A stretch of DNA of 54,895 bases. It comes from Pigoraptor vietnamica (lineage: Eukaryota > Opisthokonta > Filasterea). A model generated the notes under the pieces. The model did not search any database. It was not told the DNA's origin and saw only the letters and a program-made list of their open reading frames with translations. Positions 1 to 54,895 of this stretch are shown piece by piece. Each line of letters begins with the position of its first letter. The stretch's first letter is position 1. Location of the stretch: assembly GCA_943704525.1 (NCBI GenBank), contig CALSCQ010002252.1, positions 35,001 through 89,895 of the forward strand, in the 5' to 3' direction. Both the position numbers and the translations under genes were made by a program.

Positions 1-1235
1 ACTTGGCCACCGTCGAGATCGACGCGTCGTTGGCGACAAAGCACGACGAGAAGAGGAGGGCGGCCTGCTTCTGGTGGAGCTGCGCAAGCTTCTGCTCGAG
101 CAGTTCGTGGTACAGCCCGTTCCCGGCAATGTTGCGGGTGCCGCCGGACCCGGCGCCGTACTTGTCAAGCGCTTCCCTTCACGCACAAAGGACACACAAG
201 GGATCAGTTCTGTACAAGGCCATACGCACGACGATACGCAATTCTTCAGCGGGTCAAAACGGCTCTCAGTCTCTCTCAAACGAGTCAAAAACGAAGAGAA
301 AACCAGAACAGAGGGAGGCCAAACAACAGGCCAAACAACCCACTTCATGGCGTTCACGACGACGGGGTTGCGGCTCATCCCGAGGTAGTCGTTGCTGCAC
401 CACACCGTGACCTTCTTGGGCGGCGCAACCGCCATCGCGGGGCCGACGCGGTACGACTCCGCCTGGGGGAAGTTCGAGGCGAGTCGGTTGATGTTCTTGA
501 AGACGCGGTAGCTGCTGTCGCTGCGCTTCTCCTCGACCTTCCCCGCGAAAACAGACTCGTAGTTGTACGCGCCCGCGGGAAGATCCGACGGGGGCGCGTT
601 CGGGTTCGGAATCACGGCGCTGAGGCGCGGCGCAGCCTCCGAAGCAACGGGAGGGAGGTTTGCCGTGAAGACGGGGCACGGCGCAGCAGCCTCCGCCGTG
701 GACACGACCTGCACACACACCACACAAGAAAATGGGTAAGAATGGCGAGAAGGAAGAAATGATCGCCTTCGTTCATGGCACACAGCAGTACACGCACACA
801 AACGGAAGCTATTCCAACTCAATCGACAACAATGATTACAAATCGGTCAACGCAAACGGTATTAAAAAAGCACACCTTCTTCAGGTGCTCCTGCATGAAC
901 GTCGTCTCGCTCGACTCGACAGCTTCCATAGCCGGCGCATCGTTCTCAATCGCTGCGGGCGCAATTTCAAACAAATTAAAAAAGCAAAACTCCGACAAAG
1001 ATTTCGCTTTCATCTTATAGCTGTTGCATCAAACAGTCCACGGAACGGGCACGCACTCACCCGCGCTCGCAGCAGGGACGCCATCGTGCATTCCGCGCGC
1101 GAACGTCATGGCCTGGGACATGATGGGGCACTGTCCCGCAAGCGAACGCATCGAGGGCGACGTCCGAATGAGCGACACGCCCGCCCGCTGCATGTGCGGG
1201 CAAAATTTGATCATGTTGGCCAGGGCCGCCTCCAT
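1..1235 (-). CDS. ALAS: 5-aminolevulinate synthase, mitochondrial (partial, 3' end off window)
   Basis: Condenses glycine and succinyl-CoA to 5-aminolevulinate, the PLP-dependent first step of haem synthesis in the mitochondrial matrix. Exons read 1235-1061, 952-876, 708-344 and 176-1, with phases agreeing; the C-terminal half, including the PLP lysine, lies beyond the left edge. The mature part is unmistakable: a [17 protein letters not shown] block, [13 protein letters not shown], then [13 protein letters not shown] and [13 protein letters not shown]. The first ~100 residues look like a targeting presequence: they are basic with Ser and Met and few acidic residues at the start. They contain three Cys-Pro dipeptides (Cys12, Cys36, Cys95). 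The first two sit in CPHM and CPIM contexts like the haem regulatory motifs of animal ALAS, which suggests haem-controlled import. The intron 3 donor is GTGGGT. The first ATG of the open frame was taken as start. The gene diverges from MutY. Confidence 0.93.
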
Positions 1236-2017
1236 CTTCCCTCACGCTCACGCGAATTGCACAATAAACACTCGCGTCGGACCCTTTCTTCCGAAGCGAC
1301 AGACGGATATAAAAACGATGTGGCTCAAGCGATTTTGAATGCCCCCGAAAGGTTGCATACACACACACGCAGACACACGGTCACGCCGCATGTGCGAGAA
1401 TGGGATACGAGAGGGGAAAAATCAACACGGCTTCGAATAAATGCGCTCACTATGGAAAATGAATGGAGACGGCAAATTGATAATAATTGAAAGTAAACAA
1501 AGTTTCATTAATTATGCGATTCTATGGAGAAAGTAGCGTGTCATATTACAACTAAAATATGTATTAAAATTTACTTGCGCCTCGTTTGGCAATGCATGGG
1601 TGAGCTTTGGGTAAGTATAAAATATGGCACTTATCAATTGTGTATGACACCGCAATTTCAATCATGTTTTGCTCTCAGAAGATCCTCAAAGGCGTCGCCA
1701 TCATTCTCTTCCTTACTAAACCCATCTGCTTCCGAAATAGTCTAAAGCGATTCACTATGCCGTTGTGAATGGGTTTACTTTAATTTGAGAGTCAAATCAC
1801 TTTTGTGTCATATTTTCCCATGGTTTCCAAATATTCATGTGTTTGATTGCGCAACCGATCCAATCGGAACACAAACAGGTGACTTCCGAATCACCACGAA
1901 ATTCGGCCTTTAGCAAAAGACTTTCACTTCAAATGTTACGCACTTGTTACAACTTTTATCGGCTGAGCGCGCCTTTTTTTGTTGTGGGAAGTTTTAACCA
2001 ACTCCCAAACCCAACGC
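1236..2017. promoter_or_regulatory. divergent intergenic region, ALAS / MutY
   Basis: About 780 bp lie between the two start codons. The middle (about 1430-1960) is clearly more A+T-rich than the flanking genes, as expected for a shared promoter and 5' leader region. A TATAAAA-like run near 1308 reads on the plus strand, but it is some 700 bp from the MutY start and may mean nothing. No RNA gene or conserved coding segment was seen. Confidence 0.4.
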
Positions 2018-3622
2018 ATGATGCCGACGACAAAGCGCACGCGTGCATCGTCCAAAGCCGGAGCCATTGCATTTGCTGCTGCGGTTGCGCCCAAAATCGC
2101 GCCGCCGGGCAAAGATGCCGTCCAGGACATTGAAGACTTGATGCGATTGAGGGCGCAGCGCATGCCCCGAGGATCTCATGGCGACGGCTTCCACGAGTTC
2201 GAGGCGGACGAAGTTTCGTCCATTCGTTCGCGGCTGTTGGAATGGTACGATGAGCACCAGCGTGTACTTCCGTGGCGACGACCGTCTTCGGCGAGCTCGG
2301 TGGGCGTCGATGCGCGTCCCGACAACGGCGACGACGAGAACCGCCCCTATCGCGTCTGGGTGTCCGAGATCATGCTGCAGCAGACGCAGGTATCGAAGGT
2401 GATTGGCTACTTTGAGCGGTGGATCGCGCGCTGGCCAACTGCGGCGGCGCTGGCGAGCGCGACGCTTGAAGAGGTCAACGAGGTCTGGTCGGGACTTGGC
2501 TACTATTCGCGCGCGCGAAGGCTGCACGAAGGGGCTCGGCGCATCACCGAAGAGCTCGGCGGGCGCTTTCCATCCGACGCGGAAACACTCATGAAAGAGA
2601 TCAGCGGCGTTGGACGTTACACCGCGGGTGCCGTCGCGTCGATTGCATTTGGAGAGCGCGTGCCTGTTGTGGACGGGAATGTCATCCGCGTACTGAGCCG
2701 CCTCCGCAGTATAGGCGCCGACCCAAAGGCAGCCGCCGTCGTCGAGAAGATGTGGGAGTTGGCTGGCGCGCTTGTGGATCCTTCGCGTCCCGGCGACTTC
2801 AACCAATCCATCATGGAGCTGGGCGCGACCGTGTGCACGCCACAAACCCCTAAGTGTGGCGAGTGCCCCGTTCGTCGTCACTGTCGCGCGCTTGCGGAAA
2901 GCGATGACGTGTTCGTGCCGGTCGCTTCGAACAAGCCGCCCCGAAAGGCTGCGAGAACTAGCGAGCCTGCGACGCAGTGTGACCTGTGCCACGAATCGCT
3001 AGCCGGCGCAACAGCAAGTCCGCCGACTCGTTTGAGCGTACTTGCCTACCCAATCAAGGTCGCGAAAAAGAAGGCGCGCGAGGAGAGCTTTGCCGTTGCC
3101 GTCGCTATCGCGCGGTCGTCGCCTGCGCCGCTCTATCTCATTGTGAAGCGGCCAGACAAGGGCCTTCTTGGGGGACTGTGGGAGTTCCCCAACCGTCAGC
3201 TGGCGTCGGCAGTGTGCGACGACGGCGACGACGAAGCTGTGCAGCTCGTGCCGGCACAGGCGCGCGAATCGGACGCCGTGGAGACGATCCGGTCGCTTGC
3301 CGTGCGTGCGTCGGACTTGTCGGTGTCTACGTTTTACGCGGGCGCCGTCTCGCACGTTTTCAGCCACGTGAAGCACACGTATGAAGTGTATTTGTGCACG
3401 GTCGAGGAGGCGTTTGCGACCTCGGAGGGCGCTGAGGTAATGCGGTGGATGTCGGAGGATCAGCTCTCGTCGGCGGCGCTATCGACAGCCATGCGGAAAG
3501 TGCTCGATTGCGCGTTGAAAGGGGCGGCCAGCGAGTCGCCGGGCAAACCGGCGCCGAAGAAGCAGGCTGGCCATCGCTCCAAGGGCCAGTCCGCGATAAG
3601 CGCCTTTTTCAAGGCAAAATGA
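2018..3622 (+). CDS. MUTYH: A/G-specific adenine DNA glycosylase (MutY/MUTYH), intronless
   Basis: Base-excision repair enzyme that removes adenine mispaired with 8-oxoguanine. Counted from the ATG at 2018 (534 aa), the order is as follows. A basic N-terminal tail comes first. The glycosylase domain (about 60-300) has SEIMLQQTQ with the general-acid Glu near 117, a helix-hairpin-helix in GVGRYTAGA, and the catalytic Asp near 219 in VVDGNVIRVLSR. A 4Fe-4S loop C-x6-C-x2-C-x5-C lies at about 273-289. A C-terminal NUDIX-like 8-oxoG recognition domain contains GLLGGLWEFPN. The last residues QSAISAFF form a canonical PCNA-interacting box. The frame is open back to an ATG at 1979, so a start 13 residues upstream is possible. 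Intronless, unlike nearly all its neighbours. Confidence 0.96.
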   Translation: MMPTTKRTRASSKAGAIAFAAAVAPKIAPPGKDAVQDIEDLMRLRAQRMPRGSHGDGFHEFEADEVSSIRSRLLEWYDEHQRVLPWRRPSSASSVGVDARPDNGDDENRPYRVWVSEIMLQQTQVSKVIGYFERWIARWPTAAALASATLEEVNEVWSGLGYYSRARRLHEGARRITEELGGRFPSDAETLMKEISGVGRYTAGAVASIAFGERVPVVDGNVIRVLSRLRSIGADPKAAAVVEKMWELAGALVDPSRPGDFNQSIMELGATVCTPQTPKCGECPVRRHCRALAESDDVFVPVASNKPPRKAARTSEPATQCDLCHESLAGATASPPTRLSVLAYPIKVAKKKAREESFAVAVAIARSSPAPLYLIVKRPDKGLLGGLWEFPNRQLASAVCDDGDDEAVQLVPAQARESDAVETIRSLAVRASDLSVSTFYAGAVSHVFSHVKHTYEVYLCTVEEAFATSEGAEVMRWMSEDQLSSAALSTAMRKVLDCALKGAASESPGKPAPKKQAGHRSKGQSAISAFFKAK

Positions 3623-4218
3623 AATGGGCCGGCAGACTTGCAAGAAGATGACTAGAGTGGCGCATCTCGAAATTTGAATGCGTTGTTCGTAGTTGTTTCG
3701 GTGTGTGCCCATATTGTGTAAGCAAACGCGCAAATGTTTCACTTTTGTCCAGGTGCGTCAGCATGTGCGGGGCGCATCATGATACTCGGGTTCTTCTAAT
3801 TTTTTCGGCACGAGGAGCCCTGGAGTGAATCGTGAGTAGCCGGATTTGACTTGGAGTTGTCGAGATTATTGACAAAAAATGCGCCTCAGTTTCAATATAA
3901 TCCTTCGGCTGCTCCACCCTCGTCATTGGACGCCTCACTTGTCTCACTTCGTTCGCAGTGTGCACTCGCACATACACACAAAGAGATCCACCTGCATTTC
4001 TCTCGTTGTGCTCTCAGCGAAAGACCAGAAGACATCGTTGCCGCTTTGTGGCGTCTCGTCGTTTCAGTGCTTCCCCCCTTTCTCTCTCCCAACGAGACCG
4101 CCGCGGCAGGGTCCGCGAGAAGACATCACACACGAGAAACGGCTTGCGCAACAGTGCTGAACGTGGCCGATGGTTTCGCGTCGTTAAAGCCCAAGCGATC
4201 GCCGCGCGGCTTGTTCGC
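3623..4218. other. intergenic, MutY 3' end to TRIP12-like start
   Basis: About 600 bp between tandem genes. It ends in a pyrimidine-rich leader (around 4060-4090) before the E3 ligase ATG. A reading frame continuous with the ligase is open back to 3958, but it has no recognisable protein character and was treated as 5' leader. Confidence 0.4.
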
Positions 4219-7200
4219 ATGGACGGGCGGGGCTCTCGTTCCGGCCGCTCCCAATCGTCAACGCCCCGTGGGGACGCGAAGGTAAAGACCGGAACACGGA
4301 CGAGACACCAGCAACAGCAGCAGGAACAAAAGACAATTGCATACGCGCGCAGAGCCACCTCGGCACGTGCACAGCGGGGGGTATCGCAGGCGACTTCTGA
4401 GCAAGTCGCGTACAGTAACGAGGGGGAGGACGTAACGAACGAGAAGCCGACGCGTCGGTCGAAGCGCGCGGCGCCGGAAATCGCCGAAGAGGGCTCGCAG
4501 GAGCGGCCTTCGAAGCGGCGGAACACGCGCAGCGAGACCAGCGTTGCGGTTGAGGAGAGTGGGCAGTTCGCCGGAGCCGTTTCCACACAGGACGCGCCGT
4601 CGCTGAGGCCGCGAAGGCCTCGATCGGAGATAGGGTCGGCCTGTAGCAGCCCTGCGGCGAATTCCGTCGCACGCCGAGAGCAGCCCACGCCGAAGTCAGG
4701 CGGGCAAAGCCCGGTTCGTACGTCGCCGCGCCGCACGGCGTCCGCTCCGAGTGACGAGGAGGAACCGAAACCGAAGCGACAGAAGACTGTGAAGGAGGAT
4801 CGACCCGCCGCGCAAGCGAAGAAGTCGCGTGGCGGACGAAAGGCTATGTCGGGCAAGGAGGATAATCGATCCAAGAAAATGGAGGAGAGCGAAGACGACG
4901 AATTCCAGGACGCCGCTGAGCACCACGCCGACGACGACGGCGAAGGAGAGGGGGACGTCGAGGGAGACGGAATGGCGCACAGCGGACACGGTGACGATGA
5001 TGACGAGGGAAGCCACGACGGCAACGATGAGGACGAAGACGATGGCGAGGAGGACGAGGGCGAGGACGGCACGGCCCGGCTTACCGCGGACTCGCAGGAC
5101 AGTGCCACGGCTGCGCTGCAGGGACTGCTGCGACGCCTCGGCGCGGGGATCGAGATGCACATGGGCGGGCACGCGCATGCGATCGGTGAGTGATTAAGTT
5201 GTCGATTTGAATACGCTCGTGTGTGCGTGTGTGGTATGCGTGCAGGTCAAGTAACTCCTGCTTCAAAACGTATTCCAGCCGGCGGGTCCGGCCGCCTTCG
5301 TGCCCTACTGCAGGGGCTCAAGTCTCCTTCCGAGGACGAGAAGCTTGTCGCCGTCTCCGAGCTATGCGAACTCTTGTCGATGAGCACGGAGGACAACTTG
5401 CCGGGATTCCCCATCGACCAGTTCGTGCAGCCGCTCGTCGAGATGCTTCGTCTCGAACACAACCCCGAGCTCATGCTTCTCGCCGCGCGCGCGATGACGC
5501 ACCTCATCGAGGCCTTGCCGGGAAGCGTCGGCCCCGTCGTCAACAACGGCGGTGTCGGTTTGCTGTGCGAGAAGCTGCTCAACATTGAGTACATTGACCT
5601 CGCCGAGCAGTCGCTGACCGCGCTGGAGAAGATTTCCAAGGAGCATGGCGGTACCATTCTTGCGGCCGGTGGCCTTTCGGCGGTGTTGCAGTTCCTGGAC
5701 TTTTTCTCGACGAGCCTGCAGCGGTGCGCCGTCACGATTGCGTCGAACGCGTGCCGTTCCGCGCCGCGAGACAGCTTTCACCTTGTGCGCGACTCTATTC
5801 CGCTGCTCGCAAACCTTCTTACTTACCAGGACAAGAAGGTCGTGGAGCGCGCGTGCCTCTGCTTCGCGCGCCTCGTCGACTCGTTTGCGGAGGATGGCGC
5901 GCACGTCGAGGCCATCGCGTCGCAGGGAATGATCGAGAACATGCTCAAGCTCATCTCGGCCCAGCCCATGCCGGTCTCCGCGGGGACGTTTACGATGATA
6001 GTGCGCACGCTGTCGGCTGCGTCTCGCGCTCGTCCGTCACTCGTCGCGTCTCTCCACGAGTTCCACGTCGCTGGCACCATCCGGCAGATTCTGCTCGGCC
6101 CTGACCGCGCCCCTGGCGACGTTTCGTACGCATCGGGCAGTCACACGGCCGAGCAGCTATACGAGATACTCTGCCTCTCTGCGGAGATGCTCCCACGCCT
6201 TCCGGAAGAGGGCATTCTCGCGGGGCCGCCGTCGTCGCAGGGGCAGCAGCGGACTGGCCGGCATCGCAGGAATCTCACGGGAGAGTCGATGGGAACGCCC
6301 GCGGACACGGTCTCGGCCGCCGATGACCCGCGCGCAGCGCTCATCCAGAAGAAGCCGGACGTCGTGGCGACGTTTGCCGAGGAGCTCTTGCCGGTGTTCC
6401 TAGAGGTGTACCAGTCGACGGTCAGCTCAACCGTCCGCCGCAAGTGTCTCGTGACGATTCTCAAGATTGTTCACTTTTCCTCGGCGGAGCACCTCACGGA
6501 GCTGCTGCGGACTGTCGCCATTTCGAGCTTTGTGGCCGGACTCCTCACCGCCCGCGATCCGCACGTCGTAGTGTATGCCGTGCAGCTGGCCGACATTCTC
6601 ATCCGCAAGATGCCGAGCATTTTTTCCACGTACTTCCGCCGCGAGGGCGTCATGTATGAAATGGCGCGCCTCGCTCAGGCGGCAAAGGGTGCCGCGGCGC
6701 CCGCTCCCACCGCGCAGCTCGCCAGGCTTGCGCAGGGCACCTTCTCAACGCCTCCGAATCGCCGCCTTAGCGAGTCTTATAAGAAGTCCGACAAGAAGAA
6801 GGGCAAGGGGGCGGCCGAAGAGGAAGAGGGGAAGGCGGACGCGAAGGCAGGTGCGCCGCGCGTGTCTGCGGAGATGGCCAACCCCACGCCCACCAAGTCG
6901 CCGGGTGCGGCGTCTGAGGAGACGCAGCGGTGGATTTCGGAGCAGGCGAGCGCGTTCTGCGCCGAGTTCTACCATGAGATGGCGTCAGACTCTGCGCCCG
7001 CGCACCCCGCGGCCGAGACGCTCCGCCTCCTGAAGACGCTCGCGGCCAAGATTTCCTCCGAGACGGACGCGGCGACTGACACGCTCGTGGCGATCCGTGA
7101 CATCGTCGTAGACGCTGAACGCAATGTCTCGTCGTTTGAGCTCCACAATAGCGGTATGCTGGCGGCTCTCCTTCGCTACGTGGCTGTCCCCGAGGGCCAG

Positions 7201-10200
7201 TACAGCAACGCCGCTCGCACGGACCGCCTGCGGTGCTTCGCGCACGTCTTCCTCAACGCGCCGGCGCCCGCGGGAGTGCAGCCTGTACCCTTCCTGCCCG
7301 GCGCTCCCGCGCTCGTTCAGCTCGTGGCCAAGACGCACGGGTCGCTCAACAACATTGAGCAGTTTCCCGTCATTCTGAGCGAGGTCAACAATAGGTCCGG
7401 TGCCGCGGCCGGGGGGCAGCGTGGTGCGCTGGGCGGTCTCAAGGCGCTCACGCAGCCTCTCAAGCTCCGCCTTGCGCGCGAGTCGGGCGAGGAGGGTCTC
7501 AAGGACTACAGCGGCAGCATCGTGCTTATCGAGCCTCTCGCAACGGTTCAGGCGATAGAAGACTTCCTGTGGCCCCGCGTGCGATCTCGTGAAACTGCGG
7601 ACGCTGCGAAGACACGCGAGGAGGCGCTGCGCAGGCGCATGCAGCGCGTGCGCCGCGACTCGGCTGGTCGCGAGTTTGAGGAAGAAGGCGACGACAGCGA
7701 TTCTTCGGACGTGTCGCAGTCGTCCGATCGGCCGCCGGAGTCGGAGCGTCGCCAGTCTGGCACGGAGACGGGGGCCGCGCGGAACCGCGAACGCAGGTTG
7801 CACCTGTATCTTGAGGGAAACGAGCTGCAGCCGTCGATGACCATCTTTCAGGCTGTGCAGCGCTTCGGCGCAGACGCCGCCCCGGAGGAGGAAGGCGGCG
7901 ACGACGAACAGCAGCAGCAACGCGCGCGCCCGTTGGGAACGTACACGATCAAGTACCGTCTCGCACCCGCGGGCGGCTCCTCTGCGTCGAACACGCAGGG
8001 CGCGACCGTTGTGGGTGCCGCGACTACTGTTGGCGATACGTCGGCAGCTGCCGGGACGGCGGCGGAGGGCCCGAGTGGCGCGCTGAGCAACACGCTTGCG
8101 CTGGACGCCTACCTTGGGGCGCTCCCGTGTTCGATTCCCCCGACGGACGCGGTTTATCCGGTACTGCGGCTCCTCCGTGCCCTGTACGGCCTCAACCGGT
8201 TCTGGTCGGTGCTGTACGATGCGCCGACGGTTGCGGGCGCCTCGGCGGTGTCTCTGAACGCCGTCGAGTTTGTCAACAACCGCCTGACGGCCAAGACGAT
8301 GCGGCAGTTGCAAGACCCCATTGCCCTTTGCAGCAACAGCATTCCCGAATGGGTCGGCGAGCTCGTGCGCGTGTGCCCGTTCCTCTTCCCGTTCGACTGC
8401 CGCCAGCTCTACTTTTACATGACGTCATTTGGGATTTCGCGCGCCCTCATGCGGCTGCAGGAGCGACCGAACGAGGCCGCGCCCGGCGACGAGGGGAATG
8501 CGAACGGCGGCAACGAACGGGACTCGTTCCGCGTCGGCCGCATTTCGCGGACGAAGGTGCGCATTCCCCGGCAGCGCATTCTCGAGACGACGGTCAAGGT
8601 CATGGAGATGTATGCGAGCACAAAGGCAATCCTCGAAATCGAGTATTTTGACGAGGCCGGCACGGGCCTCGGGCCTACTCTGGAATTCTACACGCTCGCG
8701 TCCAAAGCGTTCCGTCGCGCCGATCTGTGGCTGTGGCGCGGATCGAAGGCTGCGGAATCTGGCGAGTCGACCACCCGCGTCGAGATGGACACGGACGGCA
8801 AGGAGGTTGCGTACGTGCACGCGCCGCGCGGCCTGTTCCCCGCGCCGCTTCCCCCCAATGTGGAGGAGAGCGCGATCAAGACGCGGATGAGCCACTTTAC
8901 TGTGCTCGGGCGTTTCGTGGCCAAGGCGCTCCTGGACTGCCGCATCATTGACGTTCCGCTGAGCCTCCCCTTCTGCAAGTGGATGCTGGGACTCGAGGCG
9001 GAGCTGCAAGTGCGCGACATCCGGGTGCGTAAATGCCGCTAAAGCCGTGCCTTTCTTTCCCCTTCTCTTTTCTGTTTTTCCGGACCGGTTTGTTACTAAT
9101 TTGAAAACGTATGATTTGCGGGGTGCATGACACTTACTTTTCTATTTGGTGTGGCGATGGCTGATGGCTTACTCGAAACTTACGCGCAGGACATCGATCC
9201 CGTTCTTGCGACTTCGCTGGAGGAGCTCTTCGAGGCCGCACGCCAGCGCTCAGCGGTCCTTGCCAATACGTCGCTGGTGGGCCGGATGTGCACGAACTCG
9301 TAACTGTTGGGGTTAGGGGTTGTCTTAGTGTTCATATGTCCAGCGACGACGTATCTATTGGGCTTAATGTTGTCTTGTTTGCCTGATCTCGTACTTTTCC
9401 GCTTTCAGACGGACGCGGAGCGAGAGATTGCGCTCGATAACATCAACATTCGCGGCGCCTCTGTGGAGGACCTCTGCCTCGATTTCACGCTTCCCGGCTA
9501 TCCCGAAATTGACCTCAAGGTGCGCACGCGAGCGCGCTTCACGTTGTCTGTTCAGTGCATGTGCACTAGGTAAATTTCTTGATCAATTCTCATGCAACTG
9601 ACATCTGGCGCAACAGGAAAACGGTCGGGACTTTGCGGTGACTCTGGACAACCTCGAGGAGTATCTTGGCGTGAGTACCTCTCTTGATGCTCGGTGCATC
9701 ACCAAAACCGAGTTTATGCTGCGTGTGTATGCGTGCATTGGTCATCGTAATATTGTGCTGCGTGAGAGTCTCAACGTCCGCGCGCACGCAGCTTGTTGTC
9801 GAGGTGACCCTCCGCTCTGGCGTCCGGCGCCAGTTTGAGGCGTTCCGCACGGGATTCAACGCCGTCTTCCCCATCAAGGCCCTTCGCGCGTTTGTGCCGG
9901 AGGAGATTGACACGCTGCTCTGCGGGTCCACGAAGGAGCTCTGGGACCGAAAGAGTGAGTAGGGTCAAATCCTCGCGCGATGAACCCGCCTCAATTGTTG
10001 CCGTGCGTTCCATGTTGCATGTTTGTCCCATTTACGCCAATGTCTGCCTCTGCTGACGAGATTTGTCCATTCCCTGTGCAGCGCTTGTTGAGGCGTGCAA
10101 GCCGGACCACGGGTACACGATTGGCAGCGGCGCCGTCCAGAAGCTCTTCGATATTCTCAGCGAGTACTCGCCCGAGGAGCAGCGCAAGTTCCTCCAGTTT

Positions 10201-10524
10201 GCGACGGGGAGCCCCAACCTTCCTGTCGGCGGTACGTTAGCACTATGTGACCCGTGGGATCCGGTGATTGGTCGCACTAGGAATTGTTCACTAACGGTCC
10301 ACTCGCTGCACCTCACTTCCCCCGCAGGCCTTCGCAGCCTGAACCCGCCTCTCACAATCGTCCGCAAGACGCCCGAAGCCCCGCACACGGCGGACGATTA
10401 CCTCCCGTCGGTGATGACGTGCGTCAACTACCTGAAGCTGCCGGACTATTCGACGAAGGAAGTCATGGCGGCGAAGCTGAAGACGGCGATCAACGAGGGG
10501 CAGAACTCGTTCCACCTCTCTTGA
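4219..10524 (+). CDS. TRIP12: HECT-type E3 ubiquitin-protein ligase, TRIP12/Ufd4 family
   Basis: Catalyses transfer of ubiquitin through a HECT cysteine; the family handles ubiquitin-fusion degradation and chromatin-linked targets. Eight exons: 4219-5185, 5246-9024, 9190-9276, 9409-9519, 9617-9670, 9792-9954, 10082-10231 and 10328-10524, predicting 1835 aa. Residues 1-320 are disordered, with many basic KR clusters (likely nuclear), a short glutamine run and a long Asp/Glu stretch at about 220-285. An armadillo-type region starting near 335 closely follows TRIP12 ([25 protein letters not shown]). A further acidic and Ser-rich linker leads to the HECT domain, about 1430-1835, with [20 protein letters not shown]. 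The catalytic Cys is near 1802 in [16 protein letters not shown]. No WWE domain was noticed, so the layout is nearer to Ufd4. The 3.8-kb second exon holds most of the protein. Confidence 0.95.
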
Positions 10525-10911
10525 ACGGCGTCCGCGTCTTGCGGCGGCGCTGCGTGAGTGATTGTACCGTTTCGTTTGTGGCGTTTCGCAACCTGTTTGG
10601 GACTTTGGCTGCTGGATTTGCCGAGGCATGAATGATTGATCTCGCGGGTGCGCGTGCGTGTGCGTATGGATGTGCGTTGTTTTGCGGCGTGGCGTGATAG
10701 TACTGTGACTAAATACCTGTAGCGTGGTGTTGCATGAGTTGCTTTCGGTAACTGAGCAAAGAAACCCAAGAAACAATCAGCATGACGTAACATCAAACTG
10801 GCCGAGAATTGCGTGCATTTTAGCTCTTCCGATGCAACACGAAAACGCACGCCACACCGCGCAAAGCATTATTGCCACTGAGAGGTGGGACTCTAATGTT
10901 GTGAACTTAAG
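10525..10911. other. intergenic, TRIP12-like 3' end to GNAT start
   Basis: About 390 bp between two genes on the same strand. It holds the 3' untranslated part of the ligase gene and the promoter of the acetyltransferase. I see no additional gene. Confidence 0.4.
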
Positions 10912-12251
10912 ATGGACGCTCTATTTGCGTCGTTCTCGGGCGATGGCGTGACGCTGCGCGCCGCCCGGCCGGAGGATGCCGACACACTCGCGCGCATCTT
11001 TTTCGAGGCTTTCACCGACGTCTACGAGCGCAACAACGTCAAGGCGACCTTCTCGGCGATAGATCCCGTCTTGTACTTCTTCAACAACATTCTGCTGGTG
11101 TACGACGGAGTTGTGGGCGCTGTTGCCGGTGAGTCGTGACATTGAGCCGTTGGGCCAACGCCCACGCTTGCATGCTGCGCTGTCCTTGCGCCACTGTAAG
11201 ATTTTACGTTCGCCTTGCAACGACGGTTATTGCCGGGACGTTTGTTGGGGCTAACCGGCTCTTCCGCAAGCCCTACTCGTGCTCATGAATACTCATCAGC
11301 ATGTTTCACTCGACCGCTCCAGAGCACAACGGCGCCATAGTGGGCAGCAACTTTCTCTGGGTCGAGGACACGGCGGGCATTGGACCGATCACCGTCAGTG
11401 TGGCTGCGCAGGGAAAGAACATTGGCCGGCGGATGATGCAGTGGTCCGTGGCGGAGGCGAAGCGGCGCGGCTACGAGACGATCCGACTCACGCAGGACGC
11501 ATTCAACGCCGCGAGCTTCTCGCTCTATCTCACGACGGGCTTCGACAGCGTGGATCTCTTTCATAGGGTTCGTATTCCGGCGAGGGGAGGTGCTGGGGTT
11601 GCGGTGCCGGCGGACGTGTCCGTGCGGTTTGCGTCTGCGGAGGATGTGCCGGCGTGCGAGGCGATGTGCTTGCGGGTGAACGGATACAAGCGACCAGGGC
11701 TTATTGCGAGCGTCGGGGATGCCGTGCCCGCAGAAAAGCGGTTGCGAGTGGCGGTGGGGAAGGACGGCGCGATTGTGGGGTACAGCAATGGGATAACGAC
11801 GCACACGCACAGTGTGGCGCTGGACGAGGAGGGGATGAAGGCGCTTATTCTGCACGAGTGTTGCCGCAAGGTCGAGAGCGGCGACACGGAGGACCTTCAG
11901 CTGCATATTTTTGGACGCCTCAATCCAGGTGCGTGTTAATGGGACTGTGGATGACCCGCACAGAGATAGAGTTGACGGCACGATCGATTGTCCATGGCGA
12001 GAACACTCGTGCAAGACGCGCGCACACTATGCACACGCATACAACGCGCGAGGGCGGACCGTTTGTCTTTCGCGCACGTGTCAACGGTTTCAACTCAAAA
12101 CCGCTCTAACATCCCGACATCGACGACAGGGCTTCTCCGTTGGATACTCACTGCGCTGTCGGGCGCACGCGTGCACAAGAACATGACGTACATGATCTAT
12201 GGGCCACGAGAGGATCCCCGCGGCGTCTACTTTCCAAACGCAATATACTGA
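10912..12251 (+). CDS. GNAT-family N-acetyltransferase with two tandem GNAT-like domains
   Basis: Predicted acetyl-CoA-dependent acetyltransferase; substrate unknown. Exons 10912-11128, 11323-11928 and 12130-12251 give 314 aa. Domain 1 (about 10-150) starts with the typical VTLRAARPEDADTLARIF. It carries the acetyl-CoA loop region QGKNIGRRMM followed by a conserved Asn-Ala-Ala-Ser segment and LYLTTGFD. Domain 2 (from about 165) restarts with VRFASAEDVPACEAM and has degenerate core motifs, as in several two-domain GNATs where one copy is structural. The exon 2 acceptor was chosen at 11321-11322 because it keeps phase with the GTGAGT donor; an alternative acceptor about 20 bp upstream would need a different donor. 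The last exon ends in a well-formed beta/alpha tail. Its stop is only 132 bp from the stop of the convergent INTS6 gene. Confidence 0.8.
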
Positions 12252-12383
12252 AAGTGCAACGCAGTGAAGAAAGGCGTCCTACAAACCGCCTCTCCTCCGA
12301 CAACTCGTTCATTCCACGGCGCAAGAGTGCGGACCAGCCGCAGCCTCGCCGCACATTAACACACACACTACAAGACGCCGCAA

Positions 12384-14273
12384 TCACAGCGACACTGCGG
12401 CGGCCGCACTCTCCAGCATGCCGGCAAGCTGGTGTTTCTTGTACTTGAGCGCGTCCTCGGCCAACGCGCGCAGAAGGGACCGCCGGAACGCCGCGTCTGC
12501 CGGTGCGCGCGCCACAATGGCCATGACCTCGTCCGGACCTGCGACAATAATACCCGCGACCATCAATACACGGCGCAGGACAGCAAAAGTACAACGGCCA
12601 CGCACAGCCACCCACTTCGCCCAGGGCGCCGCATAATTGCCACCGCTTCCGCACGCAAGTCATTCATCGACACGCCGCCGGCGATCGGCGAGGATTGTGA
12701 CAGTCCCTGCGTCACGTCGGGAACTGCCGTTGAGACGCCTTGCGGAGACGAGAGTGCGGGCGGCGCAGAGTGCAGACTCGACGCGACGGTTGCCTCCGCA
12801 ATGGCGCTGTTGGCGCTGAGCGGTACAAGCGAAACCAGCGTCTCCGATCCCCGACGTTCCAATCGGGGCGGGTCGAGCCTTTCGGCGGTGAGAGACACCG
12901 ATTGCGCAGCCGACGGTGTGGAGGCGGCAAGAGAGACCCTAGTGGGTCCCGAGGATGCCTCCGACGCAACGATCGGCCCTTCCGCGCGGGGACTTGGCAT
13001 GTCGGCCCCGCGATCGCGCTGAACGGGAGAGTTGGACGGCTCTCGCGAAAGCCGACGCCCAGCGGGAGAGGGTGAGCGAGAACCGGTGCGGCGGCGCTTC
13101 AGGCGCGGCGGCTGTCCGGACGCGGCGTCGGCGAAAGTCGTGCGGATATCGGCCTCGTCCACCATGACGCCGTCCTGCTTCACATAGATAGAGCGAGGGG
13201 ATTATTATTCCGGGGTACGATGCGATACAATACCATACACACTCGCACACACGCACACATGCACACTCGCACACACGCACATGCACCACAAGACAGGTGT
13301 TTTTTTCGCGCCCACCCCATCGCGGCGCCGCGGGCCGCCCATTCCGCCGCGAACATCATCGTCGTCGATGGACCTTAGTCGCGGCCGTTTGCGCAGAAAT
13401 TCCTCATAATTTCCCATTGTGCCGATAGGAACAGATACCTCGGCCACTGGGACGACGCACAACTCAGTGAGCGACCCAACTGAAAAAAAGAAAGCGCAGA
13501 ACAAACATTCCGCGCACAGCCAGTGGGACTCACCCTCGTGGCTGAGAAGGCGCGGGTCACGTGCGCCGGCGTCGATGGCCTCGCGCAACGCTGCCATGTG
13601 CGCGAGGAGCTCGTCGCGTGGAATGTCCGCCGGCGACAGCTGCGTCACGTGACGATACTGCCATTAGCGACATTAGCAAATAACAAACGGAATCCTTTTC
13701 CAAAACATGCCTTCTGGCGCTGCGAGGCCGAGCCGTCTGCTTCCGACTCGCTGCGTGTGAGGAAGGAATGAGCGTCGCGCACAACTCCGGCGTGCCGCAA
13801 CCACACCGATATTGAGACGAGAGACACACACCCTTGCTGTCCGATCTGAGCCGCAAACTTGTCTGCCGCCGTTCGCCCGTTCATGCGAATGCGACGCAGT
13901 GCGTTGGCGATGTCCGGGTGAAAGTAGGACTCGGGCGGTCGCTCCGGGATCGGCGCTGCAGCCGCCGCTGATACGCGCTTGAGGGCACCTCTGCGCAGCG
14001 AGTGAAAATTTCGGTCAGGACACGGCGCAAATAGTGGATGGCGGTTACGCAGAGTGCCGAGCAAGACTCTGCTAAAACGAGGGCAAGAGAATGTGCACAC
14101 AACAACGCAAAAGGACTAACTCAGACTAACTCCCTACGCATCGCTTATTCTCACTTGAGGGGGTGGTGATAATACAGCGGGATTGTCCCAAGATAGGCCT
14201 CGAGACGACTCGTCCACATGGGCGTCGGTACGCCCCTGGGAAGAAAAAGAGTTATTATCAGGCCAAACACTCT

Positions 14274-14313
<40 letters not shown>

Positions 14314-16042
14314 ACACATTAACGCACTTCAAGGGGCCCGATAACTCTTCGACGAGTGGCAAGACGACCGCGTAATTGTAGGGGAGAACGAAGAGCACCA
14401 CCGACTGCCCCGTGCTGCGTGGCTTGAGGAAACCGAACGGCAGGCCGTACGTTCGCGATGCCTGTTCACGGCGACTGCTGCCGTGCACGAACGCCACCCA
14501 GCACGCGTCGGGCTTGCGGCGCGCCAGCATCGTCTGCACCGCGATCCGCGCTCGTATTAGAGACGGGCCTCAGCACTGACAATAAAACGCAATTGCATGC
14601 AATTTTCCACCACAACACCAAATATGGCCATCACTCGCCTGCGTCAGGGCGCACGCCTCGATCTCGTATTTGTCAAAGGGAAACGACTCGACGTACATAG
14701 GATCGGCGTCCGCAATCGCAACCGAGATGACGGGGTGTGCAGTGCGAAGAGGAAACTGTGCGTGTGAAAGGAGTGTGTGTGGGAGGGGCAAAGACATGTA
14801 CGTGAGTCAACGGCAATGGCGAACGAACGAAATGCACACACCGGCAAGTGTTCGTGCGAGGCAAGCACCTTAGGGACGCGACTGTCAATCCAGTAGTCCT
14901 CCGGGATCGGCCAAAACGCGCCCGTTCCCTGCGCGGCACCCTTTGGCGCGTGCAGTTGCAGCATTCGCCTCACAGAAGAGACCGACGACGGCAGCGGGAC
15001 ACTGTCGTACGCGTCCGGTCGGAGTCCGGGGATGAGGACGCCCTTTTCGCGCGGATCAAAGCACTCGAAGCTCACGAGAACGCCCTGCTGAAGGCGGCTC
15101 ACGACTGACTCGGCAGCCTGAAGCGATTGACACACACACGCCAACGCAGTCTCCGTGAGAATGATGGTGTAACATAGCCAACAATCAGATAGGGACGAGT
15201 CAAATAATAATAGAAAGGGCAGCGCATGCCATGTGTGAAGTACAGTCGCCCCATTGTGCGCACCTGCATGGCCGACCGATGGTGGGGCGCAATAAACACG
15301 CGACCGCCAGTGGCCTCGCACACGGCGGACAAGGCTGGGTCCGGCGCGCGAAACACCGCCGGCGGGGCGCCGCAGCCGGGCGGCTGTAGCACAATCGTAA
15401 AGATCCGCTGGTCCCACCGAAAGGGATCCTTGCACATCTCTGAAAACGGGTGCGGCGTGGGAAGCGCGTTCCGGAGGAGGTCGGGCACGTCCGCGACGGT
15501 CACGCGTGCCGACGACTGCGCGCCAGTGCCCAACGGAAAGAGGCCGTCCGTAACAGCGAGCACGATGCCCGGCTCCGTCACGCACGGGTAGCGCCCTTGC
15601 CCCACTGTATCCACGCCAGTCGTCACGCGGTAGCAGTTCAGCACGTCCAGCGAGAGGCGCAGGGCTGTTATGAGAGCGCCATCGTCCAGCGCAGAGAGCG
15701 CCTTGAGTTCGGACATGAACGCGGCGAACGGCTCGCGAAAGCCAATCTTAACGGCGCCGGCGCCACCTGCCGCACCGGTCGTCACGAGCATGTACCGGTC
15801 ACTTCGACTTTGCGCGTCACGGGCGCGAATCTGCGCGGTACATTACAGCGTACGCCCGTCAGGCCCCGTAACAACGGTAATGCAATCAAACAGTGTGCAT
15901 TCGCCAGCAGTAGTGTGCCACACACTACACGTGCCTTGATGAAGTGCTCAATAGTCGCCTTCGCGAGGTCGAGGTACGAGAGACCGGTCGATGTCGTCTG
16001 CGCCATGGACGCGCTCGTGTCGACGAGGAAGGCGATCAGCAT
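12384..16042 (-). CDS. INTS6: Integrator complex subunit 6 (VWA domain)
   Basis: Subunit of the nuclear Integrator complex, which cleaves nascent snRNA and other Pol II transcripts and links them to PP2A. Twelve exons: 16042-15935, 15830-15264, 15117-14869, 14755-14639, 14533-14328, 14235-14155, 13990-13832, 13750-13711, 13657-13534, 13479-13316, 13177-12616 and 12538-12384, predicting 843 aa. The VWA domain at the N-terminus has the MIDAS signature DTSASM and the INTS6 hallmarks SRSDRYMLV, KDPFRWDQRIF and GQGRYP. Further matches are PFDKYEIEACALTQ, PYNYAVVLPL, MGNYEEFL and VMVDEADI. The C-terminal tail LKYKKHQLAGMLE fits the family's end domain. Three junctions (after residues 36, 347 and in the exon 8/9 join) work best as GC-AG introns. 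Exons 8, 11 and 12 are the least certain. Confidence 0.88.
13237..13285. repeat. imperfect CA-rich duplication in INTS6 intron 10
   Basis: Two adjacent copies of a ~22-24 bp CACACTCGCACACACGCACA unit inside the intron between exons 10 and 11. On the sense (minus) strand it reads GT/GC-rich. Confidence 0.7.
14275..14312. repeat. (CA)n microsatellite in INTS6 intron 5
   Basis: About 19 near-perfect CA units directly downstream of exon 5 on the gene's own strand, where it reads (TG)n. Confidence 0.95.
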
Positions 16043-16666
16043 CTTCAAACAGCCGCCGTCGCCACACACAGGCACGGCGGTGAATGGGCGCTATCGCACG
16101 GACGGCATGGTGCGACTTCAAACGGTCTCAATTCCCGCACGAAATGGCCGCTGTCAAGACTTCGTTGAGGACCGTGAGCCGACGCTGAATAGCGTCGGTG
16201 GTAACGGAAGTGTAACACGCGTCCACGTCATTTGGAAAATGACGACTCCTCGTATTCCACTTTGCGCGAGCCAATGGGCGTGCGGCACGTGTCGATGGAC
16301 TCGGTTTTATTTGGAAATCCCTCAAAAAACAGCACAAAAGGAACAATTCTCAATGTGCGAGCCCCCCACCAGCGCTCCAGCTGACCGGTGTGTGTCCTCT
16401 GCCTGAACCGCGACCACAGCGGCATGCGAGGCACATCTCCCGTCTGCGCACTCTCGCGTGTGTCTGCGAGCGACGCATGTGCGTGCGAGAGCGCTCCAAG
16501 CTTTGTTTGCCTCTGCACTGCCTCTTCTTGTCGAGAGCGCCCTCACTGACTTTACGCGCTGCATCTCTCACTCCGTGGTGACCGCCCGCATTTGGCAGTT
16601 CACCGCATCCGTCGATTCGTAATAGCCAAACCGCGTCCGTTTTCGTAGCTCGCGAGGCGGAGGAAG
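16043..16666. promoter_or_regulatory. divergent intergenic region, INTS6 / DnaJ
   Basis: About 620 bp between two start codons pointing away from each other. The INTS6 frame is open 11 codons upstream to another ATG at 16075, but the similarity begins at the chosen start (16042). No extra gene recognised. Confidence 0.4.
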
Positions 16667-18918
16667 ATGCGGCTCACGAGTGTTGTGGTTGTGGTGGCCG
16701 TTGCCTTGGGTGGCATCGTGCTTGCGCTGGCCGGAAGGGACTACTACGCCATCCTGGGAGTGCCGCGCGACGCGAGCGACCGGCAGATTCGGAAAAACTA
16801 CCGCGACCTCGCAAAGAAGTACCACCCCGACAAGAACCCAGGCAACAAGGAGGCTGAAGCCATGTTCAAGGACGTGGCGGAGGGTGCGTGCCTGGTCGGA
16901 GCTCGGGATTGTGTGCTGGGCTGTGGGGGTGCGGTTGGCGTGCGTCGGTGGCTTACGGCTTGTTGTCGGCCTTGTTTGCAGCGTACGAAGTGCTGACGGA
17001 CGAGGAGAAGCGCCGCATTTACGACCAGTATGGCGAGGATGGCCTCAAGCAGAACCAGGTGTGTGCATGCTCACTGAGGGAACCGTAACGTGACTCTCCC
17101 AGCACTACTTCCTCCCCTCCGCTGCCTCTGCGTGCTTCACGTGACACAGCCTCTGCGTTCTTTCGTCTCGTGCAGAACCAGGGCGGCATGAACCCGTTCA
17201 GCAGTTTCTTTGGCGACTTTTTCGGGGGTGGCGGCGGCCAGCAGCAGAAGCGCAAGGGCCCCGATGTGAACCTCGAGATTGATGTCACGCTCGAAGACCT
17301 CTACCTTGGCCGGTCGCTGCCGGTGAGCGGATGTTCGTTGTCCGAGTAATTCGACTCGCTGTCATGAGGGGTCTGGCGCTGTTATGTGCTTTGTGCGTGC
17401 ATGTGTGCGTCACCCACGCTTCCGCTCACAACAACGACTCGCAGGTGGAGACGAGCAGGCAGGTGCTGTGCAGCAAGTGCCGCGGCACCGGCGCACGGAC
17501 ACCCGAGGACATTGTGACGTGTAACGAGTGCGGCGGCCGCGGAGTGAAGATCACGACGCACCAAGTCGCCCCGGGCTTCGTCCAGCAGATGCAGAGCCAG
17601 TGGGTGGCGCACACATGGGCGATAACGTCGTGAAGTGGATCGAGTGTGTCTGAAGAGGATAGCTTGTGCCGTAGGTCGCGTGCGTGTCTGCCCGTGCGTG
17701 TCTGCGCTCGTGCGTGGATGGCTGCGTTTGCTCACGTGCCGTCTTTCGCCGCAGATGCAACAAGTGCGGCGGCAAGGGCAAGATGGTGCGCGCGACGTGC
17801 CCCATCTGCAAAGGGAAGAAGGTGCAGAAGGGCACCGAGACGGTCACGCTCTCCATCGAACGCGGCATGGCCGACGGGGAGAAGATTGTATCCGCTCACA
17901 CACGCGTGACTTTGTTGCTGCGTGCATGATGCACGTGCACACTCGTCGCTCACCCTTGCGCTCCTTCGCAACATTCATGGCGATGGTCTGTTGCTGTGCG
18001 TGAAGCCCGTGCGTCCAGCCTTCGCTACTCCACTCTTTCGGTCTTTCGCGGCCGTTCGCTGCGTCTATTCCTGTTTTCCCTTTGTTTTCCCTTGACCCCA
18101 CCACCCATTGTGCTCCCTTTCTGCACCCGTCCGCCTTGTTGTTGTCTGCAGACGTTCCAGCGGCAGAGTGACCAGAGCCCAGACGTCACTCCCGGCGACC
18201 TCGTCTTCACCCTGAAGACTATTCCCCACGATCGCTTCACGCGCAAGGGCAACAACCTCTACGTCAAGGAGACGATTACGCTGCTCGAGGTACGCGTGCG
18301 AGTGCGGTTGCGTGGACGTGCTCTTCGGTGTATATTGCACGCGTGCACTGTTAGTCTGTGTGTTGCTGAAATTTTTCGCTCTGTCCCTCTATGCAGGCCC
18401 TTGTCGGCTTCGAGCATGAGCTGAAGCACCTTGACGGCCACACCGTCCCGCTCAAGCGAACACAAGTCACACAGCCTGGTGTGTCTGGTTCTCCATTGCG
18501 CTTTCACTCGTTTTTGTTGACAGCTCCCACATTCTTGTGTGCGCGTGTGCGTGTGTGTGCGTGTGTGCGTGTGCGTGTGTGTGCGCGCGCGTGTGTGTGT
18601 TTGTGTTTGTGTGTGTGTGTGTGTGTGTGCTTCTTGTCTTATCCATTCGGGCACGCAGGATTCGTTATGACGGTGGACGGTGAGGGCATGCCGGTGCACA
18701 ACTTTGCGTCGGACAGGGGAAAGCTGTATGTCGAGTTTGTCGTCGTGCTTCCCACGAAGCTCACGCCGGAGCAGGCCGAAGGTACGCGCTGCGATATGTC
18801 GTCGGCTTCCCTTTTGTCTTTCATACATCTTGCGTGCGAATGTGCGAATGTGTTCGGGGCCTGAACGCATCTTCCCTACTCTGCAGCTGCGCGACAGCTC
18901 TTTGGCGGGTCGTCCTGA
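16667..18918 (+). CDS. secretory-pathway DnaJ/Hsp40 co-chaperone (Scj1/ERdj3-like)
   Basis: J-domain co-chaperone that delivers clients to an Hsp70, most likely BiP in the ER lumen. Nine exons: 16667-16883, 16982-17058, 17176-17322, 17445-17599, 17755-17887, 18152-18289, 18397-18478, 18659-18781 and 18887-18918, predicting 367 aa. A hydrophobic signal sequence (residues 4-22) is followed at once by the J domain DYYAILGV, with HPD in KYHPDKNPG. Next come a G/F-rich stretch ([10 protein letters not shown]) and a zinc-finger-like region with four CxxC units (CSKC, CNEC, CNKC, CPIC), the last ending in KGKK. The two-part substrate-binding domain follows, with [13 protein letters not shown] and a GKLYVEFVV segment. 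It ends in FGGSS without a KDEL/HDEL retrieval signal, so ER retention would depend on partners. Introns are short with GT-rich interiors. Confidence 0.93.
18537..18630 (+). repeat. GT/GC-rich low-complexity tract in DnaJ intron 7
   Basis: About 94 bp made almost only of GT and GC dinucleotides with a terminal (GT)n, immediately upstream of the acceptor of exon 8. Confidence 0.9.
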
Positions 18919-19372
18919 GGACACTCGCTCGTTGTGCTTGCATTCGCGTTCTATTGTGCCGAAAACCCGCATCGCGCGCGCGCGTCGCCGTCGCTGCCGC
19001 TGCCGCTGGCGCGTATTTCTCTTTCTCACATTTATGGTTTGTGCGAAAGATTCGCAAACAAAAACTGCCCTGGTGGAGTTCGTCTGTTGCGCAACGTCAG
19101 TCGTTTGGAGCGGCGAAATTGCAGAGAGCGATACGCGCCGCATGGAATGTGCGATTTGGTGTGTTCATTTCTCGAGTAGGCGTCCCCGTATGCCCCATCT
19201 CGCGCGCAATCGCGCGAAGGGACACCGTGCCCACAGCATGACGTCATAACGGTGGCAGGTGAAGCAAACGCAAAGCGATGAAATGGAAAGAAGTGCAAAA
19301 CGAGCGCATCGGCAACACTGCGACCGAGAAGCAGCAGCGACGTGCAGCCGCACTCCAGCTGTACCTGCGCCA
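18919..19372. other. convergent intergenic region, DnaJ / nucleotidyltransferase
   Basis: About 450 bp between two stop codons facing each other. Both 3' untranslated ends are presumably here. No structured RNA or coding segment was recognised. Confidence 0.4.
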
Positions 19373-22300
19373 CTACGACGCGCGCGAATGCTTGTACGGC
19401 TCGCAGATAGTGGCGAGGTCGCCCCCGTCGCACAGCAGGCGGTATCCACGCATGAATTCGCCGCGTATCTCGAACAGCCTGCGGGCGAAAACGGCGGCTT
19501 AGGGAGATAGAACAAATATATGGCTGACACGACGCAGCGACCGACGATGTGCACCACCGCACTTTGCAAACGGGTATGCACTCACGTGTTCTTGTCAACG
19601 ACACGCCCGAGGTTATGTGTGTTCTCAAAGGGGTCCTCGATGCAGATCCAGTAACGGTCGGTGCGGCTGTTGTTCTGCTCGCGAACAGCAAAAAAGAAAA
19701 AGAAGAAAGGAAACACACGTGAGACAGGCACCACGAACGAGCATGCATGACCCTTGCGAACGCGGTGCCCGAGTTCAACACAGAGAAAAGCGCGCATGGC
19801 TCACCTTGAGCGACCACTCCTTGTCGGCCTTGGACGCGAGGCGGGCCGTCTTCACGCACACGACGCTGTCGTGGTAGTCGAAATCGTGCGCAAAGTACCG
19901 AAAGAACCCGGCCAGGAGATCGCCGAGGCTCTCCGAGTTGCCGTTGACGCTGTCCCCAAACCCGAAGTCGCGGAGCTGAGGGATGGCGTCGAAAAAGTAG
20001 CAGTCGTAGCCGTCCACCTTGACCTCGGGCCGCACCGTCTGACCCTCGGGATGGATCTGCTGCAGGCAGGGGAGGACAGGCACCGGTCGCGTCTGCAGAT
20101 AGTAGATGACGAGCAGTACGAAGGCGTAGCTGAAGGGGAAAGGGAGAGGGGAAAGGAAGAGGGGACGCAAAAACAGACGAATGTCAATTATTAATGCGAT
20201 TATCCGCACACGGTCATCGCAAAGATCACCATTCGGGCGAACGGGCATGGACGCGCGGTCGCACCTGCTGAGTGTGCCCATGTAGGGCTCGTTGATCTGG
20301 CGCTTCTTGGCCCAGTACTTGACCACGCGAGCGAGGTCGACGGCGCGCTGGTCGACGAGAGCGTACGTCTGGAGGAGGCGCGTGTTGTGCAGCGCCAGGC
20401 TGTTGTTGATGCAGATGTCGCAACAGATGCCGCTGAGGGACGACAGGGGAGGAAGATTGGTAAGGGTGAACATAGGACGCGTTTGGCGGAACATGTGCGG
20501 ATGTACGAGCCCGGGCGCACATGTGAGACGAGCCAGCACTGACACAAGTGTGACCAGCGACGCCGGGCAAAAATGGGCCTTGGAATTGCAGGGAAAGCGC
20601 TGCAACAAGAGAGCGCACGCTCACCTTGTCGGATCCCTGAATTTGACAATGGGCACGCGCGCCTTTGGAAGCGGGAGCACATCGGACATTCGATCTGCGC
20701 ACGTGGATTGGTTTGAGTGGGAGCGTGCGGAGAAATAAGGGATGTCGCGACTGCGCATGCATGTGCGCGTGTATGCGGGAGTGACAGACGTACAGCAACA
20801 CAAAACTTCATATCAACGCCCGGGAATCATGAAACCGTCCATGCGAATTCGCCAACATCGCCAACATCCCCACTCACCCTTTCGCAACATGCGCGCCAGT
20901 TTCTTAACCATCGTCGCCTGCGCCTTTTCGTCCGCGTCGTTCATAAGGCAAATGTCCATGTCGCAGTTCTTGAGCCCAAAGTTGTTCGCAGATGACCCGT
21001 ACACGTGCAACGTCGCGTCTGCAAGGAAATTCATCACGTAAACACCACGAATAAAAACACCTCTTCTCTCCGTTAAAGAAGCACCTGAGGTGAAAAAAAT
21101 AGTTGCGGAAGACCCTAAACTCCAACAATAATGTCACGCTGTGTTCTTCACACGCAAGAACACAGGAACCGCCGCCACTCACTCGGCCAATGCCTCGACA
21201 CAAGCGCCTGCAACCGCGAAAAGAGCGCTTCCCGACGCGAACACTCCGCCGGCGTCGGCGATATCTCCGTTAAGAGCGCCTGGGGACGAAAGACAAAGAC
21301 GCGGTTGACCATTCACCGCCATAGCCCACAATCACGCACATTCACACTCCGCGCACCGAATGACAACAAGAGGTGGATAAGCACGCACCTCCATCTGTCG
21401 CGTGACGTGCTCGATGTGCGTCGATGTGGGCGTGCGCTTCGTCACCGGCCTCGACGCATAGTCGTCGAATCGCTGCGTTCACAAAAAGAGTATACAATTT
21501 CTCAACACACAAATGGACACGCGCACACACCAGTCGCGCATCGCACACAACGCAGTTCGTGACCGAAGCAAGGCCAATACCCACCCCGCCCGCCTCCCCG
21601 CGATCGTTCAGCGAAATACCATCCATGAGCGCCGCAACGCCGTCCACACCGCGCACCCCCGCGACGCTCGGCATGGCACCCTCGAACCGCGGCGTACCCC
21701 CGCCGTTCGCAGACTGCCTCTCGTGTTGGCGAGCGTCCGCATGCGCCGTGGCCACAGCAGCGCCATTCGCGTCCCTGTTGTTTGCCGGCGATGCAGCGCC
21801 CATACGCGCGGGTGCGACTGCAGACGGTCCCACCAATGTCCTCATCATGGGGGCGTATCCGATCACGGCAGCGTCTCTATGAACGCTCGACTGCGCGCCA
21901 GGCGGCAGCACTCCCGGCATTGCATGCGGCGCCATGTGCGACACGCCAGGTGCGGGACCCACGTGCGGTGTCCACACGTTGTCCATCCGCGCGCCGCCGA
22001 GCGCGATCGGAAATCCAGGCGGAAGTCGCTGCTGCTGCTGGAGAGGCAGTCCAGCGGTGCCGGCAGGCCCGGTCTGTCGCGAGCCCTCGCCCACAGTCGC
22101 TGACAGTGCCGGCGGCGGCGCGTGTTGTTGCGGGAACGCAGAAGCGCCCGAATGGAGCGCCAGCCTGCCCTGGAGCGACGGCGGGAGCTGCGGACCGGCC
22201 CCCGGGGTAGCTCGCGCAGCACCTTGCCCAGACGCCGGAGGGCCACGCCACTCTGGCGCCTCTCCTCCCCACGGCCCTTCCGCGTAATGTGCGAGAGGGC

Positions 22301-23288
22301 CCATCTGCGGGTGCGTGCGCTGCTGCGCGTGTTGCGGCGGCGGCGGGTTTTGCCGCTCCGACGCACCAACCGGTTCGCCTGCAGTCCGCGCTGCCGGCAC
22401 TCTGGGCGACGCAGCAAAATCGCCCCTCCCGAAGCTCTCTGCAAGGCGACCCGGCGGCGGCGTCGGCGTGCCTGTGCCCTTGTCGCGAAACCCGAGAAGG
22501 CGACCGATGTGCTCCTCGATTTGCCGCGCATCAAACGACTCGTTCAGCCGGTCGTCCGTCGGCAGCTGTGGCGATCCCGTGTAAAAGACGTTCGGCATCC
22601 CATCTCCGCCCCACGTAGATCCGCTGAACCGGGAGGGCGCAGGCTGCGCAATGGGGCCGCGCACCATCATGGGAGGCGCATCCCCCACCGGCGGGCGACC
22701 GGCGTACGCGTCGTGCTCCACGGTGTGTTGTGGCCCAGCGTCGCTTCCGTCCGCCCCCTCGTATTCCCGCATCACTCCGTATCCCGCAAACAACTGCTGC
22801 TCAATCTCGCGCGACGACAACGCGTACGCCAGTCCGGCATTCCACGACGGGTGGGGCGGGTACATGTGCTCGGGATGAAACTCGCCGAGGTGTGGGTGCA
22901 TCGCGAACAAGTGCGCAAGCGGGTGACCGTCCGTGCCGGCGCTTGGCGGAGGCGTCGGCGGTCCGCGGATGTACGTGCCGTTGTCATAGACAGGCTGCTC
23001 GGGCACATCCTGCTTGAAACGGCCGGGAGAACCCGGCGGGCCCGGCGCGAGGCCAGGAGGGGCATACGCTTGGGGGGGAAGTCCACGCGGCTGCATGTGC
23101 AGCCCCCACGGTGGCATGGCGGGCGGTTGCTGCGGTGGCTGCTGAGCCATGCCGTTACCACCAACGGGGGCCGCCGAACCGATGGCGCCCGCAGCGGTCC
23201 GATGAGGGCGATACGCCTGGGCGTGTACATCCGGCAGTCCGTAGGGTTGCGGCGCCCATGTGCCCTGGCCGGGAAGCAGCGCGGCCAT
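19373..23288 (-). CDS. non-canonical poly(A)/poly(U) nucleotidyltransferase (GLD2/Cid1/TUT-like)
   Basis: Predicted to add A or U to RNA 3' ends in the cytoplasm. Nine exons: 23288-21531, 21472-21389, 21279-21183, 21018-20878, 20694-20625, 20432-20265, 20129-19805, 19674-19586 and 19478-19373, predicting 945 aa. The first 586 residues, all in one exon, are Pro/Gly/Ala/Gln-rich and disordered. The catalytic module follows: GSSANNFGLKN, then Asp666-x-Asp668, and the third Asp near 722 after VPIVKFRDPT. The PAP-associated part has ARVVKYWAKKRQINEPYMGTLS and SYAFVLLVIYYLQ. A late NLGRVVDKNTLFEIRGEF block is typical of TUTases. No RNA-binding or zinc-finger domain was seen, as in GLD2. A U- versus A-preference cannot be read with confidence. 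The final acceptor was chosen to preserve phase. Confidence 0.92.
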
Positions 23289-23828
23289 CTTCCGCCACGA
23301 ATCACGAGTTTACGGGTGGGTCTATGGAGCAGTCCACTTTGCCGGCCCCGCGGGCAACACGGCGAGGGACGCCACCACCGCACACACGTCGCGCGTACAC
23401 AAGCAAGGACGCCGCAATCAGCCACTAAATTCTAATTTGCCGCCGGCGCAGCTCCATACATCACGGTTGAACGCACACGTCGCCGTTACGGAGTGAGTGT
23501 TGCCTGTCGGAAGAAAGAAGTTTGACGACAGCAGGCGCAGTGTGTGCGCGCCGAAATAGTGCATCGATGTTTCGCTCGTCCCGCCAATTGACACTGCGGG
23601 TTCCGCAGGGGTGACTCACCCGGCAGTGTTAAATTGACATCGACCGAATTGTACCCACAAATCGGCCAAAAGTCAATTTGTTTCCCCACTCTGCCCATCA
23701 GCTCCCCCTAAAAAATGCGCGAACTTGCATCCGGGGTAACGTTACTGGTTGTTACATTATCAGAGTTTCGTCTTCAATGCACCACGCAGAGAACACACTC
23801 GTCGACACACGTACACGCACGCATAATA
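23289..23828. other. intergenic, glycogenin 3' end to nucleotidyltransferase 5' end
   Basis: About 540 bp between two minus-strand genes. It should contain the promoter of the nucleotidyltransferase gene and the 3' end of the glycogenin gene. Nothing else was recognised. Confidence 0.4.
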
Positions 23829-25681
23829 TCACTTGTGCTCAAGACGCGCCTCCCCCTGCGTCAAAGCGAGCACTCCCAACTTCATCTCAAGCATGCGTAT
23901 GTGCCCTTCGATGTCCGCACAAACTTCTTCGACGACCTCGGGGTGCGCGGCAGTAGCAATCGACCGCTTCACGTCCTCCACTCGCCTTTGCAGGCTCGCG
24001 ATCGAATGCTCAACACGACGGACTCGCTCTCGTGCCCGCTTCGCGGCCTCAATAGCGGCCGCTTCCTCGGCGCCGTGTCGCATCATCTGATCCAGGCGGC
24101 GTTGCACGAGCGCGAAGCCCGTCAGCGGCTGCCCGGCGTCGTCCACCGCCGGTTCGGGCGGAGGAACGTCCAAGGGCGAAGGAGAGAATACGGGCTCAAT
24201 CTTTTTCGGCGATGGTGGGGCCTGCGCTTCCCCCTGCGACGGATGCGGTTGCGCTGATGGCGAATCGGCGCGACGCTTTCCCCCACGTGCGCCCTCGGGC
24301 TTGGGCGGCTCCAATACTGGCGGCGGGAGTTCAAAAGGCGACGCCCAAGGGATACTGTCGCCCTTCTTCTTCGTAGATGACGTTTGCGCGCGCTCCGTGA
24401 GCGCCAAGAGGTGCTCGGCAGGCCCTTTGAAACTGTCCGCCGGAGACTGCGCGACGGGGCCAGCGGCCGCGGGGGCTTCCGTCGCCTGCGTCACGAATGG
24501 GACAAGGTGACACATGAGACTTTGGTGTGACGGACTATATACACGCGGCCCCTTTGCGTTCAGACAACTCACCCATTTCTCGAAGTAGCGGTCGTATATG
24601 TCCCACCACATCTGCGCGTGTTCCTTGGACACACCGGGCGTGTTGAGGACGCGCCCGTCCGCGCTCCGGTGGAGATTCCACGGCTTCAAGTGGCCGATAA
24701 AGTGGAGAATGCGAACGCCACTCCCGAAGCGCTCGAACGCCGGAAGGTACGAATAATACGCGTTGGGATTCATGTTGTAGAGGAACGAAATGTGCCGCTT
24801 GATGTCCGCCGTCGCCCAGTCACTCCAGGCCTGGTTCAGCAGGCCCTGGTCACCGCCTGCTCCGACAAGGCACAAAGGCACATCAGCACAACTCGCACAC
24901 ACTGGCAATCGCACACACCGTACACTGCACTTGGGCGTTGGTTATATATACGCGCCAACAGCGACAGCGTGCGAAAGGCGACCACGCACCGTCAAACGAC
25001 CCCTCGGTTGCGGCCATCTGCGCAAGTCGCTCAAACGTCGCGTTCGACGGCACAAAGACAAACACTCCCGAGTTGAAGCAATCCGGCCACCCGATGTCCG
25101 GCGCCGCCGAGAGCTCCGGAAGGTCGAAGAGGGCGTCCGAGTTCTGCACGACGAGCGTGTCGGCGTCCAGAAACACGCACTTGTCGTAGTCGGTGAGAAG
25201 CCACGCGAATATCTTCGTGAACGTCACTCCGAGCTCCGGCCGATTGAGGAGAGCGAGGCGATCGGCGTCGTTGCTGTTCAACTCCCGCACGAGAACTACA
25301 CGCCACACGTCCGATAACCGCCGGCTGCAGCACCCGTTTCGCAACCCGTGAGTAAATGTACAAGACACCAGCACACCACAACCACACAAACTCACCGCAT
25401 AAGCAGTGTCACCGAGTCAGTGACCAGCACGACGAGCGCACGCTGCGTGCCGGACTCTTTTAGGGAGTGTCCCAATACAAGCGCGCCGTAGCCGTAGTTG
25501 TCGTTGGTCACGAGCGTCACATAGGCCTGTCGCGCCGCGTCTGTGCACGGGAGAGTTTGGGGAGCAACTATTAATCACTAAAACGCCTCTCCCAGCAACC
25601 CACCGAAGGGGCAGCTGCACGGAGCCTGCATGCAGGCACACCCCAAAAGCAAGCGCACTCACCGGACGACGGGCCCGCCAT
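23829..25681 (-). CDS. GYG: glycogenin (self-glucosylating GT8 glucosyltransferase) with long C-terminal extension
   Basis: Primes glycogen synthesis by attaching glucose from UDP-glucose to its own tyrosine and extending it. Exons 25681-25663, 25540-25396, 25324-24990, 24856-24573 and 24485-23829 give 479 aa. The GT8 fold starts at about residue 12 (YVTLVTNDNYGYGALVLGHSL). It carries the metal-binding DxD at Asp107/Asp109 (FLDADT), FNSGVFVFVPS, GGDQGLLNQ and a HFIGHLKPW block. The acceptor region reads YYSYLPAF, so the tyrosine equivalent to mammalian Tyr194 is present at about 201. Exon 5 adds ~218 residues: a Pro/Ser-rich linker, then a charged coiled coil in the last ~90 residues, in place of the short glycogen-synthase-binding tail of animals. 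Exon 1 encodes only six codons, so that start is less secure. Confidence 0.92.
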
Positions 25682-26345
25682 TCCTTCGAGATCAATCCGC
25701 AGATTTGCAGAGTCCCCAAACGCGCCCCAATAACCGCAAATACGATTTGCCGACGATAGAAATCAACCACACGGTGGTCCGGTGCGCTCTGGCCAGCAAC
25801 TGTCAACTTGCGCGGACTTCCTGCGGACGTTTTTGCTGCGACGGTGTGTGGGCGCGGCAATAGTGGCCTGCTACAGTTGAGCACACGGACGCTGCTCCAG
25901 CGACGACGAACGGAGCGGTTGCACCGAAATACTCCACGTGCACGCGAGCCTTCGCAGAGTACAGGAGAGAACGTGGAGAGTTCTTTTTGTGTGCAAGTTG
26001 AAGGGAAAAGCGAGACCCAAAGTGAGCACGCGACAAGGCATGAGTAATTGTGCCATCACAATGACGACATAGAATGAAATGACGTTATATTTACAAATGT
26101 CCAGATTGGTGCGTTCCATTTTGGCCGGTTCAGACATGCCGTGCGCACCGCAAAAAAAAAACACAACACGGAAAACCGGAACGAAAATCAGAAGAGAGAG
26201 AGACACAAAACCACGCGAGAAAACGAGAAGGCGAAGGAAAGCGAGGGAGACGCACACTGTCATTCACGTGAGCCCTTTCGACTGATACGTAGCGCTCAAC
26301 GGCAGTGTACAAAGGGCCCCCCGCGTCTGCGCGCGGAGGGCCGGC
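25682..26345. promoter_or_regulatory. divergent intergenic region, glycogenin / DENN-TBC gene
   Basis: About 660 bp between two divergent starts. The right half (26150-26260) is strongly purine-rich, with an oligo(A) run and many GAGA/AAG repeats on the plus strand. It probably carries the promoters and leaders of both genes. Confidence 0.4.
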
Positions 26346-29300
26346 ATGGCGGCTGAAACGGCCACGCGCCGACTGGTGGACTATTGGTTCCAGGTGGGGA
26401 GTTGGCTCCCTCTCCCTCTCCCCCCCTCTCTCCCCCTCTCTCCCCCCTCTCTCCCTCTCTCTCCCTCTCCCTCTCCCTCTCCCTCTCTCTCCCTCTCCCC
26501 CTCTCTCTACCCCTCGCTCTCTCTTTCTCATTCTGTGGAGTCGATGGACCGTCCATGATTTACGCTCCTTCTCTCCCCTGTTGGGACTTCGGCGCGTTGA
26601 CTGTTTGCGCAACCCCAGATCGGATGTACCGTGAACGATGGCGATGTCGATGCCCTCGCGAACGCACTTCAACGCCTCTGTGACATTACAAACGGCGACC
26701 TCGAGTCTGAGGACGGCGGTCGTCAAGAAGGTGTGTGTGCACTCCGTCCTCACCAATGACCCCTCCCGCACTGCTGACTGTGCCCATCGGATTTGCTGCA
26801 GCGGCCGCCATCCAAGAAAAGGTGCGCATCGGCACTGTCTCGCGGTACCCGCGCGAGGACCACTTCGACTACAAATTCCCCGCGGCCATCGAGTCGGTGG
26901 GTTTTTATTTGGGCTCATTGCTACATCTCGTTCCATTCACTCACTGTGGCTCATTTTTCGGCTCCCGACAGTTCTGCCTCCCATGCGGCCCCTTTCTCAG
27001 CGAGGAGCCGTCTCCGCCGGCGTGCTATAGCCTTGTCCTGACAAGTCCGGAGGGTGACAGGGCGTACGTCACATGCGTGGCACTCTATGAGCCCATATCG
27101 TCGCACCGGCAACTGCGCGACGTCCACGGCCCGCTGTGCATCGGTCTCATCTCCCACTGGCCGATCTTTTCCGTAATGCGAGATGTGCTTATGATCGTGC
27201 GGGGGCTCGCTCTCGGCGCTTCGAACCTTTCGCCTCAGCCCGCCGAGGCCATCGAGGCCGCGATCGCCTCGTTTGTGTCGTGCGTCCCTGTGCCTCCCCC
27301 CGGCCGCACGGAGATCTCGTTCACGATCGCAGGCGTGCGCCTTCACCACGGGCGGCCGCACCCTCCGGACCTTCCTGCTGCAGATTTCAACTTTGCGCCG
27401 CTCTTCCGGCGACTCTCCGTAGAGTCGGTCGTGACGCTCCTCACGGCCATTCTCCTCGAGCGACGCATCATCGTGTACTCGACCGAACTGTCGATGCTGA
27501 CGCTGTGCACGGAGACAGTCCTCGCCCTCGCGCACCCGTTCGCGTGGCACTACGTCTACATACCCGTTCTGCCTTCCGCGTACCTGGAGGACATGATAGA
27601 AGTGCCGTCGCCCTGCATCGTCGGCGCGCATGCCTCGGCGCGCCTTCGCGGCAAAATGCCCTCCGACATTGTCATCGTGGATCTCAACGAGGGCTCGGTC
27701 ACCACGGGACTCGCGCTCCCTGCCGCGCCCCCGAGCCGCATCAAGTGCCTTCTCAAGAATTTGGACGGCAACGTCGTGGCTGTGGGCCGCAACCCCGAGG
27801 TCGTGAGTGACCTGGACGGGTTCGATCACGTGCCTGTGGGTGACGAGTCCTTCCCTCCCCGGCATTTGCACCACGGCGACGGGTGGTGCCGCGCCGCCTC
27901 GAACCTCTCTGGCGACGATTACGACGCCCACGACCGCCTTCTAGGCTACGCGGGGCTCGGGACCTCGCAGCAGAGCGGCGCTGGGTTTGGTTCGCAGCGT
28001 CCTCTGACCGATACGGAGAAGCTGCGGTGCGCGTTCATGCACTACCTCTCCCAATTTTTCGATGTCGGCGACTACCGCAAATTCCTGACGGGGCTGGCGG
28101 AGAGCGCGGCCACGTCGCGCCTCACACCCACCGACCGCGGAACGTTCATCGACGCGAACGGATTCGAGGTGACGGCGGAAGAGGCCGCTGCCCTCGAGGA
28201 GGGGTGGGCGGACGGCGCCGTGCAGGTGGACCGCAAGGGGCTCCTTTCAAAGGCGCCGTCGTGGGCGCGCGAATTTCTCACCGCCTTCGTCGACCGCAAG
28301 ATATTCGCGCGCTTTGCATACGAGCGGCTGTCGGAAGCGCAGACGGAGCGGCCTACGATGCTGTTTGACGAGATGGCGTCGGGGAGGCTAGGAAAGGACT
28401 CGCTGGCGTGGGATCGCGTGACGGCATACCTGCGCCACGTCTGCAATGACGTGACGGCTTGTGTGCACGTGGGCAAGCCCACCGCCATGCCCGCGACTTC
28501 GCCGGGGCACGCACACGGCCGACTCTCTCAGGAGGCGCTCGCTGCGATGAACGGAATGCCTTCCACGCGCTTCCCCAAGCTCTCTTTCACGTCCCTCACC
28601 GCCTCGCAACCCGCGCCCCTCCACCTCCCCGATCAAACGTCGTGCGCTCTGCACGTGCTGCACGCCCGGCCTCGACCGGAGCGGAGCGTTGCTGGCGGCA
28701 TCATTGGGTCGGTGCTGAAGCGCTTCAACTCGGGTTCGGACCGCTCGCCGCGGCTCAACAGGAAGGGGATGGGCACGAGCGCGACTTTCACGGCCTTGCC
28801 GCCGCCGGCGGGCAGCGAACTCTCGAAGTCGCCGCCAACGGCCTCGACTTCGGAGGGTTTTTTTCCCTCGCTGCTGGGGCGCAAGGCTGAGTCTGCCGCG
28901 AACGGCGAACCCCGCGCCACGGTAAGCAAAAAGGCCGGTCGGTTCGATCCGGCGCCGATTCCGGGATTGCCGGGCGTGCGTGACTACAGGCGCGTGGACG
29001 CTGCGCTGCTGCGCGATATGAGGGCGGACGATGGCCACATGTTGGACATGCCTGGCCTCCGGTAAGTGTGCGAGCGGTGTCGCATATACCACATTGCGTT
29101 TTCGTGGCGACAAATGATGACAATTTTTTTGTGCGCGTGTGTGCAGGCGTGCCGTGTTCTACGGCGGCGTCGCAGCAGATGCGCGGCGGGATGTGTGGCG
29201 GCTGCTATTGGGTCTCGTGTCCACGGACTTGACAACGTCGGCCGCCGAAGATCTCGTGCTCCAGCGGCGACTCGCGTACGAGCGCATCCGATTGGACATG

Positions 29301-30401
29301 GAGGCGAAGTCGGCGGATCCAGAGTTCGCGCGTGTCATCAAGCGGATCGACAAGGACGTCCGGCGCACGGATCGCAACCACCCACTGTTCGCCGGCGACG
29401 ACAACCCGTCGCGTGCGGCCATGTGCAGCGTTCTCGCGACGTACGCCATTCACGACTACCCGCTCGGCTACGTGCAGGGCATGAGCGATCTCCTCTCTCC
29501 GCTGCTGGTCGTGCTGGGGGAGGAGAGCGAGGCCTTTTGGGGGCTCGACTGTCTGATGCGCCGCATGCGCGGCAACTTTGCGGAGACGGAAGCCACGATG
29601 CGCGACTACTTTGGCCGCCTGGACGGACTGCTTGAACAGGTCGATCCGGCGTTCAGGTGAGTTTAAGGCGGGAGAGGTGCACCGCGAAGTGTATTTGTGT
29701 TGGCAAAGCTGCATCAGTACAGTGTGCATTTTTGCATGTAGTGCACCCTGCGACGTTTGTATTGGCACAATGAGAGTACAGTGTGCATTTTTGCATGCAT
29801 GTAGTGCACCCTGCGACGTTTATCTGTGTTGACAAAAGTTCTTGCATCGCACAACGAGGGGGGGCTGAGGAGAGTGCCATTTGCATGCAGGGCATACCTC
29901 GCGAGCGTGTCGCAAATTGAGGACGCGTGTTCCGGGCGGGGCGCTGGGGATGCCATGTCGTCGGACATGAACAGTCTGCAGTTCAGTTTCCGGTGGTTCC
30001 TCCTCAATTTCAAGCGGGAGTTTGAATTTGACGAGGTGTTGCGGATATGGGAGGTGAGATCTTGGGTCGCTCACGAAAGTTTTCTGGATAAGGCTCTGAC
30101 TCCTCGAGCCTTTCTCGGCAGTGCATCTGGGCTCGCGAGGGCTCCAACGACTTCCAATATTACGTGGCAATGTCCATCATCGAGACGTATAAGGACGTCA
30201 TCATGGTCCAGAAAATGTCGTGGAACGACATTCTGCAGGTGCGCTTTCCGTGTCGAGCGCGGTTTTGTATTGCGCCAGATTCGGAGGCTGACGACACCAT
30301 TGGCGCAGTTTGTGAACCAGCTTGCCCTCAAGATGGACGTTGCGCGCATTCTAGAGCGCGCACGCTGCATTGAGGAGTACGTGGCATTCATGGAGCCCTG
30401 A
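26346..30401 (+). CDS. DENN domain + TBC (TBC1D15-like) Rab-GAP fusion protein
   Basis: One polypeptide carrying a DENN module (Rab exchange-factor type) followed by a TBC domain (Rab GTPase-activating type), so probably a regulator of membrane traffic. Exons 26346-26393, 26619-26730, 26802-26896, 26972-29061, 29147-29656, 29891-30053, 30122-30238 and 30309-30401 give 1075 aa. The uDENN/DENN part (about 60-420) includes ERRIIVYSTELSMLTLCTE and HPFAWHYVYIPVLP. A dDENN-like segment follows (LRCAFMHYLSQFF, FVDRKIFARFAYERLS). A Ser/Pro-rich linker then leads to the TBC domain from about 780. It has RDVWRLLLG, IDKDVRRTDR with the arginine finger at about 855, and YVQGMSDLLSPL with the glutamine finger at about 892. 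It also has RWFLLNFKREFEF and LRIWE. The exon 4-5 splice falls inside the TBC similarity, which supports a real fusion rather than two genes. Confidence 0.88.
26400..26533 (+). repeat. CT-rich polypyrimidine tract in intron 1 of the DENN-TBC gene
   Basis: About 130 bp composed almost entirely of CTCTCC/CTCTCCC units on the sense strand, within the first intron. Confidence 0.95.
29717..29821 (+). repeat. tandem direct repeat in intron 5 of the DENN-TBC gene
   Basis: Two copies of a 42-46 bp unit beginning GTACAGTGTGCATTTTTGCA and ending TGCGACGTTT, at 29717-29758 and 29776-29821. The second carries a 4-bp CATG insertion. Outside them, a TGTGTTGRCAAA...GCAT motif is also repeated (around 29696 and 29825), so the whole block looks like a larger duplication. 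Confidence 0.9.
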
Positions 30402-31386
30402 GCAATGAAAGAACGTCTTGTGTGATTCATCGTAACACAGCCACACACAGAAACACACAAAGAGAATTGTCCGGACAAATCCACGTTACCGATTTGGTAA
30501 TGACGCCACCTTGACGCCCTCTTGCACGGCCCCGGATGTGTCTCCCGGGCAACTTGGACTGTTCCATTGGGCTCCGATTTCTTTTATTTCGATGCGCAGT
30601 TCACTATGAGCTGACTATGGCTTTTGGGATTTATTTTGTGCGTGTCTAAAGAAAGCCCCTTGACTTTCCCTCGTGGCTCGGCAAATTTAATGTGAAAAAG
30701 TGTCATTTTTCTGCCCGAAAACTACCCCGTTTCCAGTCTGTGCGCTCGCAGCCACCGTGGTTCGTTTGCCCTTGCTGACACTCAGCCGGCGTTTTTCCCT
30801 ATCGGCGTGAGTTCGATGCGCGTGTTTGCGTGCGAGTGCGCACGTCCCTCTCTCTCGACTTGATAGTTCGCGCACATGGGCGTCCATTCTTGGACGTGTG
30901 TCATTATTTGCCAGTTGCTTGAAACCTTGCCAGGGCTTGCTGATTCTTCCGAACTTTGGGCATTCGCCTTCACCCCGTTTGTTGTGTGTTTGTGTACGCG
31001 CGATCGAATCGAATCGGATCGTCGCAACCTCGTACTTCGTCGCTCAACCCAAACGCGAAGTTGTGTTGGAACAGAGGCGAACTGCTGTTCGTGCGCGGGG
31101 AAGGGCGTTCTTCGAAATCCGCGAGGCGTGACGTCGCACGCTGCGTGTCGTGGCGTTGATGACATTTGTCGCCGTCGCATAGGTCGCGCCGAGGGCATCG
31201 TTCCGCTGGCGGCCTCGCTGCCGCCAGCGCCGAGGGTCTGTGAGCGCGCCGGGGAAGGGCCCCGGTTGCTTGACGATGGCGTCCTAGTGTTTCTGGTACA
31301 ATAGAGTTGCTCGCACGCCGTAGTGCGTGTCATCGCTCGCGTTTCCCGCCGCGGAGCCCGCGCCCGACGGCGGGCCTCTCGGCGCA
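30402..31386. promoter_or_regulatory. intergenic, DENN-TBC 3' end to phosphodiesterase start
   Basis: About 985 bp between two plus-strand genes, the longest gap in the window. It should contain the promoter and 5' leader of the phosphodiesterase. An additional short N-terminal coding exon in 31100-31300 cannot be excluded, but none was recognised. Confidence 0.4.
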
Positions 31387-34300
31387 ATGGATTGGCGGAA
31401 ACAGTCCGTGGCCGTGCAGGAGCGACCAAGCATGGTGCGTGCACCGTCAATTTATTGATTGTTTGTTGCTGCTCGAGATGTGTGCCACATATTTCCGGAG
31501 TGTGTACGCGTGTGCGAGTGCGCTGCGTACGCGTCTACACAAGCGCGCGTGACGCGTGCACACGCCGTGTTTGAGTGCGCTGCGTGCATGACGTACGATG
31601 TCGTGCTATTGCCAGGAATTTCTTATTCAACCAAGGATCGTCTCTCCAATCGCGAACACACACTCTAAACAAAGCGCCCCCCGCGCACACGCAGGAGCTC
31701 CTCACGGCCAGGAAGATTCGGGACCAGGACGAGCAGCTTACGATCCAGGGTCCCGTCATCTTCCAGATGTTCCTTCACTACTGCGTCTTTATGCTCATCG
31801 TCTTCATGGCCGAGCGGCTGGGCCTCGCCCCCGAGATTCGCTTCCCGGCGCTCGTCCCCTACTTTATGCTCTCGCTCATCGCGTCGCAAATCAGCCGGCT
31901 GATTTACACGCGGTCGCCGCTGAGCCTTCTGCCCGTCTACATCAGCTTTGTGCCCTTCCTCGTCCTCGTCGTGCTCTCGCGAGAGGTCCACATGAACGTC
32001 GCCGTGCTGTGGTTCTGCTCGCTGATGACCATCAAGATGCAGTGCGGCGTGCAGATTGCGCAGCACGTCATGGGCGTGACGATGCTCTTCATTGCGGCTT
32101 ACGCGGCGACGGTGCGTGTCTCCCCGTGCCAATCGTTGCACCCTTCTCGTTTTGAGACGCGTCTCTGTGCGTGTGTGCGACTCCGGCACATGTCGCTGAA
32201 TCTCCCGACTGCTTGCTTTCTCTGTGCGTGTGTGCGACTCTGGCACATGTAGCTGAATCTTGCTTTCTCTGTGCGAGTGTGCGACTCTGACACATGCCAC
32301 TGAATCTAATCGACTGCTGGCTGTGCGCAGGTGGGCGCGATGACGTGGTTCTACACGGATCGGACGGGCTACGCGAGCTTTCGCGGGCTCGTGCTCGACC
32401 CGCAGATCGAGTGGGACCAGGAGTTTCTCATCATGTTCTGCCTGTTCTGCCTCGGTCTCTGCTTCTGGTCGCTGCTGCGCTACATCAAGAGCTACGCGCT
32501 GACGGTCGCGAGCCGCGAGCGCAAGATGGAGCAGCTGTGGAACGCCAACAACGACCTCAAGAAGGAGCTGAAGAAGATCAAGGAGGAGAAGGAGTTTGAG
32601 GAGGAGCTCAAGATCGACCTCAAGTCGCCGTTCATCAAGGTCATCGAGATACTGCGCGAGATTCAGCAGAAGCCCGAGACGCCCGACGACGTCAAGGACA
32701 AGCTCGAGTTTGCGATGAAGGCGGTCGCGAGCAGCAAGAGCGTCAACGAGTTTATCCTCAGCGACGAGAACAGCGCGCTCGTGGACGACCAGACGGGCGT
32801 GTGGCTCCGCGAAATGCTACAGGCGAAGAAGGACACTCCCGAAGTGACCTCGCAGCCCGGCGGACGGCAAGGGCGCATGTCGATCTACGACCGACGATCC
32901 GCGTCGATGAGTCTGCAGCACGGTTTTGGCGTTGCGGCGAGCGGATCCGTTGCGTCTGGGCTGTCGGGGGGCGGCGCACGGCACGAGCCCATGCTGTTGA
33001 TCAACGAGGACGATTACGAGCACGACCTGGAGGCCTTTGAGATCGACAAGGTGTGTGCGCGTGGTTTTGCTGTGACTGCATGTGCACCTTTGCCGTTCTT
33101 TGCGTGTTGTCCCATGCGTTTTCCTTTGGTGTGTGCGTGTGTGTGGCTATGCGATGCGTCATGGTCTGGGTCAGCGAATGCTTGTCACTCTCTCACGCGT
33201 GCAAATTCTTTCACTCGGGACGCAGTGGGAGGACTTTTGCTTGCACGTCGAGCCCAAGATTTTGCAGTCGCTCGAGACGGTCGACACGTGGGACTTTGAC
33301 GTCTTCTCGCTGCACTCGCGCACGAACGGCCGGCCGCTGTTCTATCTGGGCTACGCGCTGTTTGCCAAGTACGACCTCTTCCGCGAATACAACATTGACC
33401 CGCCGAAGTTCCAGGTGCGCCGGCGGACGGATGCGATCACGGACGCGTGTTTGTGGTGGAAGCTCGTCGTCTCTTGCCTATTTCCACCCGTGTCCCTGTA
33501 CGCCCACTAATTCATTGTCACTCCTTTCTCTCTCCAGTCGTGGCTGAAGGCGATCGAGGGCGGATATCGGTCGACGATTCCCTACCACAACTCGACGCAC
33601 GCGGCGGACGTCCTGCAGAGCATGAACTACATGCTCAACCGCGACGCGCTGCAGCACATGCTCTCGCCGATGGACCTCTTTGCGGCACTCGTAGCGTGCA
33701 TCATCCACGGTGGGCGTTGTGTGCCTTCCGAATGTCTGAGAGTCAATCGTCGTTGCGCCTGTGCGTGCGTCGTTTATTGTGTCCACCCTGCAGTAGCATA
33801 CGTGCCACATCGTGCGCCTCTCTCATACGCTAGCGTCGCTCTTCCCCGCAGACTTTGACCACCCTGGCAAGAACAACGCCTACCTTATCAACACGGACGA
33901 TGCGCTCGCGATCTGCTACAACGACAAGTCCATCCTCGAGAACCACCACGCGGCCGCCGCCTTCCGCGTGACGAAGAACGACGAGACGAACATATTCAGC
34001 GGAATGTCCAAGCAGATGTACCGCGAGCTCCGTGAGAAGGTCCTCGCCCTCGTCCTCGCGACGGATCCCGCGCAGCACTTCGATTATCTCTCGAAGTTCA
34101 AGGCCAAGCTCTCCGCCGACTCGTTTGACTATAACTCGGAGAGCGACCGCCTCACGTTCATGCAGATTGCGATCAAGTGCGCCGACATTAGCAACCCCGC
34201 GAAGGTCCGCGCGCTCTCGGTCGAGTGGACGAACAGGATTATGGAGGAGTTTTTCCAGCAGGGGGAGGCGGAGCGTGCGCGCAACCTGCCCGTCTCTGCG

Positions 34301-34525
34301 TTCATGGACCGCGAGCAGACGTCGATACCCAAGTGCCAGGTCGGCTTTATCGACTTTATCGTCAAGCCGCTGTACGAGGCTGTCGATTCGTTCGTGGGCT
34401 TTGACATTGCCATGACGAATATTGCGTCGAACCGCGACTACTGGTCCGTGAAGCTCAAGCAGGAGGAGGCGGACACGGCCGCGAACGGAGGCAAGCGGCC
34501 GCCGAACAAGCCCGCCGTGCCATAA
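31387..34525 (+). CDS. membrane-anchored class I 3',5'-cyclic nucleotide phosphodiesterase
   Basis: Hydrolyses cAMP and/or cGMP to the 5' nucleotide; here tethered to a membrane. Exons 31387-31434, 31695-32111, 32331-33050, 33226-33414, 33538-33709 and 33852-34525 give 739 aa. Residues ~28-210 hold about six hydrophobic segments (for example FMLIVFMAERLG, LLPVYISFVPFLVLVVL and FCLFCLGLCFWSLL). A charged coiled coil (KKELKKIKEEKEFEEEL) and a linker follow. The catalytic domain (about 395-725) has YHNSTHAADVLQ with His475/His479, HDFDHPG with His515/Asp516, and KCADISNP, the metal and nucleotide ligands of PDE family I. No GAF, PAS or UCR regulatory domain was seen. Six transmembrane helices plus a class I catalytic domain recalls apicomplexan PDEs. 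Nucleotide specificity and the first exon are uncertain. Confidence 0.9.
32162..32307 (+). repeat. three-copy 42-bp minisatellite in phosphodiesterase intron 2
   Basis: Copies at 32162-32203, 32219-32260 and 32266-32307. Each begins TCTCTGTGCG, contains TGTGCGACTC and CACATG, and ends CTGAATCT, separated by 15 and 5 bp. They differ at only a few positions and fill most of the intron just upstream of its acceptor. Confidence 0.93.
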
Positions 34526-35053
34526 CAGCCGCACATGCCGCTCGCCATCGCGTCGCTGCCTGCCGTCCTGCGTCTGCGCTGCGCTGCTCTGCGTTTGCCG
34601 CCCGCGTCTCGTTGCGTTTCTGCGCGCGCCCGCGTCTTTCTCGCACGTCCACTTTTGCTTTCTCTTGTTTATCGTGTACGTAATAGTTGGCGTTGCTGCG
34701 TCGTTTTGGTTTTGTTATTGGTTGGGATGCCACGTGTCCCGTACTATGCCCGCGCCGAATTTTCGAGGCTCTCGCGAGTTTCCTCGTGTCGGTGACACTT
34801 GATCTGCCGCCGCGCGTTATTGCGTGCGTTTGCCCGCGCGTGACTCAATGTAATCACCGCAACGCGGTGTTGTAACTTGAAATGCCGGCTGTACTTGGGT
34901 CGCGTGCGTGTGCTGCGTCCGCCTAGCACGCGTGCGCACGAACAACAGTTCCACTGCCATGGGAAGACCTTACTAAAATGTACCGCGAAGAAGTCCATCT
35001 GCAGCACACGCGTGCTCCACGGCGCACAGCATAAGACGACCGTTCATTGCGCC
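34526..35053. other. convergent intergenic region, phosphodiesterase / TIM44
   Basis: About 530 bp between facing stop codons, with several T- and GT-rich runs that could belong to 3' ends. No gene recognised. Confidence 0.4.
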
Positions 35054-35533
35054 TCAGATGGTCTCGCGCGTCATCTGAACGGCCATCTCCATGACCTTCC
35101 ACGCGTTGGCCGGGTCGAAGATCGACTGGTCGCGGCAAAGCGCCCACGTGTAGTACACGTCCTCGATCTTCTCCTGTGGATCGAAGCAGAGAATTGCACG
35201 CGTTGTCAGAACAGAATGGCAGTCGTCGTGCAGCATGCAAACTCAAGACACGAGAAGCGGGCGTCACGCTAGCACTTTGATCTCTCCTGTCCCCATCTCG
35301 CCGCACAAAGTGATGCAACCGAAGGGAATGTCATGCAATGGCTGTGAGATGGCTTCACGGCCACACACCGGATCGCCCTCGACAATCTTGCCCGTCCTCT
35401 TGTCGCGAACGACCATCGTCTGCTGCGCCGTGAACATGAACACGAGCACGGGGCCCTGCTCCATCACGCGCGCAAGAGCAAGCTGTGGGCGCGCAAGGGA
35501 AACGTGGCGATCGTGTAAGCTCAATTGAACACG

Positions 35534-35627
<94 letters not shown>

Positions 35628-37697
35628 GGGGGCGATAAGTGCACATTCGGTCACTACTTACGTCTACGTTGCGAATGTCGAGAATCTTGGCGTCGACAAA
35701 AAGGCCGGCGTCATTGCGGAACTTGATGTTCGCGGCAAGGACATTGAACACCTGCGATTGGCGACGAAATTAGTACAACAGGCCCTTCAGCACGCGTTAT
35801 CTTCCCCACTCACACAACACACACACAAACACACACGCTCTCACTCACTCTAACTTTTCTCACTCTCACACTCTCCCTTTCACAAACGCATTTGAACAGA
35901 GTCCGAAAGGCCGCACACAAACGCAATCAAACGACAACGACTCTCATCGACACCCACAGGCTCGTGTAGCCACTCGTTGAGGATTTCGAGGTCGCCGCTG
36001 AGGTACGCCTCGAGCACCGTGGGGATGATCTCCAGCTCGACCTCTTGGATAAACTTCTCCTTGTTGAACTTGGGGTCGACCTTCGCAATCTCCGCGAGGC
36101 ACTGCGCCGTCTCGTTCTCGGCGAACATGGTGCCTGGCGAACGCGAACAAGACAACAGAACGATGGAGTCGTCAGCCAGCGAGTTCACACGGGATTTTGG
36201 AAAAGCGTGGACGCACAACCACAGGCAAGACCAGAGCAAGTAATGTACGAACTGCATGCACACAGCGCACTGAACGTGACTAACCCATCGTGTCCGATAA
36301 CCGCGAAGTGAAGGCCTTCGTCGCACGCACGAACACATTGTCGCTCTCGTCGACCTTCTGCTTGAAGGAGAAGAGACCTGTGGACGGGAATCTTCATCAG
36401 AGAGCGACTCTACCGCGGTGCGAAGCTCAGTTAAAGCAGCACAATTACATACAACAGACAACACACAATAATAGCACGAAGCACATTCGCGCAGACATAC
36501 ACACAGACACGCCACACACCCACGCACACACACACACACACGCACACGCACACGCACACACACACACACACACGCGCACACACACACGCACACACACACA
36601 CACACACACGCACACACACACACGCACACATACACACACACATGCGCGCACGCACACATAAGAACAAAAAACGCACACAGGACACAGCCACACACAGCCA
36701 CGCACTTTGAATAAGAGGGTTGTTCTCCTTGAAGTCCTTCCACTGTGTCTGCCACTTGGAGTCCTTGTGAAGAACAACGCGCGTCTCCGAACTGCGGCAC
36801 AGCCCAAAAGAGAAGCCCGTCAGTGCATTTTTTTCAGGCGGTACCCAAATACACACATGAACATGCTGGTTGACTAGAGTGGCGTGCTCGACATGTGCGC
36901 ACAGGCGTACTAATCCCGCGCGCACGGAAATTTTGCAACGCACATACAATTGTGCCCATGCGTGCTAGGTTGCGTATGTGCAACTTCATCGCGTGCACGC
37001 ACCTCTCCTGGATGTCGCCGTAGTCCTCCTTCTTCACGATGCGCCGCCTCCGCGTCTTCGGCTTGGCATACGGCGCAAATCGCGCAGAGCCCTCGTCCAC
37101 GAGCTCGTTCGTGATCGCCTTCACGCCCTCCGACACCTTCTGCACCAGCGGATTCTCAACAACGACCTTGCCAGACTCGGCGATCGTCTCGGCGGCGGCT
37201 TCGGCGGCTGCCTTCGCAGTGTCCGCTACGTCCTTCACCACCTTCGTCTCCGCGACAGTCCCCCCCACGGTACTCGACACAGTGTCCGTAACGCTCTTGA
37301 GGACCTGCGCTAGCCTGCTCGCGCTTGCCTTCCCCGCCTCTTGGGTCGTCTCCGCCACCGCCTCGACCGTCTTCTTTGCGGCCTTGACCGCATCGAGCTC
37401 CTCCAGCTTCCTCTTCTCCTCGGCGAGTCGCTTCAGGTTCTCTTGAATCTCCTTGTTGCGACCAAAGCCCTTCTTGAGATTGTCGACAAAGTGCTTGAAC
37501 ATGTCCGACATGTGCCGCACGGGAACGACGGCCGAACCGTGCGAGCCCGCACGCGGCAACACGCCACGCGTGTGCGCATACTGACTCCTCGGGATGCCCG
37601 CCAACAAACGCCGCTGCAACACCGCCGCTGCCACACCCGTCGACGCACTGCACCCGCGCGTCGCCGCCTGCGCCGTCTTCCGCGCCACCGACAACAT
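35054..37697 (-). CDS. TIM44: mitochondrial import inner membrane translocase subunit TIM44
   Basis: Peripheral matrix-side subunit that couples the TIM23 channel to mtHsp70 in the presequence translocase motor. Exons 37697-37003, 36791-36706, 36377-36285, 36133-35958, 35751-35662, 35482-35369 and 35173-35054 give 457 aa. Residues 1-60 form an Arg/Ser/Ala-rich presequence, followed by a highly charged, Ala-rich helical region (about 62-190) typical of the mtHsp70/TIM23-binding half. The C-terminal Tim44-like domain is well conserved: VLHKDSKWQTQWKDFKENN, VDPKFNKEKFIQE, IIPTVLEAYLSGDLEILNEW, ALARVMEQGPVLVF and a final TWALCRDQSIF. The frame is open 37 codons further upstream, but the presequence logic favours the ATG at 37697. 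Two introns contain long sense-strand (GT)n repeats. Confidence 0.95.
35535..35625. repeat. (CA)n microsatellite in TIM44 intron 5
   Basis: About 45 perfect CA units (91 bp), reading (TG)n on the gene's sense strand. It lies just downstream of the exon 5 donor. Confidence 0.97.
36499..36659. repeat. imperfect CA/CG-rich tract in TIM44 intron 2
   Basis: About 160 bp of ACAC runs interrupted by ACGC, reading TGTG/GCGT on the sense strand, inside the intron between exons 2 and 3. Confidence 0.93.
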
Positions 37698-38361
37698 CGT
37701 ACCGACTATAAAAATAATGCGACCACACTTCGGTTGATCGCCGCGACGGCGAACGCCCTGCAAGCAATGCGCAGACGCTCCCGAGCAGAACACCTCGGAA
37801 GGGTACAAAGTCGAATGCTGTTTGTGTCCCTCCTTTTGCGCTTTTACGGAAGACTGCGATTAGAAGCGATTTTCAGCTGCGGTTCGCCACGTGTTGTGCG
37901 ACCGACAGCTGACATCACGCCCGACTGGACAGGTCACCATTTTCCGAGTTCTCGCAAATTACGAGGTAACCTGGCGTGCCAGATGAGTGACATTGACGGA
38001 CGCGTGCTTACAGCACGAACTTTCTGCCGATTCGATTTTCTGTACAATCGGGGAGCTCTTGCGGAGACATTGCCCTCTTTCTTCGTGCTGCAGCAGGACT
38101 CTTTGAGGTCCTTCTCTTTTGTGGCTGTGGTTGAGGAGATGGACAAAGTAGCTGCGGCTGACAGGGGGTGACAGCAGCGTGCCCACTGTGTCCGTTGGTT
38201 GCGCGAAATCGGTGAGTGCTGCCCGCGATTGACAGACGCATGTTCGCGATTGGCAGACGATGAACTTCCTTACTCTAATCTTCATAGCTCATTCTCTCCC
38301 ACTATGCACTCATGATTGTTGGCACTGAAGTCGAAAACGATCGCAGCGTTCCACGCCCACG
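37698..38361. promoter_or_regulatory. divergent intergenic region, TIM44 / FKRP-like
   Basis: About 660 bp between two divergent starts, presumably containing both promoters and leaders. No extra gene recognised. Confidence 0.4.
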
Positions 38362-41284
38362 ATGGGTCTCTGGACCTCATGCCGGCGCCTCTGCCCCTTT
38401 CGCCGGGTCCTCTTCCTGACGATCGCGGCCCTGCTTTCCGTCAATCTGCTCGCTCTCGTTTATATGCAATCGAGCACGACTGGGCCCGAAGCGCCGCGCG
38501 AACGTCCACCGATCGTCACAGTAGTGATACGAGACTTTATGTTCTTTCGCAACAACGTGCCCGGGACTGTCGCTGCCGTGAATCGCGCGCTTCCGTCGGC
38601 GAAGGTTCTTGTGGTCTCGCGCGGCGTGCCCTATCCTCCCATTGAGCTTTCGCAGGGGAGCCATGCGACGGTGGGTGATAGTCGTGGGTGCGTCAAACAG
38701 CACGTGGACCACTGAACGGCTTCTGTCGTAGATTTTGTTGCTTGCGCTCGCACCCCCGAGTGTGTTCTCAATGCGTTCGCGCGGGATGACATTCGCGTCG
38801 CCTACTACTGTACTTGGGTCACTGCCTCATCGTGTCTCACTGTAGCTCGTAAAATTCGACTGAGCAGTTTGTCAATGTTGCGGTTGTTCCCGGCGACAAC
38901 CACACGCTGCACCGCGCGGAAACCTTCATCACGACGCCCTACACGCTCGTCCTTCCCGACAATGTCTTCCCGTCGAGCGACGCGGACGTTGTCGCTATGG
39001 TGAAGACGCTCGAGGCGCACGCAGGCGCGAGGGCGGCACACGCAGACAGGGGGGTTCGTATCGCCGCCGCACAGGTCGTGGCGGAGGGAGAGGACGGCCG
39101 TGGCGGCCATTCGGGCGCGCTCTGCAAGTGCCAAGCGATGGACTTTGACGTGAGGCGATGGACGCTGACGGTCAACTCTGCCCATGGCGCCGTGTTGCCG
39201 TCACCGGTGGTACGTGTTCGACCTAGCCCCAACCCCCCAAACTGCTTGCGTCTTTGTGTGTTGTGCTTGTTATTTAGGCTTGCCTCCTCTGTCTCAATGC
39301 GTCTTTCCGCTGTATGAGATTGCCTGATGTACAGGCGACTATGCACTGCTTGTTTCCTATTCATCCACTACTTAAATCCACAACTTTCCCTCTTCCATTC
39401 CGTTGCAGATCTGCGGCGCTGTGCGGTGTGCGACGTGCCTGCGCCAGGCGCCAATTCTTCTCGCCACGAGGGACCTCTTGGCACTCGATTGGGACGCGTA
39501 CGATAGGATGACGTCAGAGGCCATCTTTGCGCAGGCGTCCGCAAGGAATTGGAAGGTGTGCTCGTGTGCATGTGCATGCTTGCGTGCGCGTATGCGTGTG
39601 ATATATAGACTATGAGAGAGAGAGAGAGAGAGAGTGTGTGTGTGTGTGTGCGTATGTGTGCGTGTGTGATTACATGTGTGTGTGTGTGTGATTATACATG
39701 TGTGTGTGGTGTGCGCGTGTGTGTGAGCTCGTGAGGCCACACCGCGTCAAATGGTCACAGTATGTACGGTGCAAATGATGTGCGGCAAAGAGTGTGTCCT
39801 CATCGGCCCACATGCGCCGCCATTTGTCACACCAGGTCGCCTTGCACGAGTCCTCTTCGTTTGCGGCCGGCACACCGCTCTTCGACCACGACGAGCACCT
39901 TAAGTGGAAGGCCAACCGCGACTTTACGAACTCAAAACGCGCCATGAACGCACGTCTGGGCATCAAACTCGTTGTCGAAAGTTCCGGCGTGGGAGAGCCC
40001 AAGCGCGAGTTCTTTGGTACGTGTGCGCAGGGTGGATTTCGCTCTGCATTCAGGAGAAGAGGAAGAGTCGAACGTCAATGACATGGTTGATAGAGAGGGA
40101 CTGTCAATCGTTGCGTTGACGCACCCGCGCCTCCCTCTCGCGTGCCAGGCTGCAATCGGAAGGGCCCGCGGTGCTTTGGGACTGTCGTCGATGATGCGCC
40201 GGAATTTCTGTATGCGGGAAGGTGGGAGTTGCACGCAGAATGCGCAGCGCACACACTGCCGGCGCAACACACGCAGACCCACGTACCCACACTGCTGTGC
40301 GTTCTTTTGCCAGTCGCACTCACGTCGGCTGATCTCAGGTGGACGCCTCCGTGCTGCCTGCACGCCATCCGCACGACGGGACGGCATGTGATCAACCGCC
40401 TGGAGGAGGCCGGAGTGCGCTACTGGCTTGAGGGTGGCACATTGCTCGGAGCGATGCGCAGCGGCGACATCATCCCTTGGGTGTGTGGCGCTCCGAAGAC
40501 GTGCACATGTAACGCAACGAAGAACACGTGTGCAATGTGTTATGCGAAGAGCACCTGTGTGTCTTCTCCCATGCGCAGCGTAGACTGGCACGCCTGTCGC
40601 TTGGTGTGCGTGCGTCCTGGATATTTGCTGTTGGATGCGAGTTTGATCAATCGCCGCACTCACGTCGCAGGATTACGACATGGACATTGGCATTTTCGAG
40701 GACGACATTGCCCGCCTCCCCGAATTGGCCGCCGTGCGCAAGCTCGCAAAGGGCGGAACGAAGACGTTCGACGGCTTTGTGTGGGAGAACGCGCGCGAGG
40801 GCGCGTTTTTCCGCGTGCAGTACAGCGAGGCGAACCACCTCCACGTGGACCTGTGGCCGTTCCGGGAGCGCGCGAGTGACGGCATGATGACGAAGGACAC
40901 GTGGATGGCGACGCATCGGCAGGACATGGAGTTCCCGTCGCACTTTTTGAAGCCGCTGCACCGGATGGGTGGGTGTGGTGCTCGTGCGGCTGTTTGTTGT
41001 GCCCATCCTTCTCCCTTTTATCCTCTGGGTTGCTGCCGTTCCTTGAATCTCTGTGGGAGAGTCCCAAAACTCGTGGCGTCAGCATGATACACACGAATGT
41101 TCTTGAGGGTCGCGGTGAATTCGCTGGACGCTGACTTCATGCTGTTGTCCGCTCGGCAGAGTTCATCGGGATTGAGGTGTCCGTGCCGAACAACGCGCGC
41201 GCCTTTCTCGAGCTCAAGTTTGGCCCTGGCGTCATTGAGAATCCGCGCTTTCCCGGCGGCGCCGAGCACATCAGCACTGGCTGA
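38362..41284 (+). CDS. FKRP: fukutin-related protein homologue (LicD-type ribitol-phosphate transferase family)
   Basis: In animals FKRP adds a second ribitol-5-phosphate from CDP-ribitol to the O-mannosyl glycan of alpha-dystroglycan in the Golgi. Exons 38362-38670, 38868-39209, 39409-39555, 39836-40016, 40149-40221, 40339-40480, 40671-40968 and 41160-41284 give 538 aa (human about 495). A short basic N-terminus plus one hydrophobic segment (about 15-35) makes a type II signal anchor. A divergent stem domain follows. The catalytic part is strongly FKRP-like: [21 protein letters not shown], then the acidic DYDMD cluster (399-403), [19 protein letters not shown] and [10 protein letters not shown]. 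It continues with [17 protein letters not shown] and a terminal [13 protein letters not shown]. The order of landmarks and the C-terminus match FKRP rather than generic LicD or fukutin. It is convergent with the LARGE-like gene, 280 bp between stops. Acceptor and donor sugar in this organism are unknown. Confidence 0.9.
39614..39725 (+). repeat. (GA)n-(GT)n compound microsatellite in FKRP-like intron 3
   Basis: About 20 bp of GA repeats running into some 90 bp of GT-rich repeats on the sense strand, shortly after the exon 3 donor. Confidence 0.95.
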
Positions 41285-41564
41285 GAGGGCTCCTTCGCAG
41301 CCGAAGGCAGTACTCTTCCTACTCCAGCCCGAGCGCTCGTGCGGACGCCCACGTTCCTCTTACGGCCACCATATCTTCTCGCATAACTGGGATTGCGCAC
41401 GCGACCCATGTGGGCTTGATGCTCATCGGCCGGCCAGGTGCAAGGCCGAGACGACACAACGAGAAACGACGCGAATACGGACGAGATGGGCACTAGTTTG
41501 AGCGCTGTTCATTAGCACATGCGCACACAAGAGAATTCTTTCCTTCTCACGGACGATGCGGGCG
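41285..41564. other. intergenic between convergent FKRP-like and LARGE-like genes
   Basis: 280 bp holding both 3' ends. No additional gene or structured element recognised. Confidence 0.5.
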
Positions 41565-44500
41565 TTACGACTTGCGCCCCATCTCTTCCATAAACTCCTT
41601 CTTGAGTCTGGCCAAACACATCTGTGCGCACGTGGCCGTGATGAGGAGGTGAATGGTTGATGAGCATCCAGCACGCGGAGGTGAGGACAATCCAACGAGA
41701 GGACGATAAAGACGAACGGAAACAACGGAGACAAGGCGCAGAAGGGGAGGGTTAACGGAGACAAGGCGCAGAGGGGGAGAAAGACCCCGCAGCGCACGCG
41801 CACAGTACGACGGAGCGGAACGGCCGGCACACGCACCCTGTAGAGCTGGTTCTTCCTGAACTTGCGGATGTCGAGCGAAGGGCTGTGCGGCATGTGCACA
41901 ATAAAGCCCTCCGGAATGACGACAAACTCATAGCCCTTTTTCGAGAGCTCGTAAATGTGCGAGACTTTGTTCCAGCCAAAGCCCACAAACCGCGTGTCGT
42001 ACCTGCCACACCGCCAACAATAAGCCATCAAGTCATCGCGATTCACAGCTCGGCAACCTGACATGATGTTGTCCCACAACACACTACCCACACGCACCCG
42101 TCCCCATGCAGGAACTCACCTCTGCACGTCGCGGCGCACCACAATGTACGGCTCAAAATCCGGCGCCCACTGGATCGTGTACGGGCGCGACGCCGTTCGC
42201 CACCGGTCAAAGTCGGTCGGCGCGTGCCCCTGCGGCCACTCGTTGAAGCGGAAGGTCGTGACGTCCCGCGTCTCGACCATTTTGAAAAGATCCGCCTTTG
42301 ACGCGGGCATCGCAAACTTGTACTTGAACGTCTCGAACGCAGGGACCACCAGCGCCTTCTGACCCTCCGCCATGCCCGTGCTGGCGATTGTGGCTCTGCA
42401 GGGGACGAGGGGTTTATCAGGCGAGAGGGCACCGCGACAAAACCGAGAGACACTGCCACAACACACAACAAGACATGAGGGCACGGACGTGCCCTCACCG
42501 CAGCGTGCTGTAGAGGTCCTTTGTCGGGAGAAAGTCAATGTCGACGAGGAAGGCGAAGGGTGTCCGGACTTCGTCGAGGGCGACGTTGCGCAGGTAATTG
42601 ATGGGAAAGAAAATCTGCCGAGATGGCGGAGGATGGGCGTCAGCCATCCGGCAACCGTTCGTCCAACTGAGAATTGACCACGCGCACGCTGTACCACTCT
42701 CCGCTTGTGGAAGTCCGTGACGTTTCAGCGCATGCACATCACTCAATTCGACACGTGCCAACGCGCCGCACAAGCTGCCACCAACCCACCCCCTCCACGT
42801 AGATGAAGTGATAGCCAATATTCTTCCGCGCGGACAGCGTAGGCGAGCTCTCGATGTATGTGCTCACTTGCGCCGCATCTGCGTCAGTGAGGTAGATCGA
42901 GAGCGACATGGGACCTGCACGTGCCACGCGAGCAGAGTATGCGTTAGAGAGACGAGCGCACGGCCGATGCCTTTGTTGCAAGAACAATGTCGCGACAGAG
43001 CACTCGAGAACGCCAACACACCTTCCCAGTGCTCTGCAAGCGGCTCCAGCATCACCAGGCGGTCCAGCGAGAACTGGGTAACGAGCGTTACGTCGTCGTT
43101 CGATTGCTGTCGACATCAAAGTGCCGGTGAGTGACATATACCGCGAACACGGCACGCGCATAAGACTGAACGCACACAAGCCACGCAGTTCCTGCACACG
43201 CCACGTAAGGTTACAAACGCACCGGCGGCTCTTCGTAGTCCTCGTAATAGAGGTGCGTGCGGTAGCGCGTGTCGGCGGCCTTGCGAAACTCGATGCATTC
43301 GTCGTACACCGTGTTTTCCTTCTCCGCCCCGAAGCGGGGGCACGCGAGCAGCTCACGGCGGAGAAGCCCGCCATCGTACTGATGGAGCGCAACAGGAAAC
43401 CACCGTGAGAATGGGGTGCTGATGCTCGTACAGCTTGTCACACACGCCCGCACGTCCCGCACGCCCGCACACACGCACACCAACAATTACACAGAACGCT
43501 CACCTGCGAGAAAGTCGCGACAAACAGGCGGAAGAACTCAATGTTCTTGTTGGCGACGGCAGTCTTCTTGGGCGAGTTCCAGTGCACCACTCCAATCTGC
43601 AGCAAACAAGCACACAAGAGCATTCACACACACTGTTGAGCCGGAGCGAGCAACGCACAAGACACCACAAAGCACATAAAACGCCTGCACCCCACCGTGC
43701 CACGCTCCCTGTAGCACACGTCGGCGAGAGAGTTGTCGCTGAGCTGGATGTTCCACTCGCACGGCAGGCGATACACGATGCGCGGGTTCTCCTTGATGAC
43801 GGCGTTGATGACGTCCTGGTCCGCGAGGTGCGTGATCTTCCGCCCCGGTTCGCGCTGCTCGAGCTCCGCGCGCGCAGTCTCCAGCCACACGCGGTCCCAC
43901 TTCATTTTGCGCATGCGACCGAGATCCATGAGCATGACGCCCGTGTTGAACCCGACGCCCACAGCCGGCCACGGGTGGCTCGACTTGAGCTTGCCCAGGT
44001 ACCACTCGCTCTGGTTCTCCACCAGACCCAGCACCTGATCCGGCTCGAAGCGCGAAAAGTGCTCCCACAGCTTCGCAATGTCCGCGCCAAAGACGACGTC
44101 GGTATCGAGCGTGATGAGGCGTTCGACGTCCGGCAGCGCGACCTCTAGCGTCAGCTTGAGCAACCCGAACACTCCAGAATAGTGGGACGTGGGAATCGTC
44201 GCCACTCGGTTGCGGTAATCGTCTGTCTTGTAATACGACGCCGTTACATGAGGGACGTGCCACGTCGCAAATAGCACGCGCAAGATGCGCTCGGACGCAT
44301 CGTCGACGAGCAGGTGCAAGTGCAGCGGGTGTTGGCGATAGAAGAGGATCGACTTTAGCACAGCCACCACCGATCTGCAGTGCGGTGCGTCAGCATCGCC
44401 GTTGTCACACGAGCATCCCAAGGGGTAGCGCGACATGAAAACACACGGGCTTGAACAACGCATACACACTGGCCATCAGCGCAACTATTCTCCCTCGCTC

Positions 44501-44787
44501 ACCGGCTCGACTTGTACCCAGCACAGACGATGGCGATGTGAATCGTGTCACAGCGCCCCAGCATTCCGTCGCCGTTTTCGCCGTTTGCGTCCGCGCACTG
44601 CACAGCACCCGACCCTGCGCAAATTCCACGCAATCAGGCAAAATACCCACGACGCAGTCACTTTACAAGGGGGATCGTCACCTCGCGTTGTTCTTGGGAG
44701 GCCATCTTTTTGGTAGAGTGTAAACGCAACAACGACACCGACCACAACCGCCAGCCCAAGCCTTCTACAAAGGGCGGTCGTCCGCAT
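41565..44787 (-). CDS. LARGE1: LARGE-like bifunctional xylosyl-/glucuronyltransferase (GT8 + GT49)
   Basis: In animals LARGE polymerises matriglycan (xylose-glucuronic acid repeats) on alpha-dystroglycan in the Golgi. Eleven exons: 44787-44682, 44614-44503, 44374-43696, 43596-43504, 43378-43223, 43106-43022, 42914-42790, 42614-42499, 42395-42120, 42002-41837 and 41621-41565, predicting 656 aa (human LARGE1 about 756). A basic N-terminus and hydrophobic segment (about 11-22) form a type II anchor. The GT8 domain (about 60-330) has [20 protein letters not shown], the DxD LDTD at 163-165, [12 protein letters not shown] and [12 protein letters not shown]. The GT49 domain (about 395-650) has [13 protein letters not shown], the DxD VDID at 477-479, [29 protein letters not shown] and [13 protein letters not shown]. 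Both metal motifs are intact, so both activities may be kept. A start at 44820 is also possible. Stop-to-stop distance to the FKRP-like gene is 280 bp. Confidence 0.93.
41723..41779. repeat. 26-bp direct duplication in LARGE-like intron 10
   Basis: AACGGAGACAAGGCGCAG followed by A/G-rich sequence occurs at 41723-41748 and again at 41754-41779, differing by one base, in the intron before the last exon. Confidence 0.9.
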
Positions 44788-45418
44788 GCTGACCGTGCGA
44801 ATAGGGGCGCCGGCACCCACGAGAGCACAAAGGTATTACCGCATGTGACAGATTAGCCACGGTTGGCTGCTGCGGTAACTGCGGACTCGTGCTCAACAGC
44901 GGGAGAGTATGAGAGCTATCAATAAATGAGAATGGGAACCGCTTCTCACGTGTGCATGTAGCCCAATGAGAGCAGTGAGTGCAGCTCAAGTCGACGGGTT
45001 GAAATCGCCGATTCGCGTCGGTGCCGGTAGAAGGGTGTGTGGAATAGAAGCCGCAGCTGTCAACCCACATGACATGTGGACACCGAGTATTATATTGAAA
45101 CACCCTCAAAACTGGCCCCATTTCAGACGTTTTCAATTCCGATGTATAGTAACATGATACTAAACTGAGACATAAAATACCATCATTTACTTATATGAAG
45201 AATGGGGAAATATTGTACTTTGTATAGAGATTATCTGACATCAAAATCCCAAAATGGCTACAAAGCGATGACGCTAGCCCCCTTGTTCTCACACACACCC
45301 TCGCATAGCGACAGCTGGGAGCGCACACCTGCGTGCACACGTGCGACACTCTATTAAGTCGCCCCCACATTCAAACCTTCTCTACAGTGTGTCCCAGAGA
45401 CACTGTGAAACTCCAAAC
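44788..45418. promoter_or_regulatory. divergent intergenic region, LARGE-like / cystatin
   Basis: About 630 bp between divergent starts. The middle part (about 45080-45270) is markedly A+T-rich compared with its surroundings. A TATTAAG-like element near 45352 lies about 65 bp upstream of the cystatin ATG and might serve as a core promoter element, but this is only a suggestion. Confidence 0.4.
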
Positions 45419-46360
45419 ATGCGCACCGCCATTCTCACTCTCGCCGTCGCCGCGGCGCTCGTCGTGGCCTCGGCCGACGCGTTCCGCGCCGGCTCTCCGC
45501 GTCCCAAGGGATTCGGCACGCACCGCGGCGAACGCGGCATTGTCGGTGCTCCGTCGGAGATTCCCACAGACAGCGCCGATCTGTCGCCACTGTTGGAGTT
45601 TGTGGTGATGCAGATGAACCGCGAAAGCAATTCGCTTATGAAAATGGTCCCCGTGAAGATTGTCTCGGCGAGCAAGCAGGTCGTCGCAGGCCTCCTCTAC
45701 AAGATTACGTTCACCGCGGGCCTCTCGCGCTCGTGCTTGAAGGACGACCGCCTGTCGACCGTCGAGGAGTGCCCCGTGGGCGACGTGCAACAGTACACGG
45801 CCGACGTGCTCGTGCAGGCGTGGGCCAAGGAGGCGCCCGTCAAAGTCGTGCGCATCACGCCGAACCACGAAGCCGTTCCCGACGGTAGCGTCCCTGGCGG
45901 CGAGCTCCCTGTCGACGTCTATTCGGACGACGCGGCACAAGATGCGCTCGAGTTTGCGCGCAAGACGGCCGAGACGAACGTGGCTGCGACGGCGCCCGCG
46001 CTGCGCGTGACGGTCACCAAGGTGTTGTCTGCGACGAAGCAGCTCGTGAACGGGCTCGTGTACGACTTTGAGTTCCTCGCAAACGTGCGCGCGGAAGGCA
46101 GCAACGCCGCGGGTGCGACCGAGCGCATCAGCGCGCGCGTGCACCAGGCCCTCGGGGAGAGCCGCCCGCTGAACATTCTCGACATTGAGCGCCACCCAGA
46201 GTGCGGCACGGGCGTGCTGGGCCTCGCCGAGTTCGTCGGTGCCGATTTCGTTGCGGATGGCGAGGGAGCGCGTTGCGTGTCGGGCGAATACGCCGGCTGT
46301 GCCACGCCGTTTGCCTTTGCGTCTGTCGAAGACTGCAAGGTGTCCGCGGACAACGCGTAG
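45419..46360 (+). CDS. secreted double-domain cystatin-like cysteine protease inhibitor, intronless
   Basis: Predicted inhibitor of papain-like cysteine proteases, secreted or delivered to the endolysosomal system. 313 aa in a single exon. The first ~20 residues are a classical signal peptide with a hydrophobic core (LTLAVAAALVVASADA). Two cystatin repeats follow. The first has a GAPSEI start, which resembles the N-terminal trunk, and the QxVxG loop as QVVAG in SKQVVAGLLYKITF. The second has the matching loop QLVNG in TKQLVNGLVYDFEF. Cysteines cluster late in each repeat, as expected for disulphides of type 2-like cystatins. The ATG after the AT-rich upstream region was taken as start; the frame is open 26 codons upstream without signal-peptide character. 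Target proteases cannot be inferred. Confidence 0.85.
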   Translation: MRTAILTLAVAAALVVASADAFRAGSPRPKGFGTHRGERGIVGAPSEIPTDSADLSPLLEFVVMQMNRESNSLMKMVPVKIVSASKQVVAGLLYKITFTAGLSRSCLKDDRLSTVEECPVGDVQQYTADVLVQAWAKEAPVKVVRITPNHEAVPDGSVPGGELPVDVYSDDAAQDALEFARKTAETNVAATAPALRVTVTKVLSATKQLVNGLVYDFEFLANVRAEGSNAAGATERISARVHQALGESRPLNILDIERHPECGTGVLGLAEFVGADFVADGEGARCVSGEYAGCATPFAFASVEDCKVSADNA

Positions 46361-46566
46361 AGGGCACGAGCCCTGCTGTAAATACGAACCCTTTCCCCTT
46401 AGGGACATGGTTGTGCGCACGCGTGCGTGCGTGTGCTGTCAGTAAGATCCTGGAGGGTATTTGCTCCCTTTCCTTCTGTATTCTGTTGCAACAACGAAGT
46501 AAAAAAAAAACAAAGCTGTACATAATCAATGTCGACTCGAGGTTGCCCTTCATTCTTCGCGAAGAC

Positions 46567-49500
46567 TCAAGGCACACAAGGGCCTCCATCCATCGCAGCC
46601 GACAGCTCGGCCACAACGGCGCTGAGATGAGGGGGAATGGGCACGCCGTCAACCAGTCCGTGCGCATACGCAGCAACGGCCGTTTCGGCGGCGCGCACCG
46701 CCTGCGTGCCACCGCCGAACGCGGCGCCCCACTTGCGCTTCTTGTCGTTGGTGGTGTCGACCGCAGGACGCCGCGCAGACGCCAGCATGCCGGCGAGGAG
46801 GTGAACGATCTGCGAGCGCATGAAGATTCGAGTCAGCGACCATGGAAAGTGAAAACAGCGTGAAGGGAAAATTGATAGCCAACAGCGCAACGGCAGGGAC
46901 ACAAGACAAACAGACGACAGGACAGCGGCATGCTTGACACACGCACCTTCTCCCACAAGGGAGTGCTGCGGCTACGAACGACACGCGAGAACGGCGCAAG
47001 AAGCGCGCATACAAAGGACGCGGAGAGGCTGGTGAACGTGGGGGCTGCGGCCTGCACGGCCTCCACAATCACGCCTACAGCGCCAATGCCGCCGTACGCC
47101 GCATACACATGCAGAAGGGCGACGAGACGCGACGTCCAGGGCTCGACCACCGAAATGGCGCGGGTCCCGCACGCCGGCGTGCCTTCGTCGCACGTGCACG
47201 AGGGGCGAAGCCAGTCCGCCGCCGTGTCATCGCAAACGCAGGCGAGCGCCCGCTGCAGGATGCCGACCAAAATGGGGCCCACGACGTCGGCGGGAAGTCG
47301 GCTCAAGAGCGCTCCCACCGCGTGGAGCACGTCGCGCGGTCCAGCAGGGTTGTCCGGAAGACGCGGAGTCGCATAATGTCCCGGCGCGCGCGCGTCACGC
47401 TGCTGGAGGAGCGAGGCCTCCGCCGCCGCCAAGACGTCCGCGGGGATGCCATCGAGGGCCATGGTGACGAGACGAGTGCACAGCGTGGGAAGGCCGACGG
47501 GGGCGGCGAGCATCTCGCACGAGGCCACCAAGAGCAGCCGCGAGCGCGGGCACGAGAATTCGCTGAAGCGCCAGTCCGGTTGGAGGCGCTGGCGAGTGTC
47601 GTCCGCCACGACGTCGGAGTGCTCGCCCGTCCACAAGTCGCACAGTCGACGCGCGAGCCGCAGAACAAACGACGCGAGGTAAGCCGGCTGCGACGCGAAC
47701 TCGAACAGCTGCGCCGCGTTGGGCGAATTCGCGCGGACGGACGACACGTAGGCGAGGAACTCTGGGGTCAGCAGCCAGTGCGCTCCCGTGTTCCACGGCT
47801 CCACGTCGGCCACCCCAAACTCCTTGTTCACGTGCGCGGGGGGTACCGCATCTCGCACGAGCAGCGTGGCGAGGGCCGTCCGCGCGAGCACCGCCATCAG
47901 CTCCACCTTGTCGTCCAAGAGCGGGTAGTACGAGAGGGTCGAGTGCACGAGCGTCACGGGAATGTCGTGGTAGCGATAAAGCGCGCCGTACAGGTCGGCG
48001 ACCGCGTGGACGGCGCCGGCCCTGTCCGTCGGTCGCTCGGCAAAGTGCTCCAGGCACAGCGACACGAACGCGTCCAGCGACGGCAAGAGCCGCAGTGCGT
48101 AATCCCCAAAGTACACGAGCGACGGCGGCGGGCTGTTGGCCGCCCCGCCGCGCATGGTCGCCACCTGGCGCGTGCGGAGCGCAAACAGCGCCGAGGTCCA
48201 GGGAGCCGGCGGCGGCCGCGCGCCCTGCCCGCTCGCGTCGTCCGGCAGAGGGCCGCAGAGGGGTTCCGGCGACACGCGAAGGTGAATGAATTCCGAGACG
48301 CGCCGGCACGAGTGGACGTTCGACTTGCCGGGGTTCAGGAGAAGCTTGACAATGTCCATGGCGCGCGAGAGCGCCCCGCCTTCGTACACGCCGCGGAGCA
48401 GCGCGGCCATCACGAGGTCGAGCGGCACGAGGCCGTACGCGAAGCACAGGTCGTCGAGCGACTGCACCTGCGACGCAATGTCCGCCGCGTCTCTATGCTG
48501 GGCGTCCGTCTGGTCGACCACAAAGTCAACGAGCGCGGGGATGGCCGAGAGGAATGCGCCCGCCCCCATGCCGTCCACCGCGCGACGCACGGCAGACGCG
48601 TTCAGGCGACGGGTCGTGTCGGTTTGGAGACGATACACCGCCCGGTACACGGCGGGGAGCAGCAGGCGGTGCGCATCCGGCTCGGAAAACTGCGCCACAA
48701 ATGACTCGACGAGCGCGGCGTCCGCACCCTCAAACAGCGCGTCGACGCTCGCCAGCGCTTGCACGTCGGCGGCCTGGTGGGTGTCGGAAAACAGACAAGG
48801 GGGGAAGTGAGCGCAAACTAAGTGAAGAAGACAGCACGGATGATGACAGAAGAAAGCGGGCCGTGGCCAATCCCCACGCACGATGCATCGCGCGCACCCA
48901 ATGCGTGCATGATACCCACCTTGATTTTGGAGGCCTCGTAGGCGTCCCTGTGCGCCGCCGCCCTCGCCGCATAAAACGACCGCATCGGCTCGGGAAACTG
49001 GCTCGCGGCCGCTTCGCTCCATCGCAAGTGGTGGCCCCAGGCGTCTTCCACGCGTTGCAAGAAGGCAACAACGTCCTCCGGCCCGAACATGGGCGTGGAG
49101 AACAGACCGCTCCTCCTTATGGACGCCGCCAGCGCGCGCACGACCGCGCGAACGAGCAGCTCGTTCGAGAAGCGGCCGACGAGGCCTTCGGCAGCGGGCG
49201 CCCTGAATGCGGCGACTTCGCCGCTGAAGGAATCGGAGGCCAGCTTGACGGCCGCACTGAGGAGGTCGTGGGCCAGCGCAACGCTCGCCGCCCTCCGCGA
49301 CCCGTCGGCGAGCAGGGCGACCACGTGCGAGAGTCCCGGTGAATTGCGGATGCAGCGTACGAGGCGGAACGACACCATTTCGGCCAGAACGTGCGCGGGA
49401 AGGGGCGACCGCCGCATATTATCGGGGGACAGCGCCTCTTGAAGCATGGGCACGACGCGATGGAGCGACGGAGGCCACCCGGCATTGTCCGTGAAGGGGG

Positions 49501-52010
49501 CCGGGAGGCTCTCGTACAGGCGCACAAACGTCTCCACGAGCGGCGCACTGAGGGCACCGGCGAGCCCCTCACCCCGGCACAGCTTGATGAACGCGTCGTA
49601 GTAGCGCGAAGCGAGGCGCATTCGGCAACGGCCGGACAGCTGGTCGAGCCGGCGCACGTCGATGCCGTGGGCGAGAGGTCCCTGGGGGCCGCCCTGAGGA
49701 AAGTACGCCACAACCGCGCCGTTCTCGCTCGCCGTCACGCTCTCTCGCGATTCAATGCCGGCGGTGAGCCGACCGAACAGCACGTTCACGACTGCCGACG
49801 TGGACGAGTGGCACATGGCGCCCATTGCGTGCCAATCGGCATCCGCCAGCGGCTGGGCAGGGTCCCGCGAGGCAAGAGACTCGACGACGGCCTGCACGTG
49901 TGTGTGTGTGTGATGCGGTTGAGCATTTAGGGACCGAAGCGAGAACATGAACATGCACGCACACCTTTCGCAAGCAACAAGATGAGCGAAAAACAACACA
50001 CCAACCATGCACACGGACACACGGGCATTCATTTCACATCCACACAGATGAACAGACAGGCCACAGCCGAAGCAAAGGACGGGCTGGAGAGACACGCAGT
50101 GCCAGAACGGAGACCCACCCTCGCCTGGTTTTTTACGGCATCCTGGTACAGGGTAAACGGCCCCGTCAGCCGGGGATGCGCCAGCGTGAGGGACTCGAGC
50201 GACGTCGTGAACGCGCGCACGATGTCGGAGAAGGGCGCCACGCGGAAGAACCACGCAGGGTCTCCGGGCGCCGGAAGCGGCGTCGGAAACGCGCCGACGA
50301 AGATCGACATGAGCGCAGAAAGGGCGGACGTGGTCGGTTGCGCGCTCGCACACGAGAGGCCCGTGCGTCCTGCCAGCGCCGCCTGCACCATTCCGAGCGT
50401 GCGGTCGCCAACAGGAGGCAGTTCGGTGCAAGGCAGCAACAGCCACGCCGCGAGCAGCAGCCCGCCCGGCCGCGACGAGAGGCGGCGAACGAGCCCCTGC
50501 ATCAGAGCCTCAAAGTCCAGCGCGCTGCGGCTCGTGAGGCACAGCACGAGGTCCGCGAGCGCGTTCCACTCCCTGAAGCGCCGATACCAATTCAGCCGAG
50601 CGTCGCCGCCGAGCGCCTCTCCCGCCCGTCCCAAATCGCCCACGCGCTCCGCCACGGCCTGCGCGTGATCCAGCACGACGCTGGTGACGAGCGCACGCAG
50701 CGAGGCGCTGGGAGGGATGCGACCGAGCGGTGCGGAAGGCCCCACGTCCCCGCCCTGTCCTCCCTTGAGCGACCGGTTGAGCGCCGCAAAGAGCCAATCG
50801 AACTGCGACAGTTGCGACTGGCACAGGACGTCGCGCAGCCGCGCCGACTGCCACGCGGGGGTCGCCTCGCGGCCGGGGGACCCATGAAAGAGCGCGTGCG
50901 ACCAAAAGTACGCCGTCTCAGAGTCCTCTCCGGCCACGGGAACCGCGCGACAGACGTGACGCCGGGCAAATGCGTCGGTCAACGACGTCCAGGGTGCAAG
51001 GCGTGCGCGCAGTGCGTCAAGGACAGGCGGCACCGGCGGCCCGCCCCGCGCCTCCGAGCCCGCACACACGGCGTCCACCTCCTCGGCGACGACAAACGGG
51101 TGAAGTAGCCGCTGCACCGTCGACTCACCTGAGAAGAATGCGCCGACGGCCGCTGCGCTCGCCAGCGACGCCGCGGAATCCGCCGGCGCGCCCAAGAGTA
51201 TCACGAGTAGGCATCGGAGAACGGTCCTCAGATCGCCGCGGGGAATGCGGTGGGCGTGAAGGACAATCAGATGCGCGAGGTGTCGGCACACGGCGTCGCC
51301 CAAAGGGGACGCGGTCGCGCCGAGATGCTGAATTGCGTGCGCGGACTGCACTGCCCACGCACCGGCTACAGGTCCGCCTATGGCCACAGCCGAGTCTGCG
51401 AGGTTTTCCAGCACTAGCTGCGCGCCGAGGGAGGGATTTCGGAGACCGTTCGGATGCCCGACGGCAGCGATTATGCATTCGATCGCAGCGCCAACTGCGA
51501 CGCGAACGGTTGACTGCGACAGGGAGCATTTTAACGGCAACCGGTCAGTCGCAAAAATGTATGCACATGCACAGCCATGGGCCACCGAACTCAGCGCCGC
51601 CCACCACGTCCTCGGCACCCGCAACGATATTCAAGTATTGCACGAAATCGCTCGCGCGGCCGGAGTGATCCCTGCGCGCGCACACACACACACGAACAAT
51701 CGGTTACAATGAACAATCGAAAGGACCACATGAATCCCATGCACGGCCACAGGTGCTTGACATACCGTCCGTTGGCCCCTTGCGCTATCGAAGCCTGCAT
51801 CCACATAAAATAGAACGACAGATGCGGCGTGAGCAGCTGCACGAATTTTCGGCCAAAATCCACTCGGTGGCGACTCGATCATAGACTCACCAGCGTGTGC
51901 GCGACGGCACTTTCCAGTCGAGCGCGGTCGACGCCATCCACCAACGGCACCGCCGGACTCGCGCCTGCGGACTTTGCTGGCGGCGTGCTCGTTGAGCTCA
52001 CGGTGACCAT
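46567..52010 (-). CDS. MED23: Mediator complex subunit 23 homologue
   Basis: Large Mediator subunit that relays activator signals to RNA polymerase II in the nucleus. Seven exons: 52010-51891, 51836-51766, 51671-51605, 51513-50119, 49891-48920, 48773-46947 and 46809-46567, predicting about 1564 aa (human 1368). It is largely alpha-helical with no catalytic motif. Recognition rests on collinear MED23 landmarks. In the C-terminal half these are VYFGDYALRLLPSLDAF, DLYGALYRYHDIPVTLVHSTL and PDWRFSEFSCP followed by a helical LLVASCEML segment. FPEPMRSFYAARAAAH is an earlier landmark. The N-terminal exons are less similar. The donor of exon 3 could be shifted by three bases, and exon 4 may use an adjacent donor. 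The C-terminus carries a basic KKRKW cluster. A convergent cystatin gene ends 206 bp away. Confidence 0.85.
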
Positions 52011-53597
<1,587 letters not shown>

Positions 53598-54160
53598 GTT
53601 TGCAAACAAGCACACGAAAATTCCACAGGAAAGAAGGAGAAAGAGTGAGAAAGAGAATGATAATAGAAGGAGTGAACAGTATCCGTGCGCATGTTGCCTG
53701 ACACCGCGTTGTCACTGTGTCCCACGACGACGTTGTAACGAACCCGAGCCGTCATCAACTTAGACTGGCCATTTCACTATGAAATTTGTATGAAAATCAA
53801 AATTATTACAGAGTGGGCAATTTCCCGCCACACTCGGAACACTGGAAAAATGGGGCTAATTTCGTCAAAATTTGCGGTCCGAATTTCAATTTGATGTGCG
53901 TCGAGTGAGTTTGGACAAAAAAATGGGCGCGAAAAAATGAATTGAAAACAAATCGAAATCTCGGCGAGTTGTTGTTGGGAGGTAACCTAAAAACAGACGT
54001 ACCTAAAAATAGATCGCCACCGCGACGTACGGCAGCAACACGCACGCACGCGCAGCGCAACCAAGTAAGCGCTCAAGAACGGAAGGAAGAGCAAGGCTGT
54101 CTTCAGCGTTCTCTTTGGATCCTCTTTCTCCCATATTTATTTCTGTACCGAGGGCGGAGG
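53598..54160. promoter_or_regulatory. divergent intergenic region, UBE2E / right-end gene
   Basis: About 560 bp between divergent starts; 53760-53960 is A+T-rich. Presumably two promoters. No extra gene recognised. Confidence 0.4.
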
Positions 54161-54820
54161 ATGGCGGAGGCTGGGTTAGCGACTCTGGTGAAGGCGTGCC
54201 TGCACGCGTCCATCGTCGCCAAGAAATTCAAGACGGGAGATGCCCTCCTCAAGTGCTGCCAGGACATCAGGGTGCGCGTTCTTTCCGCGCAAAGTCGCAT
54301 GAAGCGTATTGTTGTGCACGAAAGAAAGCTCGCGCGTTGTGCGTGTGGTGTGGACAACTCTTGACGTAACGATGTTCCTGGTCGCCGCCCCACACAGGAC
54401 ACTTATATTGCGAAGAAGCGCGAGCTCATGGAGCACGAGAACGATCCGTCTGTCTCAAAGGCTCTCGAGAGCTTCAAGGACATTCTTGCAAAGTCGGAGA
54501 GCCAGCTTGAGAGGTTCGTCACGGTGTTCTGTTAGTGGTGGTAACGTGCCTCTACTGCGCGTCTGCAGCGCCGCTTTTACCATAATTTCGCATGTTCCGT
54601 TTTGGAGAGAGTAGTATGGGTCGGCGTTTGGAAAGGGGGGGGCTGGGTCGTGTCCCCTTTTCTTATTCTTTGTCTGCGTCGCAGCATGAGGGACATCAAG
54701 TTCTTTGCCGACCTCAAGCACGGCGGAAAGGTCGAGGCGATGATCAGGGACCTCGATTACGGATGGAGCCGAGTGGTACGTGCCCTCGCGCAATGTGTGT
54801 ATCTATGTGTGTGTGTGTGT

Positions 54821-54861
<41 letters not shown>

Positions 54862-54895
54862 ATGGCTTGCATGAAAGCTGACCTTGCCCCCCCCC
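54161..54895 (+). CDS. unrecognised helical protein, N-terminal part (3' end off window)
   Basis: Three exons fit in phase: 54161-54271, 54398-54513 and 54685-54775, followed by a GTACGT donor and a (GT)n intron that runs to the window edge. The 106 residues seen are predicted to be almost entirely alpha-helical and charged, with helix-like segments LATLVKACLHASIVAKKF, KALESFKDILAKSESQLE and KVEAMIRDLDYGW. No catalytic motif is present. The pattern could be an N-terminal four-helix bundle like those preceding MLKL-type or amoebal protein kinases, but this is a guess from secondary structure. The rest of the gene would be needed to name it. Confidence 0.55.
54794..54860 (+). repeat. (GT)n microsatellite in the intron of the right-end gene
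   Basis: About 65 bp of nearly perfect GT units on the sense strand, starting some 18 bp after the exon 3 donor. Confidence 0.95.

Follow-up and report, generated by a model that had tools for sequence, protein, structure and literature searches.

Adjacent FKRP and LARGE orthologues and a putative matriglycan-type pathway in the filasterean Pigoraptor vietnamica

The FKRP-LARGE gene pair

The window, i.e., the whole stretch of DNA analyzed (54,895 nucleotides of the P. vietnamica assembly GCA_943704525.1, contig CALSCQ010002252.1, positions 35,001 to 89,895), harbors two convergent multi-exon genes whose products resemble their human counterparts across most of their length. The FKRP orthologue is located on the forward strand at window positions 38362 to 41284 (9 exons, 569 amino acids), and the LARGE orthologue on the reverse strand at positions 44787 to 41565 (11 exons, 656 amino acids). 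The 18 introns of these models range from 47 to 280 bp and are without exception bounded by GT-AG. The FKRP stop codon ends at 41284 and that of LARGE at 41565, so that the gene models reproduce the positions and the 280-bp separation of the stop codons given in the preliminary description. The features of the locus are as follows.

38362..38674, forward: FKRP exon 1, cytoplasmic tail, signal anchor (hydrophobic residues 16-34) and start of the stem
38732..38817, forward: FKRP exon 2, junction with exon 3 uncertain (reading-frame choice)
38865..39209, forward: FKRP exon 3, stem domain (FKRP_N match)
39409..39555, forward: FKRP exon 4, stem domain (gene model and match to human FKRP in the PDB)
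39836..40016, forward: FKRP exon 5, end of the stem, equivalents of human H252 and K256 (residue check, PMC6965139)
40149..40221, forward: FKRP exon 6, first part of the zinc finger loop (residue check)
40339..40480, forward: FKRP exon 7, CC of the zinc finger, GGT replacing GGS of the hG[GS] motif (residue check)
40671..40968, forward: FKRP exon 8, DYDMD catalytic cluster, third catalytic Asp and ribitol-contacting loop (residue check)
41160..41284, forward: FKRP exon 9, C-terminus and stop codon (gene model and match to human FKRP in the PDB)
41285..41564, no strand: spacer of 280 bp separating the two stop codons
41565..41621, reverse: LARGE exon 11 and stop codon (gene model)
41837..42002, reverse: LARGE exon 10, end of GT49, H708 equivalent (residue check)
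42120..42395, reverse: LARGE exon 9, GT49 (gene model)
42499..42614, reverse: LARGE exon 8, GT49 DID motif (residue check)
42790..42914, reverse: LARGE exon 7, GT49 (gene model)
43022..43106, reverse: LARGE exon 6, start of GT49 (gene model)
43223..43378, reverse: LARGE exon 5, linker (gene model)
43504..43596, reverse: LARGE exon 4, GT8, H380 equivalent (residue check)
43696..44374, reverse: LARGE exon 3, GT8 with the DTD motif and Q335 equivalent (residue check)
44503..44614, reverse: LARGE exon 2 (gene model)
44682..44787, reverse: LARGE exon 1, signal anchor (gene model and hydrophobic stretch)

The FKRP product carries both the stem (FKRP_N, 4.8e-40) and the catalytic domain (LicD, 2.7e-16), and human FKRP is the only PDB sequence which it matches with an E-value of up to 1 (3.3e-101). 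Confidence in the model is lowest for the N-terminal portion of the stem, as the junction of exons 2 and 3 (38817/38865), where the donor site is weak, was selected to maintain the reading frame. When compared at 28 positions chosen among the residues named in PMC6965139, 24 were found to be conserved relative to human FKRP, with L488 falling outside the compared human stretch. Those retained include the C4 zinc finger loop, R295, the three catalytic Asp residues (the DYDMD cluster being at residues 430-434) and D360, together with the equivalents of H252 and K256, which in human FKRP contact the phosphate on O-mannose (PMC6965139). Human donor closure involves a ribitol-contacting loop (433-437) plus Q482, Y483, P484 and L488 (PMC6965139); here, H435, Q437 and P484 are kept, while L433, Q482 and Y483 are replaced by M, R and F, respectively.

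The LARGE product comprises an N-terminal anchor followed by a Glyco_transf_8 (1.4e-18) and a Glyco_transf_49 (9.1e-50) domain within one protein, and matches LARGE1 in the PDB at 1.2e-227. All seven of the active-site residues taken from PMC9746966 are conserved, including both DXD motifs (DTD at 163-165 and DID at 477-479), Q335, H380 and H708. Position 694 of LARGE1, which lies outside these seven, was rejected as a metal-binding histidine, being Glu in both proteins. The DYDMD cluster and both DXD motifs had earlier been read as intact, which the translations and the residue check bear out.

The Pfam and PDB E-values exclude chance similarity and uphold the FKRP- and LARGE-type resemblance first noted from the sequence, and phylogenetic analysis places the two proteins within the FKRP and LARGE groups rather than among loose family members. 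In a 19-row tree, LARGE groups with human LARGE1 (support of 100/98), apart from B4GAT1 and other GT49 proteins. This tree included 16 other GT49 rows from the same genome, one per copy; its rows were built from joined tblastn pieces, three of them being long or less than half filled; a second GT49 copy on C1263 and the weakest GT49 matches were set aside. In a smaller tree of seven rows, in which FKTN and the C794 protein form long rows and C572 a short one, FKRP groups with human FKRP with moderate support (87/81), which argues moderately for an affinity with animal FKRP over FKTN and other LicD proteins. The gene models, their orthology and the retained active-site residues of both enzymes are read directly from the data, and by sequence both proteins are true orthologues of the animal enzymes.

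The high similarity to the human enzymes might raise the suspicion that the pair represents an animal contaminant in the assembly. This is highly improbable, since identities of 49% (FKRP, 343 columns) and 53% (LARGE, 612 columns) lie far below those of a contaminating vertebrate, the G+C content around the pair (56 to 61%) resembles that of other loci of this genome (0.56 to 0.64), and the ISPD gene described below, although located on another contig, displays the same style of GT-AG introns.

Pathway genes elsewhere in the draft genome

The animal core M3/matriglycan pathway comprises POMT1/2, POMGNT2, B3GALNT2, POMK, ISPD/CRPPA, FKTN, FKRP, RXYLT1, B4GAT1 and LARGE1. Several of these, which the preliminary description had named as members to be sought, were located in the 32.5-Mb draft assembly. 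PMT/POMT-family matches, interpreted as four genes located on three contigs, supply the O-mannosylation genes whose lack the preliminary description had counted against the pathway, and a POMGNT2 gene was recovered from joined exon pieces (2.3e-75, versus 0.005 for EOGT). RXYLT1 (RXYLT1_C, 2.3e-47) and B4GAT1 are likewise present, the latter with 67% identity over 93 amino acids of a human B4GAT1 sequence, with which it pairs in the GT49 tree (98/96).

These remaining pathway genes are distributed over C177, C664, C1096, C1195, C473, C419 and C1249, which bears on whether selection has held FKRP and LARGE together as a cluster through joint function. Two genes of one pathway separated by 280 bp would be unlikely for randomly placed genes, yet their convergent orientation means that no promoter is common to both, the remaining members of the pathway reside on other contigs (albeit contigs too short to rule out wider linkage), and a scan of 16 other frames in the window yielded family matches for eight, none of which belongs to the pathway. 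A selected cluster is, on balance, considered unlikely.

POMK, also named among the members to be sought, yielded no orthologue in the draft genome, where three matches of 16 to 20 bits are by eye other kinases. What the POMK search brought up includes, by the same inspection, receptor-type tyrosine kinases as well as a receptor guanylyl cyclase, a repertoire suggestive of a unicellular holozoan. No FKTN-like protein was evident among the five LicD places in the genome, a search in which an exon-split gene could be missed. The four LicD genes other than FKRP, judged by eye from open frames, appear to encode short membrane proteins without a stem which match the LicD family only, the best match to FKTN among them amounting to 26% over 100 amino acids. 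Both negatives are soft, as exon-split genes are easily overlooked: the ISPD gene escaped two Pfam searches. Among 18 EF-1alpha-family matches, C137 encodes the first part of EF-1alpha at a contig end, and C1072, which scores above it, is by eye an Hbs1-like protein. Because the sole recognized EF-1alpha (three of the 18 loci having been examined) is partial and at a contig end, the draft looks incomplete. A query of 80 nt taken from conserved 18S sequence gave no match.

Animal POMK phosphorylates mannose and thereby permits further elongation (PMC5142810), and its absence would consequently leave a gap in the pathway. As neither POMK nor FKTN was found, the presence of the whole animal pathway is not claimed. 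It is conceivable, at somewhat less than even odds, that the orthologues are genuine but that a pathway without POMK and FKTN yields a different product, such as one bridging unit of ribitol-phosphate (or glycerol-phosphate) or a polymer of the matriglycan type attached through another linker. That these two genes were not found although POMGNT2, FKRP, RXYLT1, B4GAT1 and LARGE were, coupled with the poor FKTN match at the other LicD places, points in this direction, while the retention of the phosphate-contacting H252 and K256 equivalents in FKRP, the apparent incompleteness of the draft and the demonstrated escape of an exon-split gene argue against it.

A predicted ISPD-reductase fusion gene

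Whole-genome Pfam searches with IspD and ISPD_C returned no match; these negatives proved false, as a search with human ISPD identified four collinear exon matches on contig C177. The preliminary description had regarded a missing CDP-ribitol synthase as an argument against the pathway, an objection which this gene removes. The model comprises 14 exons and 13 GT-AG introns of 91 to 327 bp and continues in frame, with phase kept across the junction at C177:5417/5562, into a short-chain dehydrogenase (SDR), and it is accordingly read as one fused gene, two adjacent genes being the less probable alternative. The Pfam failure was probably due to the short exons and to the SDR at the C-terminus in place of ISPD_C.

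SDR enzymes are recognized by the motifs TGxxxGxG, NNAG and S..YxxxK. All are intact in the fused protein (TGGGRGIG, NNAG and SSS..YSATK), YxxxK being an SDR motif in PMC10918830. The N-terminal half contains an IspD domain (4.4e-38) in which 126 of 235 columns are identical to human ISPD (54%), the likeness to ISPD/CRPPA being one of the cytidylyltransferase domain. The human protein bears ISPD_C (1.5e-70) and no dehydrogenase family among the matches listed, from which most weak ones were filtered, whereas the fused protein bears an intact SDR and no ISPD_C among the matches listed. Judged by its domains, the fused enzyme looks able to make CDP-ribitol unaided.

The same order, an IspD-type cytidylyltransferase followed by an SDR, is that of the bacterial bifunctional CDP-ribitol synthase (Haemophilus influenzae Acs1/Bcs1 type), Acs1 combining two activities in one enzyme (PMC4873967). 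The P. vietnamica gene differs in its 13 introns and in an N-terminal half far closer to human ISPD, Acs1 itself being likened by description rather than by comparison of sequences. A Parabacteroides enzyme, whose gene adjoins a LicD gene, is 26% identical over 451 columns. Bacterial genome contigs gave a single match to the fused enzyme, confined to the SDR half, and of 2339 matching plasmid records, two contain a region that spans 80% or more of its length. It might be guessed from domain position that human ISPD_C is a decayed SDR; a profile comparison of the two (two rows against one) returned a probability of 0.6% and an E-value of 0.09 over 40 columns, which lends this guess no support.

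Proposed pathway and evolutionary context

It is considered probable that FKRP and LARGE perform late steps of an O-mannosyl pathway which operates like the animal core M3 pathway. We infer the enzyme activities, the order in which they act, the polymer itself and a non-dystroglycan acceptor. PMT/POMT enzymes would add mannose to secreted or surface proteins in the endoplasmic reticulum, following which POMGNT2 would extend the O-mannose. The fused ISPD-reductase is predicted to make ribitol-5-phosphate and then activate it to CDP-ribitol, from which FKRP, possibly with a second LicD protein, would transfer ribitol-phosphate. RXYLT1 would then add xylose and B4GAT1 glucuronate, allowing LARGE to polymerize xylose-glucuronate repeats. 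The most likely product would thus be a ribitol-phosphate-anchored, matriglycan-type xylose-glucuronate polymer on O-mannosylated proteins.

Orthologues shared with the animal pathway are FKRP, LARGE, RXYLT1, B4GAT1 and POMGNT2; PMT-family enzymes and the cytidylyltransferase domain of ISPD are further common elements, and FKRP and LARGE retain their catalytic residues. The P. vietnamica set differs in that POMK and FKTN were not found, ISPD is joined to an intact reductase-type domain and FKRP and LARGE are neighbors. The view that this pathway is mostly metazoan, adopted in the preliminary description, is outdated, as pre-animal members (POMK, B4GAT1 and LARGE1) were reported in 2015 from choanoflagellates and Capsaspora, in which dystroglycan was not found (PMC4582122). 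The dystroglycan-modifying queries given there are SGK196/POMK, B4GAT1 and LARGE1 (PMC4582122), to which FKRP, RXYLT1, POMGNT2 and ISPD are added here, while POMK was not found. Among the open-license literature matches listed, protist FKRP, RXYLT1, POMGNT2 or a fused ISPD are undescribed. The genome paper of Goniomonas avonlea (PMC6260743) contains the term GT49 once. Going by open-license papers, what appears to be new is the ribitol branch, together with the fused CDP-ribitol synthase and the FKRP-LARGE adjacency.

A bolder scenario, which we put forward tentatively and consider rather doubtful as a whole, is that a near-complete ribitol-phosphate/matriglycan pathway, fed by an Acs1-type bifunctional synthase, existed outside animals and predated dystroglycan, that animal ISPD descends from such an enzyme, its reductase half having decayed to ISPD_C, and that the adjacency either is left over from a glycan gene cluster or leads towards one. 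Such decay, if true, would explain the reliance of animals on a separate reductase. The mammalian reductase was called unknown in 2016 (PMC4873967), and the fused ISPD-reductase may represent the ancestral supplier of ribitol-5-phosphate.

The receptor glycan that is lost in dystroglycanopathies, among them some muscular dystrophies, is matriglycan. That dystroglycan, laminin and dystrophin reportedly arose within animals (PMC4582122) raises the question of its ancestral role. With much of the enzyme set present in a protist, it becomes testable what ribitol-phosphate and xylose-glucuronate polymers did prior to basement membranes and which protein carried them.

Convergent FKRP and LARGE genes

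The preliminary description placed multi-exon FKRP-like and LARGE-like genes tail-to-tail with stops 280 bp apart, an arrangement borne out by both gene models from the window (60% G+C):

38362 to 41284, + strand: FKRP gene, 9 exons, 569 residues
44787 to 41565, - strand: LARGE gene, 11 exons, 656 residues

All 18 introns are of the GT-AG type and measure 47 to 280 bp; the junction between FKRP exons 2 and 3 is uncertain. The FKRP protein comprises an N-terminal hydrophobic anchor, an FKRP stem domain and a LicD catalytic domain, and LARGE an anchor followed by GT8 and GT49 domains. The adjacency is real; the genes, being convergent, have no common promoter. As regards the possible functional cluster previously suggested, 8 of 16 other window frames scanned match a Pfam family (MutY-like, TRIP12-like, acetyltransferase, poly(A) polymerase-like, DENN, PDE, cystatin and Med23), none of the eight being a pathway member, and the remaining pathway genes lie on contigs other than that of the pair. 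The LARGE gene is adjoined by a gene for an apparently secreted protein (45278 to 46357, + strand), whose cystatin domain is followed, by eye, by a second, weaker repeat.

Relationship to the animal enzymes and to paralogs

When compared with PDB sequences, the FKRP protein matched human FKRP (E = 3.3e-101), the sole sequence with E up to 1, with 169 of 343 alignment columns identical, and LARGE matched human LARGE1 (E = 1.2e-227; 323/612 columns). At 28 FKRP positions selected from the crystal-structure paper (PMC6965139), 24 are identical to human, the substitutions being S346T, L433M, Q482R and Y483F. Among those retained are cysteines of the zinc finger (C289, C296, C317 and C318), R295 as acceptor-phosphate residue, H252 and K256, D416 and, in the ribitol-contacting loop, H435 and Q437. 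LARGE keeps all seven LARGE1 residues compared from PMC9746966 (D242, D244, Q335, H380, D563, D565 and H708). Both DxD pairs (D242/D244 and D563/D565) and the FKRP aspartate cluster (D360, D362 and D364) are intact, as first noticed.

The reported likeness to the animal proteins extends to phylogenetic grouping. The draft genome gave 34 exon-level GT49 matches. In a 19-row tree of LARGE, two human sequences and 16 other GT49 copies from this genome, LARGE groups with human LARGE1 (support 100/98) and a gene on contig C1195 with human B4GAT1 (98/96). In a seven-row LicD tree, FKRP and human FKRP group with moderate support (87/81). The GT49 family is expanded, with close gene pairs on C390, C269 and C1263 (loci L005-L008 and L025). 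A second LARGE-like gene (L029:2036-4171, contig C229, + strand) is one open frame, 37% identical to LARGE over 544 columns; by eye its GT8 DTD is kept and no GT49 DXD is visible, and only the first 48 of 329 GT49 positions are recognised in this degenerate domain. Its product may act solely as a xylosyltransferase, or instead serve as a scaffold partner.

The genome holds five LicD places, among which FKTN was not found. The four further genes (L031, L032, L033 and L034; C462, C794, C597 and C572), by eye short and membrane-anchored, have no FKRP-type or FKTN-type stem in the frames read; their products might carry out the first transfer of ribitol-phosphate, or a transfer of the phosphocholine type.

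A predicted ISPD-reductase fusion

Pfam IspD and ISPD_C searches of the genome gave no match, and an ISPD gene was recovered only with the human protein as query:

C177:3286-6882: ISPD gene, 14 exons, 470 residues

The frame is open throughout, and all 13 introns are GT-AG (91 to 327 bp). Over residues 16-245, identity to human ISPD is 54% (126/235 columns; 1.8e-77 for the protein against PDB 4cvh), and residues 248-470 form an intact short-chain dehydrogenase (SDR; adh_short, 3.9e-47) with TGGGRGIG, NNAG and S..YSATK motifs. The two halves are modelled as one fused protein. Human ISPD, in contrast, carries ISPD_C (1.5e-70) in the position of the SDR, and no dehydrogenase family is among its matches listed, after filters that drop most weak ones. 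A profile comparison gave no support for vertebrate ISPD_C as a descendant of such a reductase.

Bacterial CDP-ribitol synthases of the Acs1 type, named for the Haemophilus enzyme, combine a cytidylyltransferase with a ribulose-5-phosphate reductase, according to PMC4873967. The P. vietnamica protein could likewise convert ribulose-5-phosphate to CDP-ribitol as a single enzyme. Of 2339 plasmid records with any match to it, two cover at least 80% of the protein. In one, a Parabacteroides distasonis plasmid (NZ_OY725790.1, L059:4001-6282), the gene is annotated 'bifunctional cytidylyltransferase/SDR family oxidoreductase' and its product shares 26% identity with the fused protein over 451 columns. 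A LicD gene comes directly after it, an arrangement that parallels the ISPD-FKRP relation in a bacterium.

Remaining pathway genes and proposed assembly

The pathway had been described as mostly metazoan. In choanoflagellates and Capsaspora, however, Adams and Brancaccio (PMC4582122) report POMK, B4GAT1 and LARGE1, with dystroglycan confined to animals; a pre-animal LARGE is therefore not new. Among the open-licence papers listed, none was seen to describe FKRP, RXYLT1, POMGNT2 or an ISPD fused to a reductase in a non-animal.

The search for partner genes proposed earlier was answered in part: PMT-family genes, POMGNT2, RXYLT1, B4GAT1 and ISPD are present, supplying both O-mannosylation genes and a putative CDP-ribitol synthase, while POMK and, among the LicD places, FKTN were not found. 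PMT-family mannosyltransferases gave 14 exon-level matches, interpreted as four genes spread over three contigs. Pmt4 and Pmt2 are the classes of POMT1 and POMT2, respectively; the C473 gene best matches a PDB PMT whose record names no class, then Pmt4, and the C419 gene Pmt2. Joined exon pieces on C1096 match PDB POMGNT2 at 2.3e-75 (0.005 for EOGT), C664 encodes RXYLT1 (RXYLT1_C, 2.3e-47; RXYLT1_N, 2.4e-5), and the C1195 B4GAT1 is 67% identical to the human sequence over 93 residues, with two weaker pieces. A second GT61 protein (L043:49-1947, C987, + strand; 633-aa frame) is not POMGNT2-like by eye.

A POMK query (1.8e-171 against POMK in the PDB) found no POMK in the draft genome, its three matches scoring 16-20 bits. 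By eye these belong to one receptor guanylyl cyclase and two receptor tyrosine kinases, RDLAARN being the catalytic loop of the kinases. Together, cyclase and kinases hint at a host among the unicellular relatives of animals. Receptor tyrosine kinases at L051 and L053 (C645 and C443) have, by eye, repetitive beta-helix-like ectodomains. The assembly looks incomplete: EF-1alpha was recognised in just one match, which covers the beginning of the protein and sits at the end of a contig.

Human FKRP H252 and K256 contact the phosphate on O-mannose, according to PMC6965139, and their retention suggests phosphomannose on the acceptor of FKRP, making the missing kinase the chief gap in the scheme. 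We propose that O-mannosylation would occur in the ER, that POMGNT2 would extend the O-mannose, and that FKRP would transfer ribitol-phosphate, to which RXYLT1 would add xylose, B4GAT1 glucuronate and LARGE repeated xylose-glucuronate, this being probably the order of assembly in P. vietnamica.
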